From Dethiobacter sp. (GTDB lineage: Bacteria; Bacillota; Dethiobacteria; Dethiobacterales; Dethiobacteraceae), in assembly GCA_018333635.1 (NCBI GenBank), contig JAGXTL010000019.1:1-64000 (forward strand): DNA of 64,000 bases. Direction: 5' to 3'. The position numbers and the translations under genes were made by a program. The notes beneath the pieces were generated by a model. The model worked only from the letters and a program-made list of their open reading frames with translations, was not told the origin of the DNA and did no database searches. Positions 1-64,000 of this stretch are shown here, piece after piece. Each line of letters opens with the position of its first letter. Positions within the stretch are counted from its first letter, which is position 1.

Positions 1-12
1 CCCAAAAATAAT

Positions 13-50
13 AAAACCTGCCGGCGGGCTATTTGGCGGCAGGCTTTTTT
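13..50. terminator. Bidirectional intrinsic terminator after the DUF421 gene
   Basis: Arms at 17-23 (cctgccg) and 37-43 (cggcagg) form a GC-rich hairpin. On the minus strand it is followed by a T-rich run (complement of aataataaaa) and on the plus strand by tttttt at 45-50. The hairpin overlaps the stop codon of the DUF421 gene. Confidence 0.7.
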
Positions 51-730
51 GTTGCACGCTCTTTCTCATTGACAAACAGAACGCCGTCTGTATCTAGGCT
101 GGCAAAAAGTACATCTTTTACTCTGTCCAAGCCTTGCTTGCGCAGCTCAACAAGCAACCATTGCTCGTCAAGCTGGAGGCGATGCAAGTTTTTAAAGTGA
201 ATGTGTCCGTCAAAAATCAAGGGCGTCGGCATGCCCTCGTATTTTACAGGCAGCCCAAGGTCCTTAGGAGTCACAGGACGTTTAGCTGCTTTAAGCAAAA
301 CGCTAAGCTCTCCTGATGTTTCTAAAACAGCATACTGAATATCGGCAATATTAACCACATCTTTTTCCCGTAATTGTCCCAACAGATCAGATATATTGTA
401 GCGCAGCTTACGCAGTTCCTTTTCAATAATTTTCCCGTTAGCAATGACAATACTCGGTGAACCATCGACGATTCCACGGATCGTATGACTTTTCATGCTT
501 AAAAACGAGAGAAAAATTTCTAAAACCACTAAGGTAGCGATGGGCACAAGCCCCAAATACATCGGCATGTCAACCTGCTCAATGGCTACGGCTCCCAGTT
601 CGGCAATCATTATCGCCACCACTAAGTCAAAAGCAGAGAGCTGCCCGACTTCCCGCTTCCCCATAATCCGGATGGAAAGCAAAACAGCCAAGTACAACAT
701 TGCTGTTCTGTAGAACAATGTCCATTCCAA
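29..730 (-). CDS. DUF421 (YetF-type) membrane protein
   Basis: A 233-residue protein of the DUF421/COG2323 family, whose members are small membrane proteins common in spore formers and of poorly defined function. Two to three hydrophobic segments fill residues 5-78, with the typical N-terminal RIMGKREVGQLSAFDLV stretch. A soluble alpha/beta domain follows, with the family motif GxPxxxIxxGKIxxxxLRKLRY near residues 90-110. The C-terminus is Lys-rich. The length is normal for the family and the gene ends in a strong hairpin. It has no operon partner in view upstream, since the response regulator gene ends 77 bp away on the same strand. The family call is firm; the role is not known. Confidence 0.88.
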   Translation of the reverse strand: MEWTLFYRTAMLYLAVLLSIRIMGKREVGQLSAFDLVVAIMIAELGAVAIEQVDMPMYLGLVPIATLVVLEIFLSFLSMKSHTIRGIVDGSPSIVIANGKIIEKELRKLRYNISDLLGQLREKDVVNIADIQYAVLETSGELSVLLKAAKRPVTPKDLGLPVKYEGMPTPLIFDGHIHFKNLHRLQLDEQWLLVELRKQGLDRVKDVLFASLDTDGVLFVNEKERATKKPAAK

Positions 731-807
731 GAATAAGCACTCCCATATTTATACTGCCCTACTATCTTTTCCCGGAATGGAAGCTTTATGCCTATTAGGA
801 CAAGCGC

Positions 808-1182
808 CTAAACGCCCTCTGCGAGCACCTGCCTGATAACGGCCAGCAGTTCCTCGGGTCGAAATGGTTTAGCCATGTAATCGGCTGCACCTAGCTCCAT
901 GGCCCTCTGAATATCTTCTTCCTGTGCTCTGGCGCTAAGCACAATTACCGGAATGTCACGTGTTGTCTCGTTTGCCTTCATCGCTTGCAGCGCGTCAAGC
1001 CCATTTAGTTTTGGCATAACTAAGTCCAGCAGTACAAGGTCGGGCTTGTCAGTCTCCAATTTTCTTAATGCATCTGCTCCGTCTTCAGCTACTGCTACGT
1101 CCAGCCCCGCGCTGCGCAAACATATGGTCACGCCTAAGACAATATTTTTTTCATCCTCAACTAACAAAATTTTATTCTTCAT
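808..1182 (-). CDS. Single-domain response regulator (CheY-like receiver)
   Basis: A 124-residue receiver domain with no output domain. It has the acidic pair D10/E11 (LLVEDE), the phospho-acceptor D53 in [11 protein letters not shown]83 in the VLSA strand and K105 in MAKPF. I place the start at ATG 1182 because AGGGGGA lies 7 nt upstream; a start at 1203 would add seven residues with no family match. The gene overlaps the end of the upstream histidine kinase gene by 11 bp, so the two are almost certainly translated together and form a phosphorelay pair. Without an output domain it must act by protein contact or pass phosphate on. The target is unknown. Confidence 0.9.
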
Positions 1183-2263
1183 ACGGCAATTCCCCCTGCT
1201 CATTTATCGGCAGCGTAAACCTAAAACACGCGCCTTTGTTAAGATCACTTTTCACCCAGATTTTCCCGCCGTGTGCTTCCACGATTTCCTTAGCAATCGC
1301 CAAACCCAAACCTGCTCCGCCGGAGCTTCCATTTCCCTTTACTTGAGTGTACTTTTCAAAGATTTTTTCATGGTAACGAGGGTGGATCCCAGGCCCCGAA
1401 TCACAAACAGAAACAAAAACCTTTTTCTCTTTAAGGCAGGCAGAGATGGTGATCTCCCCATCTTCGGGCGTGTAGCGGATTGCGTTGCCCACTAGGTTTG
1501 TCAAAATCCAGGTTGCTTTGGTGGCATCCACATAGACAGCAGGCAAACCATCGGGGATTAAGATTTTTAACTTAATATTTTTTGCTTTAAGCTGCAGCGA
1601 GAGAGGGATTATAGCCGTTTCCACCATCTCTGCCACCCACACGCTCTCTAACTCCATTTTAATTTCTCCCGCTTCCATCCTGGAGAAATTGAGCAGATTG
1701 CCAACCAAGCGCGTCAGGCGCTCTGCATCGTCAGAGATTGCCTGAGCAAGCGCTAAACTTTCTCCGCGCAAATCAGGCTGTCCGCCGGCCAGTAATAGCT
1801 CTATGGCCAAAACAATTGATGTGAGAGGATTGCGGAATTCATGGGAAACAGTGGCAACGAACTGATTTTTTATTCTGTCCGCCCTTTCATAGTGCGTCAC
1901 ATCTGTAAACAAAAGCACTGTTCCCACCAACGCTTCCTCTTCAACCAGCGGTGAAACTTCTGCTTTATAGTACCTCTCTTTACCGTCAACTGTGACATTT
2001 AGCGTTTTGGGCACTGCCTCAGGAAGACACTGCCCACCGGTGGTGATTATTTTTTGGATAGTCCTGTTGAGACTGTGGTTGCCGATAGCCGCCTCAAACA
2101 GTTGTCCTATGCTCTCAGCCGGATTTAAATCAAAAATCTCTGCAGCCCGTTTATTAATAAAACGGATTGTAGCAGTGGCATCGGTAACGATAGTGCCCTC
2201 CGGCAGGCTTTGCAAGACTGCATCAGCCAAAACAACCGGGAGACGGCGCTTGTGATGCGCCAT
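1172..2263 (-). CDS. Soluble PAS-domain sensor histidine kinase
   Basis: A 363-residue kinase with no membrane segment or signal peptide, so it is cytoplasmic. A PAS domain spans roughly residues 12-125, followed by the HisKA domain with the H-box [12 protein letters not shown] (His 141). The HATPase domain carries the N-box [11 protein letters not shown], the G1 box DSGPGI and the G2 box [14 protein letters not shown]. It is expected to autophosphorylate and pass phosphate to the receiver protein whose gene overlaps its end. GGAGAG sits about 8 nt before the ATG. The gene lies 39 bp downstream of an acyl-CoA ligase gene and may be cotranscribed with it. The PAS ligand cannot be told from sequence. 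Confidence 0.92.
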
Positions 2264-2302
2264 TTTAATCTCTCCTTCCCTAGTTCACTTGCCAGACGGT
2301 CA

Positions 2303-3994
2303 TTAAAGATCAGGCGGGCGATTTTTCTCTTCCTCAATCAGTACCCGCCGCAATATTTTGCCGTCCATTGTCTTTGGCAGTTCCCGCCGAAATTCAATCA
2401 AGCGGGGAACTTTATAGGAGGCAAGACGCAATTTGCAATGCTCCAGAAGTTGTTCTTCTGACAAGCTTGCATCTTCCAATAATACAACATAAGCTTTGAG
2501 CGTCTCCCCACGATAAATATCCGGAATGCCTGCCACAGCCACTTCTTTCACCTGCGGCAACTCCCTGATAACGCTCTCAACATGCTGCGGATAAATATTA
2601 TAGCCGCCGGAAATAATCATATCCTTTTTGCGATCCACAAGATAAGTATACCCAGACTCATCCATGCGAGCAATATCACCGGTAAACAGCCAGCCGTCCC
2701 TCAGTATTTTCGCAGTTTCAACGGGACGCTGCCAGTAACCTTTCATCACTTGAGGACCGCGGATAACTAATTCACCCGCCGCCCCAAGCGGCAGTTCCTC
2801 CTCACCCGTCTTCAGATCAACAATTTTACACTCCGTATCGGGCAAAGGAATACCAACGCTTCTTGGCTTGCGCATGCCGGTCAACGGTGTGCAGTGGGTT
2901 ACCGGTGAGGCTTCCGTCAAGCCGTACCCTTCCAGTAACACTCCGCCGCCATTTTCTTCGAATACGCGAACAACATCGGGGGATAAAGCGGCCGCTCCGC
3001 TTACGCAATAACGTAGTGAAGATAAGTCGTAAGCAGGCGTGCTTGCATGAGAATTTATCGCCACATACATTGCCGGCGTCCCCGGAAAAACCGTTATTTT
3101 ATGACGCTCAATGTCTGCCAGCACCCTCTCTGTCTTAAAGCGCGGGTGAACAACTAAGGTTGCGCCCAGAGCGACAGCCAAATTTAACCCACATTTCATT
3201 CCGTAAACATGAGAAAACGGCATCACTGACAAACAAACCTCTTGCCCTTCCCTGCAACCCACAAACCACTCCTTAAGTTGCAGAGAATTTGCCACCAAAT
3301 TGTAATGAGTCAGCATGGCAGCCTTAGGCGTCCCGCTTGTTCCGCCGGTATACTGTAGCACAGCCAAATCATCCGACGGATCAATGCTGATTAGCGGTGC
3401 TCTGGCTGGTGCCTGGCTGATAAATTCCGTTAAACGGAATAAGCCGGTAGCGGCAGGCAAATGAAGCGGTATTCCCCTGCGTTGCCCTAGAAGACGGTGC
3501 TTATAAGCCGCAAGAGGCGACATATAATCCTGCAAACCAGTCACAATGGAGTACCTGATACCTGCTTCCTCACGCACCTTTTGAATCATCTCATGTTTCG
3601 TATCAAGACAGACAATCATTTTGCAGCCCACATCCCGCAACTGCTGAATCAGCTCTCTCTCCACGTTCACCGGGTTGATGGGAACCACCACAGCTCCGGC
3701 ACGAAGGATTCCATAGTAGCTGATAATGAACTGCGGACAATTCGGGAGCATCACCGCAATCCGGTCTCCCTTTTCGATCCCGCAAGCAACTAAGGCAGCG
3801 GCAAATCGTTGCGCCTCTGCCGCCAGCCTTTGATAAGTGATCTTTTTCCCGAAAAAAATCACGGCTGACTGTTGAGGCCAGCGCGATGCCGCTATTTCAA
3901 GAAAAAGCCATAGCGACTGCTGCGGATAAATTAACTTCTGACTGACGCCTTCTGGGTAAGAACCCGCCCAGGGGAAAGGCCATTTTTCACGCAT
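2303..3994 (-). CDS. Long-chain acyl-CoA synthetase (AMP-forming, FadD/LcfA-like)
   Basis: A 563-residue ANL-superfamily adenylating enzyme, normal in length for fatty-acid:CoA ligases. It has the P-loop-like AMP motif YTGGTSGTPKAAMLTHYN, the core motif GYGLTEASPV, the hinge region DGWLFTGDIARMDESGY, and the C-terminal DRKKDMIISGGYNIYP followed by the catalytic-lysine motif PKTMDGKILRR. It activates a carboxylic acid, probably a medium- or long-chain fatty acid, to the CoA thioester using ATP. It lies just downstream of pyrR and upstream of the sensor kinase. The substrate chain length is inferred from overall resemblance only, so aromatic or short-chain acids remain possible. Confidence 0.88.
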   Translation of the reverse strand: MREKWPFPWAGSYPEGVSQKLIYPQQSLWLFLEIAASRWPQQSAVIFFGKKITYQRLAAEAQRFAAALVACGIEKGDRIAVMLPNCPQFIISYYGILRAGAVVVPINPVNVERELIQQLRDVGCKMIVCLDTKHEMIQKVREEAGIRYSIVTGLQDYMSPLAAYKHRLLGQRRGIPLHLPAATGLFRLTEFISQAPARAPLISIDPSDDLAVLQYTGGTSGTPKAAMLTHYNLVANSLQLKEWFVGCREGQEVCLSVMPFSHVYGMKCGLNLAVALGATLVVHPRFKTERVLADIERHKITVFPGTPAMYVAINSHASTPAYDLSSLRYCVSGAAALSPDVVRVFEENGGGVLLEGYGLTEASPVTHCTPLTGMRKPRSVGIPLPDTECKIVDLKTGEEELPLGAAGELVIRGPQVMKGYWQRPVETAKILRDGWLFTGDIARMDESGYTYLVDRKKDMIISGGYNIYPQHVESVIRELPQVKEVAVAGIPDIYRGETLKAYVVLLEDASLSEEQLLEHCKLRLASYKVPRLIEFRRELPKTMDGKILRRVLIEEEKNRPPDL

Positions 3995-4043
3995 AGGGGC
4001 ACCCCCTATCTTAAACGAACCGATTATTTCCGCCGTTCTCCTG

Positions 4044-5523
<1,480 letters not shown>

Positions 5524-5527
<4 letters not shown>

Positions 5528-6270
5528 GCGGCATTTCTCCGTCCCAGCGGCCAGATACGGATTGCGACATAAGCACCGACCGCACCAATTAGAGATATCG
5601 ACTGACCCAGCGTAAGAATGCCGGCGTAGGCGCTTACCTCACGATAGTATTCAATGAAGAAGCGGTAAATACTGTAGAGTAAAATAAATTCCAAAAACAA
5701 CTGGCCGTTGAAACGGATTTTATTTTTTCGCCATAAAAGCAGACCAAAAATAATTATACCTGCAAAAAATGCATAAAGCTGTGTGGGATGACGCAGCGTT
5801 GAGTCGGCGGCCGCCCCGGGCAACGCCCAGGGAAGATTAGCGGGGATTCCGAAGCAACAACCGTTTAAAAGACAGCCGATACGAACGATACCATAGCCTA
5901 AGGCTAAATACGGCGCCACCAAATCGGCCACTTTTCCCTGGGGCAATTTATGGCGATGCGTATACCATAACCCGGCGGCAATTCCACCTATCAAGCCGCC
6001 ATGGAATGAAAGTCCGCCGCTCCGCACATGAAAAACTGAGAGCGGATCCGCCAAATACATCGGCAACTCTATCAGAATAAACAATAGGCGAGCCCCGACT
6101 AATGAGGCTATCAAAATCCACATAGCCATATCCAGCAATTTTTCCGCCGGCAAGCCCGCCCTTTTCCCTCCCCGAGAAACTCCCAGCGTTCCGATAATAA
6201 ACGCCAAAGTCAAAAGCACAGCATAGGAATAAATACTAATACCGCCGATACGAAATAAGACAGGATACAT
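5524..6270 (-). CDS. lgt: Prolipoprotein diacylglyceryl transferase
   Basis: A 248-residue polytopic membrane protein. It has the Lgt signature around residues 90-150: GGLSFHGGLIGG, then YGIVRIGCLLNGCCFGIP, then HPTQLYA. About seven hydrophobic segments are visible. The enzyme moves a diacylglyceryl group from phosphatidylglycerol to the lipobox cysteine of prelipoproteins at the outer face of the membrane. Its gene starts immediately after lspA, the peptidase that acts next in the same pathway, so the two lipoprotein-processing enzymes are made together. The protein is slightly shorter than many Lgt proteins but complete. Confidence 0.96.
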
Positions 6271-6714
6271 TTAAGCCCCTTTCTCCCGCGCGTTGCGGGT
6301 TAAATCTAAAATCAGCAGACCGATACCAAAGACAATAGCAATATCAGCCACATTAAATACGGGCCAAACGCGAAAATCAAAAAAGTCAATCACATATCCC
6401 ACTCGCACCCGGTCAATCAAATTGCCGGTTGCTCCGCCCAAAAGCAAGACAAGTGCTGAACGCAACAATTTCTGCTCTTTGGGCAAATAGCGAAGAAAAG
6501 CAAGCAGCAAAAGCACCAAAACAACAGTAACCAGAATAAAAAAACCGGTACGGTGCGCCAGCAAACCAAAAGCAGCGCCGAAATTATGAACGTAGGTAAT
6601 GTGGAAAATATTAGTGATGACTGGAATAGACTCGTTTTGGCTCATAGTATTCACAATCAGCAACTTTGTGAGCTGATCAATTAATATAATCAGCAAAGCA
6701 ATCAAAAACAGCAC
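6271..6714 (-). CDS. lspA: Lipoprotein signal peptidase (signal peptidase II)
   Basis: A 147-residue protein with four hydrophobic segments. The two catalytic aspartates lie in the family motifs GGATGNLIDRVRVGYVIDF and VFNVADIAIVFG. It is an aspartic protease of the membrane that cuts the signal peptide from lipid-modified prolipoproteins. It is the first gene of the run lspA-lgt-rluD-pyrR, with lgt starting directly after its stop codon. Its length is normal. About 140 bp of AT-rich sequence upstream should hold the operon promoter; a TTGACA lies on the minus strand at 6819-6824, but no well-spaced -10 box is clear. Confidence 0.96.
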   Translation of the reverse strand: MLFLIALLIILIDQLTKLLIVNTMSQNESIPVITNIFHITYVHNFGAAFGLLAHRTGFFILVTVVLVLLLLAFLRYLPKEQKLLRSALVLLLGGATGNLIDRVRVGYVIDFFDFRVWPVFNVADIAIVFGIGLLILDLTRNAREKGA

Positions 6715-6832
6715 TCCTTAACAACGCAAATATTTTGCAATCGACTACATTTTATCACAGCGTCACAACCTGCACAACTCTCACGCAATTTTCTAATACC
6801 GTAAGTTCCATAAACGTTTGTCAAATTAAATT

Positions 6833-6863
6833 AGGAGGCTACTCGATTAAAAGCTAGCCTCCT
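6833..6863 (-). terminator. Hairpin at the end of the broken orphan gene
   Basis: Arms aggaggcta and tagcctcct flank a 12-nt loop. The stop codon of the orphan reading frame (6854-6856) lies inside one arm. There is no strong T-run after it on the minus strand, so its action as a terminator is uncertain. Nearly the same sequence recurs at 8156-8187 after another orphan gene. Confidence 0.4.
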
Positions 6864-7294
6864 ACTCTCCATTGCATGCCTGATAAATAATTTTCATCAG
6901 CATAGCGTTCGAGTATTTTTAATTTATCTTCACCCGTCTCACCCCAAATTGCATGCATGCTGAGAGGCGGCCGTCCTCCGTTACTCCGCAGATCTGGAAA
7001 ACTTAGCAAACCATAAATCCATAAGTTCTTATGTTCCACTCCATACAGTAGATTGGAATCCCATTAACGTCCAAAAAAAGAACTAATTTGTGGCCGGAGA
7101 TCGGTTTGCTCAAGACCAGAAATTTGATCAAAACCAAAGGTGGTCATCAGTTCAAAAGGAACACCGCTCTGCCTGTTCCGCACAAAAGTTGAATAGGGAT
7201 TGCGATAAACAATTAATCCGCTAAAATAGTAGAATAAAAATAGCCAAATTAAGACTTTAATGGAGAGAAAGGCGATGGTTTTCCTGTGTTTCAA
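6854..7294 (-). pseudogene. Orphan small membrane-anchored protein interrupted by an in-frame stop
   Basis: Two reading frames at 7294-7064 (76 residues) and 7039-6854 lie in the same frame, separated only by a TAA at 7064-7066. Read through, they make one protein of 146 residues with no other stop. A TTG start at 7294 has GAGGGAG about 8 nt upstream. The N-terminus has one hydrophobic segment (residues 8-30, IAFLSIKVLIWLFLFYYFSG), suggesting an anchor or signal peptide; the rest is soluble with no motif I know. A single CAA-to-TAA change (Gln to stop) would explain the break. Alternatively the first 76 residues may be the functional product. The family is not recognised. Confidence 0.5.
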
Positions 7295-7659
7295 AACAGC
7301 ACTCCCTCTTTTAAAGCTTTTAGCTTATCATCCCTGGCACTCCAATTTCAACGCCGTGTCTTTTTACCAAGACTTTAGCAAGAACAGCATAAACGAAACC
7401 AAGAGAACATCGCAAAAATCACGCTTTTTAGCCATATTCGCCAATTTTTGTTTTTTTCCTGCCACCATGAGAAGATCACTCTCCTCAATATTTGTTTCAG
7501 CAACTATCGCCGGACTCGCGACATCCCTCCTTGCAATTTTTGGCAATAGCTACCATATTCGCGTTGTAGAACCCGGTGTTTAGCAAGACAATCTGCTGAC
7601 GCGTCTTTTTTATCCATTAGCTTGGACGTTGGAAACCATATAATTTCTTGGTATGGTAC
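7295..7659. other. Gene-free stretch
   Basis: No convincing gene is seen. A minus-strand frame of 34 codons from ATG 7468 has a GAGGAG 12 nt upstream and a hydrophobic tail, but no other support. The plus-strand frame covering 7260-7583 has no plausible ribosome binding site or family features. Confidence 0.3.
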
Positions 7660-7704
7660 AAAAATTCCCCTCCCCTGGAGGGGTGCCCGTAAGGGCGGGG
7701 TGGT
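7660..7704. repeat. GGGGTGG-type dispersed repeat, single copy
   Basis: The segment reads aaattcccctcccctggagg and continues with gggtgcccgtaagggcgggg. It matches, in inverse orientation, the units at 55098, 55238 and 55542, which read caccccggtgctacgcacca then cccctccaagggagggg. It contains the small palindrome cccctcc(c)tggagggg. No coding capacity. Confidence 0.7.
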
Positions 7705-7752
7705 CGCGTGGACGAGTGGGACAAATCACCTGTCCCCCTAGAGGTGGTCTAG

Positions 7753-8151
7753 TTTCCCAATAAAAAAAGATGCCTCATCCAGTCCCTCTCCCTCACTCTG
7801 CCCTCACCCTAACCCTCTCCCAGAGGGAGAGGGGAACTGTGTCCTCCCCAACAAAAAAACACCTCCGCTTTTCGCGACTTCTACAAAGCGCGAGGCGTCT
7901 TGATAAGTTCAGCAGATTCTCGGCAACGGTAAACCGGTAGGCATTTCTACGCCACGAGTGCCGCCAAGGACGGTGCGCAGCCAAACACTGCCTGTGCCAC
8001 TCTCCAAGCGACCGACAATTTCCGCTTCCCGTCCCAGGGGATGTTCCCGCAACGCCAAGCATACTTCTGCAGCCGCTTCTTGACCTTCATATCACCGGCC
8101 ACTATTTCCACACCGCAGGAGCAGGCGGTATCGGCAAGCGAAACGACTACT
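7753..8151 (-). pseudogene. hypE 3'-end remnant with a 442-bp internal deletion
   Basis: This 399-bp stretch is a close duplicate of the region at 9938-10811. Bases 7909-8082 match the last part of hypE (10127-10300), including the stop codon and the C-terminal PRIC codons. Bases 8083-8151 match hypE 10743-10811, so hypE positions 10301-10742 are missing from the copy. The join falls at gcttcttg|acctt. It also shifts the frame, since the SLADTA and VAGD codons run into a different frame from the C-terminal part. The copy also carries the non-coding flank with the GAGAGGG hairpin repeat. Several point differences show it is not recent. It cannot make a working HypE and is a decayed duplicate. 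Confidence 0.9.
7799..7834. repeat. GAGAGGG hairpin repeat, copy 1
   Basis: The core palindrome cccctctccctctgggagagg (read on one strand) is flanked by the invariant tail ttagggtgaggg. It is here in the orientation ccctcaccctaaccctctcc. It was probably carried along with the hypE duplication, since the copy at 9984 has the same flank. Confidence 0.85.
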
Positions 8152-8155
8152 TAGA

Positions 8156-8187
8156 TTAGGCTGCTACTCAATTAAAGGTTAGCCTCC
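8156..8187 (-). terminator. Hairpin after the unknown membrane protein gene
   Basis: It lies just past the stop codon of the 8194-9441 gene. Arms tagcctcct and taggct(g)cta pair imperfectly around a loop close in sequence to that at 6833-6863. No strong T-run follows, so terminator function is tentative. Confidence 0.35.
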
Positions 8188-8193
8188 TGAATA

Positions 8194-9441
8194 CTAACGA
8201 CAATTGGTTGTCACAATCAACAGTCCGCCGCGAACTGTCCCTACCAGTATCCAGCCATGTTTTGCTTGTGCCCAATTAACCCAACCCATTGGATCAATTG
8301 CTATCTTTATACCTTCCCCTTCGATAAGGACGCTAAAAGGGCTTGTCAAAACGTGATCCGGGGCTACGCTTATAATCCTGTCTTGTGCCCTTGTAGCTGT
8401 ATATATAGGCGGAGGCCAAGGTATTGGCTCTCTCTCACTCAATTGCCAGGAAACTTGGCCTGAGTTCTGGTTAATCCTTACGTGCATCGTATAGGCATCA
8501 TCCGTAGTAACTATATAATTGTATTGGTAAGCGAGCTCATCAGGATTAACCCTTTTAATAACGCCTTCCAGGAAAAATGGACTTGTTGTCCCCCTGGTTA
8601 CTGGAGACAAAGTTAACCCAGGAAAACCAGCCTCTTCAGGCGTTGGCCTGGGGATCCGCGCCAATAATCTCTTGCGACCTTCAGAAAGCTCGATTTGGTA
8701 TAGGTCTCCCGTTCTATCGACAATATAGGCAGCATCTTCTTCCACCAGGGGAAAGCCAAGCTCTCCATCGCCTAACCAGAGACGCCGTACGCTGACCGAC
8801 TCCTCAGCCAAATGCCACACACCGTAATGAAAGGTATAGTAATAAGCGGTGCCTGCTGACACAGCCATCTGGAGCACTAAAGCCGCTAGGTAAATTTTTC
8901 TCTTTTTCATCTCGTTTGCGCTCCAGAGCAGGACTACAATAACTGCCGGCACAGCCCACGCAAGAGTAAGTGAAACCAATACGCGTTGAGCCACAAAAGA
9001 TTCGCCAACTCCGTCTCTGGAAACCATAATGATCTCGAAGAGGCCAAAGCTGAGCAAAATTAAATAAGGTATGGCAATCAAAAGTCCTATACTTTTTTTT
9101 GTAGCCAAGGCCAAACTCGCCGGTACTAAAAACAGAATATGAAACGCCATATGATGCATCGGATTGAACAAAGGCACACTAACCCAAGGTGGCCAAAAAC
9201 CCACATAACCAGTAATCCAAAAATAGACCAGTAAGGAAAACAGCATGGAAACAAAGGCCATACCTTCTTTGTTTAAGATATATTCTTTGGCAGCTCTCTT
9301 CTTTAATGCAACCCAGATTTTAATATTTTTTATCTTGCTGACACCGGACTTTTTTGCTGAGGACAGAGCAAGCAAAACATAAGATATAAATAGGAATAGC
9401 ACCAGCCCGTACAGTGCAATGTAATTGATAAATCCTTCCAC
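8194..9441 (-). CDS. Unknown protein: five-helix membrane domain plus soluble C-terminal domain
   Basis: A 415-residue protein that I do not recognise. Hydrophobic segments lie near residues 5-28, 62-80, 95-112, 116-138 and 153-175, with a sixth near 183-200. A long soluble region from about residue 215 follows. Its short beta-like repeats (AYIVDRTGDLYQIELSEGRK, then YNYIVTTDDAYTMHVRIN) resemble propeller-type blades such as YIVD..G.LY. The C-terminus ends TTNC. It stands alone between repeat-rich stretches in a patch that also holds a broken orphan gene and the hypE remnant, so it may be accessory DNA. Its function cannot be stated. Sensing or binding by the outer domain is only a guess from architecture. 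Confidence 0.65.
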   Translation of the reverse strand: MEGFINYIALYGLVLFLFISYVLLALSSAKKSGVSKIKNIKIWVALKKRAAKEYILNKEGMAFVSMLFSLLVYFWITGYVGFWPPWVSVPLFNPMHHMAFHILFLVPASLALATKKSIGLLIAIPYLILLSFGLFEIIMVSRDGVGESFVAQRVLVSLTLAWAVPAVIVVLLWSANEMKKRKIYLAALVLQMAVSAGTAYYYTFHYGVWHLAEESVSVRRLWLGDGELGFPLVEEDAAYIVDRTGDLYQIELSEGRKRLLARIPRPTPEEAGFPGLTLSPVTRGTTSPFFLEGVIKRVNPDELAYQYNYIVTTDDAYTMHVRINQNSGQVSWQLSEREPIPWPPPIYTATRAQDRIISVAPDHVLTSPFSVLIEGEGIKIAIDPMGWVNWAQAKHGWILVGTVRGGLLIVTTNCR

Positions 9442-9495
9442 AGTCTACACACCGCCTCTCAGGCACGATATTGCTAGGCACGCAAATAAACGCAA

Positions 9496-9620
9496 TGATT
9501 AAAAAAGATGCCTTATTCGTTACCTCTCCCTCACTCTGCCCTCACCCTAACCCTCTCCCAGAGGGAGAGGGGACTTGTTGGTTTTTCTCCTCTGCCAAAA
9601 GGAGAGGGGATATGTGTCCC
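9496..9620. repeat. GAGAGGG hairpin repeat, copy 2, with a degenerate neighbour
   Basis: A full copy lies at 9539-9572, followed at 9583-9611 by a half-conserved version (ctcctctgccaaaaggagag). The flank aaaaaagatgccttattc is shared with the copies near 7760 and 9950. The rest of the 9442-9727 interval holds nothing recognisable. Confidence 0.8.
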
Positions 9621-9727
9621 TACCCAGAGGGATTGCCGTAGCGCAGACACTCTCTGCCCTCTTGTCTCAGGAGGCGTAACGAAACTTTAGTCTCACTGCG
9701 TCCTTTCTTTCAGTGAATTGCAGACTA

Positions 9728-9937
9728 TCACAGAATGCTGAAGCGAGCGTTAAGTGAAAGCAGCGATCAGCGAACCGCGATTCGCAGCGTTAAAACATGC
9801 CAACGGTTCACATGCAATCTGCCCGGAGGTTTTGGCATGTTAGCAAGAATTGCGGTTCGCAGCTGCGGAAACGTGCGAGCGAAGCAACTGGGTAAGGATG
9901 CAACACCTAAAGAAGACACTCCGTGTTTTGATATAAT
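9728..9937. repeat. MITE-like long-inverted-repeat element, copy A
   Basis: About 200 bp with an imperfect palindromic layout. The left arm has aagcgagcgtt, then gcgaaccgcgattcgcagcg, then aaaacatgccaa. The right arm mirrors it with ttggcatgtt, then gcaagaattgcggttcgcag, then cgtgcgagcgaagcaactgg. The centre is cggttcacatgcaatctgcc. It has no coding frame. Near-identical copies lie at 23452 and 55341, with fragments at 53288 and 55196. The structure fits a non-autonomous mobile repeat, but no transposase or target duplication is visible. Confidence 0.8.
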
Positions 9938-9983
9938 TTCCCAATAAAAAAAGATGCCTTATTCAATCCCTCTCACTCACTCG

Positions 9984-10053
9984 CCCTCACCCTAACCCTC
10001 TCCCAGAGGGAGAGGGGACTTGTTGGTTTTTCTCCTCTCCCAGAGGGAGAGGG
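9984..10053. repeat. GAGAGGG hairpin repeat, copy 3 and adjacent short copy
   Basis: A full copy with the ccctcaccctaa tail lies at 9984-10017. A second hairpin core without the tail lies at 10033-10053. Both lie just past the hypE stop codon on the minus strand, so they may act as a transcript-end hairpin for the hydrogenase operon. Confidence 0.8.
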
Positions 10054-10126
10054 GAACTGTGTCCTCCCCAACAAAAAAACACCTCCGCTTTTCGACTTCT
10101 ACAAAGCGCGAGGCGTCTTGATAAGT

Positions 10127-11128
10127 TCAGCAGATTCTCGGCAACGGTAAACCGGCAGGCATTTCTACGCCACGCGTACCGCCAAGAACGGTGCGCAGCC
10201 AAACACTGCCTGTGCCGCGCTCCAAGTGTCCAATGATTTCCGCCTCCCGTCCCAGGGGATGTTCCCGCAACGCCAGACATACTTCTGCAGCAGCTTCTTG
10301 TTTCGCCACCAGAATCATTTTTCCTTCATTTGGTAAGTATAGCGGGTCGAGGCCCAAAAGTTCGGCGGCAGCCCTTACCTCGGGACGAACCGGCAAGGAT
10401 TTTTCCTCCAGCACGATGTCTAAAACGGCTCTTTCAGCCAGCTCATTAAGCGTGGCACCGACTCCGCCGCGGGTAGGATCGCGCAGCCAGCGCAAAGAGG
10501 AAAAATACGGCGAAATCGCGTATATCAAGCCATTTAAGGGCGCACAGTCGCTGACAACCTGTGTCTGGAAAGAAACTCCCGTGCGACAGGAGAGCACGGC
10601 AATACCATGGTCGCCTGCCGTCCCACTTAAAATCACCGCATCGCCGGGCCGGACGTGTTCCGCTCCTAGAAGCAAGCGCTCGTCTGCGCGCCCAATGCCT
10701 GTAGTCGTGATGTAGAGTTTGTCTGCCTGACCGCGAGGCACCACCTTGGTATCACCGGCCACTACTTCCACCCCACAGGAGCGGGCGGTATCGGCAAGCG
10801 AAACGACTACTGCCTCCAATTCATCAAGCAGCAGCCCTTCCTCCAGAATGAAAGAGACGGCCAGATAGAGCGGCTGCGCTCCGCCAGCCAGCAAATCATT
10901 GACCGTACCGCAGACTGATAACTTCCCTATATCGCCTCCCGGAAAAAATGGCGGCTGGACCACAAAAGAATCGGTGGTGACAGCCAGCCTGCCGTCAACA
11001 GGCGAAAGCAGCGCCGCATCACTTAGCCTGCCCAGTTCGGCGTGTCTGAAGTGCCGCAAAAAGAGGTCTTTAATCAGTGCTGCGGCATACAAGCCACCGT
11101 CGCCGTGCGCCAACAATACACGCTTCAT
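10127..11128 (-). CDS. hypE: Hydrogenase maturation protein HypE
   Basis: A 333-residue member of the PurM/AIR synthase fold. HypE takes a carbamoyl group from HypF onto its C-terminal cysteine and dehydrates it with ATP to a thiocyanate, the source of the cyanide ligands of the NiFe site. The diagnostic C-terminus PRIC is intact. Also visible are GDGG near the start and DSFVVQPPFFPGGDIGKLSV, VVAGDTKVV and DPTRGGVGATLNELA. The start is set at ATG 11128, which overlaps the hypD stop codon in ATGA; a longer frame from 11248 is not family-like. It is the last gene of the operon. A decayed duplicate of its 3' end lies 2.2 kb away at 7753-8151. Confidence 0.96.
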   Translation of the reverse strand: MKRVLLAHGDGGLYAAALIKDLFLRHFRHAELGRLSDAALLSPVDGRLAVTTDSFVVQPPFFPGGDIGKLSVCGTVNDLLAGGAQPLYLAVSFILEEGLLLDELEAVVVSLADTARSCGVEVVAGDTKVVPRGQADKLYITTTGIGRADERLLLGAEHVRPGDAVILSGTAGDHGIAVLSCRTGVSFQTQVVSDCAPLNGLIYAISPYFSSLRWLRDPTRGGVGATLNELAERAVLDIVLEEKSLPVRPEVRAAAELLGLDPLYLPNEGKMILVAKQEAAAEVCLALREHPLGREAEIIGHLERGTGSVWLRTVLGGTRGVEMPAGLPLPRIC

Positions 11129-12213
11129 GCCGGAGCAACTCCTTTTTTTCTGTCGTAGCGGTAATAAGCGGCGCAAGCACCTTCCGATGAGACCATGCAG
11201 GGACCAAGAGGTGTGAGCGGCAGACAGCGGCCGGCAAAAAGCGCACATTCCGTTGGGATGATAGCGCCGCGCAGCACATCACCGCAGCGGCAAGCCTCCT
11301 GCTCCTGCGGCACAGCGCCATGCGGCAAATCAAAAAGCAAGGCTGCGTCATGGCCTGCAAACTCAGGTTTCAATACATAACCGCTCGCGGGAATAACACC
11401 GAACCCGCGCCATTCGGCAGCGGCGATATTGAACGTCTCTGCCAGAAGCTTTTGTGCAAGCAGGTTTCCTTCTTCCCTCACCACGCGCGGATAAGCGTTG
11501 ATTACACCTGGCTTCCCTTCCTCTATCATCCTGACTACTGCTGCGATGCCAAGCAAAATATCCCTCTCGCCAAAGCCAACGACTGCTGCCGGCATGCCGT
11601 AGAGAGAGGCCACAAAATCCTGAGCCTGCCGGCCGATTACACTGCTGACATGTCCGGGCAACAACAATCCATCCAAGCCGTGAGGAGCAGCCAGCAAAGC
11701 ATGTAATGCCGGCACCACAGTTTTCAGGCAACTATAAAGGTAAAAATTAGTCAAACCGCGTTCTTTCGCTTGTTTCACCGCCAAGGCCATTGCCGGAGCT
11801 GTAGTCTCAAAGCCCACGCCAAGAAAAACGACAGGGCGCTGCCGATTGTTTGCCGCTATCTTTAAAGCGTCTAAAGGAGAGTAAACAATACGGACATCCG
11901 CCCCATCTGCTTGCTCCTGTTCCAAACTAGTCTTACTGCCGGGAACACGCAGCAGATCGCCAAAAGTGGCCACGATACAGCCGGCACCTGCCAAGGCGAT
12001 CATCCGGTCCAGATCGCCGGCAGCTGTGACACAGACAGGACAACCCGGCCCTGAGAGCAGGCGCAGCGGTTCAAGCAAGGGGCGCAAACCATATTTAGAG
12101 ATGGCTGTGGTGTGCGTTCCGCATACTTCCATAATAGCGAGCTGTCCGGGCAATTTTTTTTGAATTGATGCCAACAGTTGCTGCGCTTGCGCCAATTCAA
12201 TCCCGCTCAGCAT
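11125..12213 (-). CDS. hypD: Hydrogenase maturation protein HypD
   Basis: A 362-residue iron-sulfur protein that, with HypC, forms the scaffold on which the Fe(CN)2CO group is built. Family motifs are IMEVCGTHTTAISKYGL, LLSGPGCPVCVT, VFLGVGFETTAPAMALA and a cysteine-rich C-terminus (CRCGDVLRG, then TECALFAGRCLPLTPLGPC). I set the start at ATG 12213 (MLSGIELAQAQ); a frame open to 12306 adds residues lying inside hypC. It overlaps the end of hypC by 17 bp and the start of hypE by 4 bp, so the genes are translationally coupled. Length and motifs are complete. Confidence 0.95.
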   Translation of the reverse strand: MLSGIELAQAQQLLASIQKKLPGQLAIMEVCGTHTTAISKYGLRPLLEPLRLLSGPGCPVCVTAAGDLDRMIALAGAGCIVATFGDLLRVPGSKTSLEQEQADGADVRIVYSPLDALKIAANNRQRPVVFLGVGFETTAPAMALAVKQAKERGLTNFYLYSCLKTVVPALHALLAAPHGLDGLLLPGHVSSVIGRQAQDFVASLYGMPAAVVGFGERDILLGIAAVVRMIEEGKPGVINAYPRVVREEGNLLAQKLLAETFNIAAAEWRGFGVIPASGYVLKPEFAGHDAALLFDLPHGAVPQEQEACRCGDVLRGAIIPTECALFAGRCLPLTPLGPCMVSSEGACAAYYRYDRKKGVAPA

Positions 12214-12418
12214 AAAATTCCTCCAGTAAAGCCAAAAGTTGCTCTGCTTCATCCTCGCCAATAATCTGCAGGGCAAGGCCTGCGTGCACCAAGACCCATT
12301 CACCATTACCGGCTTGAGGAACTAAGGCAAAATTGATTTCCCGGCTGTTGCCGCAGTATTCTACGGTACCTAGCTCACCGCTTCTTGTTATCACTCTGCA
12401 GGGCATCCCTATACACAT
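12197..12418 (-). CDS. hypC: Hydrogenase maturation chaperone HypC
   Basis: A 73-residue protein of the HypC/HybG/HupF family. It begins MCIGMPCRV; the cysteine after the initiator Met is the residue that binds the Fe group and contacts the large-subunit precursor. It shuttles between HypD and the hydrogenase large subunit. Its start overlaps the hypF end by 10 bp and its end overlaps hypD. Only one HypC is in the operon, so it should serve the single hydrogenase encoded here. Confidence 0.95.
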   Translation of the reverse strand: MCIGMPCRVITRSGELGTVEYCGNSREINFALVPQAGNGEWVLVHAGLALQIIGEDEAEQLLALLEEFYAERD

Positions 12419-14709
12419 ATTTCACTTCTCCTCCATGCCGCCACCAGCGCCTGGCCAAGAGCCAGCCCGCCGTCATTTGCCGGAACTTGCCGGTGACTGT
12501 AGACTGTGAAACCGCTTGCTGACAGCCGGCGGCGCAGCGATGACAGCAAAAACCTGTTTTGAAACGAACCGCCGCTCAAAACCACTTTTTCAAGGCCTTC
12601 CTGCTCTCTGGTGGCAAGGACGGCAGACGCTAGCGCTTCAACCAAAGTTTGCTGAAAGTTTGCGGCAATTTGAGCCGGCGCAACCCCATTCCGACAGTCG
12701 AGTACCATCATGCGAAACATTTCCCCTGTCAAAATCTCACTGCCTGCCAAGGCAAACGGATAAATTATGCCTTTCTCTCCTTCTGCCAATTCTGTAAGTT
12801 CGGTCGCCGCCTGACCTTCATACGTGTTCTCGAAACAAACACCGAGCAAAGCCGCCACCGCATCGTAAAGGCGACCGCAGCTTGAAGCTAACGGAGCATT
12901 AAAATTATTCTCCAGCATCGTAAAAACGGTTGCCAATTCATTTGTTGACAGAGGCAAAAGCTTTTGCGCCCACCTTTTGCCTTCTTCCCCCAGATGCCTA
13001 AACAGATAGGAGCCAGCCATGCGCCAAGGCTGGCGAACTGCCGCCTCTCCCCCAGGCAGAGCAACCGGCTCCAGATGATAATGACGCCGGAAGTCACGGT
13101 AGTCGCCGGTTAAAACCTCACAACCCCAGACAGTGCTGTCCGGGCCATACCCGCTGCCATCACAAATCACGGCAATCACCGGCTCATTTAGCCTATTTTC
13201 TCCCATGCAGGATGCCAGATGAGCATGATGATGAAACACCGGCACAACCGACTCAAACGGCAACTTGGCAGCAAGCTTCGCAGAATAGTAAGCAGGATGG
13301 CAGTCACAAGCGGCAAGCACAGCCTCGACCGATAAAAGGCGCTGCATATCCACCAAAGATTCCAGATAGATGGCGGCCGTTTCACGGTAAGCCAAGTCAC
13401 CAATATGAGGGCCTAGGTACGCTTTGCCGTCTATCAACAAACAAAAAACGTTTTTCAGGTCTCCGCCCGCGCCTAAAATCACCGGGGTGTTAGCTGGGAC
13501 GAGGACTGAAATAGGGTCCGGCACATAACCACGTGAGCGGCGCAGCAGTAACGGCTTGCCGTCTGCTACCATTGCCAGCGAATCGTCACAGCGCCGTTCT
13601 ATCTCCCTGTTGTGAACCAACAGATAGTCGGCCAGTCCACTCAATTCTACCAGGGCTCTCTCATTCTCTTTTACCAGCGGAAGACCGCTGTCATTGCCGC
13701 TGGTCATTACCAGCAGATCGCAGCCATTGCCAAACAACAGATGATGGAGCGGCGTATATGGCAGCATCACGCCCAGCGTCCCCAAGCGCGGTGCCAACTG
13801 CTGCGGCAAGCTGCAGTTTTCTCGACGGCGCAGCACCACGATCGGGGCGGCAGGCGAGCTGAGCAGCGCTTCTTCCCCAGCTTCCAACTGACAATAACGC
13901 CTGATGACATCTATATCCCTGCACATCACGGCAAAGGGCCGGGCGGGTCGTCCCTTGCGCTCACGCAAGAGAGTTACCGCCTGCTCATTTTGCGCGTCGC
14001 AAGCCAAGTGAAAACCTCCCAACCCCTTGACTGCCACAATCTTGCCCTCAGCAATCGCCGCCTGGAAATTGCTCAGCCAATCCCCCGGCACTTCTTGACC
14101 GCCTGACTTTTGCAGCGTAATCTGCGGACCACAATCCGGGCAGGCGTTTGGCTGAGCATGGAAGCGCCGCTCCAATGGATTATGATATTCCGCCAGACAA
14201 AGCGCACACATGCTAAACTCGGACATTGTTGTTTTCTCCCGATCGTAGGGCACACCGGTAACTATAGTAAAGCGCGGGCCGCAATCGGTACAATTGCTAA
14301 AAGGGTAGGCATAGCGTCTGTTGCGGTGATCTGTAATCTCGCTTTGACAAGCTGCGCAAACGCCCACATCAGGAGAAACACCGGCCGTTCGGCTGCCGCA
14401 GTGAGAGCTACCCAGAATGATAAAATCTTCCTGGCCTATAGCAGTCGTTTCTTCTATGCTCATTTCGGTAATCCGAGCCAGCCGCAGAGAGCAATAACGT
14501 AATTCACTGATAAAAGCCGCCAAATCAGCCTTCTTGCCTTCAATTTCTAAACTTACTCCCTCACGACTGTTTTGCACCCAACCAGCCAGTCCATACTTAA
14601 GTGCCTCCCGGTAGACATAAGGCCGGAAACCTACCCCTTGAACAGTACCGCTAACCTTTATTCGCAAGCGGCTGGCATCCGTTTTCTTTACTTGCACACC
14701 CGATGACAT
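12409..14709 (-). CDS. hypF: Carbamoyltransferase HypF
   Basis: A 766-residue four-part protein of normal length. The acylphosphatase domain near residues 15-100 has VQGVGFRPYVYREALK. Two zinc-finger units follow, with CAACQSEI/CTDCGPRF and CALCLAEY/CPDCGPQI. A YrdC-like domain with KGLGGFHLACDA, then a Kae1/carbamoyltransferase domain with FHHHAHLASCM and VICDGSGYGPD complete it. HypF makes carbamoyl-adenylate from carbamoyl phosphate and ATP and hands the carbamoyl group to HypE. The start used overlaps hypB by 22 bp, placing the acylphosphatase motif at the usual distance from the N-terminus. All expected domains are intact. Confidence 0.96.
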   Translation of the reverse strand: MSSGVQVKKTDASRLRIKVSGTVQGVGFRPYVYREALKYGLAGWVQNSREGVSLEIEGKKADLAAFISELRYCSLRLARITEMSIEETTAIGQEDFIILGSSHCGSRTAGVSPDVGVCAACQSEITDHRNRRYAYPFSNCTDCGPRFTIVTGVPYDREKTTMSEFSMCALCLAEYHNPLERRFHAQPNACPDCGPQITLQKSGGQEVPGDWLSNFQAAIAEGKIVAVKGLGGFHLACDAQNEQAVTLLRERKGRPARPFAVMCRDIDVIRRYCQLEAGEEALLSSPAAPIVVLRRRENCSLPQQLAPRLGTLGVMLPYTPLHHLLFGNGCDLLVMTSGNDSGLPLVKENERALVELSGLADYLLVHNREIERRCDDSLAMVADGKPLLLRRSRGYVPDPISVLVPANTPVILGAGGDLKNVFCLLIDGKAYLGPHIGDLAYRETAAIYLESLVDMQRLLSVEAVLAACDCHPAYYSAKLAAKLPFESVVPVFHHHAHLASCMGENRLNEPVIAVICDGSGYGPDSTVWGCEVLTGDYRDFRRHYHLEPVALPGGEAAVRQPWRMAGSYLFRHLGEEGKRWAQKLLPLSTNELATVFTMLENNFNAPLASSCGRLYDAVAALLGVCFENTYEGQAATELTELAEGEKGIIYPFALAGSEILTGEMFRMMVLDCRNGVAPAQIAANFQQTLVEALASAVLATREQEGLEKVVLSGGSFQNRFLLSSLRRRLSASGFTVYSHRQVPANDGGLALGQALVAAWRRSEICV

Positions 14710-15383
14710 CCCTCAGCACCACCTCTTTTTTTAGCCACCACGCTTTTCACCCACAGAAGCCAGGGAGTCAAACCGCTTTCTTTTGTGGCGGAGAGTTGTA
14801 TAAGTGAGGCAACCGGATTAAGCTGCGCCAGAGTGGCCGTCACTGCCGGCAGGTCATAGCTGACATAAGGCAACAAATCGAGCTTGCTAAGAATAACGAC
14901 ATCGGCAGTCCGAAAAGTTTGCGGATACTTTTCCGGCTTATCGTCTCCTTCGCTGATACTCAAAACTACGGCTCTGGCGTCCTCACCTAAATCAAAGCCG
15001 ACGGGACAAACCAAGTTGCCGACATTCTCAATTATGAGCAGATCGAGTTCCGGCAATTCTTCCAGCACACCGCCCACCAGTTGCGCATCCAAATGACAGG
15101 CGCCTTCCGTATTGATTTGGATTACGGCAGCACCGCTCCTTGCCAATCTTTCCGCATCCCGCGATGTATACAGATCCCCCTCAATCACCCCGACACGGTA
15201 ATGCCGGCAAAGCAGTGGCAGGCTGGCTTCGAGCAAGGCAGTTTTCCCTGCACCCGGACTGCCAAGCAGATTTATCACGGTCAAACCTTGCCGTGCAAAA
15301 CGGCTGCGCAAATCACTGGCGAAAGTTTTGTTTTTCTGCAAAAGATCGCGGGCCAATGCCACTTTAATTCTCTTTTCCTCCAC
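14688..15383 (-). CDS. hypB: Nickel-insertion GTPase HypB
   Basis: A G3E-family GTPase of about 231 residues that works with HypA to deliver nickel to the hydrogenase large subunit. It has the P-loop NLLGSPGAGKTALLEAS, the switch region VIEGDLYTSRDAERL, the metal-site motif EGACHLDA, IENVGNLVCPVGFDLGED and the guanine-specificity motif LSKLDLLPY. There is no histidine-rich nickel-storage tail. I favour the GTG start at 15383 because AGGGGGA lies about 8 nt upstream; ATG 15401 is the alternative. The frame overlaps hypA by 20 bp. Confidence 0.93.
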   Translation of the reverse strand: MEEKRIKVALARDLLQKNKTFASDLRSRFARQGLTVINLLGSPGAGKTALLEASLPLLCRHYRVGVIEGDLYTSRDAERLARSGAAVIQINTEGACHLDAQLVGGVLEELPELDLLIIENVGNLVCPVGFDLGEDARAVVLSISEGDDKPEKYPQTFRTADVVILSKLDLLPYVSYDLPAVTATLAQLNPVASLIQLSATKESGLTPWLLWVKSVVAKKRGGAEGCHRVCK

Positions 15384-15726
15384 GCGGGCAGTCCCCCTCA
15401 TATCCTCTGATTTCCAGCTCCGTACCGCCTGTAGGCACTGCAGGCAAGCCGCAGCAGGTACAGTCGAGCCATAACGCATCATGAGTTTCGCTCAGTCCGC
15501 AGCTCTCACAGTGAAAGAGCGGTGGGATAACCTCAATAATTAATTGCGCAGCGGCTAAAATGGTGTCCCGTTTAATTAAATCAAAACAGAAAAGCAGCGC
15601 GTGCGGCAAGGCATGCGCTCTTTTCCCGACAGCCAAACTAACGGAGGTGATCCTGCTGACCCCGCGCTCTTGCGCATCGCGGGAAACCTCCTCCACTAAA
15701 GCGCTTACCAGGGACAACTCATGCAT
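15364..15726 (-). CDS. hypA: Hydrogenase nickel incorporation protein HypA
   Basis: A 120-residue HypA/HybF protein. It starts MHELSLVSALVEEV, where the N-terminal Met-His-Glu forms the nickel site. The zinc finger is FHCESCGL followed by LDCTCCGLPA. It partners HypB in nickel insertion. The start is fixed by the conserved MHE and the preceding gaggtgcttgcg; the longer frame from 15867 is not family-like. It lies 28 bp after the protease gene and overlaps hypB. Confidence 0.95.
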   Translation of the reverse strand: MHELSLVSALVEEVSRDAQERGVSRITSVSLAVGKRAHALPHALLFCFDLIKRDTILAAAQLIIEVIPPLFHCESCGLSETHDALWLDCTCCGLPAVPTGGTELEIRGYEGDCPRGGKEN

Positions 15727-15754
15727 CGCAAGCACCTCACTCAATAATAAACCC

Positions 15755-16222
15755 TTAAACTGCCAGCTTTTTTGCAACCAAGCTGGCGGCCAACTCCGCC
15801 CCGGCACGGCCCCGTGCAGAGAGGGGCTGGCCGGCAGCAAGCGACCCCTGCTCCACAGATATACCAATAATAATCAGTTTTTGCGGCATTTCTTCTTTCT
15901 TTAACAAGTAGCCTAATGCTAAAACCTCAGGCAACGCTAAATCATGGACGGATGCAAAACGAGTTGCGCTTCCCTCTAGCTCAGACAAACAAAGCTCAAA
16001 AACCTCTCCGGACGGGCCGCCGGTCAGAACTGCATCTACCAACAAAGCCGTCTCGTATCCTGCCAGTAAATCCAGCAAGCCTAAGCCAGGCAAACCGGCG
16101 GCCACCAGCTGAACATTTGCCGGCAACGCTTTTTTTTGCAAAATTTCGACTGCAAGCAGTCCGACGGCATCATCACCCCTTAACGAACTGCCGCAGCCGA
16201 TGACCACAGTTTTGCCTGACAT
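15755..16222 (-). CDS. Hydrogenase maturation endopeptidase (HycI/HoxW type)
   Basis: A 155-residue protein of the peptidase M52 family. The family signature GCGSSLRGDDAVGLLAVEIL is at the N-terminus, with the nickel-binding acid in GDDAVG and another in LLVDAVLTGG. It cuts the C-terminal tail from the hydrogenase large subunit once nickel is in place. Its start codon shares one base with the large-subunit stop codon (TAATG), so enzyme and substrate are coupled. The substrate tail is probably the last eight residues after His 420 of the large subunit. Confidence 0.93.
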   Translation of the reverse strand: MSGKTVVIGCGSSLRGDDAVGLLAVEILQKKALPANVQLVAAGLPGLGLLDLLAGYETALLVDAVLTGGPSGEVFELCLSELEGSATRFASVHDLALPEVLALGYLLKKEEMPQKLIIIGISVEQGSLAAGQPLSARGRAGAELAASLVAKKLAV

Positions 16223-17508
16223 TAACCGTGCACTCTCAATTTAAGAAAATGAACGGAACATGAGAAACAGGGGTCATAATTACGGATGAACATCTCACAC
16301 TTTTGCCGCAGCTCTTCTTCCGGCAGGTCAAGGTGTTTTGCAATAAAGAGGCGCAGTCCTTCTTCAATATTGTGCACATTGCGAGAGGTAGGTGCGACAA
16401 TATCGGCCTCCAACACCACCCCTTGCTCATTAAAGCAATAACTGTGGGATAATATTCCCCGCGGCGCCTCGGTAACGGCCGCGCCGCAGCCGGCCCGTAC
16501 TATATAACCTCCGTTTTCGCGCCTTGGCTCTGCCAATTTATCAATAATCTGCAATGACTCCTCTATGCTGTGGACAAGTTCCACCGCCCGTGCCGCCACA
16601 CTATGAAAAGGATTGTTAGACGGGAAAGCAACTCCTGTTAACACGGCTGCCTCTTTGGCACGCGGCGAAAGTTGCGCAAAATTCAGGTTTACTCTGGCAA
16701 GCGGGCCAACAAGAAAAGATGAGCCGTTGCCCATTGTGGAGTGAAGAGCATTAGCATGGCTGATATGTCGCTCATGCAAGTAATCACGATAATCGGCAGG
16801 GTCGATGTCCAGTCCTTGATTAGAAACGAGTCGGCCACCGTTTACGGCGTACTCTTGCTGCTGTGAGAGCGCCACGTAAGTCAAATCCCACTCTATATTC
16901 GGAACGGAGAGCTGTCCGACTAAGCGGGCGGTATCCATGGCTTCCTCCATTGCCACAGTCAACCTTTTGGCGACTGCTTGCAGACTTTTTCCTGACGGCA
17001 GGTCAGAAAAGCCACCGATCTGCGGTGTGACCGGATGGACTTCCCGACCACCTATCAGAGCAGTCAGGTCGTTGCCAAGCCTTTTAAGACGCAGAGCTCT
17101 TTTAACTTCTTCCGGGTAAGCCGAAGCCATGCTGATAACACTTTCATAGCCCAGAAAATCAGGTGCGGCAAGCATATAAATGTGCAAAGCGTGGCTTTGA
17201 ATAAACTGACTGAGGGCATATAGTTTACGCAAGCTACGCGTTTGCTCACTGACCTGCACACCAAAAGCACGTTCAATGGCGGACAATGCCGTCATCTGAT
17301 AGGAAACCGGGCAAATTCCGCAAATGCGTGCCGTGATTTCCGGCAATTCGTAGTATTTTCGTCCCACTAGGAAACTCTGAAAAAAACGGGGCGGCTCGAA
17401 GACATTCAGCTGCAAATCAGTTATTTCTCCGTTTTGAATGGTTACGTCTAGTGCCGCTTCGCCTTCTAGCCTGCTCAAATAGTCTACTTTTATTCTGCCG
17501 CTTTCCAT
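16222..17508 (-). CDS. [NiFe] hydrogenase large (alpha) subunit, group 3 type
   Basis: A 428-residue catalytic subunit. The four nickel-site cysteines are C63 and C66 in RICGICPVSY and C414 and C417 in DPCFSC. The last position is Cys, not selenocysteine. Processing is expected after His 420 of SVH, removing FLKLRVHG. The fit is to group 3 cytoplasmic, bidirectional NAD(P)- or F420-linked enzymes (HydA of sulfhydrogenases, 3b), because of the short length and the partner subunits. It should interconvert H2 with protons and pass electrons through the small subunit to the FAD/NAD(P) subunit. It directly follows the small subunit gene. Confidence 0.95.
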   Translation of the reverse strand: MESGRIKVDYLSRLEGEAALDVTIQNGEITDLQLNVFEPPRFFQSFLVGRKYYELPEITARICGICPVSYQMTALSAIERAFGVQVSEQTRSLRKLYALSQFIQSHALHIYMLAAPDFLGYESVISMASAYPEEVKRALRLKRLGNDLTALIGGREVHPVTPQIGGFSDLPSGKSLQAVAKRLTVAMEEAMDTARLVGQLSVPNIEWDLTYVALSQQQEYAVNGGRLVSNQGLDIDPADYRDYLHERHISHANALHSTMGNGSSFLVGPLARVNLNFAQLSPRAKEAAVLTGVAFPSNNPFHSVAARAVELVHSIEESLQIIDKLAEPRRENGGYIVRAGCGAAVTEAPRGILSHSYCFNEQGVVLEADIVAPTSRNVHNIEEGLRLFIAKHLDLPEEELRQKCEMFIRNYDPCFSCSVHFLKLRVHG

Positions 17509-18269
17509 TATGTCCTCCCCCCTTTCTGAAATTCCGCGTCAAGAGCAGCATACTTGCGAAAATGACGGGTAATGTCGCTTTGATGCAGTCCCAATCCGAC
17601 AAACGTGTTTCTTAGCGACTCAACATTACAATCACTGGACGGGCCATGACAACCGGTACAAGGGGTTGCCCGGCTCGGGCACAAGGCGGAACAGCCTGCC
17701 CTTATCACAGGACCGAGACACGGCTTGCCTTCACTGACAAGCAGACAAACATTTTCAGCCAACTTACATTCAACACAGACACTGTGCGGACGAATCCTTG
17801 GCGTCACACCAAGCAGAGCGCTCTTGATAAACTCCACCAATTCATATTTGTTGATGGGGCAGCCGCTCAGCGCAGCATCTACCTTAACATACTCACTGAC
17901 AGGAAACGATTTAAGCGGATGAGTCTGGACAGGGTTAGGATAAACGCTGTTTTCCACTTCCCTCATGGGCAGCCAGTTGCTGATAGCTTGCAGTCCGCCG
18001 TGGGTAGCACAGGCACCGATTGCTACCAACAATTTACTTTCAGCCCTAGCCTCTTTCAAACGACCCACATCCTCAGCGTTAACGATGGAGCCTTCCACGA
18101 AGCCGATGTCATAGGGACCGGGCGAAACGGCGCTGCGAGCCATGACAAAATGGGCTATGTCCACCATTCCCAGCAAATCAAGCAGCACCGGTTCCAGATT
18201 CAAAAATTCAAGCTGACAACCGGAACACGAGGCGAACTTAAAGATTGCTACTTTTGGCAGGCCACTCAT
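17508..18269 (-). CDS. [NiFe] hydrogenase small (delta) subunit
   Basis: A 253-residue electron-transfer subunit. The proximal-cluster motif ASCSGCQLEFL (C15, C18) is followed by IGACATHGG and SGCPINKYE. A C-terminal ferredoxin-like part with CVECKLAENVCLL, then GPVIRAGCSALCPSRATPC and TGCHGP completes it. There is no Tat signal, as expected for a cytoplasmic group 3 enzyme. The start is set at ATG 18269, just after the stop of the FAD subunit; upstream frame to 18437 is not family-like. It relays electrons between the NiFe site and the FAD/iron-sulfur subunits. Confidence 0.94.
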   Translation of the reverse strand: MSGLPKVAIFKFASCSGCQLEFLNLEPVLLDLLGMVDIAHFVMARSAVSPGPYDIGFVEGSIVNAEDVGRLKEARAESKLLVAIGACATHGGLQAISNWLPMREVENSVYPNPVQTHPLKSFPVSEYVKVDAALSGCPINKYELVEFIKSALLGVTPRIRPHSVCVECKLAENVCLLVSEGKPCLGPVIRAGCSALCPSRATPCTGCHGPSSDCNVESLRNTFVGLGLHQSDITRHFRKYAALDAEFQKGGRT

Positions 18270-18270
18270 T

Positions 18271-19125
18271 TTACTCCCTCCCCAGTACGCCAATAATTTC
18301 GGCCGGCTCGTTTTCCAAAACGTCATAGGAAAAGACAGGACCGTCATGGCAGACAAATTTGCTCCCGACCTGGCAGCGGCCGCATTTCTTAACACCGCAA
18401 AACATTTTCCTCTCCAAGGAAACGTATAGCTGCCCACTGTGGAAACCTCTTGCTAATAATCCTTTGACTACATGTTTCATCATTATCTCCGGACCGCAAC
18501 TCAGCACCACTGTATTCTCCGGCACGCTCTGCATTTTATCAAATAGAGCGGTTACCAGTCCTGCATTGTGATTCCAGTCAAAACCGGAGGCGTCATCGAC
18601 AGTAAGCAGCATTGAAATTTGCTCAGCCCACTGTCTATATTCGTGACGGAAAAGCATTTCACCCGGATTTTTGCTGCCGTAGAGCAATTCCACCTTGCCA
18701 AATAAGGCAGGTTGCTCCAGAATATTGTAAATGGCGGGGCGGAGCGGAGCTAAACCGATGCCGCCGGCTACAATCAGTAGGTTTTTGCCATGAGCTTGTT
18801 TAAGCGGCCAACCGTTGCCATAGGGTCCGCGGACGCCAAGCAGGTCACCAGCCTTCAGTTTTGCAAACATCCGCGTCAGGCTGCCAACGTGCCTTACGGT
18901 GTGAGTAAAATTTTCCCTGCTGCCGTTGCTCGAACTGATGGAAATTGGGGCTTCGCCCACACCGAAGATACTGAGCATATTAAATTGTCCCGGCTGAAAA
19001 GAATACTCCAGCCGTTTTTGTGCGTCAGTAAACTGTAAGCTAAAGGTGGAGGTGTCGTCGTTCTCATGAAAGACATCTCTCACAATAGCCGAATCGGGAA
19101 TTAACAGATTGTTCAATTCACTCAC
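18271..19125 (-). CDS. Hydrogenase gamma subunit: FAD/NAD(P)-binding oxidoreductase with [2Fe-2S] site
   Basis: A 284-residue ferredoxin-NADP reductase-like protein. The FAD domain covers residues 12-105, with FQPGQFNMLSIFGVGEAPIS and a GPYGNGWP loop. The nucleotide-binding domain follows with LLIVAGGIGLAPLRPA and VLSCGPEIMMKHV. The C-terminal cysteine cluster MFCGVKKCGRCQVG ... FVCHDGPVF binds a [2Fe-2S] cluster. Such subunits connect group 3b hydrogenases to NAD(P)H. It overlaps the beta subunit by 8 bp. The same subunit type also occurs in anaerobic sulfite reductase (AsrB), but the hydrogenase neighbours settle the assignment. Confidence 0.93.
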   Translation of the reverse strand: MSELNNLLIPDSAIVRDVFHENDDTSTFSLQFTDAQKRLEYSFQPGQFNMLSIFGVGEAPISISSSNGSRENFTHTVRHVGSLTRMFAKLKAGDLLGVRGPYGNGWPLKQAHGKNLLIVAGGIGLAPLRPAIYNILEQPALFGKVELLYGSKNPGEMLFRHEYRQWAEQISMLLTVDDASGFDWNHNAGLVTALFDKMQSVPENTVVLSCGPEIMMKHVVKGLLARGFHSGQLYVSLERKMFCGVKKCGRCQVGSKFVCHDGPVFSYDVLENEPAEIIGVLGRE

Positions 19126-20212
19126 CTCCCAGAGTGCCGGCCACGTCGGTCAGGTCGATATCAACCATGCAGGAATAGATGCAACGCCCACAGCCGACAC
19201 AACCCGTCTTGCCGAATTGACGCTGCTGATAGAGTAGTTTGTGATAAATACGCCACTGAGCACGGGCCTGCCTGCCTTTACGGAAGTTGTGACCAAGAGC
19301 TACCTGGGAAAACTCCATCAGCTTACAGGAATCCCATTCCCTTTGCCGCACCCCGCTCTCTAAACCAAGATCCAATTTGTCATAAACGTTATAGCAAAAG
19401 CAGGTTGGGCAAACCATCGTACAGGTGCCGCAGCCAAGGCAGCGCCGTTGTAAATCATCCCAGACGGGATGGTCAACATTCTCCTCCAGCAACTCAGCCA
19501 GGTTCCGTGTGAGAATGTGTTTTGGCAGCCTGCGGCTTGCAGCCGCTAAAAGTTCATCTTTCGCGAGTGACATCTCGGAGGATGCGGCGCCAAACGGATG
19601 AAGCGCCAAAAGTTCTCTGCCGGCTTCGCTGCCAACCTCAAGCAAATAGACATCATTTAATTCCGTTAGCAGCAGGTCATAGCCACGCTGCAGCCCCGGC
19701 CCCGTCTGCTGATAGTAACAAAAGCCGCTGCGGCACGGCTTAACACAGTTCTGGGCGACGATGAGAGTTTCATGCCTGCTTCGGCAATAGAAAGGGTCAG
19801 GCAGATCTTTGCAGAACACTTCGTCAAGAACATTGAATGAATTGACATCGCAGGGACGCACGCCAAAAAGGATCCTCTTTTGCACCGCCGCACCATTATC
19901 CACAAAGCAGATTTTTTCCTCTCCCAGGCTGGTGCACTTTCCGTCTTCAGCAAAAGCCTCCTGCCTGACAAAGGAAAAAATTGTTTCCAATGGTTGTTGA
20001 AGCACTTTCTTAGCCGGCAAAATAGTAGGTTGATAATCTTTTGCCAACTGAGCAGCGTCCTCCAGTTGCGCAAAAACATATTCACGACCCTTGGGAATTG
20101 GCGCAACGACCGGGTATTTTTGCATCAGAGCCGCAACAAATTCATTCAGTTCTGCGGCAGGCAACGAGACGGCGCCTGCACTTTTAACCAGAGGATGGTC
20201 TTCCTGCAGCAA
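19118..20212 (-). CDS. Hydrogenase beta subunit: 4Fe-4S dicluster electron carrier
   Basis: A 364-residue protein related to sulfhydrogenase HydB and AsrA. The N-terminal 240 residues form the typical unannotated domain (LFGVRPCDVNSFNVLDEVF, then CRSRHETLIVAQNCVKPC). The C-terminus has two iron-sulfur motifs, CLGCGTCTMVCPTCFCYNV and GCVGCGRCIYSCMVDIDLT. It carries electrons between the FAD subunit and soluble partners. As the first gene of the operon it lies about 45 bp from an extended -10 promoter, with AGGAGGG before its start. All four group 3b subunits are therefore present. Confidence 0.93.
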   Translation of the reverse strand: MLQEDHPLVKSAGAVSLPAAELNEFVAALMQKYPVVAPIPKGREYVFAQLEDAAQLAKDYQPTILPAKKVLQQPLETIFSFVRQEAFAEDGKCTSLGEEKICFVDNGAAVQKRILFGVRPCDVNSFNVLDEVFCKDLPDPFYCRSRHETLIVAQNCVKPCRSGFCYYQQTGPGLQRGYDLLLTELNDVYLLEVGSEAGRELLALHPFGAASSEMSLAKDELLAAASRRLPKHILTRNLAELLEENVDHPVWDDLQRRCLGCGTCTMVCPTCFCYNVYDKLDLGLESGVRQREWDSCKLMEFSQVALGHNFRKGRQARAQWRIYHKLLYQQRQFGKTGCVGCGRCIYSCMVDIDLTDVAGTLGGE

Positions 20213-20258
20213 CTTTCATCCCTCCTAACTAAAAGATTAAAACAAGATATTGAGTGCC

Positions 20259-20313
20259 ATTATAACATAAAAATTGATAATTGCATATATTTTTGCAAAT
20301 ATTCTGAATATTT
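20259..20313 (-). promoter_or_regulatory. Promoter of the hydrogenase-hyp operon with palindromic operator-like motifs
   Basis: On the minus strand an extended -10 element TGTTATAAT is present (TATAAT at 20259-20264). No consensus -35 is seen. Instead the -35 region and beyond hold two inverted repeats: TTGCA-N8-TGCAA at 20281-20298 and the perfect 17-nt palindrome AAATATTCTGAATATTT at 20297-20313. A weak -35 plus overlapping palindromes fits an activated or repressed promoter. The regulator is unknown; the sequences are not clear Rex or FNR boxes. Confidence 0.6.
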
Positions 20314-20381
20314 TTTGTATACCTGCTGAGAACTCATTGTCTCCTTAGCCGGCGCGCAGCATAAAGATATTCTGCAACAAA

Positions 20382-20702
20382 CTAGCGCATGTGGTCTTGA
20401 ACTATTCTCACAATTTCAGCAATATAGTCGCCGATAATCGGCAAATTTAACACCACCATCCTTTGTAAAATTGAAATCAAAATGGCGGCGACAACTGTAG
20501 CCCCTAAAGCCACACCCAAACCGCGCGCCACGCCACCCAAAAAATTAATCCAAAAAAAACGGCGCGGGTTATTTAAGAGCAGCATATATTCAGCAATGTT
20601 AAACTTTTCAAACTCTTGAACAAGCTTAATAAGGCGCTGATTAAGCCCATCTAACAAAGCTTCGTTATCCAATCTTTCGTCATTGTGCGGCGGTTTCTCC
20701 AA
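20382..20702 (-). CDS. DUF5665-type small membrane protein
   Basis: A 106-residue protein with a charged N-terminal half that is probably helical (LLDGLNQRLIKLVQEFEKFN), then FFWINFLGGVARGLGVALGA and a hydrophobic stretch at about residues 62-82. A short amphipathic tail ends the chain. The arrangement and the NPRRFFWINFLGGVARGLG block match the DUF5665 family of Clostridia as I recall it. Function is unknown. It lies 16 bp after argH with no link to arginine synthesis known. Confidence 0.7.
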   Translation of the reverse strand: MEKPPHNDERLDNEALLDGLNQRLIKLVQEFEKFNIAEYMLLLNNPRRFFWINFLGGVARGLGVALGATVVAAILISILQRMVVLNLPIIGDYIAEIVRIVQDHMR

Positions 20703-20718
20703 TTTAGCAACCTCCTCT

Positions 20719-22098
20719 TTAACTATTTTCAGCTATTAGCGCTTTTGCCTGACGGAGCTGGACTTCCACCGCATCCCGAGCTGTGCCGCCCCGAGGCTGC
20801 CTTGCCGTCACGCACGCCTCCGGCGGCAACAGCTTTAAGGCTTCAACACTAAAGAGAGGAGATGCCGTCCTTAATTCTTCTTCCGTCAAGTCCATCAGCC
20901 GGCGACCCTCAATCACGCATTTCCCAACCAGACGCCCAACCACGGCATGCGCCTCCCGGAACGGTAGCCCTTTTTTTACCAAATAATCGGCTAAATCAGT
21001 AGCACTGGCAAAGTCACCCGCCACCGCCGCATACATCCGCTCTTTATTAGGCACAACAGTACGCAGCATAGCAGCGTAAAGCGTAAGGCAGATTTTCACA
21101 GTATCTACCGTGTCGAAAAAACCTTCTTTATCTTCCTGCATATCTTTATTGTAAGCAAGCGGCAAACCTTTCAGCACTGTAAGCATCCCCATCAAGTGCC
21201 CAAAAACCCGCCCCGTTTTGCCGCGCACCAACTCCGCCACATCCGGATTTTTTTTCTGCGGCATAATGCTGGAGCCGGTAGTAAAGGCGTCATCCAAGGT
21301 GATGAAGCCAAACTCCTGGGAGTTCCAAAGAATCAGATCCTCGCTCAATCGGCTGAGATGCGTCATTAAGATGGCAGCATTGCTTAGATATTCCAACACA
21401 AAATCACGGTCGCTTACGGCGTCCATGCTGTTTTCATACAAGCGGGCGAAACCCAAATCTTGCGCCACCATCTCCCGGTTAATGGGAAAAGTGGTTCCAG
21501 CCAGCGCACCGGCACCGAGCGGCATCCAGTCAGCCCGCTTATACCCGTCCAGAAAGCGTTCACGATCGCGCTGCAGCATCCAAAAGTAGGCCAACAGATG
21601 ATGCGCAAACAAAACCGGCTGGGCGCGCTGTAAATGAGTATAGCCAGGCATCACCACATCCAAGTTTTTCTCCGCCAAGGCAATTAAGACGGTCTGTAAA
21701 CCGGCTATCAAACCAGTCGTCGCCTCGATTTCTCTTTTCACATACATATGCATATCCAAGGCAACTTGGTCATTGCGGGAACGAGCGGTATGCAGCTTGC
21801 CGCCCAGCGGACCGATTTTTTCAAGCAGGCGGCTTTCTACATGCATGTGAATATCTTCAAGCGATGATAAAAACTCCATTTCTCCCCGCTCGATTTCTTC
21901 TCTGATTTCCGACAAGCCCGCCAATATTTTTTCCGCGTCATCTGCTGTAATAATCCCGCAGGCGGCAAGCATTCGACAGTGAGCCATGCTGCCGGAAATA
22001 TCTTCAGCATACAGGCGTTTGTCAAACGTGATGGAAGCGTTAAACGCCTCCACCAGCGCGTCGGTTTCTTTAGCAAAACGTCCACCCCAAAGCTTCAC
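20719..22098 (-). CDS. argH: Argininosuccinate lyase
   Basis: A 459-residue member of the fumarase/aspartase superfamily. The signature GSSIMPQKKNPDVAELVRGK holds the catalytic serine loop. The N-terminal KLWGGRF and the HTARSRNDQVALDMHMY and PGYTHLQRAQPV blocks are typical of ArgH. It splits argininosuccinate to arginine and fumarate, the last step of arginine biosynthesis. It begins 4 bp after argG and the pair forms one unit, separated from argCJBDF by a repeat element at 23.4-23.6 kb. Confidence 0.97.
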   Translation of the reverse strand: MKLWGGRFAKETDALVEAFNASITFDKRLYAEDISGSMAHCRMLAACGIITADDAEKILAGLSEIREEIERGEMEFLSSLEDIHMHVESRLLEKIGPLGGKLHTARSRNDQVALDMHMYVKREIEATTGLIAGLQTVLIALAEKNLDVVMPGYTHLQRAQPVLFAHHLLAYFWMLQRDRERFLDGYKRADWMPLGAGALAGTTFPINREMVAQDLGFARLYENSMDAVSDRDFVLEYLSNAAILMTHLSRLSEDLILWNSQEFGFITLDDAFTTGSSIMPQKKNPDVAELVRGKTGRVFGHLMGMLTVLKGLPLAYNKDMQEDKEGFFDTVDTVKICLTLYAAMLRTVVPNKERMYAAVAGDFASATDLADYLVKKGLPFREAHAVVGRLVGKCVIEGRRLMDLTEEELRTASPLFSVEALKLLPPEACVTARQPRGGTARDAVEVQLRQAKALIAENS

Positions 22099-22102
22099 GT
22101 CT

Positions 22103-23308
22103 TTACCTCCGTTTTACGTCTTTAGCCAGCAAACCCTGTACTTTCAGCGGCAAGCCAAACAGGTTGATAAAGCCTGTGGCGTCACGCTGGTCATAGATGA
22201 CATCTTCACCAAAGGTGGCCAAATCTTCGCGGTAGAGGGAATAGGCTGATTTCCGTCCCGCCACGACAATATTGCCTTTATACAATTTCAAGCGCACCGA
22301 ACCGGTAACGTTGCGCTGCGTACTGTTAACAAACGCATCCAGTGCTTCCCGGAGCGGTGTATACCACTGACCGTAATAGACAAGCTCAGCATATTTTACA
22401 GCGACAATTTCTTTAAAATGCATCGTTTCCCGATCGAGCGTAAGGCACTCCAATTCTTTGTGAGCCGCGTAAAGGAGAGTGCCGCCCGGCGTCTCATAGA
22501 CACCGCGCGCCTTCATCCCTACGAGGCGATTTTCCACCATATCCACTCGTCCCACGCCATGACGGCCGGCAATAGTGTTTAATTCCATCAACAGTTCCAC
22601 CGGACCTGTCGTTTTCCCGTTTACGCTGATCGGAATCCCCAGAGCAAAGCCGATTTCTACGTATTCCGGCGCATCCGGCGCATCTTCGGGCGCCACTGTC
22701 AAGACAAACATATCTTTTTCCGGTTCACTGTCCGGGTCTTCCAAAATTCCGCCTTCAAAGCTCAGATGCCAAATATTACGATCCATGCTGTATGGCTTTG
22801 CTTTTGTTACAGGCAAAGGAATGTCATGTTTTTCTGCGTAGTCAAAAGCATCATCCCGGGAGCGGATATCCCATTCGCGCCAAGGTGCCACGATCTTTAA
22901 ATGGGGGGCTAGTGCCTTCACCGTCAGTTCAAAACGAACCTGGTCGTTACCTTTGCCTGTTGCGCCATGAGCAACAGCGTCTGCCCCTTCTTTTTCCGCC
23001 ACCTCTACCAGCCGTTTTGCAATAGCCGGGCGAGCTATCGCTGTGCCAAGAAAATATTTTTCTTCATACAATGCGCCCGCTTTAAGCAATGGAAAACAAA
23101 AATCACGCACAAATTCTTCCCGCGTATCTTCAATATAAAGTTTACTCGCCCCTGACTTTAAAGCCTTATCATGCAAAGGCTCAAGCTCCTCCCCTTGACC
23201 CACGTCTGCAGCCATAGCGACAACTTCACAATTATACTTCTCCTTCAGCCAAGTAATCGCAACCGATGTATCGAGGCCGCCGGAATACGCTAAAACAATT
23301 TTCTTCAC
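22103..23308 (-). CDS. argG: Argininosuccinate synthase
   Basis: A 401-residue enzyme that joins citrulline and aspartate with ATP. The N-type ATP pyrophosphatase loop [15 protein letters not shown] is at the N-terminus, followed by [34 protein letters not shown] and [19 protein letters not shown]. Length and motifs are normal. The gene is the first after the repeat-filled 335-bp gap that separates it from argF. GGAGGG precedes the ATG. It may have its own promoter or be read through from the T-box-controlled leader; the sequence alone does not settle which. Confidence 0.97.
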
Positions 23309-23391
23309 ATTTTTCCCTCCGTTTCTTTAAAAAAGATGTTACACGTTTTGAATAATTTCCTGTACTATGCCTCATTCAATCCCTTAACCTG

Positions 23392-23425
23392 CCCTCACCC
23401 TAACCCTCTCCCAGAGGGAGAGGGG
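23392..23425. repeat. GAGAGGG hairpin repeat, copy 4 (between argF and argG)
   Basis: ccctcaccctaaccctctcc with the palindromic continuation. It directly precedes a copy of the long-inverted-repeat element. The 23309-23643 gap has no gene. Confidence 0.85.
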
Positions 23426-23451
23426 ATTTGTGTACTAACCCAGAGAAAGCA

Positions 23452-23635
23452 GCGATCAGCGAACCGCGATTCGCAGCGTTAAAACATGCCAACGGTTCAC
23501 TTGCAATCTGCCCAGAGGTTTTGGCATGTTAGCAAGAATTGCAGTTCGCAGCTGCGAAAACGTGCGAGCAAAGCAGCTGGGTGAGGATGCAATACCTAAA
23601 AAAGCCGCTTCGTGTTTTGCTATAATTTCCTGTGC
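23452..23635. repeat. MITE-like long-inverted-repeat element, copy B
   Basis: It matches copy A (9728-9937) almost base for base from gcagcgatcagcgaaccgcg to cgtgttttgctataatttcc. The far left end (aagcgagcgtt) is missing here. It sits between argF and argG, splitting an otherwise compact arginine operon, which suggests insertion after the operon formed. Confidence 0.8.
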
Positions 23636-23643
23636 TATAAAAA

Positions 23644-24576
23644 CTAAATCAACTTAGCCATAATCGCTTTCTGGACATGGAGCCGATTTTCAGCCTGGTC
23701 AAAAACTAAGGACTGCGGCCCTTCAATCACCTCATCGGTAATCTCCTCGCCACGGTGAGCCGGCAGACAGTGCAGCACAATCGCATCGTCTGCGGCCATT
23801 TTCAACATTTCCTTGTTTAGCTGATATTGCTGAAACGCTTTAAGCCTAAGCTGATGTTCCGTTTCCTGACCCATGCTCGCCCAGACATCTGTATAAAGAA
23901 TGTCTGCGCCTGCCGCCGCTTCCCGCGGATCGGTAGTGAGCGTGATGCCAGTCCCGCTCACGGCAGCGCTCTCTTTAGCTTTGGCCACGATTTCAGCTTT
24001 CACTTCATATCCCTTGGGGGAAGCCACCGCAATATTCAAGCCCATTTTACTGCAGGCTAACAGGAGTGAGTGAGCAACATTATTGCCGTCGCCCAGATAA
24101 GCCAGCTTTAAACCTGCCAGTTTACCCTTCTGCTCCAAAATAGTCATCAAATCCGCCATCGCCTGGCAGGGGTGCAGCAAGTCTGTCAAGCCATTAATAA
24201 CGGGAATATCAGCGAAGGTGGCCAATTCCTCCACTTCACTATGGTCAAAGGTGCGAATCATAATCCCATCCAGGTAGCGGGACAATACGCGAGCCGTGTC
24301 TTTCACAGGTTCGCCGCGGCCTATTTGCAGATCTGCTGCGCTTAAAAAAAGTGCGCAACCACCCAACTGGTACATGCCGACTTCAAAAGATACGCGGGTA
24401 CGGGTAGATGCTTTCTGAAAAATCATGCCTAAAGTTTTCCCGCGTAACAGCTGATGTTCAAGCCCGGCTTTTTTTTCCTGCTTCAATTGCAGCGCAAAAA
24501 GCAAAATCTCGCTCAGCTCTTCTTTACTAAAATCATGAACCGTAAGGAAATCACGGCCGCGCAAATTTCTGACCAT
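23644..24576 (-). CDS. argF: Ornithine carbamoyltransferase
   Basis: A 310-residue enzyme forming citrulline from ornithine and carbamoyl phosphate. The carbamoyl-phosphate loop STRTRVSFEVG, the HPCQAMADLMTI motif and the ornithine-site HCLPAHRGEEIT are all present. The start is set at ATG 24576 with AAGGGGGAG upstream; the frame open to 24618 would overlap argD and lacks family similarity. Length is normal for the catabolic/anabolic OTC family, and its position after argD marks it as the biosynthetic enzyme. Confidence 0.97.
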   Translation of the reverse strand: MVRNLRGRDFLTVHDFSKEELSEILLFALQLKQEKKAGLEHQLLRGKTLGMIFQKASTRTRVSFEVGMYQLGGCALFLSAADLQIGRGEPVKDTARVLSRYLDGIMIRTFDHSEVEELATFADIPVINGLTDLLHPCQAMADLMTILEQKGKLAGLKLAYLGDGNNVAHSLLLACSKMGLNIAVASPKGYEVKAEIVAKAKESAAVSGTGITLTTDPREAAAGADILYTDVWASMGQETEHQLRLKAFQQYQLNKEMLKMAADDAIVLHCLPAHRGEEITDEVIEGPQSLVFDQAENRLHVQKAIMAKLI

Positions 24577-24607
24577 CGTCTCACTCCCCCTTGAGCAATT
24601 CTTTTCG

Positions 24608-25798
24608 CTATTCTTCAATCATAGCGAGCGCCTTTTGCAAGATAGAAACTGCCTGATCAATATGTTCTTCCTCAATAATCAGCGGAGGGAGAAAACGCAG
24701 CGTCTTCCCGCCAATGCAGTTGACGAGCAGTCCTTGCTCCTGACAAAGCTTTGCCACTTTAGCTCCGTCTCCTTTGATTTCCAAGCCAATAATTAAGCCA
24801 AGCCCGCGCACATCCACAATGCACCGGCAATCAAGTTCATGCAATTTAGCCATGAAATAATTGCCCAGTTTCGCCACCCTTGCCAAGAATCCTTCTTCCA
24901 GTAAAACTTGGAGCACAGCGGTCGCCGCCCCACAAACAACCGGATTGCCGCCGAAAGTGGAAGCGTGGTCACCCGGCTGCAGAGTATCTGCCGCCTCACC
25001 TTTAGCACCCATTAAGCCAATAGGCAAACCTCCGCCCAGCGATTTTGCCAAAGTATAAACATCCGGCAGCACACCATAATGTTCGTAGGCAAAAAGTTTG
25101 CCGGTTCGTCCCATGCCGCATTGAACTTCATCAAACATCAGCAATAGATTGGCTTCATCGCATAGCTTGCGCAAACCCCTTAAAAATTCGCTGTTGGCAG
25201 GATAAACGCCTCCTTCGCCCTGAACCGGCTCCACCAGGATGGCACAAGTGTTTTCATTTACTAACGCAGCGAACGAATCCAGATTATTAAACTCGCCGTA
25301 ACGAAAACCGGCAACCAGCGGTTCAAACCCCTGGTGGTATTTGGGTTGGGCGGTAGCCGTGACCGCAGCTAAAGTACGTCCGTGAAAAGAATGGTTTGCG
25401 GTAATAATCTCATGCGCACCGCTCCCCCGCTTGGCTTTTCCGTATTTACGCGCTAATTTTATGGCAGCCTCATTAGCTTCCGCCCCGCTGTTACAAAAAA
25501 AGACTTTATCGGCGCAGGAGTGGGCCACAAGCTGTTCCGCCAAACGGATTTGCGGTTCCGAGTAATAGAGATTGGAACAATGCATTAGTTGGGCCGCCTG
25601 CCACGAGAGTGCTTTCACCACCGCCGGATGGCAATGCCCCAGACTGTTAACAGCCAAACCGCTGACAAAATCCAAGTAACGCTTGTTCAAGTCATCCCAG
25701 ACATATGCGCCTTCCCCCCGCTTGAGAAAAAGTGTGTTCTCAGACTGGCGGTTATATGTGTTGATAATATAGGCACTCTCCCGGGCTTTCAAATCCAT
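24608..25798 (-). CDS. argD: Acetylornithine aminotransferase
   Basis: A 396-residue class III PLP aminotransferase. The Schiff-base lysine is in TLAKSLGGGLPIGLMG, with FCNSGAEANEAAIKLARKYG and LMFDEVQCGMGRTG upstream. It converts N-acetylglutamate semialdehyde to N-acetylornithine. The start is placed at ATG 25798, preceded by AAGGGGGGAG, giving the usual N-terminus (MDLKARESAYIINTYNRQ); the frame open to 25891 runs into argB. The argB-argD-argF context secures the substrate among similar class III enzymes. A second class III aminotransferase lies at 45607. Confidence 0.96.
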   Translation of the reverse strand: MDLKARESAYIINTYNRQSENTLFLKRGEGAYVWDDLNKRYLDFVSGLAVNSLGHCHPAVVKALSWQAAQLMHCSNLYYSEPQIRLAEQLVAHSCADKVFFCNSGAEANEAAIKLARKYGKAKRGSGAHEIITANHSFHGRTLAAVTATAQPKYHQGFEPLVAGFRYGEFNNLDSFAALVNENTCAILVEPVQGEGGVYPANSEFLRGLRKLCDEANLLLMFDEVQCGMGRTGKLFAYEHYGVLPDVYTLAKSLGGGLPIGLMGAKGEAADTLQPGDHASTFGGNPVVCGAATAVLQVLLEEGFLARVAKLGNYFMAKLHELDCRCIVDVRGLGLIIGLEIKGDGAKVAKLCQEQGLLVNCIGGKTLRFLPPLIIEEEHIDQAVSILQKALAMIEE

Positions 25799-25811
25799 CT
25801 TCTCTCCCCCC

Positions 25812-26729
25812 TTAAACAGTAACCATGGTGCCGATACCGTGGTCAGTAAAAATCTCCAAGAGCAATGAGTGAGAAATACGACCGTCAACAATATGCGTCC
25901 GACTGACTTCGTTTTCCAACGCGGTAAGACATGCTTCTACCTTCGGAATCATCCCTTTGCTAATTTTCCCTTGCTCGATCATTTCCAGCGCCTTTGCTTT
26001 TGGCAAAGAGGAGATAAGGGAGGACGGATCAGACTGGTCTGCAAAAATCCCCTCGACATCGGTAAGCAGAATCAACTTCTCCGCGCTAAGAGCAGCAGCC
26101 AATTCTCCGGCTACATGGTCTGCGTTAATATTGAGACTTTCCCCTTCCAAACCTACGCCGACAGAAGAAATCACCGGGATATAACCTTCTTTGCTCAGCG
26201 TGTGGATTACGGCGGGATTAACTTTAATGATGTCTCCCACATACCCAAGATCCACCGGTTTCGGACTGCCGTTAACCCGTTCTGATGCACGGCGCTTTGC
26301 CACAATCAGATTGGAATCCTTACCGGAAAGGCCAACCGCTTTACCTCCGAACTGGTTAATTAGGGTCACAATTCCTTTGTTTACCTTACCCATCAGCACC
26401 ATTTCCACCACTTCCATAGTCTCAGCGTCAGTAACACGCAGCCCATTGGCAAATACGGCTTCTTTACCTAAACGATTCATTAATTGCGTTACTTCCGCGC
26501 CCCCGCCGTGAACGAGAATAGGGTTAATGCCAATAAATTTCAGCAAAATAACATCCATCATCACCGACTTTTTCAGTTCATCAGAGACCATCGCCTGTCC
26601 GCCATACTTAATTACGAAGGTTTTATCCGCAAACGTGCGCAAGTAGGGCAAAGCTTCAATCAAGATTTCCGCCTTGCCAATCAACTTGCTGATTTCCTTT
26701 TTTGTCACCGTGTATTCCTCCTTTGACAA
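25812..26729 (-). CDS. argB: Acetylglutamate kinase
   Basis: A 305-residue amino-acid kinase. FVIKYGGQAM at the N-terminal lysine site, HGGGAEVTQLMNRLG, and GKDSNLIVAKR followed by the ATP-site blocks near residues 200-250 identify ArgB. It phosphorylates N-acetylglutamate, commonly the arginine-feedback-controlled step when the N-terminal helix is present, as it is here (about 25 residues before the kinase core). It lies between argJ and argD with short spacers. Confidence 0.96.
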   Translation of the reverse strand: MSKEEYTVTKKEISKLIGKAEILIEALPYLRTFADKTFVIKYGGQAMVSDELKKSVMMDVILLKFIGINPILVHGGGAEVTQLMNRLGKEAVFANGLRVTDAETMEVVEMVLMGKVNKGIVTLINQFGGKAVGLSGKDSNLIVAKRRASERVNGSPKPVDLGYVGDIIKVNPAVIHTLSKEGYIPVISSVGVGLEGESLNINADHVAGELAAALSAEKLILLTDVEGIFADQSDPSSLISSLPKAKALEMIEQGKISKGMIPKVEACLTALENEVSRTHIVDGRISHSLLLEIFTDHGIGTMVTV

Positions 26730-26736
26730 TTAAAAC

Positions 26737-27942
26737 CTACGAGCGGTAGCTGGCATTAATTGTGACGTAATCGTAACTCAAATCGGTTCCCCAGGCAGTG
26801 ACAGTCTCGCCTCCCATACCTAAATCGACCGTAATTTTAATATCCTTCTGCTGCAAAATTTCTTTGGCGTGGTTCTCGTCAAAACGCAAGCCCTGCCCGT
26901 CTTTTGTTACCTGCAAATCGCCAAGCCAAATATTAACCAGTTCCGGGCGAAAATCTACGTCAGATTGCCCCATGGCGGAAACTATCCGTCCCCAGTTCGC
27001 GTCCTCGCCAAAAAATGCTGTCTTTACCAAACTTGAATTTAAAATCCCCATAGCCAACTTTTTAGCGTCAACAAACGATGCCGCGTGGTTGATAGTTACC
27101 TCAAGAAACTTTGTGGCACCTTCACCATCCCGGACAATTTTTTGGGACAGCTCCGTGTTTACCCGCTGCAGCACAGCCAGAAAACGGTGATAATCATCGT
27201 TTTCACTTGTGATTAACGGATTCTCAGCCATGCCGTTTGCCAGAATCACCACCATGTCATTAGTGCTGGTATCGCCATCTACTGTAATCAAGTTATATGA
27301 GCGATCTACCGTGTATTGTAACGCTTTTTGCAGCAGCGCGGGGGCGATGGCACAGTCTGTTGTGATAAATCCTAACATGGTAGCCATATTGGGATGAATC
27401 ATACCTGAACCTTTGGCAATACCGCCCACCGTGACTTTCATGCCGCCTATCTCCAGGGAATATGCCGTGACTTTCTCCGCTAAATCTGTAGTCATAATTG
27501 CCTCTGCAGCGTCTGCACCGCCTTGTTTGCTCAAGCCGCCGACAATCTGCTCTATGCCGGCTGACACTGTCTCCATCGGTAAATATTCCCCAATAACACC
27601 TGTTGACGCCACCACCACCTCGGCGGCAGACAAGCCCAAGATTCGGGCGGTTATCTCGGCCATCCGGCGGGCATCATCCAAACCTTGCTGACCGGTACAG
27701 GCATTGGCATTACCGCTGTTGATGATTATCGCCCGCGCCCCTCCGGAGGCAAGATGCTCCCGACTGACGATAACAGGCGCCGCCGCGAAACGGTTTTTCG
27801 TATAAACGCCGGCAGCATGGGCAGGCAGCTCCGAATAGATCAGCGCTAAATCTTTTTTATTCTTTTTTATCCCGCAATGGATGCCTGCCGCCTTAAACCC
27901 TTGTGCCGCAGTGATACCACCATCAACTTTATGGAACTTCAT
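26737..27942 (-). CDS. argJ: Bifunctional ornithine acetyltransferase / N-acetylglutamate synthase
   Basis: A 401-residue self-cleaving enzyme. The cleavage and catalytic threonine lies in HPNMATMLGFITTD, preceded by GGIAKGSGMI. It transfers the acetyl group from acetylornithine to glutamate, so the pathway recycles acetyl groups; whether it can also use acetyl-CoA is not visible. I place the start at ATG 27942, after AAGGAGG with 8-nt spacing. A GTG three bases upstream is also possible. No argE or separate argA is present in the window, consistent with the recycling route. Confidence 0.96.
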   Translation of the reverse strand: MKFHKVDGGITAAQGFKAAGIHCGIKKNKKDLALIYSELPAHAAGVYTKNRFAAAPVIVSREHLASGGARAIIINSGNANACTGQQGLDDARRMAEITARILGLSAAEVVVASTGVIGEYLPMETVSAGIEQIVGGLSKQGGADAAEAIMTTDLAEKVTAYSLEIGGMKVTVGGIAKGSGMIHPNMATMLGFITTDCAIAPALLQKALQYTVDRSYNLITVDGDTSTNDMVVILANGMAENPLITSENDDYHRFLAVLQRVNTELSQKIVRDGEGATKFLEVTINHAASFVDAKKLAMGILNSSLVKTAFFGEDANWGRIVSAMGQSDVDFRPELVNIWLGDLQVTKDGQGLRFDENHAKEILQQKDIKITVDLGMGGETVTAWGTDLSYDYVTINASYRS

Positions 27943-27955
27943 CACATTTACCTCC

Positions 27956-28975
27956 TTATTTCAGGCCGCACTCCTCCGGCAGGCCAAGCATGATATTCAT
28001 ATTTTGAACCGCCTGTCCCGCAGCTCCTTTAATTAAGTTATCAATAGCGGAGAGCACAATTAAGCGATTGGTGCGTTTGTCTAAGCGAAATGAAAGATCA
28101 CAGAAGTTACTGCCGCTGACAAATTTCGTTTCGGGAACTCGCGGAGCTTGCAGCAAGCGAACAAACTGCTCCCCAGCGTAATGCTTGTTATATACTTCCC
28201 ACAACGTGTCTTCAGTACAACCTTCCTTTACCCGCAAATAACAGGTAGAAAAAATCCCGCGAATCATCGGCACCAAATGCGGCGTAAAAGTAATCTTTAA
28301 TTGCCTGCCGGCAAGTGCGGACAATTCCTGCTCAATCTCCGGCGTATGCTGATGAGCGGCGACTTTATATGCTTTAAAGTTCTCTGTGCACTCAGGAAAA
28401 TGAAACGGCAACTGAGGGGAGCGGCCTGCTCCCGAGACACCTGACTTGGCATCCACGATAATGTCAGTCGTTTCCACTACTCCTTCCAGCAAAAGCGGCT
28501 TCAATGCCAATAAAATGCTGGTTGGATAACAGCCCGGATTTGCCACCAAATCAGCTTGCCGGGTCACAGCACGGTTTACTTCCGGCAGGCCGTAAATGCT
28601 TCGCGCCAGCAATTTCGGATGGCGGTGCTCATAACCGTACCACTTTGGATAGAGAGAAAGATCTTTTAAGCGAAAGTCTCCGCTCAAATCGACCACCTTT
28701 TTACCGGTAGCCAGCAACTCCGGCACCGTTTCCATAGCATGGCCGTGAGGCAGAGCACTGAAGATAAAATCACACTCTGCCACTTTCTTCATCTCCGGCT
28801 TCTCCAAAGGCAATTCCAAGAGAGAGCGAAACTGAGGATACACTTGATCCAGGCGTTGCCCGGCAAAACTTTCAGATGTCAGATAATGCGGCCGTGCGTA
28901 AGGATGTCTGGCTAAAATGCCGGCTACTTCACGGCCTGTGTAACCGGTTGCCCCGATAATTGCCACATTAAACAT
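27956..28975 (-). CDS. argC: N-acetyl-gamma-glutamyl-phosphate reductase
   Basis: A 339-residue NADPH-dependent reductase. The Rossmann start VAIIGATGYTGREVAGIL and the catalytic cysteine in NPGCYPTSILLALKPL are present, with SGVSGAGRSP and AAHQHTPEIEQEL blocks typical of ArgC. It reduces acetylglutamyl phosphate to the semialdehyde. It is the first gene of argCJBDF and follows a T-box leader at 29176-29443, so charging of tRNA-Arg should control the operon. AAGGAGGG precedes its ATG. Confidence 0.97.
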   Translation of the reverse strand: MFNVAIIGATGYTGREVAGILARHPYARPHYLTSESFAGQRLDQVYPQFRSLLELPLEKPEMKKVAECDFIFSALPHGHAMETVPELLATGKKVVDLSGDFRLKDLSLYPKWYGYEHRHPKLLARSIYGLPEVNRAVTRQADLVANPGCYPTSILLALKPLLLEGVVETTDIIVDAKSGVSGAGRSPQLPFHFPECTENFKAYKVAAHQHTPEIEQELSALAGRQLKITFTPHLVPMIRGIFSTCYLRVKEGCTEDTLWEVYNKHYAGEQFVRLLQAPRVPETKFVSGSNFCDLSFRLDKRTNRLIVLSAIDNLIKGAAGQAVQNMNIMLGLPEECGLK

Positions 28976-29002
28976 TTGCTAACACCCTCCTTATTAGTTA
29001 GG

Positions 29003-29163
29003 TTCTGGCCTTGCCCTCACCCTAGCCCTCTCCCAGAGGGAGAGGGGAGTTGTCTTTCGGTCCTGGCCTTACCCTCACCCTTGACCTCTCCCAGAGGGAG
29101 AGGGGAATCGTGTTTTGTCTTGGCCTTGCGCTCACCATAGCCTTCTCCCAGGGGGAGAGGGGA
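29003..29163. repeat. Three tandem GAGAGGG hairpin repeats in the arg leader
   Basis: Copies at 29014-29047, 29071-29105 and 29129-29162 have a period of about 58 bp. Each unit also includes a short conserved lead (tggcctt). They lie between the T-box terminator and the argC start, so they are transcribed in the 5' leader of the operon as three G-rich hairpins. Confidence 0.85.
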
Positions 29164-29175
29164 GTTGTTGAACAA

Positions 29176-29443
29176 ACAAAAAAACTCCCAATCCCCAAAG
29201 GACGAGAGGCATCTCGCGGTACCACCTTTATTGGCCAGCAGGCCCACTTACCCCGTGTTTAACACGGCATGCGCTAACGGGCTAACCCGACGTGTCCTAC
29301 TTGGTTTTCACCGTTTGGCACGCAGTTCAGAGGTGCGCTTCAGAAATACCTTCCGTGCCGGGCTTTCACCTCCCCCGGTTCGCTAACCTTCCGGTATTCT
29401 TACTCTCCCCATCATCACCTTGGAGTATTTTCCAAATTACTTT
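29176..29443 (-). promoter_or_regulatory. T-box leader, arginine-responsive
   Basis: Reading the minus strand, Stem I shows GATGGGGAGAGTA, the AGCGAACCGGGG/AGGTGAAAGCCCGG apical part, and the specifier loop CTGAAGCGCACCTCTGAA. The codon placed just before ACC is CGC (Arg), at 29335-29337. The conserved T-box AAAGGTGGTACCGCG follows at 29213-29227, and then a terminator: CTCTCGTCC pairs with GGATTGGGAG, followed by seven T (about 29176-29206). Uncharged tRNA-Arg binding should stabilise the antiterminator and allow argCJBDF transcription. The specifier matches the operon it controls. Confidence 0.93.
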
Positions 29444-29450
29444 GAGTTAA

Positions 29451-29479
29451 ACATTAACATTCACATCTCCAAATGTCAA
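29451..29479 (-). promoter_or_regulatory. SigA-type promoter of the arg operon
   Basis: Minus strand: TTGACA at 29474-29479, a 17-nt spacer, and TAATGT at 29451-29456. Transcription would begin near 29444, just before Stem I of the T-box. Confidence 0.8.
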
Positions 29480-29518
29480 GTACAACTGCTAAAAAACACG
29501 AAAAATAAGCATACCAAT

Positions 29519-29637
29519 CCCCTCTCCCTCTGGGAGAGGGTTAGGGTGAGGGCATGCTTTTATCCCTCTGATGGTGCCCCCATTTTATGTGAGCATACCA
29601 ATCCCCTCTCCCTCTGGGAGAGTGCTAGGGTGAGGGT
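29519..29637. repeat. Two GAGAGGG hairpin repeats between the arg and mmd operons
   Basis: Copies at 29519-29552 and 29603-29637, both in the orientation ccctctccctctgggagagg. Each has the lead gcataccaatcc. The pair looks like a local 84-bp duplication. They follow the mmdA stop codon on the minus strand and may serve as its transcript end. Confidence 0.85.
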
Positions 29638-29643
29638 GTCTCC

Positions 29644-31185
29644 CTAAAGAGGAATATTACCATGCTTTTTACGAGGACGATCTTCCTGTTTAGTAGCCAA
29701 CATTTCCAAGCCTTTAAGCAAGCGGATTCTAGTCTCGCGCGGGTCGATTATATCATCTACCCAACCGCGGGCGGCTGCGATATAAGGATTGGAATATAGG
29801 TCGCGGTATTCCTGAACACGCTCTAAGCGCTCAGTCTTAGGGTTTTCTGCAGCTTCTATTTCCCTGCGATAAACAATATTGGCCGCCCCCTCAGGTCCCA
29901 TTACAGCAATTTCCGCAGAAGGCCAGGCGATGACCCAGTCGGCACGAAGGCAATGGGCACTCATAGCGATATAGGAACCGCCGTATGCCTTGCGCAGAAT
30001 CACTGAAATCTTGGGCACCGTTGCTTCCGAGTAAGCATACAGCACTTTGGCACCATGCCGAATAATTCCGCCATATTCCTGGTTGACGCCGGGAAGATAT
30101 CCCGGAACATCCACAAAAGTGAGCAAAGGAATGTTAAAACAGTCGCAGAAGCGGACGAAACGGGCTATTTTGTCGGAGGCGTTGATGTCTAGCACACCTG
30201 CCATTACGGCAGCCTGGTTAGCAACAATTCCCACCGCCCTGCCGCCCAGACGGCCAAAACCAACGACCGCATTCTTGGCAAATAACTGGTGAACCTCAAA
30301 AAATCTGCTTCCGTCGACAACACGTGTGATAATTTCCCGTACATCGTAAGGTTTATTAGGGTTATCAGGGATTATCATCCCCAACCCCAAGACATCGGCA
30401 AGAGGTTCTTCGGCCGCAAACACAGGCGCATCTTCCAGATTGTTAGAGGGCAAGTAAGAAAGCAGCTCACGTATTTTAGCAAAACATTCCGACTCATCAA
30501 CAGCCATAAAATGAGCTACTCCGCTGATTTCGTTATGTGTTTGCGCACCGCCCAGCGCCTCAGAACTTACTTCTTCGCCTGTGACAGCTTTAATAACCTG
30601 AGGTCCGGTGATGAACATCTGGCTGGTGTTTTCCACCATAAAGATAAAATCGGTAATAGCGGGAGAATAAACAGCACCGCCTGCGCAAGGCCCCATAATC
30701 ACGGAAATCTGAGGGATAACACCACTTGCCAGCGTGTTACGATAAAAGATTTCGCCAAATCCGTTCAAAGCTTTGACGCCTTCCTGGATACGCGCTCCGC
30801 CTGAATCGTTTAAACCGATACAGGGGGCACCTGTTTTCATGGCCAAGTCCATCACCTTACAGATTTTTGCCGCGTGCATTTCGCCAAGCGATCCGCCCGC
30901 CACTGTAAAATCCTGTGCATAAATATAAACAGGCCGCCCGTCTACAGTGCCATAACCTGTCACGACACCTTCGCCGGGGTTATTTCTGCCTACATCTTCG
31001 GCGTTATCCAAACCTGACTGCACGAACACATCAAGCTCTATAAAGCTGCCGGCATCAATAAATTCCCGCAGCCGCTCTCTTGCCGTCTGCTTTCCTTTGC
31101 TATGTTGCTCGGCAATTCTTTTTGCCCCGCCACCTGCTTCAACAAGTCTTCTGCGTTCATGGAGAAGATTTATTTTTTCTTCCAT
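29644..31185 (-). CDS. mmdA: Methylmalonyl-CoA decarboxylase alpha subunit / acyl-CoA carboxyltransferase
   Basis: A 513-residue carboxyltransferase (crotonase-fold, propionyl-CoA carboxylase beta-like). Blocks include GKQTARERLREFIDAGSF, GSLGEMHAAKICKVMDLA, GGARIQEGV, MGPCAGGAVYSPA and AYGGSYIAMSA. It moves carboxyl between methylmalonyl-CoA and biotin. I set the start at ATG 31185 after AGGAGGTG. It closes the cluster sucC-sucD-mcmA-mcmB-mce-mmdA. The membrane and biotin-carrier subunits (mmdB, C, D) that would make a sodium pump are not in the window, so it could instead serve in a carboxylase or transcarboxylase with partners encoded elsewhere. Confidence 0.9.
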   Translation of the reverse strand: MEEKINLLHERRRLVEAGGGAKRIAEQHSKGKQTARERLREFIDAGSFIELDVFVQSGLDNAEDVGRNNPGEGVVTGYGTVDGRPVYIYAQDFTVAGGSLGEMHAAKICKVMDLAMKTGAPCIGLNDSGGARIQEGVKALNGFGEIFYRNTLASGVIPQISVIMGPCAGGAVYSPAITDFIFMVENTSQMFITGPQVIKAVTGEEVSSEALGGAQTHNEISGVAHFMAVDESECFAKIRELLSYLPSNNLEDAPVFAAEEPLADVLGLGMIIPDNPNKPYDVREIITRVVDGSRFFEVHQLFAKNAVVGFGRLGGRAVGIVANQAAVMAGVLDINASDKIARFVRFCDCFNIPLLTFVDVPGYLPGVNQEYGGIIRHGAKVLYAYSEATVPKISVILRKAYGGSYIAMSAHCLRADWVIAWPSAEIAVMGPEGAANIVYRREIEAAENPKTERLERVQEYRDLYSNPYIAAARGWVDDIIDPRETRIRLLKGLEMLATKQEDRPRKKHGNIPL

Positions 31186-31196
31186 AAGCACACCTC

Positions 31197-31601
31197 CTAT
31201 TCTTCACGTTCGCACAATTCAAGCAGAGTACCAAATGTCTCTTTGGGATGGAGAAAGGCAATTTTGGCGCCGCCGGCCCCGCGGCGAGGCAGCTCATCAA
31301 TGAGGCGTACTCCTGCCTCTTTTAAAGCAGCCAAAGCTGCCTCGATATTTTCCACACGGAAAGCAATGTGCTGGACGCCCTCGCCTTTGTTGGCAATATA
31401 CTTGGCTACCGGGCCATCTGGCTCTGTCGATTCTAACAACTCCACTTTACAGTCTCCTACAGGCAAAAAAGCAACCTTTACTTTTTGTTCTGCCACTACT
31501 TCCGTTTTTTCGATTTTAAGGCCAAGCAGAGCTTCGTAAAACTTGCCTGCTTCCTCAATACTTCTGACTGCAATGCCAATATGATCAATTTTCGTGATCA
31601 T
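31197..31601 (-). CDS. mce: Methylmalonyl-CoA epimerase
   Basis: A 134-residue vicinal-oxygen-chelate protein. It opens ITKIDHIGIAVRSIEEAGKF, with the metal-site His in KIDHIGI, and has GEGVQHIAFRVENIEAAL with a second metal His; GTLLELCE ends the fold with the Glu. It interconverts the R and S forms of methylmalonyl-CoA, linking the decarboxylase to the mutase. It lies between mcmB and mmdA, 12 bp from the latter. Length is normal. Confidence 0.95.
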   Translation of the reverse strand: MITKIDHIGIAVRSIEEAGKFYEALLGLKIEKTEVVAEQKVKVAFLPVGDCKVELLESTEPDGPVAKYIANKGEGVQHIAFRVENIEAALAALKEAGVRLIDELPRRGAGGAKIAFLHPKETFGTLLELCEREE

Positions 31602-31624
31602 CTGCTCCCTTCCTCCTTCCGAAA

Positions 31625-32017
31625 TTATACTCTGTCCTTAATATACTTAGCAATATCTTCTGTGGATGTGCCAGGGGTAAAAATTTCGGACAGCCCCGCC
31701 TCTTTCAAATAGGGAATGTCTTCCATGGGAATTACCCCGCCGCCAATAACCAATACATCGACGGCGCCTTGTTCCCGCAGAAGCTGCACAACAGGTGGAA
31801 AAAGCTGCATATGAGCGCCGCTTAAACTACTAAGGCCCACTACCTGCACGTCTTCCTGAATCGCCGCTTCCACAATCTGTTCCGGTGTTTGACGCAAGCC
31901 GGTATAAATTACTTCCATGCCGGCATCACGCAGAGCTTGGGCTATTACTTTAGCACCCCGGTCGTGGCCGTCTAAGCCAGCTTTTGCGACCAAAACCCTG
32001 ATTCTTTTTTCGCTCAC
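31625..32017 (-). CDS. Methylmalonyl-CoA mutase cobalamin-binding subunit
   Basis: A 130-residue B12-binding domain. The cobalamin-ligand motif [11 protein letters not shown] holds the lower-ligand histidine, followed by [11 protein letters not shown] and IGGGVIP. It is the C-terminal domain that in single-chain mutases is fused to the catalytic barrel. Here it is encoded by its own gene, as in archaea and many Clostridia. I set a GTG start at 32017 with AAGGAGG 8 nt upstream; the frame open to 32095 overlaps the large subunit. It carries AdoCbl for the radical rearrangement. Confidence 0.95.
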
Positions 32018-32040
32018 TTGTTTTCGCCTCCTTGAAGTGC

Positions 32041-33714
32041 TTAAAGCAAAACCTGTTGCCGATATTCGCCGAAAACTTCGCGAAGAATATCGCAAATTTC
32101 TCCGAGAGTAGCATATGCTTTCACCGCACCAATCAAAGCGGGCATGATATTCTGGCTGGTTTGCGCCACTGTGCGCAGGCTCCGCAAAGCATCAGCCACC
32201 TGGCGCTGGTCACGGGAATTTTGTAAGATTTTCAGTTTTTCCACCTGACTATCGGCCACGGCAGGATTAACTTTCAAAAGATCTCTAGGCATTTCCGCAT
32301 CTAGCAAGAACTTGTTTACGCCGATCACTATTCTTTCGGCAGACTCGATCTGACGCTGGTAAGTATAAGCGCTCTGCTGAATTTCCCGCTGCATAAAGCC
32401 GTTCTCAATAGCCGCCACGGCACCGCCCAGCTCGTCAATTTTTGCAATATAGTCGGCGGCACCCATCTCAATACTGTCGGTGAGTGCTTCCAGATAGTAA
32501 GAGCCACCCAGAGGGTCTACCGTATCCGTAACGCCGATCTCATAGCCGATCACCTGCTGGGTACGCAAGGCAAGCAGCACCGAGGACTGGCTAGGCAAGG
32601 CCAGCGCTTCATCCCTGGAATTTGTGTGCAGTGATTGAGTGCCGCCAAGCACGGCGGAGAGAGCCTGAAAAGCTACGCGCATAATATTCACATCAGGCTG
32701 CTGCGCCGTCAGTGAAGATCCAGCCGTCTGCGTATGAAAACGGAGCATCCAGGATTTGGGGTCTTTAGCCCCGAAGCGCTCCTTCATAATTTTGGCCCAG
32801 AGACGGCGCGCCGCCCGAAATTTGGCGACTTCCTCAAAAAAATTGAGATGAGCATTGAAGAAAAAGGAAAGGCGAGGAGCAAATTCATCCACATCTAAAC
32901 CTACTTTAACGGCAGCATCCACATAGGCAATACCATCTGCTAATGTAAAGGCAATTTCCTGTACCGCAGTTGAACCTGCCTCACGGATGTGATACCCGGA
33001 AATTGATATTGTATTCCAATTTGGCATCTTTTCCGCGCAATAAGCGAAAATGTCGGTAATCAAGCGCATAGAAGGCTGCGGCGGGAAAATGTATGTGCCG
33101 CGGGCCACATACTCCTTTAAAATATCATTCTGAATAGTACCATTCAACTTTTCCGGCGCCACACCCTGTTTTTCTGCCAAGGCAATATACATGGCCAGAA
33201 TGACTGCAGCAGGTGAGTTAATAGTCATGGATGTACTAACTTTATCCAGCGGTATCCCTGCAAAAAGAAGTTCCATATCCATTAAAGAGTCAATTACCAC
33301 TCCCACTTTACCCACTTCACCCCTGGCTAAAGGATGGTCGGAATCGTAACCAATCTGTGTCGGCAGGTCAAACGCCACAGAAAGACCTGTCTGTCCCTGC
33401 TCAAGCAAATACTTAAATCGCTCATTTGTTTCTTCGGCCGTGCCAAAACCGGCATACTGGCGCATGGTCCAAAGCCGGCCACGGTACATAGTCGGCTGCA
33501 CGCCGCGGGTAAATGGATATTCCCCGGGAAAACCCAGCTCATCAAAGGATAGGCCGCTGATTTCCGCTGGCGTATAAAGAGCTTCCACAGGCAAGTTTGA
33601 GTCAGTCTTGAACTCTGTTTTCCGCTGGGGGAAACGGTCCGACCTGCTTCTCACCATTTTATCCCACTCTGTCTTTTGTATTTTTAATGTTTTCACAACA
33701 TTATAGTCAAACAA
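32041..33714 (-). CDS. Methylmalonyl-CoA mutase large (catalytic) subunit
   Basis: A 557-residue catalytic TIM-barrel subunit without a B12 domain. Family blocks include [56 protein letters not shown] and [17 protein letters not shown]. Together with the small subunit it interconverts R-methylmalonyl-CoA and succinyl-CoA. It follows sucD by 18 bp and precedes mcmB by 23 bp. The same fold occurs in ethylmalonyl- and isobutyryl-CoA mutases; the neighbouring sucCD, epimerase and decarboxylase point to methylmalonyl-CoA. Confidence 0.95.
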
Positions 33715-33732
33715 GCGCCAATCCTCCTCGCA

Positions 33733-34605
33733 CTATTTCTTGAGAGCTTTATCTAAAAAAGCTGGAACCTGAAACGGCAGTTGGGCCACGGACACGCCCG
33801 CAGCTTCGAACGCTTTAACTTTTCCCTCAAAAGTCCCTTTACCCCGTTCAATAATGGCGCCGGCATGGCCCATCCTTTTGCCGGGCGGAGCGCTCTTCCC
33901 TGCCAGGTAAGCAATTACCGGCTTTGTTACATTGGCTTTAATAAATTCGGCCGCCTCTTCCTCGGCGCTGCCACCGATTTCACCCACCAAAACAACAGCT
34001 TCTGTCTGCCGGTCTTTCTCCAGCTCTTTCAATACATCAGTAAAATTCAAACCGACGACCCGGTCGCCTCCTAAACCTACAACGGTAGATGTCCCGTAAC
34101 CGCTGGCGGTCAGATTGCCGACAATTTCATAGCACAGAGTCCCACTGCGGGAAACAACACCAATGTTGCCGGGGAGAAAGAAACGGTTCGGCATAATTCC
34201 TATTTTACATTTTCCTGAGGAAACTATTCCGAAAGTGTTTGGACCTACCACCGTAGTACCACGGCTTTTCGCGAAAGCCATAATTGCCATAGCATCATGG
34301 ATGGGAATATGCTCGGGGAGCAGCACCAGAATTTTTATGCCGGCATCAATAGCCTCAAAGGCAGCATCTTTGGCAAAAGGTGCCGGAATAAATAAAATAG
34401 AAGCGTCAATGCGTTGCTCGGTGACTGCGGCGGCCACAGTATGATAAACCGGGATACCCTCAAAATTCTGACCGCCTTTACCGGGAGAGACGCCTGCCAC
34501 AATTTTTGTCCCGTAGCTCACCATCTGCCTGGTATGAAAAGAACCCTGCTTGCCGGTTATCCCCTGCACCAAAACTTGTGTATCTGCAAATAAATATACA
34601 GCCAA
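33733..34605 (-). CDS. sucD: Succinyl-CoA synthetase (ADP-forming) alpha subunit
   Basis: A 290-residue CoA-binding subunit. It has LVQGITGKQGSFHTRQMVSYG (CoA-binding Rossmann part), VVGPNTFGIVSSGKCKIG, RSGTLCYEIVGNLTASG and the phospho-histidine motif MGHAGAII near residue 240. With SucC it couples succinyl-CoA formation or cleavage to ATP. It lies between sucC and the mutase, joining the propionate and succinate branches. Confidence 0.95.
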   Translation of the reverse strand: MAVYLFADTQVLVQGITGKQGSFHTRQMVSYGTKIVAGVSPGKGGQNFEGIPVYHTVAAAVTEQRIDASILFIPAPFAKDAAFEAIDAGIKILVLLPEHIPIHDAMAIMAFAKSRGTTVVGPNTFGIVSSGKCKIGIMPNRFFLPGNIGVVSRSGTLCYEIVGNLTASGYGTSTVVGLGGDRVVGLNFTDVLKELEKDRQTEAVVLVGEIGGSAEEEAAEFIKANVTKPVIAYLAGKSAPPGKRMGHAGAIIERGKGTFEGKVKAFEAAGVSVAQLPFQVPAFLDKALKK

Positions 34606-34617
34606 TGCCAGCCCTCC

Positions 34618-35727
34618 TTAGTTTCCTTTAACAATTTCCACTGCCCTTTGTGCCGCTTCATGCATTAATTTATAGGCGTTAATCCCCTCAGCCAATAAAA
34701 TTTCTCGTCCCTTTTCCTCGTTTGTGCCCACCAAACGTATTACCACAGGGACAGGAATGCCGCTGTTCTTCTTGACATCGACAAAAGCCTGAGCCACATC
34801 ATCACAACGGGTGATTCCACCGAAAATATTTATTAAGATTGCTCTTGGGTTTTTTGAGAGCAGCAGTTCAAGCGCTCTAGCAGTCTGTTCCACACCGGCG
34901 CCGCCGCCCGCGTCAAGAAAATTAGCGGCTGCTCCGCCGTAGTATTGGATTAAATCCAATGTTGCCATAGTGATCCCGGCGCCGTTAGCCATTACGGCAA
35001 TATCCCCGTCCAACTCTACATAAGAAAGGCCCAATTCATGCGCTTTTTTCTCGGCAGCCGTTCGTTCTTCCACAAGCGGCAGTGCCGACTGACGAAAGAG
35101 CGCATCATCATCAATTGTTATTTTCGCATCGGCAGCAATCACCGTTTCTCCGCTAATGACAAGCGGATTAATTTCCGCCAACTCAGCATCCATTTCCACA
35201 AACAGCCGATATAATTTAGAGAGAATATCTGCAATCTGTGCAGCTACAACATCAGACACCGCCAGTCGTCGCGTAACTTCCCGCGTGACGAATGGCTGCA
35301 TGCCTACTGTCACATCCAGCGCCATTTTCACCAGCTCTTCTTCTGGCACATCTTCAATGTCGATTCCACCTTTGGCAGAAGCTAAGATAAGCGGGTTTCT
35401 GGCAGCGCTATCAACAGTAATCGCCAAATAAAGTTCCCGCTCAATCTGAAGTTTTTTCTCTACTAAGACTGCTTCCACTTTATAGCCATTCAGTTCACTG
35501 CCTAGCAAATCGGCAGAAAATCGACCGGCTTCGGCATGGTTATCGGTAAAGATAATCCCCCCTGCTTTACCTCTTTTCCCACTGAGAATCTGGGCCTTAA
35601 TGACTACGGAACCGATTTTCCCCGTCAATTCCGCTGCTTCCTCTGGGGTAGCAGCCACACCGCCTTCCGGCACAGGAATGCCATACCTGGCCAATAACTC
35701 TTTTCCCATATACTCATACAACTTCAC
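34618..35727 (-). CDS. sucC: Succinyl-CoA synthetase (ADP-forming) beta subunit
   Basis: A 369-residue ATP-grasp subunit. N-terminal KLYEYMGKELLARYGIPVPEG, nucleotide-site GKRGKAGGI, metal-site EINPLVIS, and the C-terminal LDAGGGAGVEQTARALELLL and NIFGGITRCDDVA are all typical. It is the first structural gene of the cluster, about 230 bp downstream of the sigma-54 activator gene. The gap holds two hairpin repeats and no sigma-54 (GG-N10-GC) promoter that I could pick out with confidence. Confidence 0.95.
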   Translation of the reverse strand: MKLYEYMGKELLARYGIPVPEGGVAATPEEAAELTGKIGSVVIKAQILSGKRGKAGGIIFTDNHAEAGRFSADLLGSELNGYKVEAVLVEKKLQIERELYLAITVDSAARNPLILASAKGGIDIEDVPEEELVKMALDVTVGMQPFVTREVTRRLAVSDVVAAQIADILSKLYRLFVEMDAELAEINPLVISGETVIAADAKITIDDDALFRQSALPLVEERTAAEKKAHELGLSYVELDGDIAVMANGAGITMATLDLIQYYGGAAANFLDAGGGAGVEQTARALELLLSKNPRAILINIFGGITRCDDVAQAFVDVKKNSGIPVPVVIRLVGTNEEKGREILLAEGINAYKLMHEAAQRAVEIVKGN

Positions 35728-35793
35728 GGTTACTCCTCCTTAATCTCTGCACTATAAGACCCTCTGTCCCCCCTCTCCCTCTACCCTACAAAT

Positions 35794-35922
35794 CCCCTCT
35801 CCCTCTGGGAGAGGGCTAGGGTGAGGGCGAAGGTGAGTTTAGCGGCCAGAGCCAGAAGCCGCTCCCAGTCTTCCCTCCACCCCACAAATCCCCTCTCCCT
35901 CTGGGAGAGGGTAGGGTGAGGG
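35794..35922. repeat. Two GAGAGGG hairpin repeats between the activator and sucC
   Basis: Copies at 35794-35828 and 35890-35922 in the orientation ccctctccctctgggagagg. A third, degenerate remnant (ccctctccctctaccctaca) lies at 35771-35790. They fill the 230-bp gap. Confidence 0.85.
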
Positions 35923-35957
35923 CGATTTTCACCCATCTGATGGTGCCGCAGACGACA

Positions 35958-37661
35958 TCAGGCTCTAAATTTTTTAAGCTTGTTATATAGGGTAGCCAAG
36001 GAAATATTTAAAGCATCGGCGGCCTTCTTCTTCCCTTCCAATGTTTCGCCATAGCGGGCAAGAGCAGCTTTAAGCATCATTTGCTCCATTTTATCCAGCG
36101 GCATAATTTCAGTGTTTTGGGTAGCGGCAATACTATTAAACTGACCAATGTAGGGCGCTAATTGCTGCTGGATAATTACATCGCCGCCAACCGTAACCAT
36201 GGCCCGCTCGATCACATTTTCCAACTCCCGAATGTTTCCGGGCCAATCATAGCCGGATAATAACTGCAATGCATCGGGAGCTACACATCTCACTTTTTTC
36301 CCTAGCTTGCGATTTAGTTTGCCGATAAAATGATCTACAAGCACTGGGATATCTTCGCGCCGCTGGCGCAAGGGAGGCAAGTTCACTTCAATCATATTAA
36401 GCAGAAAATATAACTCCTCAAGGAAGCGGCCTTTGCGAACAAGTGACTTCAAATCCATGCTGGTGGCAGTAATCAGACGCACGTCTGCAAGCAGCGTCTC
36501 TGTGCCGCCTACCCGCTCAAACTCCCGCTCCCGCAGGAGCCTCACCAGTTTTCCCTGCAGATAAGGATTCATTTCCCCAATTTCATCCAAGAAAAGAGTT
36601 CCGCCGTTTGACAGTTCAACTTTACCTAGTTTCGTTTTTACGGCGCCGGTGAAAGAGCCTTTCTCATGGCCGAATAATTCCGACTCCAACAATTCTTCAG
36701 GCACAGACGCGCAACCGATTTTGATAAATGCTTTGCCACGGCGCTGACTGGCCTGATGAATAGCGTGGGCGTAGAGCTCCTTCCCTGTCCCGCTCTCGCC
36801 GACTAAAAGAACCGGAAAATCGCTCTTGGCCGCCCTTTTGGCCATTTCGACTGTGTAGACAAATACTTTGCTTGTGCCTGTCAAATCATCAAATGTATAC
36901 TTGCTGCCGGTGATTTGGTCGATTTTGGCGTAGAGATTCTCAATAATTGTTGTGCTTTTTTGCAATTCGTCCATTAGTTTTAAAATATCTGTGATAGGTT
37001 GGAAAACTACCACCGCTCCTTCCATTTCCCCATCCACCAAAATGGGAGCAGCATTAGCAATAACTTCCGCGCCTGAACCTCCTACTTTCGAGCGATAGCC
37101 CACCACCGCTTTTTGTTTGACTAGCGACTGGGCTAAAGCGCCATGAGGCGACACCTCAAAAATGTTTTTACCCACGCGTTGCGCTTCCGGGATACCGGTA
37201 ACTCGCGTAAAAGAAGGATTAACATATTTGATAAGCCCGGTATTATTAGCAACTTCAATAGCTTCCTGCATTGAATTTAAAATTGCCCAAAGTTCACTTT
37301 TAAGTTTTTTTACTTCCAATAATTCTTCCTTTGCCTGCAGGATAACCATCAACAAGTTGCCGGCAAGCGCTTCCATCACTGCCGCCCCGAGGTGTTTAAG
37401 TCGATGAATATTTCTCTGCACTTCAACGTCAGCCGTTGCTTCGATAATAACATCAATTTCAGGCCTGGCAACCAGTTCTTGATAATTTTCGGTTACATAA
37501 ATCTTGTCTTTGCGGGCAAGTGTTATTCCGGGTGCAGCCAGATTTCTATCAGCCACACCAATTATTTGCACATTATCGATTTCCCGCAGAACACGATAAA
37601 CAGAACTGCCTCCAACACCGGCTCCTACTATTACAACTTTAATTTTTGACAAGCAATTCAT
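35958..37661 (-). CDS. Sigma-54-dependent transcriptional activator with Rossmann-like and PAS domains
   Basis: A 567-residue regulator. Residues 1-115 form a nucleotide-binding-type fold: KVVIVGAGVGGSSVYRVLRE (GxGxxG), an Asp at the end of strand 2 (GVADRNLAAPG) and DVIIEATADVEVQ, like the NAD-binding part of homoserine dehydrogenases. A PAS domain follows at about 125-235. The AAA+ domain has the Walker A VGESGTGKE, GSFTGAV in place of the usual GAFTGA, and LFLDEIGEM. A Fis-type helix-turn-helix ends the chain (LNISLATLYNKLKKF). It is probably the activator of the adjacent sucC-mmdA genes, as MmcA is in Pelotomaculum. The ligand is unknown; redox or acyl-CoA state is an inference. Confidence 0.9.
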   Translation of the reverse strand: MNCLSKIKVVIVGAGVGGSSVYRVLREIDNVQIIGVADRNLAAPGITLARKDKIYVTENYQELVARPEIDVIIEATADVEVQRNIHRLKHLGAAVMEALAGNLLMVILQAKEELLEVKKLKSELWAILNSMQEAIEVANNTGLIKYVNPSFTRVTGIPEAQRVGKNIFEVSPHGALAQSLVKQKAVVGYRSKVGGSGAEVIANAAPILVDGEMEGAVVVFQPITDILKLMDELQKSTTIIENLYAKIDQITGSKYTFDDLTGTSKVFVYTVEMAKRAAKSDFPVLLVGESGTGKELYAHAIHQASQRRGKAFIKIGCASVPEELLESELFGHEKGSFTGAVKTKLGKVELSNGGTLFLDEIGEMNPYLQGKLVRLLREREFERVGGTETLLADVRLITATSMDLKSLVRKGRFLEELYFLLNMIEVNLPPLRQRREDIPVLVDHFIGKLNRKLGKKVRCVAPDALQLLSGYDWPGNIRELENVIERAMVTVGGDVIIQQQLAPYIGQFNSIAATQNTEIMPLDKMEQMMLKAALARYGETLEGKKKAADALNISLATLYNKLKKFRA

Positions 37662-37689
37662 CTCCTCGGGAATCAGCTTTCACAAATTT

Positions 37690-37801
37690 TCTTAAATTAT
37701 CACCTTTTAGAATGTTCGTAAATTTTAGAAGAATACCTGCAAACTGGGAATTATTTTCTATTTTTCTAATCAAAAAATTAGAATTTTCGCAATCTTAGAA
37801 T
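37690..37801 (-). promoter_or_regulatory. AT-rich upstream region of the activator gene with repeated TTCTAA motifs
   Basis: On the minus strand TTCTAA or close variants occur four times (plus-strand ttagaa at 37709, 37727, 37780 and 37796 approximately). There is also a palindrome CTAATTTTTTGATTAG at about 37766-37781. Possible operator sites for autoregulation; no clear -10/-35 pair found. Confidence 0.35.
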
Positions 37802-37845
37802 AATTGCATGATTATGTTATTATTTTTCTTATTATTTTTCTATGT

Positions 37846-37873
37846 TTGTCAACGACTACCGTTGTGTTATAAT
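37846..37873 (+). promoter_or_regulatory. SigA-type promoter of the P-loop/Asp23 gene
   Basis: TTGTCA at 37846-37851, a 16-nt spacer, and TATAAT at 37868-37873. The start codon at 37911 has AGGGAGG upstream. Confidence 0.75.
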
Positions 37874-37910
37874 ATTTTCATCACTCTTGCCTACATTAAG
37901 GGAGGTCACA

Positions 37911-38765
37911 ATGCAGGTTTTTGCACTTGTAGGGTCCAGCGGAACGGGTAAATCCCACCGAGCTTCTTATCTGGCCATTAAGCACCATATCCCCCTGATT
38001 GTGGACGATGGCCTGCTAATCCAAGGCAGCATTATCTTAGCCGGCAAGTCGGCCAAAAGAGAGACTACCAAAATCGGTGCCGTAAAATGTGCAATTTTTA
38101 CAGACGATACCCATGCCGCTGAAGTCAGAGAAAAAATCATCTCAGCCCGCGCTGATAAAATTCTGCTGATGGGCACATCAGTAAAAATGGTATGCACTAT
38201 TGCCGAACGGCTTCAGCTTCCTGCGCCGGAAAAATTTATCAGGATTGAGGAAATTGCCTCTCCAAGAGCTATTTCCAGAGCGCTGGAATTGCGCAACAGA
38301 GAAAACAGGCATGTCATCCCGCTCCCCACCTTTGCCATCAAAAAAGATTTCCCGGGCTATCTTCTTGATCCATTGCGTTCTTTTTGGGGGAAAAGCCACA
38401 GGGAAGATCCCAAAAAGGTGGTTATTGATCGCTCCATAGTCAGACCCATCTATAGCTCTCTAGGAAATTTCTATATCTCTGAGCACGTAATTTCACAGAT
38501 GGTTGCTCACGTAGCCGCAAAAATTCCCGGCATTGCCCGGGTAAGCAAAACTGAAGTCAACTCTAAACCTGAAGGCGCATGGCTGCAAATTGACGTAAAC
38601 GTCTATTATGGCCAAAATATTCCTGAAGTCTTGCAGGAGGTTCAACTAACGGTGAAAGAAGTCATTGAACATCTGACCGGCTTTAACCTGCCCAGACTAC
38701 AGGTGACCGCACGGCGTATTGAACTTCCTGGAAGTCAACAACCTGAAACTGACCACCATAGCTAA
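37911..38765 (+). CDS. P-loop NTPase fused to an Asp23/Gls24 domain
   Basis: A 284-residue protein. The N-terminal part has a Walker A loop LVGSSGTGKSHRAS, then a hydrophobic strand with VDDG and a TKIGAVKCAIFTDDTHA block. The last 110 residues match the Asp23/Gls24 (DUF322) fold: GNFYISEHVISQMVAHVAAK, GIARVSK, and a VNVYYGQNIPEVLQEVQLTV block. Asp23-domain proteins are linked with cell-envelope stress. This P-loop combination occurs in Clostridia as a conserved unknown. The start is ATG 37911, with AGGGAGG 7 nt before it. It is divergent from the sigma-54 activator and ends in a strong terminator, so it is a single-gene unit. Confidence 0.8.
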   Translation: MQVFALVGSSGTGKSHRASYLAIKHHIPLIVDDGLLIQGSIILAGKSAKRETTKIGAVKCAIFTDDTHAAEVREKIISARADKILLMGTSVKMVCTIAERLQLPAPEKFIRIEEIASPRAISRALELRNRENRHVIPLPTFAIKKDFPGYLLDPLRSFWGKSHREDPKKVVIDRSIVRPIYSSLGNFYISEHVISQMVAHVAAKIPGIARVSKTEVNSKPEGAWLQIDVNVYYGQNIPEVLQEVQLTVKEVIEHLTGFNLPRLQVTARRIELPGSQQPETDHHS

Positions 38766-38807
38766 AAAAGTTATAAGGGCTGCCCCCGGCAGCCCTTATA
38801 ACTTTTT
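38765..38807 (+). terminator. Strong intrinsic terminator
   Basis: A perfect stem of about 20 bp: aaaaagttataagggctgcc paired with its complement around a CCC loop at 38785-38787, ending in ttttt. It directly overlaps the stop codon of the P-loop/Asp23 gene. Confidence 0.92.
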
Positions 38808-38838
38808 ATTAAGCTTCCCTCTCCCTTCCCGACAGCTT

Positions 38839-39036
38839 CCCTCTCCCTCTGGGAGAGGGTTAGGGTGAGGGCAAAAAGCCAAGTCCAAAGCTTAAGTGAA
38901 GACAAAAGTTAACCACCCCCTCACCCTAGCCCTCTCCCCCAAAAGGTGGAGAGTGTTCACCTCTTCCTTACCATCAATTCCCCTCTCCCTTCCCGGACAG
39001 CTACCCTCTCCCTCTGGGAGAGGGTAGGGTGAGGGC
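38839..39036. repeat. Three GAGAGGG hairpin repeats
   Basis: Copies at 38839-38871 and 39003-39036 read ccctctccctctgggagagg. A third, inverted and partly degenerate copy lies at 38918-38950 (tcaccctagccctctccccc). They separate the plus-strand terminator from the threonine aldolase gene. Confidence 0.85.
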
Positions 39037-39057
39037 AATGGCTAAGATAAACAATGG

Positions 39058-40086
39058 TTAGTGCGAGGCAAGCAACTCGCCAATCATTTCTCCCGCTTCT
39101 TCCACATCTTCCATGCTTACATCGCCATGAGTAACAAAACGCACCGTCTGAGGACCCATGGGCCCCGCCAAAACACCTTTAAGCTTAAGCTCCGCGAGAA
39201 ACAGCTCAAGTGGCATTTCTGTCAATTCCATCAATAAAATGTTTGTTTCCACAGCAGCAGGATTTACCTTCACTCCCGGAAGCTGGGCAAGGATTGAAGC
39301 CAAACGACGCGCTTTTTCATGGTCAACCAACAGATGGGAAGTATCGGCCAAGGCAACTAATCCTGCTGCCGCCAAAACGCCTGCCTGGCGCATCCCGCCA
39401 CCTAACAGCTTACGGTAGCGACGCGCCTGAATGATAAATTCCGCCGATCCGGCCAAAACAGAACCTACCGGCGCACCCAGCCCTTTTGAAAGACAAAACA
39501 TCACCGAATCACAATATTGTGTCAGCTCCCTTACTTCGCATTGCAAAGCATAGGCAGCATTGAAAATCCGCGCGCCATCAAGATGCGCCTTCAGCTCAAA
39601 TTTTTCGGCGAGGCGGTAAACAGCCGCCATCTGTGCCAAATCGACTACCGTGCCGCCGGCTCGGTTTAAAGTATTTTCCAGGCAAATAAGCCTCGTTTTT
39701 GGTAAATAGCTTAGTGGCTCCCGGATATGTTCAGACAAAGTGCTGATGCCTTTATCACTATGAAGATTCGCCAAAGGATATAGCTGGACGCCGGATAGCA
39801 ACCCGGCCGCAGCCATCTCGTAATGGAAAATATGTGCGTTGGCATCGCAGATTACTTCTTCACCACGGCCACAGTGAGTCATTATCGCCAGCTGATTGCC
39901 CATGCTGCCAGTAGGCACAAACAATGCCGCCTCTTTGCCCACAATTTCTGCGGCGACAGCCTCCAGTCGGTTTACTGTGACATCTTCGCCGTAAACGTCA
40001 TCCCCTACTTCTGCTGTCGCCATAGCCTGCCTCATCGCCGGAGTTGGCCTTGTTACCGTGTCACTGCGCAAATCAATTGTTTTCAA
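39058..40086 (-). CDS. Low-specificity threonine aldolase
   Basis: A 342-residue fold-type I PLP enzyme. MKTIDLRSDTVTRPTPAMRQ at the N-terminus, GDDVYGEDVTVNRLE, FVPTGSMGNQLAIMTH, HLDGARIFNAA and the PLP lysine in FCLSKGLGAPVGS match L-threonine/L-allo-threonine aldolases. It cleaves threonine to glycine and acetaldehyde. It begins 60 bp downstream of the 5-formyltetrahydrofolate cyclo-ligase gene on the same strand. A link to one-carbon supply through glycine is an inference from this neighbour. Confidence 0.92.
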   Translation of the reverse strand: MKTIDLRSDTVTRPTPAMRQAMATAEVGDDVYGEDVTVNRLEAVAAEIVGKEAALFVPTGSMGNQLAIMTHCGRGEEVICDANAHIFHYEMAAAGLLSGVQLYPLANLHSDKGISTLSEHIREPLSYLPKTRLICLENTLNRAGGTVVDLAQMAAVYRLAEKFELKAHLDGARIFNAAYALQCEVRELTQYCDSVMFCLSKGLGAPVGSVLAGSAEFIIQARRYRKLLGGGMRQAGVLAAAGLVALADTSHLLVDHEKARRLASILAQLPGVKVNPAAVETNILLMELTEMPLELFLAELKLKGVLAGPMGPQTVRFVTHGDVSMEDVEEAGEMIGELLASH

Positions 40087-40146
40087 CTTACTTCCTCCCG
40101 CCGCGCTTCATCGCCTTGTCCCGCTTAATGCTTCCATTTTTGCCGG

Positions 40147-40725
40147 CTATAACCGGCAATCAATCACCCGTTTTTCTGTAACAATCAGCTCTACCCGGCG
40201 ATCCCAAGCTGCAACAGGTACCGCAGGCAGAATTTGCACTTCAAAAGTTACTGCCACCAGCGGCACACCTTCACGCAGCTGCGCAAAAAAGCGATCGTAA
40301 TAACCGCCGCCGTAGCCCAGACGATTGCCTCTCTCATCAAAAGCTACACCCGGCACCACCACAAAATCAACTTCCGACGGTGCCACCGGCCGCATCCTCT
40401 CAGGCTTAGGCTCGGGGATATCCCAAAGACCAGGTGCCAGATCATCCGCCACGTCTAAGACTTCAGATAAAACCAGCTTCCGCTCTTTAGGCAATGTTTT
40501 TGGTGCCACCACACGTTTGGCATGGGCCAAAGTCTGGGGCACCATTTGCAGCGTCATTACTTCCTTGCCAAAGTTGAGAAAATACATAATCGTGCCGGCA
40601 GCAAGATACTCCGGCAGCGCAAACATTTTTTTGGCAATTTCCGTACTATGTGCCTCAACCTCTTGCCAGCTTAAACTGTCCCGTTGTGAGAGCACCTTTT
40701 GTCTGAGCGTCTTTTTCTCTTCCAT
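40147..40725 (-). CDS. 5-formyltetrahydrofolate cyclo-ligase
   Basis: A 192-residue protein of normal length for MTHFS. The N-terminal KKTLRQKVLSQRDSL and the C-terminal FVVVPGVAFDERGNRLGYGG followed by YYDRF are the family signature. It converts 5-formyl-THF to 5,10-methenyl-THF with ATP. It lies 8 bp after the DUF362 ferredoxin gene, which suggests cotranscription. Confidence 0.94.
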   Translation of the reverse strand: MEEKKTLRQKVLSQRDSLSWQEVEAHSTEIAKKMFALPEYLAAGTIMYFLNFGKEVMTLQMVPQTLAHAKRVVAPKTLPKERKLVLSEVLDVADDLAPGLWDIPEPKPERMRPVAPSEVDFVVVPGVAFDERGNRLGYGGGYYDRFFAQLREGVPLVAVTFEVQILPAVPVAAWDRRVELIVTEKRVIDCRL

Positions 40726-40733
40726 TTTGCCTC

Positions 40734-41843
40734 CTATAGCCTAATCACTTCATATTGTCGGCTCCCCATGCCCAGTTTCTCCGCATGGCGCAGCTGCGCT
40801 TCGTGGTCGGTGTCGGGGTAAACACCTTTAAACTTATCTTCACCCGGCGCAAAGTTGCTCGTCAGCCGGGTATTCTCCAACCCCGTCTGCTTGTTAATCA
40901 AATCGATAGCAGCCTGCTCAATTGCCACCGGATCGGTGGAAGCAAGAATCCCTACATCATTGACGATATAAGCATCGCTCCAGCTATTACAATCGCAATC
41001 CGGCGTCACATTCAGCACAAAATTGAAGAAACCAACTTTCCCAACTTTATCTTTGATTGCCCCCCAGGCATATTCTGCCATGCGCTCCTGCACATCAACA
41101 GTTTCACTCTTCCACTGAATTTTTATCGCCCTGGTGGGGCAAACCACGGTACATTCACCGCAGCCGATACATTTAAGCTGATCAATTTCTGCCGCACTCT
41201 CACTGAAAAAAATCGCATCCGCGGGACACCACTTTAGGCAAGTTCTGCAGCAGTTGCAGACAGCCGCGGCTACTTTAGGCTTAATGGCTGAATGCATCAT
41301 CTGTTTGCCGCCCCGGTTTCCGCAGCCCATGCCAAGATTCTTAATCGTTCCGCCAAAACCGGTGATAACGTGACCTTTAGTATGCGACATGACAATCATG
41401 CCTGCGGCGTTAGCAATATCACTGCCAATTTTAACCGTCTGAAAATGGACACCATTTATCGGCACATCAACAAAGTTTTTGCCAAAAAGTCCGTCGGCGA
41501 TGATTAGCGGAGCATTAACCGTAGCATAGGAAAAACCGTTCTCAATGGCAGTCTGCAGGTGGTCGACGCTATTGGCGCGGGAACCGACGTAGAGCGTGTT
41601 GGTATCGGTTAAAAAAGGTTTGCCACCTGCCTCCTTTACTCTATCGACTACCTGACGGACAAAGACGGGATGAATATATGCTGTGCCTCCCTTTTCCCCA
41701 AAATGCAGCTTCAGCGCAATCAGTTCATCCTTCGCCACCAGTTGATCAAAACCGGCCGCCTTGAAAAGCTTGCTTACTTTTTGCGGCAAACTTTCATGCC
41801 GGGCATTGGCGCGAATATCGGCAAAATAGACTTTGCTTGGCAA
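40734..41843 (-). CDS. DUF362 protein with a 2x[4Fe-4S] ferredoxin domain
   Basis: About 369 residues. The N-terminal two-thirds match DUF362 (ALKLHFGEKGGTAYIHPVFV, then FLTDTNTLYVGSRANSVDHL, and MSHTKGHVITGFGGTIKNLG). Residues near 200-250 carry two ferredoxin motifs, CNCCRTCLKWCPADAI and CIGCGECTVVCPTRAI. Such proteins are common in anaerobes and of unknown role, probably redox. I set the start at TTG 41843, with AAGGAGGAG immediately upstream; a start at 41861 would place the ribosome binding site inside the gene. Confidence 0.87.
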   Translation of the reverse strand: MPSKVYFADIRANARHESLPQKVSKLFKAAGFDQLVAKDELIALKLHFGEKGGTAYIHPVFVRQVVDRVKEAGGKPFLTDTNTLYVGSRANSVDHLQTAIENGFSYATVNAPLIIADGLFGKNFVDVPINGVHFQTVKIGSDIANAAGMIVMSHTKGHVITGFGGTIKNLGMGCGNRGGKQMMHSAIKPKVAAAVCNCCRTCLKWCPADAIFFSESAAEIDQLKCIGCGECTVVCPTRAIKIQWKSETVDVQERMAEYAWGAIKDKVGKVGFFNFVLNVTPDCDCNSWSDAYIVNDVGILASTDPVAIEQAAIDLINKQTGLENTRLTSNFAPGEDKFKGVYPDTDHEAQLRHAEKLGMGSRQYEVIRL

Positions 41844-41882
41844 ATAAGCTCCTCCTTCCACACTTCGGTATAGCTGGACCTG

Positions 41883-43334
41883 CTAATAGGCGCGAGCGAA
41901 ATAGACCAACTTAGTCGACTCAGTGCCACAGTGCAAACACTTGCCGGGGGACGTCTCCATGTTAAATGGCATGCAGCGAATAGTGGCTTTAGTCTCTTCT
42001 TTAACTGCCAATTCACAGGCGCTGTCACCGCACCAGCGCGAGAGAACAAAGCCGCGCTTCTCTTCGATGATTTGCTTAAACTCGGCGTAATCGTCTGTAC
42101 GACGCGTGTTATCATCCCGCGATTTTTTGGCTTTATCATACATATTGAGCTGGATTTCTGTCAACAGCGCAGGGATTCTCGTCATTAATTCTCCCAGACT
42201 GACAGTTTCTTTTCCTCCTGTGTCACGGCGAGCCAGTAAAGCTTGCCCCGCTTCTAAATCCCTCGGTCCAATTTCAATGCGCAGAGGAACTCCTTTCATT
42301 TCCCATTCATTAAACTTCCACCCCGGAGAATATTCCTCCCGGTCATCCATTTCAATGCGAATTCCCGCAGCTCTCAGCTCGTCATAGAGATTTGCTGCCT
42401 TAACCAATACTTCCTCGCGGACTTTTTTAGGAGCAATCGGCACCAAAACTACTTGAGTAGGCGCCACTTTTGGCGGCAGCACAAGGCCACGGTCATCACC
42501 GTGCACCATAATAATCGCACCAATCAACCGCGTAGAAACGCCCCAGGATGTTTGCCAGACAAATTTTAATTCCCCATCCCGATCAAGATACGTAATCTCG
42601 AACACTTTTGCAAAATGAGTCCCCAAGTTATGCGAAGTGCCTGCCTGCAACGCTTTTCCATCGCTCATCAGCGCTTCAATTGAGTAAGTACGCAGCGCTC
42701 CAGCAAACTTTTCATTTTCAGTTTTACGACCGACAAACAAAGGGATGGCCAAATCATTTTCCACAAAATCGCGATAAACTTCCAGCATTTTCAGCGTTTC
42801 TTCTTCAGCTTCCTCTTCATTGCGATGGGCAGTATGCCCTTCCTGCCAGAGAAATTCCGATGTGCGCAAAAAAGGCCGCGTCACTTTTTCCCAGCGCACC
42901 ACGTTGCACCACTGGTTAATCAGCACCGGCAAATCGCGGTAAGATTGAATCCATCTGCTGTACATTTCACAAATTATCGTTTCAGATGTGGGACGCACCA
43001 CTAATCGTTCAGCAAGTTTCTCGTTGCCTCCATGGGTAACCCAAGCCACTTCCGGCGCAAAGCCTTCCACATGTTCTGTTTCTTTTTGCAGCAAACTCTC
43101 CGGGATAAATAGGGGGAAATAGGCATTTTTATGGCCTGTCTCCTTAATGCGCCTATCCAATCTTTGCTGCATATTTTCCCAAAGGGTAAACCCGTAAGGG
43201 CGAATCACCATACAGCCTTTTACCGGAGAATAATCCATCATCTGGGCTTTTAAAACCACGTCTAGGTACCACTGTGAATAATCTTCTGACTGAGGTGTAA
43301 TTTCCTTAACAAACGTTTTATCCTGTTTTGACAT
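41883..43334 (-). CDS. proS: Prolyl-tRNA synthetase (short, archaeal/eukaryote-like form)
   Basis: A 483-residue class II synthetase. Class II motif 2 is WEKVTRPFLRTSEFLWQEGH, with GFTLWENMQQRLD and RPTSETIICEMY before it; motif 3 is not the bacterial type and there is no insertion (editing) domain. The C-terminus has a zinc-type domain (GDSACE and CLHCGTES) and ends in Tyr (FARAY), as in the type 3 ProS of many Clostridia. It charges tRNA-Pro. The start is ATG 43334, preceded by AGGGAGGAAG. A SigA promoter lies at 43394-43423. Confidence 0.96.
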   Translation of the reverse strand: MSKQDKTFVKEITPQSEDYSQWYLDVVLKAQMMDYSPVKGCMVIRPYGFTLWENMQQRLDRRIKETGHKNAYFPLFIPESLLQKETEHVEGFAPEVAWVTHGGNEKLAERLVVRPTSETIICEMYSRWIQSYRDLPVLINQWCNVVRWEKVTRPFLRTSEFLWQEGHTAHRNEEEAEEETLKMLEVYRDFVENDLAIPLFVGRKTENEKFAGALRTYSIEALMSDGKALQAGTSHNLGTHFAKVFEITYLDRDGELKFVWQTSWGVSTRLIGAIIMVHGDDRGLVLPPKVAPTQVVLVPIAPKKVREEVLVKAANLYDELRAAGIRIEMDDREEYSPGWKFNEWEMKGVPLRIEIGPRDLEAGQALLARRDTGGKETVSLGELMTRIPALLTEIQLNMYDKAKKSRDDNTRRTDDYAEFKQIIEEKRGFVLSRWCGDSACELAVKEETKATIRCMPFNMETSPGKCLHCGTESTKLVYFARAY

Positions 43335-43393
43335 CTCTTTCTTCCTCCCTGCGTCGGGAAATATTCCTCCCAAGCCGTTCCATATCTGAAGGG

Positions 43394-43423
43394 ATTATAT
43401 CATACCTGCGACGGCAGGGTCAA
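43394..43423 (-). promoter_or_regulatory. SigA-type promoter of proS
   Basis: Minus strand: TTGACC at 43418-43423, an 18-nt spacer, TATAAT at 43394-43399. Confidence 0.75.
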
Positions 43424-43472
43424 TTTGCCCTATCGGCTCATCTCCCCAACTTTTCCACTCTTAAAAGAAAGC

Positions 43473-43506
43473 AAAAAAGAAGCGACAGAGAACTCCGCTC
43501 CTTTTT
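43473..43506 (-). terminator. Intrinsic terminator after cysK
   Basis: Minus strand: AAAAAGGAGCG pairs with CGCTTCTTTTT (one G-U pair) around an 11-nt loop, with a T-run. Confidence 0.75.
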
Positions 43507-43543
43507 CTGGGAATACGCCGGCTGATACCGTTTAGTCAGCGCC

Positions 43544-44464
43544 TCAATCTTTGAATAATTCGGTAGTGAGATAGCGCTCACCGGTGTCTGGAACGACAAC
43601 AACCACACGTTTACCAGAACCCAGCTTGCGTGCCACCAGCAGAGCGGCGTGTACTGCGGCGCCACTGGAGATGCCGACAAGGAGACCCTCCTCTGCAGCC
43701 ATGCGGCGCGCCATGGCCATCGCCTCATCATTACTCACGGTGAGCACTTCATCGAAAGCACCTCTGTTAAGAACACTAGGCACAAAACCGGCACCGATTC
43801 CCTGAATTTTATGGGGGCCAGGCTGTCCGCCGGAAAGCACAGGAGAGGCTGCCGGCTCTACCGCATAAATTTTTACACCCGGTTTTTCTTTCTTCAAAAC
43901 TTCTCCTACCCCGGTAATCGTACCCCCGGTTCCCACACCAGCTACAAAAGCATCGAGCGCACCGCCGGTCTGTGCCAAAATCTCCCGTGCGGTAGCCAAA
44001 CGATGGATTTCCGGGTTGGCCAAATTTGCAAACTGCTGCGGGACAAAATACTCCGGATGTTCATGCAAAATTTCTTCCACCTTTTCCAGCGTGCCTTTCA
44101 TCCCTTTAGCGCCCGGGGTTAAGATATATTCCGCACCGTATGCCCTTAAAATAGCCCGCCGTTCCAGCGACATAGTATCAGGCATCACCAAAATCAGGCG
44201 ATAGCCTCGCGCTGCTGCCACTATGGCCAAGCCAATGCCCGTATTGCCGCTGGTGGGTTCTAGGATTGTAGCACCGGGCGTCAATTTTCCTTCTTTTTCC
44301 GCAGCCATAATCATACTCTTAGCGATACGATCCTTAACGCTGCCGCCGGGGTTAAAAGATTCCAGCTTTGCCACAACCTCAGCCATACGCGCGTCAGTCA
44401 GCCTGTTTAGGCGAACCATGGGAGTTTTTCCGATTAATTCGACAACGTCACGGGCAATAGTCAT
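43544..44464 (-). CDS. cysK: Cysteine synthase (O-acetylserine sulfhydrylase)
   Basis: A 306-residue fold-type II PLP enzyme. The PLP lysine is in [12 protein letters not shown], followed by [35 protein letters not shown] and [13 protein letters not shown]. It forms cysteine from O-acetylserine and sulfide. Its start overlaps the stop codon of the upstream phosphatase gene in ATGA. No cysE is in view. Confidence 0.95.
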
Positions 44465-45144
44465 TCCGTTTTCCTCCCGCTGAGCAACTTATTAAATAGT
44501 CCGTCACTGCAAACCGAGAATATATCATTAAAACAGTCAAAAGGAAAGTAGGGCGTGCCTTCCTGCCGGCAATGTTCCGCCAATACACCCTTAGCAAATA
44601 ACACATCGGCAAAACTGCTGACACATTTGTCCGAATGTCCGTCACCTATATAAACAATTTGCGAACCGCTTGCTTTCACTTTTCTGGCATAATCCATTTT
44701 ACAGTTTCCACAAGAGCCACAGTGATGACTGCTGTAGGGGAAATCGGCACGCAGACTACAGTCCACCACTCGCAGGTTGTTGGCGAGATAAGGCAGATCC
44801 AGCTTGAACTTGCGAAACATCAGCTCAATATAGAAATCAAAACCGTCACTAAGGACTGTTACAGCTATGCCAGCCTTGCGGCATAAATTTACGAAATCAG
44901 GAAATGCCGGATCAACATGAAAACCGTTCTCCACGAAACGGGTTAATGTTTCCGCAGAAACACGGGTTAAGGAAAAAATTTCGATCAGCGCCTCCCGCGA
45001 GCCTTTTTCTCCCCGCTGGTAAGCATTTTCCACTTCTTCCCAGCCAGGCCCGGCGAAAGTTTCGATAATTTTAAAGCCGATATCCTCGTTTGTGATCGTG
45101 CCGTCAAAATCACAAAGCACTTCCAGCTTAACAGGGACTATCAT
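44461..45144 (-). CDS. HAD-family phosphatase (MtnX / SerB-like)
   Basis: A 227-residue HAD phosphatase. The catalytic motif is [14 protein letters not shown], with the Ser motif [12 protein letters not shown] and the Asp motif [10 protein letters not shown]. It also has a cysteine pair HCGSCGNCK. This arrangement matches MtnX (2-hydroxy-3-keto-5-methylthiopentenyl-1-phosphate phosphatase of methionine salvage) and phosphoserine-phosphatase-like proteins. No other mtn genes are in the window, so the substrate is unsettled. It overlaps cysK (ATGA) and the 44-residue peptide gene (ATGATA), so the three form a tight unit; a link to cysteine or serine metabolism is possible. Confidence 0.82.
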
Positions 45145-45275
45145 TTTTTAGCCTCGTCCCTTTTCCGTTTGGTAACTTTATCGGTAGTACGCTGCGAGAG
45201 AAACGCTCTTACCCCCCAAGATACGGCAATGAAAACGATTAGGAGAATCAAAAAAAACCATCTGCCGGAATCCAT
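45141..45275 (-). CDS. Small single-span membrane protein (44 residues)
   Basis: A short frame beginning MDSGRWFFLILLIVFIAVSW with one clear transmembrane helix (residues 6-22), then a basic, polar tail ([15 protein letters not shown]). GGGGGA lies 7 nt before the ATG, and its TGA overlaps the ATG of the phosphatase gene (ATGATA). Coding is supported by the ribosome binding site, the coupling and the helix-then-basic-tail design. No family is known to me. Confidence 0.7.
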   Translation of the reverse strand: MDSGRWFFLILLIVFIAVSWGVRAFLSQRTTDKVTKRKRDEAKK

Positions 45276-45287
45276 CACATTTCCCCC

Positions 45288-45536
45288 TTAATACTCATCT
45301 CGGAAGCCATGCTCTACGGTCTGAAGCAGTTGGATCGCTTTAGGCACCATCTCCTTGGGCACCTTAACAATCACTTCGTTTTCTGCGCCTTCAGCTAAGC
45401 CGCTTGTTGCCAGAGCTTCCCTGGCTAGCGCTACCGGAACCTTAGACGCTTCCAGCATCCCCCTCACGATTTCAGCCTCATCAATCGTGGGCGCACTAAA
45501 AACTGAAACCCAGTCATCAATCCCTTGGTGTTTCAT
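45288..45536 (-). CDS. DUF2007-type small protein
   Basis: An 82-residue protein. WVSVFSAPTIDEAEIVRGML at the N-terminus is the DUF2007 (putative signal-transducing protein) opening, and the C-terminal half has KVPKEMVPKAIQLLQ. It is cytoplasmic. It lies 12 bp from the 44-residue membrane peptide gene and probably shares its transcript with it, the phosphatase and cysK. The role is unknown. Confidence 0.75.
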   Translation of the reverse strand: MKHQGIDDWVSVFSAPTIDEAEIVRGMLEASKVPVALAREALATSGLAEGAENEVIVKVPKEMVPKAIQLLQTVEHGFRDEY

Positions 45537-45606
45537 CAGCCGCCTCCTTTCGAGAAGTAGCTTTCCCCTCTTCTCAGGAGTTTAAGCAGATGCCTTGAAT
45601 AAAAAG

Positions 45607-46995
45607 CTACTTCTTCTTGCCAAAAAGGCCGGTAAGCATTGTTTTGCTCGAACTAAGCCCGAAACCCAGCAGTGAACGGTTCTTTTCAAAAATTTCTTCC
45701 AATGCCTGCAGAAGCACATCAAGCTGCTCCTTTGTGACTATCAGCGGCGGCTCAAAACGGATCACGTTTGGATTATTTAGGGTATAGGCAGTGATAATTT
45801 TATATTGATTCAATAAAACACCGGCAACCATGGCGCCTAGATATTCCGCACTCAGCTTGTTGACTGCTCCGGCCACCTTCGCTAATACACCTTTAGCCGG
45901 CTGTTCAAATTCAAGGCCGACCAGCAAGCCCTTCCCTCTGACATCAGCGATGATTGGGTATTTTTCCTGCAATGAACGCAGTCCGCTCATTAAGTAGTCG
46001 CCTAACTCCGCAGCACGCGCAGCCAAGTCTTCCTCATAAATTACTTCCAATGTGGCTATTCCGGCCGCAGCCGCCCAAGTGTTGCCACCAAAAGTGGAAG
46101 TATGCAAAAGGCACTTTTCAATGCCGCCATAGGCTTTATTCCAGATCTCCTGCGTGGTGATGACTGCACCGATTGGCATAATCCCTCCGCCCAGTGACTT
46201 GGCAAGACAAAGAATATCCGGCTCCACATTATCATGCTCTACCGCAAACATTTTGCCTGTCCGCCCCAAGCCGGTCTGAATCTCATCCACAATTAACAGC
46301 GCACCGTAGCGGCGACAAAGTGCCTCTGCCGCTTTAAGATAACCCTGTTCGGGGACAATGATGCCTCCTTCGCCTTGAATGGGTTCCACGATAAACCCGG
46401 CCACATCTTTAGTTTTGAGCTGCTCTTCCAGTTCGCTCAATCCGCAAAACTGCACCATACTGCAATCAGGCAGCAAAGGTTCAAAGCCCTTTTGGTACTT
46501 CTCGCGTCCGGTAACAGACAATGAACCTAGCGTCTTGCCGTGAAAACCACTCTTACAAGAAATAATCCGCGTCCGTCCGGTGGCAATTCTTGCTAGCTTA
46601 ATCGCCCCTTCCACAGCCTCCGCGCCGCTGTTGCAAAAGAAAGTATTGTTTAATTTCCCCGGTGTAATCTGTGCCAAATTATGGGCCAGCGTGCTGGCAG
46701 CCATGCCCATTGAAGCCTGGAGAAGATTAGGCATGGTTGTTACCTGCTCCAGTGCAGCCAAGATACGGGGATGGTTATGCCCTAAATTCAGTGAACCAAA
46801 ACCGCCCAGAAAATCCAAGTAGCGATTGCCTTCTGAATCCCAGACATAAACGCCTTCAGCCCTCACATAGAGCTTATCTAAGTCCAACAAGCCCAGCAAC
46901 GTACATAGTCCGGGGTTCATATAACTCTTAAAGTTCTCTCTAACCTGACTGCGGCTCAAGCTTGCCATTTCAGCTAGTTTGATTGGCTTTTTCAT
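45607..46995 (-). CDS. Class III aminotransferase (putrescine/ornithine type)
   Basis: A 462-residue PLP enzyme with LGGFGSLNLGHNHPRI, FCNSGAEAVEGAIKLARIA, LIVDEIQTGLGRTG and the Schiff-base lysine in LAKSLGGGIMPIGAV. The N-terminal extension of about 40 residues (QVRENFKSYMNPGLCTLLGL) and the general pattern resemble putrescine aminotransferase (YgjG/PatA) and similar enzymes rather than ArgD. The substrate is probably a diamine or omega-amino acid, but this is not proved by sequence. It stands alone with a promoterless-looking 83-bp gap to the M16 genes. Confidence 0.82.
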   Translation of the reverse strand: MKKPIKLAEMASLSRSQVRENFKSYMNPGLCTLLGLLDLDKLYVRAEGVYVWDSEGNRYLDFLGGFGSLNLGHNHPRILAALEQVTTMPNLLQASMGMAASTLAHNLAQITPGKLNNTFFCNSGAEAVEGAIKLARIATGRTRIISCKSGFHGKTLGSLSVTGREKYQKGFEPLLPDCSMVQFCGLSELEEQLKTKDVAGFIVEPIQGEGGIIVPEQGYLKAAEALCRRYGALLIVDEIQTGLGRTGKMFAVEHDNVEPDILCLAKSLGGGIMPIGAVITTQEIWNKAYGGIEKCLLHTSTFGGNTWAAAAGIATLEVIYEEDLAARAAELGDYLMSGLRSLQEKYPIIADVRGKGLLVGLEFEQPAKGVLAKVAGAVNKLSAEYLGAMVAGVLLNQYKIITAYTLNNPNVIRFEPPLIVTKEQLDVLLQALEEIFEKNRSLLGFGLSSSKTMLTGLFGKKK

Positions 46996-47078
46996 CTAGC
47001 CATCTCCTTCTATAAGGTATACGCCTTAATTCAACAGCAAACAAAATATTCCTGCTTTACCATCTGAATTGTCTGCCT

Positions 47079-48371
47079 TCAGCCCTTTTTCGGCATGATT
47101 AAAGATCTTACCATGCTATCCTCGACAAGATGCTGATGCAAGCGGTCGTTGACATCAGCCAATGTCACCGATTGAAGAACATCAAGGTAGGTAAAAAAAT
47201 TGATTTGACGGAAATGGTACGCTAAAAAATTATTGGCGATAAACTCTAAGGAATTAAAACTTTTTAAAAATTCACCCATTGCTTTGCGGCGATAATGTTC
47301 AAACTGCGCCTCTGAAATTCCGCTTCCCTTAGCCTCTTTTATTCCCAAGGTTAGCCGTTCCAATAAGCGGTCGGGGTCAACCGTTTCGCCGCCCAAAATT
47401 GTATGGCCGTAGTCTTGCTCTGCCACATACCCGGCATCAAACTCGTCGTCAATCAGGCCTTCTTCATAAAGTTCGTTATAGAGCTTGGAACTGGAGCCAA
47501 ACACTACGTCTAACACCAAGTTAGTAGTCAATTCCTTTTTGAAGAGACGCTCGCCCTGATAACCTAGGTCTCTCTCCTTAAAGCCTAAATTCAGCAGCGG
47601 CTGCGACACCACAAGTTCCTGCTTAACGAAATCCTGACCAAGTTCAAGCGGTTCATTAGGGTAAATCCGCTTAATATCACCTAGTTCTTTATAGTTACGT
47701 TTGCTGATATTGGCTTCCACCTGTTCAAACACCCGCCCCGGGTCAACATCCCCTACCACAAACAACGCCATATTGCTGGGATGGTAAAATGTGCGGTAGC
47801 ACTTATAGAGAACATCTTTGTCGATTTGACGTATACTTTCCGCAGTGCCGGCAATATCCACACGAACGGGATGCTCTTTATACATCGCCGCCAGCAGGTT
47901 AAAAAAGATTCGCCATTGCGCATTATCCTCATACATCCTGATTTCCTGTTCAATAATCCCTTTTTCTTTTTCCACGCTTTCTGCGGTGAAGTAAGGCGTT
48001 TGCACAAAATCGAGCAAAAGTTCCAAGCATTCTGCAAAATGATCCGTGCAAGAAAAAAGATATGCTGTATTGTTAAAATTGGTAAACGCATTACTTGATG
48101 CCCCTAACCTGGCAAACCGATCAAAGACGTTACCGTCCTCATCTTCAAAAAGCTTGTGTTCCAGAAAATGGGCTACACCATCCGGCACACTTAACTCTTT
48201 ATCTTCTCCTTCCACAATAAAGCGCGAGTCAATGGAACCGAAGTTGGTGGCATAGGTAACATATTTTTTCACATAGCCTTTTTTCGGCAGCACAAAAACT
48301 TCCAGACCGGGCGCTATCTGCCGCATATACACTTTTTCCTTTAACAGTTGATTCTCTAGTAGTCGCAACAT
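47079..48371 (-). CDS. M16-family peptidase-like protein YfmH (zinc site present)
   Basis: A 430-residue M16 protein with the inverted zinc motif HFLEH (residues 68-72) and the downstream glutamate in EKEKGIIEQEIRMY. It is paired with the neighbouring homologue lacking the motif. Such pairs, called YfmF/YfmH (YmfF/YmfH), are found in Bacillota, where the names now refer to EF-P modification in B. subtilis. It lies 1 bp from its partner gene and probably forms a heterodimer with it. Confidence 0.88.
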   Translation of the reverse strand: MLRLLENQLLKEKVYMRQIAPGLEVFVLPKKGYVKKYVTYATNFGSIDSRFIVEGEDKELSVPDGVAHFLEHKLFEDEDGNVFDRFARLGASSNAFTNFNNTAYLFSCTDHFAECLELLLDFVQTPYFTAESVEKEKGIIEQEIRMYEDNAQWRIFFNLLAAMYKEHPVRVDIAGTAESIRQIDKDVLYKCYRTFYHPSNMALFVVGDVDPGRVFEQVEANISKRNYKELGDIKRIYPNEPLELGQDFVKQELVVSQPLLNLGFKERDLGYQGERLFKKELTTNLVLDVVFGSSSKLYNELYEEGLIDDEFDAGYVAEQDYGHTILGGETVDPDRLLERLTLGIKEAKGSGISEAQFEHYRRKAMGEFLKSFNSLEFIANNFLAYHFRQINFFTYLDVLQSVTLADVNDRLHQHLVEDSMVRSLIMPKKG

Positions 48372-48372
48372 T

Positions 48373-49650
48373 TTATACGCCTCCCCTTTTTGTCAGGAAG
48401 TAGACTGTATCCAAACAGACATTAGCTGAAACACGTGCCACATCTTCTCTCGTCACCGCAGCCAAGCGCTTTAACAGCTGCGCAGTATTTTCTTCCCGTC
48501 CCACCAACATGTCATCCAGCACACGATTAATTACTAACCCTTGGCTATCTTCCTCCACAAGGAATTGGTTTCTCAGGCCGCTTCTGGTATTTTCCAAGTC
48601 TTCCTCCGTAAAATCACCTCGTGTCATCTCTGCTAACTGTCGGTTAATAATTTCCAATGCTTTTTCATAATTATCAACTTCAATACCGGAAGAAATAAGC
48701 ATTAGCCCTTTATGCTTCTCCAGACGGGAATAAGTATAATAAGCCAAGCTCGCCTTCTCCCGCACATTTTGAAACAGTTTAGAGTGAGGGAAACTGCCGA
48801 GGATACCATTGTAGACCAGGAGAGGAAAATAATCGTCGTCAGCGCAGGTCACTCCGGTCCTGTAGCCGAGTACCAGTTTGCCCTGACTCACATCTAATTC
48901 CTCTTGCACGTACCGCACATCGCCAATTTTTTTCTGCACTGAGGTGGCAGCTACGGCTTCTTCCGCGCCTCGCTCAAAAGTGAATATTTGCTCGGCCAAA
49001 GATGAAACTTCTGAAAGATCCAGGTCACCGCTGATATGCAGATCGGCCGGGCTTTCTCTTAAAAAATGGCGGTAATAATGATATAACGACGGGCCGTCAA
49101 TTGTTTTTAGACGCTCTACACTGCCGTACTTAAAAACGCCAAAAGGTTCGTTCTCACACATATGCTGTAAACAACGCTCAACAGAATAAGCGATTTTATC
49201 ATTAATCAAACCCTTAATCAGCTTTTCATGTTGTTCTTTTTCTTGAGTTACATAGTCTTCTTTAAAGCTCTCATCGAAAAGCACAGGGTTTGTTACCACA
49301 TCACTTAGCACTTGCAGTGCCTTTTTCAATAAGCTGCTTTCGCCAGGCAGATATTGATCGTGGACTAAGTCAAGGGTAAAGCTCACCAGCTGACGTTCTC
49401 CCTTTTTAGTCACACCTGAAACCAATTCGGTTCCGTACAATTCTTCTAACCTGTGCGCAATAGCCATCCGGTTCGGATAATTTCCACTGCCCCGCTGGAG
49501 CACCGAAGGCAACAATGAGCTTTCGGTCACATCATCCTCACGCAGAGCCCTATGAAAAATAAGTTGAACCAGAATAGTTTTGAATTTAACTGTGGGATGA
49601 ATAAAAAGATTTATTCCGTTTGCTAGGCGACTACGCATATAAGTTGGCAA
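48373..49650 (-). CDS. M16-family protein YfmF (zinc site absent)
   Basis: A 425-residue M16 homologue. The position of the HxxEH motif lacks the metal ligands (VTESSLLPSVLQRGSGNYPN), so it should be the non-catalytic partner of the protein encoded next to it. Other M16 features, such as LHISGDLDLSEV and EEDLENTRSGLRNQFLVEED, are present. It is the first gene of the pair, with GGAGGAAAAAT upstream. Confidence 0.87.
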   Translation of the reverse strand: MPTYMRSRLANGINLFIHPTVKFKTILVQLIFHRALREDDVTESSLLPSVLQRGSGNYPNRMAIAHRLEELYGTELVSGVTKKGERQLVSFTLDLVHDQYLPGESSLLKKALQVLSDVVTNPVLFDESFKEDYVTQEKEQHEKLIKGLINDKIAYSVERCLQHMCENEPFGVFKYGSVERLKTIDGPSLYHYYRHFLRESPADLHISGDLDLSEVSSLAEQIFTFERGAEEAVAATSVQKKIGDVRYVQEELDVSQGKLVLGYRTGVTCADDDYFPLLVYNGILGSFPHSKLFQNVREKASLAYYTYSRLEKHKGLMLISSGIEVDNYEKALEIINRQLAEMTRGDFTEEDLENTRSGLRNQFLVEEDSQGLVINRVLDDMLVGREENTAQLLKRLAAVTREDVARVSANVCLDTVYFLTKRGGV

Positions 49651-49766
49651 TATTTTTCCTCCTTCTGCAACTTTCAGTCAATCCAAAAAATGGACAACAC
49701 ACTATATTCCCATTCTTGCCTGGAAATCCTGCTTATATAAATATTTAAATAGACCATAACGTCTCT

Positions 49767-51941
49767 CTATCGATGATTTCGGCTATTTTCTGGCATTTGT
49801 CCCACAATCCGACCGGCTAGGATAATGATCGGCACACCCGCATAAAGCAAAGTTGTGGCAGCCGCCACCACCCCGGAATCATTAAACAAGAAAGCGGCAA
49901 CACTACCGAAAATGATTCCCCAAAAACCAGCCGAGAGCTGGGGAAAGCGTTTCTGCAGATCATGCAGAATTCCTCGCGGGCGATAAAAGAGCACTGCCAG
50001 CATAACCAGGAAGACTAAAAATGCACGACTCCATAAAGAATAGCGAAAAAGTCTGCTGTTCATCTCCGCTTTGCGTGAGACTGCATCTTGCAGCACCTGC
50101 CAACCGTCTTCCTGGAACAACGTTATAGTCCGTCCCAAGTGAGACTGCTCGGTATGCGGGAGCCGCAAATTGATGAACAACGCACTAGCGGTTATTGCTA
50201 TCAGGAGCACCAGCACAACCACGGCGCTAAACCAAGACGGACGAATCTGCCATAACAAGGCAAGTGTAACCAAAAACGCCGTCAATGCAGTAACCATCCC
50301 GCCGAAATTTGCCCCGCCTCCCGGCGCCACAATCAGCAGCACTCCCCCCAGGAAATATGCAGCCGTTAACACAGAAAACAAGCGCTTAAACCGCGGCCAC
50401 AATGTGATGACGGCAGCAAAACCTAAGACACTGCTGCCAACCAGCACACCCATATACTCATTTCCCAAACCATAGTAACGAGCACCTGACACCGGATCAT
50501 ATCCCAGTACAGAGACTTTCATCAATTCTGCCCCACGCAACAGATCGCCGGCAATCAGCGCAGAAGTTGACAACGCAAGTACTGCAAACTGAGATACTTG
50601 CCCCTTCACAAATTTTTGCAGTAAAGCTACCGTTATTACTACCGCAAAGCTTGCCAGCAAAAACCCTGCTTCCGGCGACAATAATTGCAGCGGCAAGATG
50701 AGTAAAAGCGGCGGCACAGTCAAAAGCGCCAGCAGCAGTGCCTCAAAGCGATTAAAAGGAATAAAACGCGCAAACAGATTGATTAGTGCCCCCAAAACAA
50801 TCACTATTTGCAAGAAAACGTAGCCTCTCAGCAAAGGAACACGTAGTTGAAAAATCCTGCCAATCTCTTTCTCCATCTCCAACAACGCAGACGGACCGCC
50901 GTACTTGCCGGCGCTAACGGGCATCCCCAGCATTGCCGGCGGTACTCTTAAACCTTGCTCGGCCAATATAGTCGGCGCAATATCGGTAATGGCTGCAAGC
51001 CCCGGGCGTCGTGTTGTGTCGGAGGACAGCAGGGCTCCCGGAGGAAATTGACCGCCAATCGCCACCATGTAACCAAAGCGCCCCCTTTCTCCCGCCGGAG
51101 AAAGCGGAGAAACAAGCAGCAAAAGATCGGCGGGTGACAACCGAGCAGATACCCTCTCCAAAAACCAGGATAGATCTTGAAAGATCTCTTGCTCTCTGGC
51201 AAAAGCCGGAGCAGCAGCCATGAGCGGGCGGTATTCGTCAAGCCTGGAAAAATCGCCCCACTCCACCAATACCACATCTACTTTGTCAAATACTTCCTGA
51301 AATATGTTCCAAACTTTTTCCCGGTCAGTACGCCAGCCAAAGGGAAAGGCACTATCTCGTTTCAGAATCCGCCGGCTCACCTCACCTAACGGTACCTGCC
51401 CTGAGCCGTCAGCCAAAAACGTTACTGCTTCCCGGGAGACCAGTAAGCCATCGGCGTTACCGATGACTGCCGCCACCCTGCCATTTTGGCGCAGAGTATC
51501 GCCGAGCAGCCCCGGCTGTACGGGATGACGAAGCTCCTGATTAAGCCGGTTAATTTCGGCCATTCCTAAATGTAAAATTTCCCCTTCCGGGGCGACTGCG
51601 CTGCGGCGCCAAAACGCCTCGCCGGCCGCTGTTCCGTTATTCTCCTCATCCGTCATGAACGCCAGCCGAGCACTGTCTGCACCGATTGCTCTCGATCCGG
51701 CTCCCATAGTCACATAAAGATGGGAAGGAAGCGGGCGAGCTGCGGTGGAAATATTCAGCAAACCCACAGAACCGCGTGTAAGCCAAGATGCCATAGCCTT
51801 GTCCGCGGCCACCTGAGACAGGCTGGTGCGGTTCATGGCGACAACAACCACTTTTCCGGGCGGCTGTGCGGCAACAGGGCTTAAGCAAAATATAACAAGA
51901 AAAACTACTGCCAGGGAGCCGCCTCGTTTTAAGCCGGCCAC
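49767..51941 (-). CDS. Large membrane protein: secreted phosphatase-like domain plus ~9 transmembrane helices
   Basis: A 724-residue protein. A signal peptide covers residues 8-26 (GGSLAVVFLVIFCLSPVAA). The N-terminal outer domain (about 27-360) has VVVVAMNRTSLSQVAADKAM and DIAPTILAEQGLRVPPAMLG near its end, the latter like the end of alkaline-phosphatase/sulfatase-fold proteins. From about residue 370 to 715 there are nine or so helices. The phosphatase-like metal ligands are not obvious, so activity is doubtful. Its gene overlaps the end of the glycosyltransferase gene by 13 bp. A surface-polymer or envelope role is plausible from that partner only. Confidence 0.68.
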   Translation of the reverse strand: MAGLKRGGSLAVVFLVIFCLSPVAAQPPGKVVVVAMNRTSLSQVAADKAMASWLTRGSVGLLNISTAARPLPSHLYVTMGAGSRAIGADSARLAFMTDEENNGTAAGEAFWRRSAVAPEGEILHLGMAEINRLNQELRHPVQPGLLGDTLRQNGRVAAVIGNADGLLVSREAVTFLADGSGQVPLGEVSRRILKRDSAFPFGWRTDREKVWNIFQEVFDKVDVVLVEWGDFSRLDEYRPLMAAAPAFAREQEIFQDLSWFLERVSARLSPADLLLLVSPLSPAGERGRFGYMVAIGGQFPPGALLSSDTTRRPGLAAITDIAPTILAEQGLRVPPAMLGMPVSAGKYGGPSALLEMEKEIGRIFQLRVPLLRGYVFLQIVIVLGALINLFARFIPFNRFEALLLALLTVPPLLLILPLQLLSPEAGFLLASFAVVITVALLQKFVKGQVSQFAVLALSTSALIAGDLLRGAELMKVSVLGYDPVSGARYYGLGNEYMGVLVGSSVLGFAAVITLWPRFKRLFSVLTAAYFLGGVLLIVAPGGGANFGGMVTALTAFLVTLALLWQIRPSWFSAVVVLVLLIAITASALFINLRLPHTEQSHLGRTITLFQEDGWQVLQDAVSRKAEMNSRLFRYSLWSRAFLVFLVMLAVLFYRPRGILHDLQKRFPQLSAGFWGIIFGSVAAFLFNDSGVVAAATTLLYAGVPIIILAGRIVGQMPENSRNHR

Positions 51942-53050
51942 CTCCCTTCCAGAATACGGGCATATACTTCTCGCGTTTTCGTAATCATTTCTGCCAGATC
52001 ATATTTAGTGACAAATATTTTCGCCTTTACCGTCATCTGCTGACGCAATTGCTTATTCTGCAGCAACAAGGTCACAGCCTGCGCCAAAGCCTGAGGACTT
52101 CCCGGCTGAACCAGAAGCCCGGTTTCGCCGTCTTTTATCAATTCTTTCAAGCCTCCCGCAGCGCTTGCCACCACCGGACACCCCGCAGCCATAGCTTCCA
52201 ACACGGTAATACCCTGACCCTCATTGACCGACGGCTGAACAAAAAGATGCAAACGCTGCAAAATAGCCGGGACATCCTGCCGGAACCCGGCAAAGTATAC
52301 TTTATCTGCTATGCCAAGCTCACTGCATAATCGTTCAAGCTCCGAACGAAGCGGACCATCGCCCACCACCAAAAACCTTAGCTCGGGAAAGGTGCCTGCC
52401 AGCTCTTTAGCCGCCAGCAGAAAGTGTTCAACCCCTTTTTGCGGAGCCAGTCGTGCCACTGTACCCACTAACGGCACTTCGGCAGAAAACGGCAATTCCC
52501 CGAGTCTGGAAATCTCCCCATGGCCCAAAATGATACCATTAGGAATTATGACAATCCGCTCAGCAGGCACCCCAAAATCAGCAATTAGCAGTTCGGCCAG
52601 CCAAGCGGAAACGGTGACATATCCCTCCGCCCAACTTGACAAGACCCGCTCAAACTTGCGGTAAAGCAGCCTGTACTTTGCAGTTCCGCCATGAACCAGA
52701 TCTCCGTGAATTGTGACTAAACAAGGCACTTTGCAGTAACGGGAAACCGGCCGGGAAAGAAGGGCCACTTTAAAGCCATGTGCATGGAGCAAGGCGTATT
52801 TGTGAGAACAGAGCAGGCGGCTAAGCTGCCAGGCTGACTGGATATCGTCATATGGCCGCAGCCTGCCTGACAGCGGCACTGCAATCACTTCGCAGCCGGT
52901 ATCCTGAAAATCAACAACCTGCTCGGCTGGGCAAGCTACAGTAAAATGAAAGTCGTTTTGCATGTGCCGCAAAAGATTTAGCACATGCGCTTTAATCCCA
53001 CCTTCAACCGGACGCACCACTGTCAGTATCCGCCGCTTATGCAAAAACAC
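51929..53050 (-). CDS. GT4-family glycosyltransferase
   Basis: A 373-residue GT-B-fold glycosyltransferase. It has the N-terminal glycine loop PVEGGIKAHVLNLLRHM, the donor-side VGTVARLAPQKGVEHFLLAA and the EGQGITVLEAMAAGCPVVAS motif with the Glu pair of the GT4 family (E-x7-E). It transfers a sugar from a nucleotide donor to an unknown acceptor. It overlaps the membrane-protein gene, suggesting the two work together at the envelope. The start at 53050 lies about 115 bp from the divergent tRNA. Confidence 0.9.
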   Translation of the reverse strand: MFLHKRRILTVVRPVEGGIKAHVLNLLRHMQNDFHFTVACPAEQVVDFQDTGCEVIAVPLSGRLRPYDDIQSAWQLSRLLCSHKYALLHAHGFKVALLSRPVSRYCKVPCLVTIHGDLVHGGTAKYRLLYRKFERVLSSWAEGYVTVSAWLAELLIADFGVPAERIVIIPNGIILGHGEISRLGELPFSAEVPLVGTVARLAPQKGVEHFLLAAKELAGTFPELRFLVVGDGPLRSELERLCSELGIADKVYFAGFRQDVPAILQRLHLFVQPSVNEGQGITVLEAMAAGCPVVASAAGGLKELIKDGETGLLVQPGSPQALAQAVTLLLQNKQLRQQMTVKAKIFVTKYDLAEMITKTREVYARILEGRWPA

Positions 53051-53124
53051 ATCGTTCCCCTCGCTTTACACTAGTATACCCCGGCTAATCCCAGTGATTC
53101 CCGCTTTAAACCGCTTAAAACCGT

Positions 53125-53153
53125 TTGACTTTCCATCTTTTGAATGTTATCAT
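53125..53153 (+). promoter_or_regulatory. Promoter of tRNA-Arg
   Basis: TTGACT at 53125-53130, a 17-nt spacer and TATCAT at 53148-53153, ending 12 bp before the mature tRNA. Confidence 0.8.
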
Positions 53154-53165
53154 TGTTATGCGCTC

Positions 53166-53240
53166 GTGCCCGTTGTGAAAGGGATATCACGCAGGCCTCC
53201 GAAGCCTGAAGTCGGGGTTCGAATCCCTGCGGGCACACCA
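53166..53240 (+). tRNA. tRNA-Arg (CCG anticodon)
   Basis: A full cloverleaf of 75 nt including an encoded CCA. The acceptor stem GTGCCCG/CGGGCAC is fully paired and the D stem is GTGA/TCAC. The anticodon stem CAGGC/GCCTG has loop CTCCGAA, giving anticodon CCG, which reads CGG. The T arm has loop TTCGAAT. It would be a minor Arg isoacceptor. It has its own promoter and terminator. Confidence 0.95.
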
Positions 53241-53250
53241 TTTAAGAAAC

Positions 53251-53274
53251 AAAAAGCGGCCTTAGCCGCTTTTT
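53251..53274 (+). terminator. Intrinsic terminator of tRNA-Arg
   Basis: aaaaagcggc pairs perfectly with gccgcttttt around a CTTA loop; the 3' side ends in five T. Confidence 0.92.
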
Positions 53275-53287
53275 CTTATTGGAGGAA

Positions 53288-53344
53288 ATTATATCAAAAA
53301 CACGGAGCGTCTTTATTAGGCATTGCATCCTACCCCAGCTGCTT
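53288..53344. repeat. Fragment of the MITE-like element, next to tRNA-Arg
   Basis: aaaacacggagcgtctttat followed by taggcattgcatcctacccc and agctgctt matches the reverse complement of the right end of the element (for example 23566-23620). A separate hairpin, gggcgggttt paired with aacccgccc, follows at 53352-53372. Confidence 0.7.
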
Positions 53345-53452
53345 CCCTTTCGGGCGGGTTTCAAACCCGCCCTAGTCAATGGATAAAACGCGTCAGCTGA
53401 GAAAACGCGAAGCGTTCATTTACTGCAAAAAAATAATTTGAAATTATCTCAT

Positions 53453-54106
53453 CTATTTTCCCTCTGTCCATTCTTTAAGAATATAATCAAGAATTTTTCC
53501 TTGGTCGGCTAGGCTCAGTTCACTGAAACTCAGCCCCAGGATCAATTGATCCGCCTCCCCCATTGAAACCCTTACCACCTTGGTTCCTGCCTCTAAAATA
53601 TGGTCGACTTCTTCGAGCGGAATCCAAATTTTTAACTCATCGCCTTTACTAATCGGCAAAGTAGTTAAAACACTCGCACCACTCCGGGAAAGATCCAGCA
53701 AACTAGACTGCTGCCAGCTCTCCTCTCCCGATTGTTTACACAGAGCCACATAAATTAACTTTGCTGTTCTCAGGCGATAATCACTGCGCTTTTCTGTCCT
53801 AAGGAGCGGAGTCTCCTGAACAAGCTGCAAAAGCCGTCCAGGCTCACTGTAATTGATAATTTTAGCGCCAAAAGAGTAGGAGGCATCATCGGGCACAACA
53901 AAAACCACAGTCAGCTGTCCCTGTGGAAGCAGCTTTGACACGTCATTCTCACCGGCCAACAGCTCCAGCAAAATTGTCTCCTTTTGTACTTCTGCAACCT
54001 TTGCCCTGTACTCCGGCCCTGCCTCATCGCAAAGCAACCGAACCTGTTTGCCGACATAAAGTAATTTATGTCTGAGCGCCCCTCCGATTGTAATTGCCAA
54101 GATCAT
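53453..54106 (-). CDS. PilZ-domain protein (YcgR-like, c-di-GMP binding)
   Basis: A 217-residue protein. A YcgR/PilZN-type beta domain fills the first 100 residues. The PilZ domain follows, with the c-di-GMP arginines in RTEKRSDYRLRTAKL and the DxSxxG motif in LDLSRSGASV. This arrangement binds c-di-GMP and commonly acts on motility or envelope functions. Its start overlaps the methyltransferase stop by 4 bp (ATGA). No flagellar genes are in the window. The HD-GYP protein at 56.9 kb could be one of the enzymes setting its signal, which is an inference. Confidence 0.9.
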   Translation of the reverse strand: MILAITIGGALRHKLLYVGKQVRLLCDEAGPEYRAKVAEVQKETILLELLAGENDVSKLLPQGQLTVVFVVPDDASYSFGAKIINYSEPGRLLQLVQETPLLRTEKRSDYRLRTAKLIYVALCKQSGEESWQQSSLLDLSRSGASVLTTLPISKGDELKIWIPLEEVDHILEAGTKVVRVSMGEADQLILGLSFSELSLADQGKILDYILKEWTEGK

Positions 54107-54999
54107 CCCCCCAATCGAGTCAATGCTCCTTTTTCGATATTCCAGAGCAACATTGCTGATGTTGCCCCTTTCACTTCAGTAAACATACCATTTTTATCTG
54201 TGCGCTCCTCTACATAACGGCGGATGGTCTCTTCCGCTACTGCATCCAGATCCATCCGCAAAGCGAGCACATTTTTTATCTCCTCCACCGCGTCCTCCAC
54301 CGCTTGAGTATGTTCCCGCTCCCACCGCGCAAAATGCTGCACAGGCCTATAACCCAAAGCATACAACAAATTGAGAGGAAAAAGAATGTCTAATGAAAGA
54401 CTATAATATGGTTTAGCCTGAAAGCGGTTCCAGATATTTTCCACTGAAGGATGATTCCGCGGACCGGCAAAGCGGCTCAAATATACATGGCGCTTTGCTG
54501 CCGCCATCGACTTCTGCAATGTATCCACATCAGTTACGCCCGGTGTCATAGACGCGAATACCAAATCAAAATAATTATTCCAACCATATTCGGCTAATGA
54601 TAGAGTCACCCAATCTGCTTGTACTGTTGTGATAAGCGCTCTGCAATCCGGCTTTGCCTGCAGTTTTTCCTCCACCATGGCCAACATTTTCTCTGCCGGA
54701 TCCAAGGCCACAACCTGATGTCCCCGCTCCGCAAGAGCCAAAGCAAAATTACCCGGCCCGCATCCCAAATCAAGAATGCGCAGTTGACGGTTTAAGATTC
54801 CATAGGCATCCAGAAAAGCCAGTGTTTCTTCCACCCGTATGTTGCCCGATTCGGTTTCCGCATTATTATTGTAGCTTTTTGCTCTGCGGTTCCAAACATC
54901 GACAGTTTTCTTAGCTCGCGTTCGTGCTTGGTCGAGTGCCAACGCTTCTTCCCAGGCATTCTGCCAAAAACCGGCGTCAAACAGTAAGCTTACTTCCAC
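54103..54999 (-). CDS. Class I SAM-dependent methyltransferase
   Basis: A 298-residue protein. The SAM motif I is LRILDLGCGPGNFALALAER, followed by motif II VVALDPAEKML and motif IV near FDLVFASMTPG. The N-terminal helical part (residues 1-60) and the C-terminal 80 residues are not typical of a known small-molecule family that I can name. It overlaps the PilZ gene by 4 bp. The substrate is unknown. Confidence 0.85.
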   Translation of the reverse strand: MEVSLLFDAGFWQNAWEEALALDQARTRAKKTVDVWNRRAKSYNNNAETESGNIRVEETLAFLDAYGILNRQLRILDLGCGPGNFALALAERGHQVVALDPAEKMLAMVEEKLQAKPDCRALITTVQADWVTLSLAEYGWNNYFDLVFASMTPGVTDVDTLQKSMAAAKRHVYLSRFAGPRNHPSVENIWNRFQAKPYYSLSLDILFPLNLLYALGYRPVQHFARWEREHTQAVEDAVEEIKNVLALRMDLDAVAEETIRRYVEERTDKNGMFTEVKGATSAMLLWNIEKGALTRLGG

Positions 55000-55097
55000 C
55001 TTTATCCACCTCTTAAAAATACTTCTGCACAGCTTCGCATTTTTCCTCCAGTTTTTCCTGGATTAAAAGCAAACTTTTCTTTACTCATGAACCCACC

Positions 55098-55368
55098 TAC
55101 CACCCCGGTGCTACGCACCACCCCTCCAAGGGAGGGGAATTTTGGTCGCAGTGACAACCGCAGCCTCTCGTTACGCCCCTGAGGGATCTGTAGACTAGAG
55201 CCTTGCCCAGAATGCGGAAGCGAGCGTTTCTCGTAAATACCACCCCGGTGCTACGCACCACCCCTCCAAGGGAGGGGAATTTTGGTCGCAGTGACAACCG
55301 TAGCCTCTCATTACACCCCTGAGGGATCTGTAGACTAGAGCCTTGCCCAGAATGCGGAAGCGAGCGTT
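55098..55368. repeat. 131-bp tandem duplication (GGGGTGG repeat plus partial MITE left end)
   Basis: Unit 1 spans 55098-55228 and unit 2 spans 55238-55368; they are nearly identical. Each starts taccaccccggtgctacgca, contains cccctccaagggagggg, and ends aagcgagcgtt, which is the left end of the MITE-like element. The 55000-55785 gap holds no gene. Confidence 0.85.
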
Positions 55369-55523
55369 AAGTGTCAGCAGCGTTAAACGAACCGGCATTC
55401 GCTGCGTTAAAACATGCCAACGGTTCACATGCAATCTGCCCGGAGGTTTTGGCATGTTAGCAAGAATGACGGTTCGTAGCTGCGAAAACGTGCGAGCAAA
55501 GCAACTGGGCAAGGCTGCATCTT
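55341..55523. repeat. MITE-like long-inverted-repeat element, copy C
   Basis: It starts ccttgcccagaatgcggaag and ends caactgggcaaggctgcatc, an end-to-end inverted repeat. The inner arms are acatgccaa and ttggcatgt, as in copies A and B. Unlike A and B the inner arm has an insertion (cagcagcgttaaacgaac). Confidence 0.8.
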
Positions 55524-55541
55524 ACAAAAAGAAAGCATACC

Positions 55542-55660
55542 TACCACCCCGGTGCTACGCACCACCCCTCCAAGGGAGGGGAATTTTGGTCGCAGTGATA
55601 ACCGCAGCCTTATCTGTTGTGAAGATGTGTGAACAAAGCAACTGGGCAATGCTGCATTAT
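55542..55660. repeat. Third GGGGTGG repeat unit with a truncated MITE right end
   Basis: 55542-55610 matches units 1 and 2. It is followed at 55615-55655 by tgtgaacaaagcaactgggc, a fragment of the right end of the element. Confidence 0.7.
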
Positions 55661-55785
55661 CATAAAAGAAAACCGCAAAAAAAGAGATGCCTCAATATAA
55701 CTTTGAGACACCATCTAGCTTGTTATCCTAACTCTTTTCATTTATGAGAAGCGACCTGAGTCAGGCAGCTCTTTTTCTGTTTTTA

Positions 55786-56643
55786 TTAAAGGAAGAATAC
55801 GTGATTACCAATGACGACCGAAACCTGCTGCTGACGAACCCATTGGTTTGAGGTTTTGGCCGGATTAAAGAAGCCGGTGGCGCCAAGGGAAGGGTCTCTG
55901 CCGTTAATAGCCTCCTGAACTGCTCTGCGGGCACTATCGTTTGCCGGCAGGTTAATGCGTCCGTCAAGCACCGGGCTATACTGATAGAAACCGCTTACTA
56001 CCTGAAAAATTACTGCCGATAAAGTATTTGGAAAGAGTGGACTATCCACACGGTTTAAGACGCTGGCGGCGACTGCTACCTGTCCCTCAAAAGATTCTCC
56101 GGCTGCTTCTGCATGAACCAAGCGGGCAAAGAGATCGAGTTCCGCTGCAGAAAAATTCCTGCCTGCTCGGGAAGCTAACGGCTCCGCTGTCAGTGTCGCA
56201 TCGCCTGCTCCTGCAGGAATCACCAACCGCTGCCCCACAATTATAATACTCGCATTAGCTATGCTGTTTTCAGCGGCAATTGCTGCCACAGTAGTATTAT
56301 AATTTAACGCAATCCTCCAGAGAGTTTCACCGGCCCGCACAGTATGTACGGGTTGCCGAGCATCCGCTTGAATTGTAACCGGCGTTGCCGACTCGGAAGC
56401 AGACTGCCCCGGAATAACAAGATGCTGTCCCACTAAAATACGGCTCTTATTGGAAATCTGATTAGCCAGCGCTAAACTGGCCAAAGTAATCCCGTACCTC
56501 CGGGAGATTTGCCATAAGGTCTCCCCCCTCTGCACAACATGCGTTGCAGCAAAAGCTTGTCCTGCCAACAGGAATACTAAAACAACAGTCAGTATAAAGA
56601 TTACGTTCTTCTTCAAACAATACACCCCTTTTTCTTTCCTCAT
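55786..56643 (-). CDS. LysM-domain cell-wall hydrolase (SleB/CwlJ type)
   Basis: A 285-residue secreted protein. The signal peptide covers about residues 12-33 (KNVIFILTVVLVFLLAGQAF). Two LysM domains follow near 35-78 and 98-141, each with RGETLW/AGETLW then LANQIS/AAENSI and QHLVIP/QRLVIP. The C-terminal Hydrolase_2 domain runs from about 170, with LVHAEAAGESFEGQVAVAAS, which holds the catalytic Glu, and ATGFFNPAKTSNQWV. It is a lytic enzyme of peptidoglycan, known in spore cortex hydrolysis. Its SigA-type promoter at 56671-56699 suggests vegetative rather than forespore expression. Confidence 0.9.
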   Translation of the reverse strand: MRKEKGVYCLKKNVIFILTVVLVFLLAGQAFAATHVVQRGETLWQISRRYGITLASLALANQISNKSRILVGQHLVIPGQSASESATPVTIQADARQPVHTVRAGETLWRIALNYNTTVAAIAAENSIANASIIIVGQRLVIPAGAGDATLTAEPLASRAGRNFSAAELDLFARLVHAEAAGESFEGQVAVAASVLNRVDSPLFPNTLSAVIFQVVSGFYQYSPVLDGRINLPANDSARRAVQEAINGRDPSLGATGFFNPAKTSNQWVRQQQVSVVIGNHVFFL

Positions 56644-56670
56644 ATTGTGATGTTATGTTAACTACCTCTA

Positions 56671-56699
56671 ATTATAGCCAGAGAAAGTTTTATCTGCAA
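56671..56699 (-). promoter_or_regulatory. SigA-type promoter of the LysM hydrolase gene
   Basis: Minus strand: TTGCAG at 56694-56699, a 17-nt spacer, TATAAT at 56671-56676. Confidence 0.75.
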
Positions 56700-56802
56700 A
56701 CCGGCAGGCACCCCCCCTCACTACAACTGTTAAAAAAGTTTAACATTATGTTAAATTCACTTCATATTTCATACTATTTAGAGGAGATGGGAAATTGTGC
56801 TG

Positions 56803-56840
56803 AAAAAACGGCGGGAATTGGCTTCTGCCAATTCCCGCCG
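56803..56840 (-). terminator. Intrinsic terminator after the HD-GYP gene
   Basis: A perfect 14-bp stem cggcgggaattggc / gccaattcccgccg with a TTCT loop at 56823-56826. On the minus strand six T follow. Confidence 0.92.
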
Positions 56841-56852
56841 CAAAGATTTTTC

Positions 56853-58352
56853 TTATTCAGAAGTTTCATCATATATTTCTTTGAATCTATTGCTCTCACT
56901 TTTAAATGCTCTTAATATCCGCGGGTCGAAGTGCTGGGGCATGGTTCTGCCGTCCCCAACCGTAATAATCCGGCAGGCATCGTCATGGTCTAATGCCGAC
57001 TTATACGGACGAGGACTACGCAAAGCATCATACTGATCAAGAACGTTAACAATCCGTCCCTCCAGAGGAATTTGTTCGCCCTTCAATCCGAAGGGATAAC
57101 CGCTGCCATCCCAGCGCTCATGGTGGGTTAAAGCAATTTTTCTGCTCATGGAGAGCCGTGAGGATTCGCCAATAATTTTTGCCCCAAAAATAGGGTGTTT
57201 TTTGACAAGACTAAATTCCTCAGCAGTTAAGACACCTGGCTTTTGCAAAATATCCGGGTGAATGTGCACCTTTCCCACATCATGCATCTGCGCGGAATAC
57301 TCTATAATTCTGCAAAATTTTTCCGGCAATTGTAATGCCTCGGCCATAACTCTGCTGTATTTATTTAAGCGGGACAAATGGGCGCCGGTATCAGTGTCAT
57401 ATGCTTCCGCCGTTCTGGCAAGGATGCCTGTCAGATAAAGAAACGCCCCTTCCACTTCAGCCATCTGCCGAGCCACCGAATTTATCAGGTTGGCTTCCAC
57501 AACCATGTGACGCAAAACATTTAGCTCCATCTCAGACACTGAGCCGCTGTAATCCCAGGAGGATACAATAAACTTTCCACTCTTAACAATAATTAAATCT
57601 TTCAGCGCAATTCCAGCTTGCCGCAGGGATTTGTACCCTCCCCATTTGAGAGTGTCCAGTTCTGCCGCAGTCCAGTAACTGACCCCTTGACCAGCTAACC
57701 GGCTCAAAAAATTACGCACATCCTTATCTTGAATTTTTTGCTGACGCTGCCCGTTTCTGATGATTAAAACATGCTGATCCAGCATATCAAAATATAAAAT
57801 TCCCCTTGGAATTACGGAAGCATTGCAAACAGGAGTTAAAATTTTTGCCGAAAGAATTTCCATCATTTCTCCGCTTCCCACAGTCGCGGAATCCAAATTC
57901 TTTATTGCCTGCTCAGCTGAATAGGTTAACTGTACCAATTGTTCTGTGGCAGAACGAAAACGATCTGACACAGCTTTGGCTTTCAGCAAGGCCTGCACTT
58001 GAGCCAGCACCTCTTTGCCGGAGAAAGGCTTATTGATAAAATCGGCGGCACCGGCTTCAATCCCTTTGATCCTTTCCTCTTTATCTTGTAACGCGGAAAT
58101 AAAAATCACCGGAATATTCTCTGTCTTTGCAGAAGATTTTATAGCCTGGCACAACTGGTAGCCGTCCATCGCCGGCATCATCACATCAAGCAGAGCAAGA
58201 TCAATTTCGGTTTGCGCCAGTATTTCCAAAGCTCCCTGGCCGCTCTGCGTCGTAATCACTTTGTAGCCGCGGGGCTCTAGGTGGGCCTGCAATAATAATA
58301 GATTTCTCTCCTCATCATCTACAACTAAAATAGATTTTCCTTTTACCTGCAT
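56853..58352 (-). CDS. Response regulator with HD-GYP domain (c-di-GMP phosphodiesterase type)
   Basis: A 499-residue protein. An N-terminal receiver has [12 protein letters not shown]57-like phospho-acceptor in [16 protein letters not shown] and the lysine in NKPFSG. A middle region (about 140-300) of unknown fold follows. The HD-GYP domain has the HD pair in [16 protein letters not shown] and the [16 protein letters not shown] signature. Such domains hydrolyse c-di-GMP. It lies 30 bp downstream of the large sensor kinase on the same strand, which should be its partner, and ends in a strong terminator. Confidence 0.9.
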
Positions 58353-58382
58353 AGTTCCACCCCCAAACAGGTTAATCGCCAG

Positions 58383-61076
58383 TTAATTAGCCTCTTGATT
58401 TTCTAACTCCCAGATGCTGACCTGCCCAACAGGAATAGTAAAATAGAAGGTAGTTCCTTCACCTTCTTTGCTCTCCAACCAAATGTTTCCTCTGTGCAGC
58501 TCTACCAAATACTTAGAGAGCGCCAAACCAAGACCGGCTCCCTGTTGTTGCCTCCCTTGCGCCGATGCCAACTGTGTAAATTCTTTAAACAAACTTTCCC
58601 TGTCGGCGAGAGGAATGCCGATGCCTGTATCGGCAATTGAAACTTGTAAGTATTCGCCTTGCAGCGGTATTTTGCCGCCGGAATCGTTCCTTTTCTCCAA
58701 AGCAAGCGTAACCTGACCTCCGGATGGTGTAAATTTAAGCGCATTTGTCAGCAGATTAATCAATATTTGTTTAAACTTGAGGGGATCGGCCAGAATACAG
58801 CGCGGCAATGACTCAGCAAAGCTCATTTTAATGGCAATTCGCTTTTTTTCCGCAGCTTCACCTACAATGCTCAGCGTTTGCCTGACGGCAGCGTCCGGCT
58901 CGAGCAATTCCAGTTCAAGCTCCATTTTGCCAGCCTCAATTTTGGCCAAATCCAAGATACTGTTGCTTAAAGCCAACAAGTGATGACCGCTGGCAGCAAC
59001 ATTTTCAACGTACTCCTTTTGTTTTGCTGTTAACGGGTCGGTCAGGGAATCAAGCAGCACTTCAGAAAAGCCGATAATAGAACTGAGAGGTGTGCGCAGT
59101 TCGTGACTAATCCTGGCAAGAAAACGGCCTTTAGCCTGATTGGCTTCCTCAAGATGTGAAAGAAGAAAGTGGAGCTCGCTTTGTTGGGCATGAAGTTCTT
59201 CTTTCTGCAGTTGCAACTCCTCGGATTGCTGCTGCAATTCTTCATTTTGTTGCATTAATTGCTGTTCTGCTTCTTTTAGCCTGCTAACATCTCTGGCAAC
59301 ACCAACTAAACCTACTACCTCACCTTGTTCATTGAAAACAGGAGTTTTTACGGTCATAGCCAGCAGCCGGCGTCCGTTTGCCCCGGTAACAGTCTGATCG
59401 TTGACAACAATCATTTTTCTTTCTTTAATTACAGTTTGATCATCCTCCTTATCCCGGCTCGCCTCCCAGGCAGGGAAAAGAACGGCATCTGTCAGTCCCA
59501 AAATATCATCCTGAGACTTATCCAGAAAATCAGTATAAGCTTTGTTTACCATTAGATACGTTCCGGCAGCGTCCTTATAAAAGATCAAGTCAAGGACGGT
59601 ATCCATCATTATTTGTCTTAAACTGCGCTGTTCTTCCAGCAGCGCTCTTGTCTTTTGCGCGGCAAGTACATCTGCAACCTTATCTAAAGCATTCTCTAAG
59701 GAACGCAACATGTCCTCCGGCAGAGCCTGCTGATAAGCCAGTTCTATCACACCAAGCTCCATACCGTTTTTAAAGAGCGGGATAGCGACTATTTCCCAAG
59801 GTGAAAATTCTCCGAAACCGGAAACCAACTTTTGCCTGGCGGTGCCTTCCGGCTGCTGCGAGCGAACAGTGGTCTTTTCAGCCAGCGCTACTCCGGGAAT
59901 CCCTTCAGTAAGTTGAAAGACCGGTGGCTCACCTTTCACCGCCTTCTTCGCAAAGGGGCGCAGCGCGCCATCGGCGTAAAGATATAAAATTCCCCCCCAG
60001 GCTCCGCTGATATCTGTCAATAAAGCTAATAGCTTTGTCGCAAACATTTCTTGGTTGCTAAACGGTTGGTTCAAAAACAGCAGAACTTCACGAAATCCTT
60101 CTTCAAGAGTCGTTTTCCGTTTTAAGCGCCCGTTTAAAGCACGCTCTTTCTCTATCATGACAGATTGACGATAAATAATCAGAATGATAAATGCCAGGAT
60201 TAACGCGCCGGCGATGAGTAAGATATAGAGCATCCTATCTACGGGAGCAAAAGCAGTCCTTGTCGGCTCCTGGGCAATCAACCCCAATTGCCCTCCTCCG
60301 CTTCCCATCCAGGAAGACAACCTTTCTTCATTGTTTATGGGATCAAGGAAAATGCCGCTTCCTGATCCGGCTCTGTCCAGCAAAAATTGCTGGACAGCCG
60401 GATCCCTCCGATAACTAATAATGCCGTCAATATCTAAGTGCGGATGAAAAACAAGATTTCCATGCTTGTCCACCGCATAAATATAGCCGTTTCCTAACGG
60501 AAAATGTAAGGGTGCAAACAAATCTGCCAGCACTAATTGAATCACAACCACACCCAGAACGTTATTGCCTTCTTTAATCGGGACGGCAAGTGAAACAACA
60601 TATCTTTTCGGTTCGGCAGCCCGCAAAAAAATCTCAGAGAGATAAGGCTGCCAATCCCTCGATACGCCCCTGTACCAGTCACGCTGAGAAAAATCGGCTC
60701 CTGCAAGCAATGGTTCTTCCGGATAGTCGGCTACCAGTATCGCCTCCGGCGTCGTGACGGAAACCCGATTAATTATTTGCCTATTTTTGACAAAAGGCCG
60801 TAGCCTCTCGCGCAGCAAGACCGCGTCGCCTGCTGCGACAGCAGAAAGCAGGGCCGGTTCTGAAAAGGTATTCTGAGTGTATGTAATCAGCTCATCAATA
60901 GTGCGGTCAAGCTCTCCCGACACTGAAGAAAGCAAAGTTAAATTAGCCGAAATAATCCTTTCGCGTATCGCTCCGGCAAACAAGTAATAAATTCCCAAAC
61001 AAAAGGAAGCAAAAATCAGCAAAAACGGCAAAAACAGAGCAAAAAAAGTCCTTAGCAAAGCAGACCTTCTCTCCAA
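58383..61076 (-). CDS. Large membrane sensor histidine kinase (Cache-GAF-PAS-HisKA-HATPase)
   Basis: An 897-residue kinase. One membrane helix lies at residues 9-35, an extracellular Cache-type sensor domain fills about 36-285, and a second helix lies near 286-306. GAF and PAS domains follow (about 330-480 and 490-610), then a Gln/Glu-rich coiled coil (QLMQQNEELQQQSEELQLQK). The HisKA H-box is LARISHELRTPLSSI. The HATPase boxes are LLTNALKFTPSGG, ADTGIGIPLADRES and GAGLGLALSKYLVELHRG. It pairs with the HD-GYP response regulator. The ligand of the Cache domain is unknown. Confidence 0.92.
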   Translation of the reverse strand: MERRSALLRTFFALFLPFLLIFASFCLGIYYLFAGAIRERIISANLTLLSSVSGELDRTIDELITYTQNTFSEPALLSAVAAGDAVLLRERLRPFVKNRQIINRVSVTTPEAILVADYPEEPLLAGADFSQRDWYRGVSRDWQPYLSEIFLRAAEPKRYVVSLAVPIKEGNNVLGVVVIQLVLADLFAPLHFPLGNGYIYAVDKHGNLVFHPHLDIDGIISYRRDPAVQQFLLDRAGSGSGIFLDPINNEERLSSWMGSGGGQLGLIAQEPTRTAFAPVDRMLYILLIAGALILAFIILIIYRQSVMIEKERALNGRLKRKTTLEEGFREVLLFLNQPFSNQEMFATKLLALLTDISGAWGGILYLYADGALRPFAKKAVKGEPPVFQLTEGIPGVALAEKTTVRSQQPEGTARQKLVSGFGEFSPWEIVAIPLFKNGMELGVIELAYQQALPEDMLRSLENALDKVADVLAAQKTRALLEEQRSLRQIMMDTVLDLIFYKDAAGTYLMVNKAYTDFLDKSQDDILGLTDAVLFPAWEASRDKEDDQTVIKERKMIVVNDQTVTGANGRRLLAMTVKTPVFNEQGEVVGLVGVARDVSRLKEAEQQLMQQNEELQQQSEELQLQKEELHAQQSELHFLLSHLEEANQAKGRFLARISHELRTPLSSIIGFSEVLLDSLTDPLTAKQKEYVENVAASGHHLLALSNSILDLAKIEAGKMELELELLEPDAAVRQTLSIVGEAAEKKRIAIKMSFAESLPRCILADPLKFKQILINLLTNALKFTPSGGQVTLALEKRNDSGGKIPLQGEYLQVSIADTGIGIPLADRESLFKEFTQLASAQGRQQQGAGLGLALSKYLVELHRGNIWLESKEGEGTTFYFTIPVGQVSIWELENQEAN

Positions 61077-61220
61077 TTAAATCAACTCCAAAGATAAAGT
61101 AGCCAGCTTTAGCCAATTATGTTAAATTTAAACTACATACCGGTACTTGATTTCGACAAAAATGACGAAAGTCCTTTTTTTAGCCTCCTGCATCGCAATC
61201 AGAAAAAAAGAGGTGTTTCT

Positions 61221-62138
61221 TTGCGAAAATATCGTATTATGCTGTTACTTAGTTTTTGGCTTTTGCTGCTTGAATTTGGAGATTTCGCCGTGGTGCAGAC
61301 AAAGTCAGCTGCAGAAATGAGTTCTGCGCAACAAAAAGAAATCCAGGCGATTATTCAAGGAGTAACCTTGCCGCCAAATACTACGCTGCTTGTTAGTATT
61401 CACGACTTTGAGACAGAGAAAAACTTTTCTTACAACGGTACACAGCGGCTGCATCCCGCCAGCGTAATTAAAACATTTTATATGCTGGCGTATCTTGAAG
61501 AAGTGAAAAAAGGCACAAGAAGCTTGTCGGATGTCCATATCCTGACAAATGATGATAAATATGGCAGCCCCGGCTCAAGAATAGGGGGCTCCGGCAGATT
61601 GCAGCAAGCAAAACCGGGGACGTCGTATACTTGGGGAGAACTGCTTGAGCTGATGATTAGTATCAGCGACAATGTGGCTACAAACCTGTTTATTGCCGAC
61701 TTAGGAAAAGGGCATCTAAATCAGCAAGCTAAGCGTTACGGACTGCTGGATACCAACATTGTCCGGAAAATTTACCAGAGAATACCGGGAAACACACATA
61801 GCACAGCAAACGACATGAATCAAGTATTAATCGCACTCTATTCGCAGGAGTTTACTGCTGACGAGGGATACCTGCTCGCCATTGAGTTAATGAAAAAATC
61901 CACCAACAAGAGCCGTATCGGTAAATATCCGCCCGAGGACACCATCGTTGCCAACAAAGCCGGCACCCTAAGCTCTGTCGTGGGAGATTCGGCTTTAGTA
62001 TTTTTCCCCAACAGAAAGCCCATCGCTCTCACAATTTTCGTTGTGGGCAACGATGGCGCCGGCGTATCACGTTCTGCAGGCGATGAAACAATCGCCAAAC
62101 TGGCAAAAGAAATTATGCGCTACTTTTTGGACAAATAG
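61221..62138 (+). CDS. Beta-lactamase-fold serine hydrolase (class A-like)
   Basis: About 305 residues with an N-terminal signal-like hydrophobic stretch (MLLLSFWLLLLEFGDFAVV). The serine motif SxxK is ASVIK in HPASVIKTFYML, the SDN loop is SISDNVATNL, and the third motif reads NKAGTL where class A beta-lactamases have KTG. This fits class A beta-lactamase-related enzymes, but the changed third motif and the unknown host leave hydrolysis of beta-lactams unproved. I favour the TTG start at 61221 after AGAGGTG; the frame is open from ATG 61119, which has no ribosome binding site. It is divergent from the sensor kinase. Confidence 0.8.
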   Translation: MRKYRIMLLLSFWLLLLEFGDFAVVQTKSAAEMSSAQQKEIQAIIQGVTLPPNTTLLVSIHDFETEKNFSYNGTQRLHPASVIKTFYMLAYLEEVKKGTRSLSDVHILTNDDKYGSPGSRIGGSGRLQQAKPGTSYTWGELLELMISISDNVATNLFIADLGKGHLNQQAKRYGLLDTNIVRKIYQRIPGNTHSTANDMNQVLIALYSQEFTADEGYLLAIELMKKSTNKSRIGKYPPEDTIVANKAGTLSSVVGDSALVFFPNRKPIALTIFVVGNDGAGVSRSAGDETIAKLAKEIMRYFLDK

Positions 62139-62152
62139 TCAAAAATCCGTGC

Positions 62153-62569
62153 CTAGTCTTCGGTTCTGCAAAGCAGTTTACTCAAAACTGTTCTTACTTT
62201 GCTTTCAATCAGAGCGCGTACCTGCCGAAACTCAGCCGGAGCAAGTTCTTTAGGGTCTGGAATGCTCCAGTCTTCCCGCCATTTGCCACGCACCGTCGGA
62301 CATGCATCGCCGCAACCCATTGTCGCCACAAAGTCGTATTCCACATCCGGAATTTCGGCAAGCGATTTAGAAAAATGTTTGCTCATGTCATATCCCAGCT
62401 CGAGCATCATTTCCACAGCCTGCGGATTAACCTTTCCCCCCGGGCGCGAGCCGGCACTGTAAGCTTCCACTTCTACTCCCCCGTGAAGACGCGCAAACGC
62501 TTCAGCCATCTGGCTGCGGTTCGAGTTCTCTACACAAACAAACAAGAGACGTTTTACCGTGCTATTCAT
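62153..62569 (-). CDS. arsC: Arsenate reductase ArsC (low-molecular-weight phosphatase fold)
   Basis: A 138-residue protein of the thioredoxin-linked ArsC family. The P-loop is LLFVCVENSNRSQMAEAFAR, with the CX5R nucleophile Cys 12 and Arg 18. The redox cysteines are in TMGCGDACP, with spacing as in B. subtilis ArsC (82 and 89) close but not identical. It ends in WSIPDPKELAPAEF. It reduces arsenate to arsenite. It overlaps the start of the aquaporin-like gene's stop by 8 bp, so it is the second gene of the pair. No arsB, acr3 or arsR is visible. Confidence 0.88.
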   Translation of the reverse strand: MNSTVKRLLFVCVENSNRSQMAEAFARLHGGVEVEAYSAGSRPGGKVNPQAVEMMLELGYDMSKHFSKSLAEIPDVEYDFVATMGCGDACPTVRGKWREDWSIPDPKELAPAEFRQVRALIESKVRTVLSKLLCRTED

Positions 62570-63260
62570 TATAACCTACCCCCCGCAAAGGTGTTCTGCA
62601 ACAGTCTGACTTTCGAATGAAACGACAAAGCGGAACGCTAAAAACCGCGCCAAGAAACGGGCCGGTCAGATAAACCCAGATATGATCCAGTTGCCGCGAA
62701 AACAGCGCAGGTGCCAGCGAGCGCGCCGGGTTCATTGACGCACCGGAAACAGGTCCGGCAAATAAAGCTGAGAGCGCAATCACCGCACCAACAGTTATGG
62801 CGACTGTAATTCCTTTTTCCTTACCTAACGCCGTCACGTTTAGAATCACATAAACAAGGATAAATGTCAGCAGGGTTTCAATTATTAAGGACTGAAAAGC
62901 AGAACCTGCCGGGATCGTACTGCCAAGGGTGCGATGGTTTGGAAACAACGCAAAAAGAGTGCCGCTTGCCAAAATGGCGCCAAAGCATTGACTGACAATA
63001 TATAGGATAACTGCCTTGCCTGGGAAACGACCCGCTAAAAAAAAGCCGAGAGTAACTGCAGGGTTCAGATGCGCGCCGGATATGTCACCGATGGCGACTA
63101 TCATCGCGAACACAACCAGCCCGAAGGTCATTGCCACCCCCACATGAGTAACGGCGCCGCCGCTGAGATCGTTAATAATGATGGCACCCGTGCCGGCAAA
63201 TACCAGGCAAAACGTGCCAAAACATTCGGCTGCAAGTTTTTTTGCAAAAGTTACGTCCAT
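62562..63260 (-). CDS. Aquaporin-family (MIP) channel, possibly an arsenite channel
   Basis: A 232-residue channel of the MIP family with six membrane helices. Both pore motifs are present: GAHLNPAVTLGF and GASMNPARSLAPAL, with the Arg after the second NPA. The pairing with arsC, overlapping by 8 bp, matches the AqpS-ArsC scheme in Sinorhizobium meliloti, where arsenite leaves through an aquaglyceroporin. The second half has the GPVSGASMNPARSLAPAL sequence of the water-channel-like group, so substrate specificity is uncertain. The length is typical of bacterial MIP proteins. Confidence 0.9.
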   Translation of the reverse strand: MDVTFAKKLAAECFGTFCLVFAGTGAIIINDLSGGAVTHVGVAMTFGLVVFAMIVAIGDISGAHLNPAVTLGFFLAGRFPGKAVILYIVSQCFGAILASGTLFALFPNHRTLGSTIPAGSAFQSLIIETLLTFILVYVILNVTALGKEKGITVAITVGAVIALSALFAGPVSGASMNPARSLAPALFSRQLDHIWVYLTGPFLGAVFSVPLCRFIRKSDCCRTPLRGVGYNE

Positions 63261-63284
63261 CTTTACCTCCTATACATCGCGCTG

Positions 63285-63881
63285 TTATATATACAATAAG
63301 AGAGCTAATCCTGCCAAAAGCGCCACAAGAACTACCAGCAGCAAAATCGGCAGATAACAGATAAGCAGCGCTCGCCCGGTAGTAACCTGAAATGTTTCGC
63401 GCACTGCAATCACGGCAAGAACCAGTACCCAAACTGACAGGATAAAACTCCCCAGTCCATGGAGAATACTGCCGGCAATTCCCGGTGCAAACCTCAACAG
63501 CGCCAAAGGAGCCATAAAAAGCGAGGGCAGATTGCTTAAAGCAAACAATGAAAGAAGATTGTGGAAGCTGCCTCTTGCGCCAAGCAGGCGCGCCGCGCCA
63601 AAACTCACGCCGGCCTGGACAACAAGAATGAGCAAAGAGAAAGGCATCAGCACGGCAAAGACGACTGCCGAGCCGCCTAATTGCGCCGTCAATTCAACAT
63701 CAGTCAGCGCGGTAGTCATACTCACTACCATCATCACCAAAATAAACGCTGTGAAAGAAAGCCGCAAAGACGGTTCCTTGCTAACTTCACGAATAGTCGC
63801 AACCGGACTGCTGATAATGCCAACAACTACTTCTGCCAGACCATCCCTCCGCGTAACTTCATCTTTCGATTCAATTTCCAT
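63285..63881 (-). CDS. Yip1-like polytopic membrane protein
   Basis: A 198-residue protein with a charged N-terminus (EIESKDEVTRRDGLAEVVVG), then about five membrane helices from residue 45 to the end. The pattern SSPVATIREVSKEPSLRLSF, then FHNLLSLFALSNLPSLFM and VWVLVLAVIAVRETFQVTTG, matches the Yip1 domain as found in Bacillota. The function is unknown. It lies 24 bp upstream of the aquaporin gene on the same strand and may be in the same transcript. Confidence 0.72.
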   Translation of the reverse strand: MEIESKDEVTRRDGLAEVVVGIISSPVATIREVSKEPSLRLSFTAFILVMMVVSMTTALTDVELTAQLGGSAVVFAVLMPFSLLILVVQAGVSFGAARLLGARGSFHNLLSLFALSNLPSLFMAPLALLRFAPGIAGSILHGLGSFILSVWVLVLAVIAVRETFQVTTGRALLICYLPILLLVVLVALLAGLALLLYI

Positions 63882-63940
63882 CTTCTATACAGCCTCGCTT
63901 TCGTCTTAAAAAATACACTTAGCGCCTGGCACCGTTTGTA

Positions 63941-64000
63941 TCACCACCTGGGCATGAGGTGTTTTTCAAGCTGCTGCTGCAAAATCAAAGCGTCCTTCCC
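63941..64000 (-). CDS. C-terminal end of a gene cut by the window edge
   Basis: The minus-strand frame entering from the right reads GKDALILQQQLEKHLMPRW and then TGA at 63941-63943. The other two frames close sooner. Only 19 residues are visible, so no family can be named and coding is tentative. Confidence 0.4.
   Translation of the reverse strand, partial: GKDALILQQQLEKHLMPRW

What the first reader, a model, noticed from the sequence alone, without database searches (positions are those of the whole stretch)
7753..8151. Decayed hypE duplicate with a 442-bp internal deletion beside the intact operon
The copy reproduces 9938-10300 and 10743-10811 joined at gcttcttg|acctt, with the flanking non-coding hairpin repeat included. 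The join shifts the frame. A second hypE fragment just past the real one, in the same direction, records a duplication followed by deletion, possibly driven by the repeats around it.
Basis: seen in the sequence. Interest (0 to 1): 0.55.

Follow-up and report, generated by a model that had tools for sequence, protein, structure and literature searches.

The report
Displaced hypE tail beside inserted gene
A bacterium whose close relatives come from alkaline rock-fed groundwater carries a broken leftover of the end of a hydrogenase-maturation gene; it may be an older version pushed aside when a neighbouring gene arrived, and similar leftovers lie beside relatives of that neighbour.

Summary
In detail: window 7753-8151 is a degraded hypE 3' end (codons 106-128 and 277-333) with a 442-nt frame-shifting deletion, beside intact hypE (10127-11128). 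It is probably not a recent copy of its neighbour. Over 243 coding columns it differs by 8.6% from the adjacent hypE but 3.7% from hypE of sister MAG G001; the tree joins fragment and G001 (93/94), although AU p=0.061 leaves the other pairing open. The fragment stands where G001 has its only hypE. Between it and intact hypE lies ORF8194, a lower-GC membrane-protein gene without family matches. In 4 of 5 loci of this gene family that I could test, an orphan 3' end of the upstream host gene follows it (hypE, argS, one further gene in G001 and G002); the G002 hypE locus has none. Among 398 ORFs in 471 kb, 3 have such orphans: hypE, argS and a short tandem repeat. I read the fragment as an old hypE tail displaced when DNA carrying ORF8194 and another hypE end joined the locus, as proposed for Vibrio effector genes. 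Dispersed hairpin repeats do not mark the breakpoints. Old tandem duplication remains possible; no reads were available.

The parts
7753..7908 (-). Dispersed hairpin repeat and intergenic DNA 3' of hypE; version without the 37 nt found in the adjacent copy
   Evidence: Shares the 37-nt gap, three base states (7779, 7782, 7791) and one 1-nt difference (7799) with G001 rather than with the adjacent copy; one base (7776) and a 2-nt insertion (7873-7874) are its own; at 7844 and 7905 it agrees with the adjacent copy against G001
7909..8082 (-). Orphan hypE 3' end, codons 277-333 plus stop
   Evidence: Translation ends MPTGLPLPRIC*; 91% aa to intact HypE
8083..8151 (-). Orphan hypE codons 106-128, in another frame because of the 442-nt deletion; R116C, V122I, T127M
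8151..8188 (-). D6b: degenerate hairpin 3' of ORF8194, homologous to D6a; its left edge is the junction with the hypE orphan
   Evidence: 84% over 38 nt to 6826-6863; 88% over 33 nt to a hairpin upstream of lspA in G001; its own fold is not better than shuffles (z -0.30)
8194..9441 (-). ORF8194: 415-aa predicted membrane protein, genus-restricted in the search made
   Evidence: ORF; no family at E 0.1 in Pfam, NCBIfam, PADLOC, PHROGs; match in 3 of 39 genomes, its own included, all of this genus; GC 45.0 against 57.1 for hypE
9498..10030 (.). Dispersed repeats between ORF8194 and intact hypE
   Evidence: At least 43 matches of 9580-9940 in G000 and 43 in G001, 40 candidates scored in each
10127..11128 (-). 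Intact hypE, 333 aa
   Evidence: TIGR02124, 408.7 bits against a cut-off of 251.6
6869..7403 (-). Relic of gene X (372 aa in G002): frame break, at least one stop, 3' half missing
   Evidence: tblastn of the G002 protein; open in G002
6826..6863 (-). D6a: strong hairpin between the X relic and lspA
   Evidence: -18.1 kcal/mol, z -4.55, 0 of 200 shuffles as good

Best explanation
The fragment is the orphaned 3' end of an older, resident hypE. Most likely history: DNA carrying a hypE 3' end of another lineage plus ORF8194 and the hairpin after it joined the locus, anchored by homology in the hypE region and joined without homology on the far side (resident hypE codon 106 to the left edge of hairpin D6b). 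The anchored side kept a complete hypE; the old tail was left downstream, out of use, and decayed: 442 nt lost inside it, about 170 nt in the intergenic DNA, about 0.55 kb of gene X. Shown: the anatomy, the fragment's nearness to G001's hypE, the position matching G001, and the same order [intact host gene - ORF8194-like gene - orphan host 3' end] at other loci. Inferred: import rather than duplication, its direction, and the joining mechanism.
For: G001 has one hypE, directly beside the window's left flank (6868-7739 at 95.3%, 7750-8082 at 96.7%, 8083-8151 at 94.2%), and no orphan of it in C7:1-2017. Over 243 coding columns: fragment-G001 9 differences, fragment-intact 21, G001-intact 14; tree fragment+G001 93/94. 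Coding sites polarised by G002 (my reading): 7 join fragment and G001, 1 intact and G001, 0 fragment and intact. ORF8194 family: argS 3' end repeated after the G000:C69 member (50 nt, 92%); 3' end of another gene repeated after the G002:C10 (51 nt, 96%) and G001:C100 (50 nt, 88%) members. In G001:C100 the orphan differs from G001's own intact end at 31 of 104 positions but from G002's intact end at 13 of 108. Control: 3 of 398 ORFs have such an orphan, two being hypE and argS. GC of ORF8194 45.0, hypE 57.1, rest of hyp operon 53.6. Ku, usable in homology-free joining, in 3 of 3 genus genomes searched.
Against: AU p 0.061 does not reject fragment and intact as sisters. Six of the seven supporting sites lie within 28 nt, so one conversion tract in intact hypE could make them. 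One non-coding site (7905) has the same base in fragment and intact and other bases in G001 and G002; at 7844 they agree against G001, with no G002 base. The G002 hypE locus has a truncated ORF8194-like gene but no hypE orphan. The argS orphan in G001:C29 has no ORF8194-like gene in the 3 kb held. No donor was found. hypE 10260-10980 is close to G001 while 10980-12180 differs strongly, so no single clean import tract is visible. A join upstream of the crossover is a duplication-type outcome, which I think less usual for this mechanism. The C69 paralog argS has GC 47.1, its ORF8194-like gene 47.6, so no contrast there. Competence was not tested. argS entered the control because of the family; the G001 and G002 cases of the third gene may be one event.
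Confidence: 0.45

Rival explanations
1. Old local tandem duplication: a unit from the hairpin 3' of gene X to hypE codon 106 was duplicated head to tail before or near the split from G001; G001 lost one copy, and in this genome each copy lost different parts.
For: D6a and D6b are direct repeats in the expected order, and D6 homology ends at the junction 8151. AU test does not exclude sisters; site 7905 unites them. G002 has a truncated ORF8194 relative between hypE and X, so such a gene may have been there before.
Against: Needs ORF8194 lost from one copy and X from the other; the two genes show no significant similarity (BLASTP E 0.067, 17 of 84 residues). In coding columns polarised by G002 no site unites fragment and intact, 7 unite fragment and G001.
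Confidence: 0.33
2. Assembly artefact: reads of co-occurring strains were joined into one metagenome contig.
For: The two named genus relatives are MAGs, and this genome is in 137 contigs; G001 has two long argS matches, 99% and 85% to G000's, a sign of mixed strains. No reads were available.
Against: Both copies lie on one 107-kb contig of a bin listed with 0.77% contamination; the joins are not in repeats; the fragment has changes found in neither allele; an argS orphan is present in two assemblies, G000 and G001, which shows that such orphans are real but not this one.
Confidence: 0.12
3. Recent duplication of the adjacent hypE driven by the dispersed hairpin repeats.
For: Repeats lie at both copies.
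Against: 8.6% from the neighbour, more than G001 is (5.8%); join and right end outside the repeats; with at least 54 repeat matches elsewhere in the genome, repeats beside a gene are unremarkable.
Confidence: 0.05

Closest known systems
Displacement of type VI effector genes in Vibrio cholerae (PMC5361080; passages read)
   Same: A new module enters behind a conserved stretch and the older gene or 3' end is shifted downstream; the authors argue that heterogeneous arrays are not explained by duplication and propose a process akin to homology-facilitated illegitimate recombination.
   Different: Here the host genes are hypE, argS and one uncharacterised gene, and the arriving gene is a membrane protein of unknown role, not an effector and immunity pair.
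Homology-facilitated illegitimate recombination (PMC3240628; only the start of the abstract in the listing seen)
   Same: One end anchored by homology, the other joined without it.
   Different: Not shown in this bacterium; inferred from sequence only.
Decayed partial gene duplicates in bacteria (recalled)
   Same: Truncation, frame-shifting deletion, changes at conserved codons.
   Different: The fragment is nearer to another species' gene than to its neighbour.
Integrative elements that regenerate a gene's 3' end (recalled)
   Same: Intact host gene on one side, displaced 3' end on the other.
   Different: No integrase seen at the hypE locus; repeat length varies from about 50 nt to several hundred.

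Membership tests
hypE pseudogene fragment | Sequence homology to hypE beyond chance | tested here: met
   E 7e-118 and 2e-21 for the two blocks
hypE pseudogene fragment | No complete reading frame | tested here: met
   Codons 1-105 and 129-276 missing; 442-nt deletion shifts the frame
Recent duplicate of adjacent hypE | Fragment and intact copy are each other's closest relatives | tested here: inconclusive
   Tree puts the fragment with G001 at 93/94; AU p 0.061 for the held pair
Displacement by homology-anchored import | Orphan carries the resident-like allele and adjoins resident flanks | tested here: met
   Flank 95.3% and fragment 96.7% to G001 in the same order; allele relation supported, not proven
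Displacement by homology-anchored import | Different genes downstream of the two 3' ends | tested here: met
   ORF8194 against X: E 0.067
Displacement by homology-anchored import | A donor lineage with matching hypE end and ORF8194 | tested here: not met
   None among 39 genomes; so not filed as a proven case
Integrative element at gene 3' end | Integrase within the element | tested here: not met
   ORF8194 is the only ORF of 80 aa or more lying wholly between the hypE copies and has no family match; the small gene at C69 was not searched
Integrative element at gene 3' end | Constant attachment core | tested here: not met
   About 50 nt at argS and the third host gene against several hundred nt at hypE

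The most novel reading that the evidence does not exclude
ORF8194-like genes form a cassette family that moves between unrelated host genes by replacing host 3' ends and leaving the old ones as orphans, without an integrase of its own: a displacement process proposed for toxin loci, here acting at housekeeping genes.
Probability: 0.15. Interest if true: 0.6.

Novelty: new variant of a known kind. Interest (0 to 1): 0.33.

Why it matters
The fragment itself is ordinary debris, but it preserves what looks like an older allele of the gene beside it and points to a repeated pattern: at three unrelated host genes of one genus a lineage-specific membrane-protein gene lies between an intact gene and an orphan copy of that gene's end. 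If import causes this, orphan gene tails become markers for where foreign genes entered and by what joins, which can be tested across many genomes.

Tried and rejected
Rejected: that intact hypE with the whole hyp operon is the newcomer. The idea arose, but G001 also shares DNA just left of intact hypE (9856-10018, 93.9%) and the operon is a patchwork against G001. Rejected: D6 as a frequent mobile repeat; the exact hairpin pattern occurs at one place in G000 and one in G002. Rejected: a known RNA family in the repeats; the four Rfam matches are all far below gathering scores. A model of ORF8194 from a single sequence has mean pLDDT 44.4, so no fold search was made. ORF8194 has no match in the plasmid and phage collections. 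The third orphan of the control, L126:4812-7193, is a short tandem repeat at the end of a gene that looks to me like a phage-type primase, with no gene between. Paper searches on hypE with pseudogene and duplication and on partial gene duplication listed 6 and 2 papers; I read none of them, and no title described this case.

Full report
Observation. Blocks 7753-8082 and 8083-8151 match 9937-10300 (84% with gaps) and 10743-10811 (91%) on the same strand. The skipped stretch is 442 nt and shifts the frame. With M1 at 11128, the fragment holds codons 106-128 and 277-333 with the PRIC end. In the 5' block three codons differ in amino acid from both intact HypE and G001 (R116C, V122I, T127M); V122 and T127 are the same in all six other sequences compared. 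In the 3' block codons 279, 284 and 285 differ silently and codon 325 differs in all three. So it is decayed, though part of its divergence looks like that of a gene under selection.

Setting. The genome is held as 2.39 Mb in 137 contigs. The two named relatives with the nearest hypE are MAGs titled CROMO_A_128 (96% protein identity) and CROMO_SB6 (88%); the start of one abstract in a listing expands CROMO as Coast Range Ophiolite Microbial Observatory, with high-pH groundwater (PMC13001230). Of 57 places listed for the fragment, 54 are matches to a dispersed hairpin repeat, with 40 of 165 candidates scored; another repeat family nearby has at least 43 matches in this genome.

Where the old locus is. 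In G001 a single hypE stands beside DNA matching the window's left flank: 6868-7739 at 95.3%, 7750-8082 at 96.7%, 8083-8151 at 94.2%. G001 has no ORF8194 there; its nearest match by identity, 83% over the first 40 residues, sits at the end of contig C100. The left flank is a relic of gene X, 372 aa in G002, cut at 6869. Hairpin D6a beside it corresponds to a hairpin upstream of lspA in G001, about 300 nt from the end of contig C49; that an insertion sequence sits in it there is my reading of two contig ends. D6b, 3' of ORF8194, is homologous to D6a, and the homology ends at 8151, where the hypE orphan ends too. In G002 a truncated relative of ORF8194 lies between hypE and X, without a hypE orphan.

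Which hypE is it. Over 243 shared coding columns: fragment-G001 9 differences, G001-intact 14, fragment-intact 21. The tree of seven rows joins fragment and G001 (93/94); holding fragment and intact together costs 7.8 log units, AU p 0.061: support, not proof. Reading the coding sites with G002 as outgroup, 7 unite fragment and G001, 1 intact and G001, 0 fragment and intact. Six of the seven lie within 7999-8026 and could be one conversion tract in intact hypE. Against this, the non-coding site 7905 has one base in fragment and intact and other bases in G001 and G002, and 7844 agrees between the two against G001. The operon is a patchwork against G001: few differences at 10260-10980, many at 10980-12180.

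The pattern elsewhere. Five family loci could be tested for an orphan host 3' end, and four have one: this hypE locus; G000:C69 (argS, 50 nt, 92%); G002:C10 (51 nt, 96%); G001:C100 (50 nt, 88%). The fifth, the truncated member at hypE in G002, has none. A sixth member, at the end of C100, directly follows the orphan there and its own far side is not held. The host gene of C10 and C100 has no Pfam match above its cut-off; I take it, by recall of motifs, for a PHP-type hydrolase, and the two cases may be one event. In G001:C100 the orphan differs from G001's intact end at 31 of 104 positions and from G002's intact end at 13 of 108, the same direction as at hypE. G001 also holds an argS orphan at C29 with parts of the same small gene that precedes it in G000, but no ORF8194-like gene is found in the 3 kb held there.

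Control. In 470,875 nt of this genome (window, 20 stretches of 20 kb, and L084) I took 398 non-overlapping ORFs of at least 110 aa and searched the last 60 nt of each within 6 kb on the same strand of the same stretch: 3 of 398 have a second copy, namely hypE, argS and L126:4812-7193, the last a short tandem repeat with no gene between. L084 was included because of the family and hypE was given, so this measures background rarity rather than an unbiased association.

Mechanism. Displacement by homology-anchored import explains the G001-like orphan and its flanks, the different genes after the two hypE ends, the lower GC of ORF8194 (45.0 against 57.1 for hypE) and the recurrence. At argS there is no such GC contrast (47.6 against 47.1). 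The joins show at most one shared base by eye, and Ku is present in 3 of 3 genomes searched, which permits but does not show end joining. An old tandem duplication with differential loss explains the hairpin pair well and is not excluded. Assembly chimerism cannot be ruled out without reads but fits poorly. A close published parallel is effector displacement in Vibrio cholerae (PMC5361080, passages read).

Verdict. Ordinary debris in itself, with a modestly interesting, recurring pattern around it: a new variant of a known kind, mechanism at 0.45.

Noticed in passing
window 8194-9441; L048; L046; L085: ORF8194 belongs to a family of membrane proteins found only in this genus among 39 genomes, without matches in four family libraries; four members share a conserved leader just upstream.
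   Followed up: partly
window 9580-9940 and 7580-7765: Two long dispersed repeat families with at least 43 and 61 matches in this genome and 43 and 57 in G001.
   Followed up: partly
window 10980-12180: hypD and the start of hypE differ from G001 far more than flanking DNA, up to 16 differences in 60 nt, a likely recombined tract.
   Followed up: no
G001 contigs C16 and C52 (L100, L103): Two long argS matches, 99% and 85% to that of the window's genome, suggesting mixed strains in that MAG.
   Followed up: no
L043:14583-15313: Two small adjacent ORFs between gene X and lspA in G002 that look, by recall, like an antitoxin and a PIN-type toxin; the window has no room for them between the X relic and lspA.
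   Followed up: no
L126:4650-4900: A gene end repeated in short tandem, at a gene that looks like a phage-type primase.
   Followed up: partly
window 55098-55368: A 131-nt direct repeat at 97.7% with 140-nt spacing.
   Followed up: no
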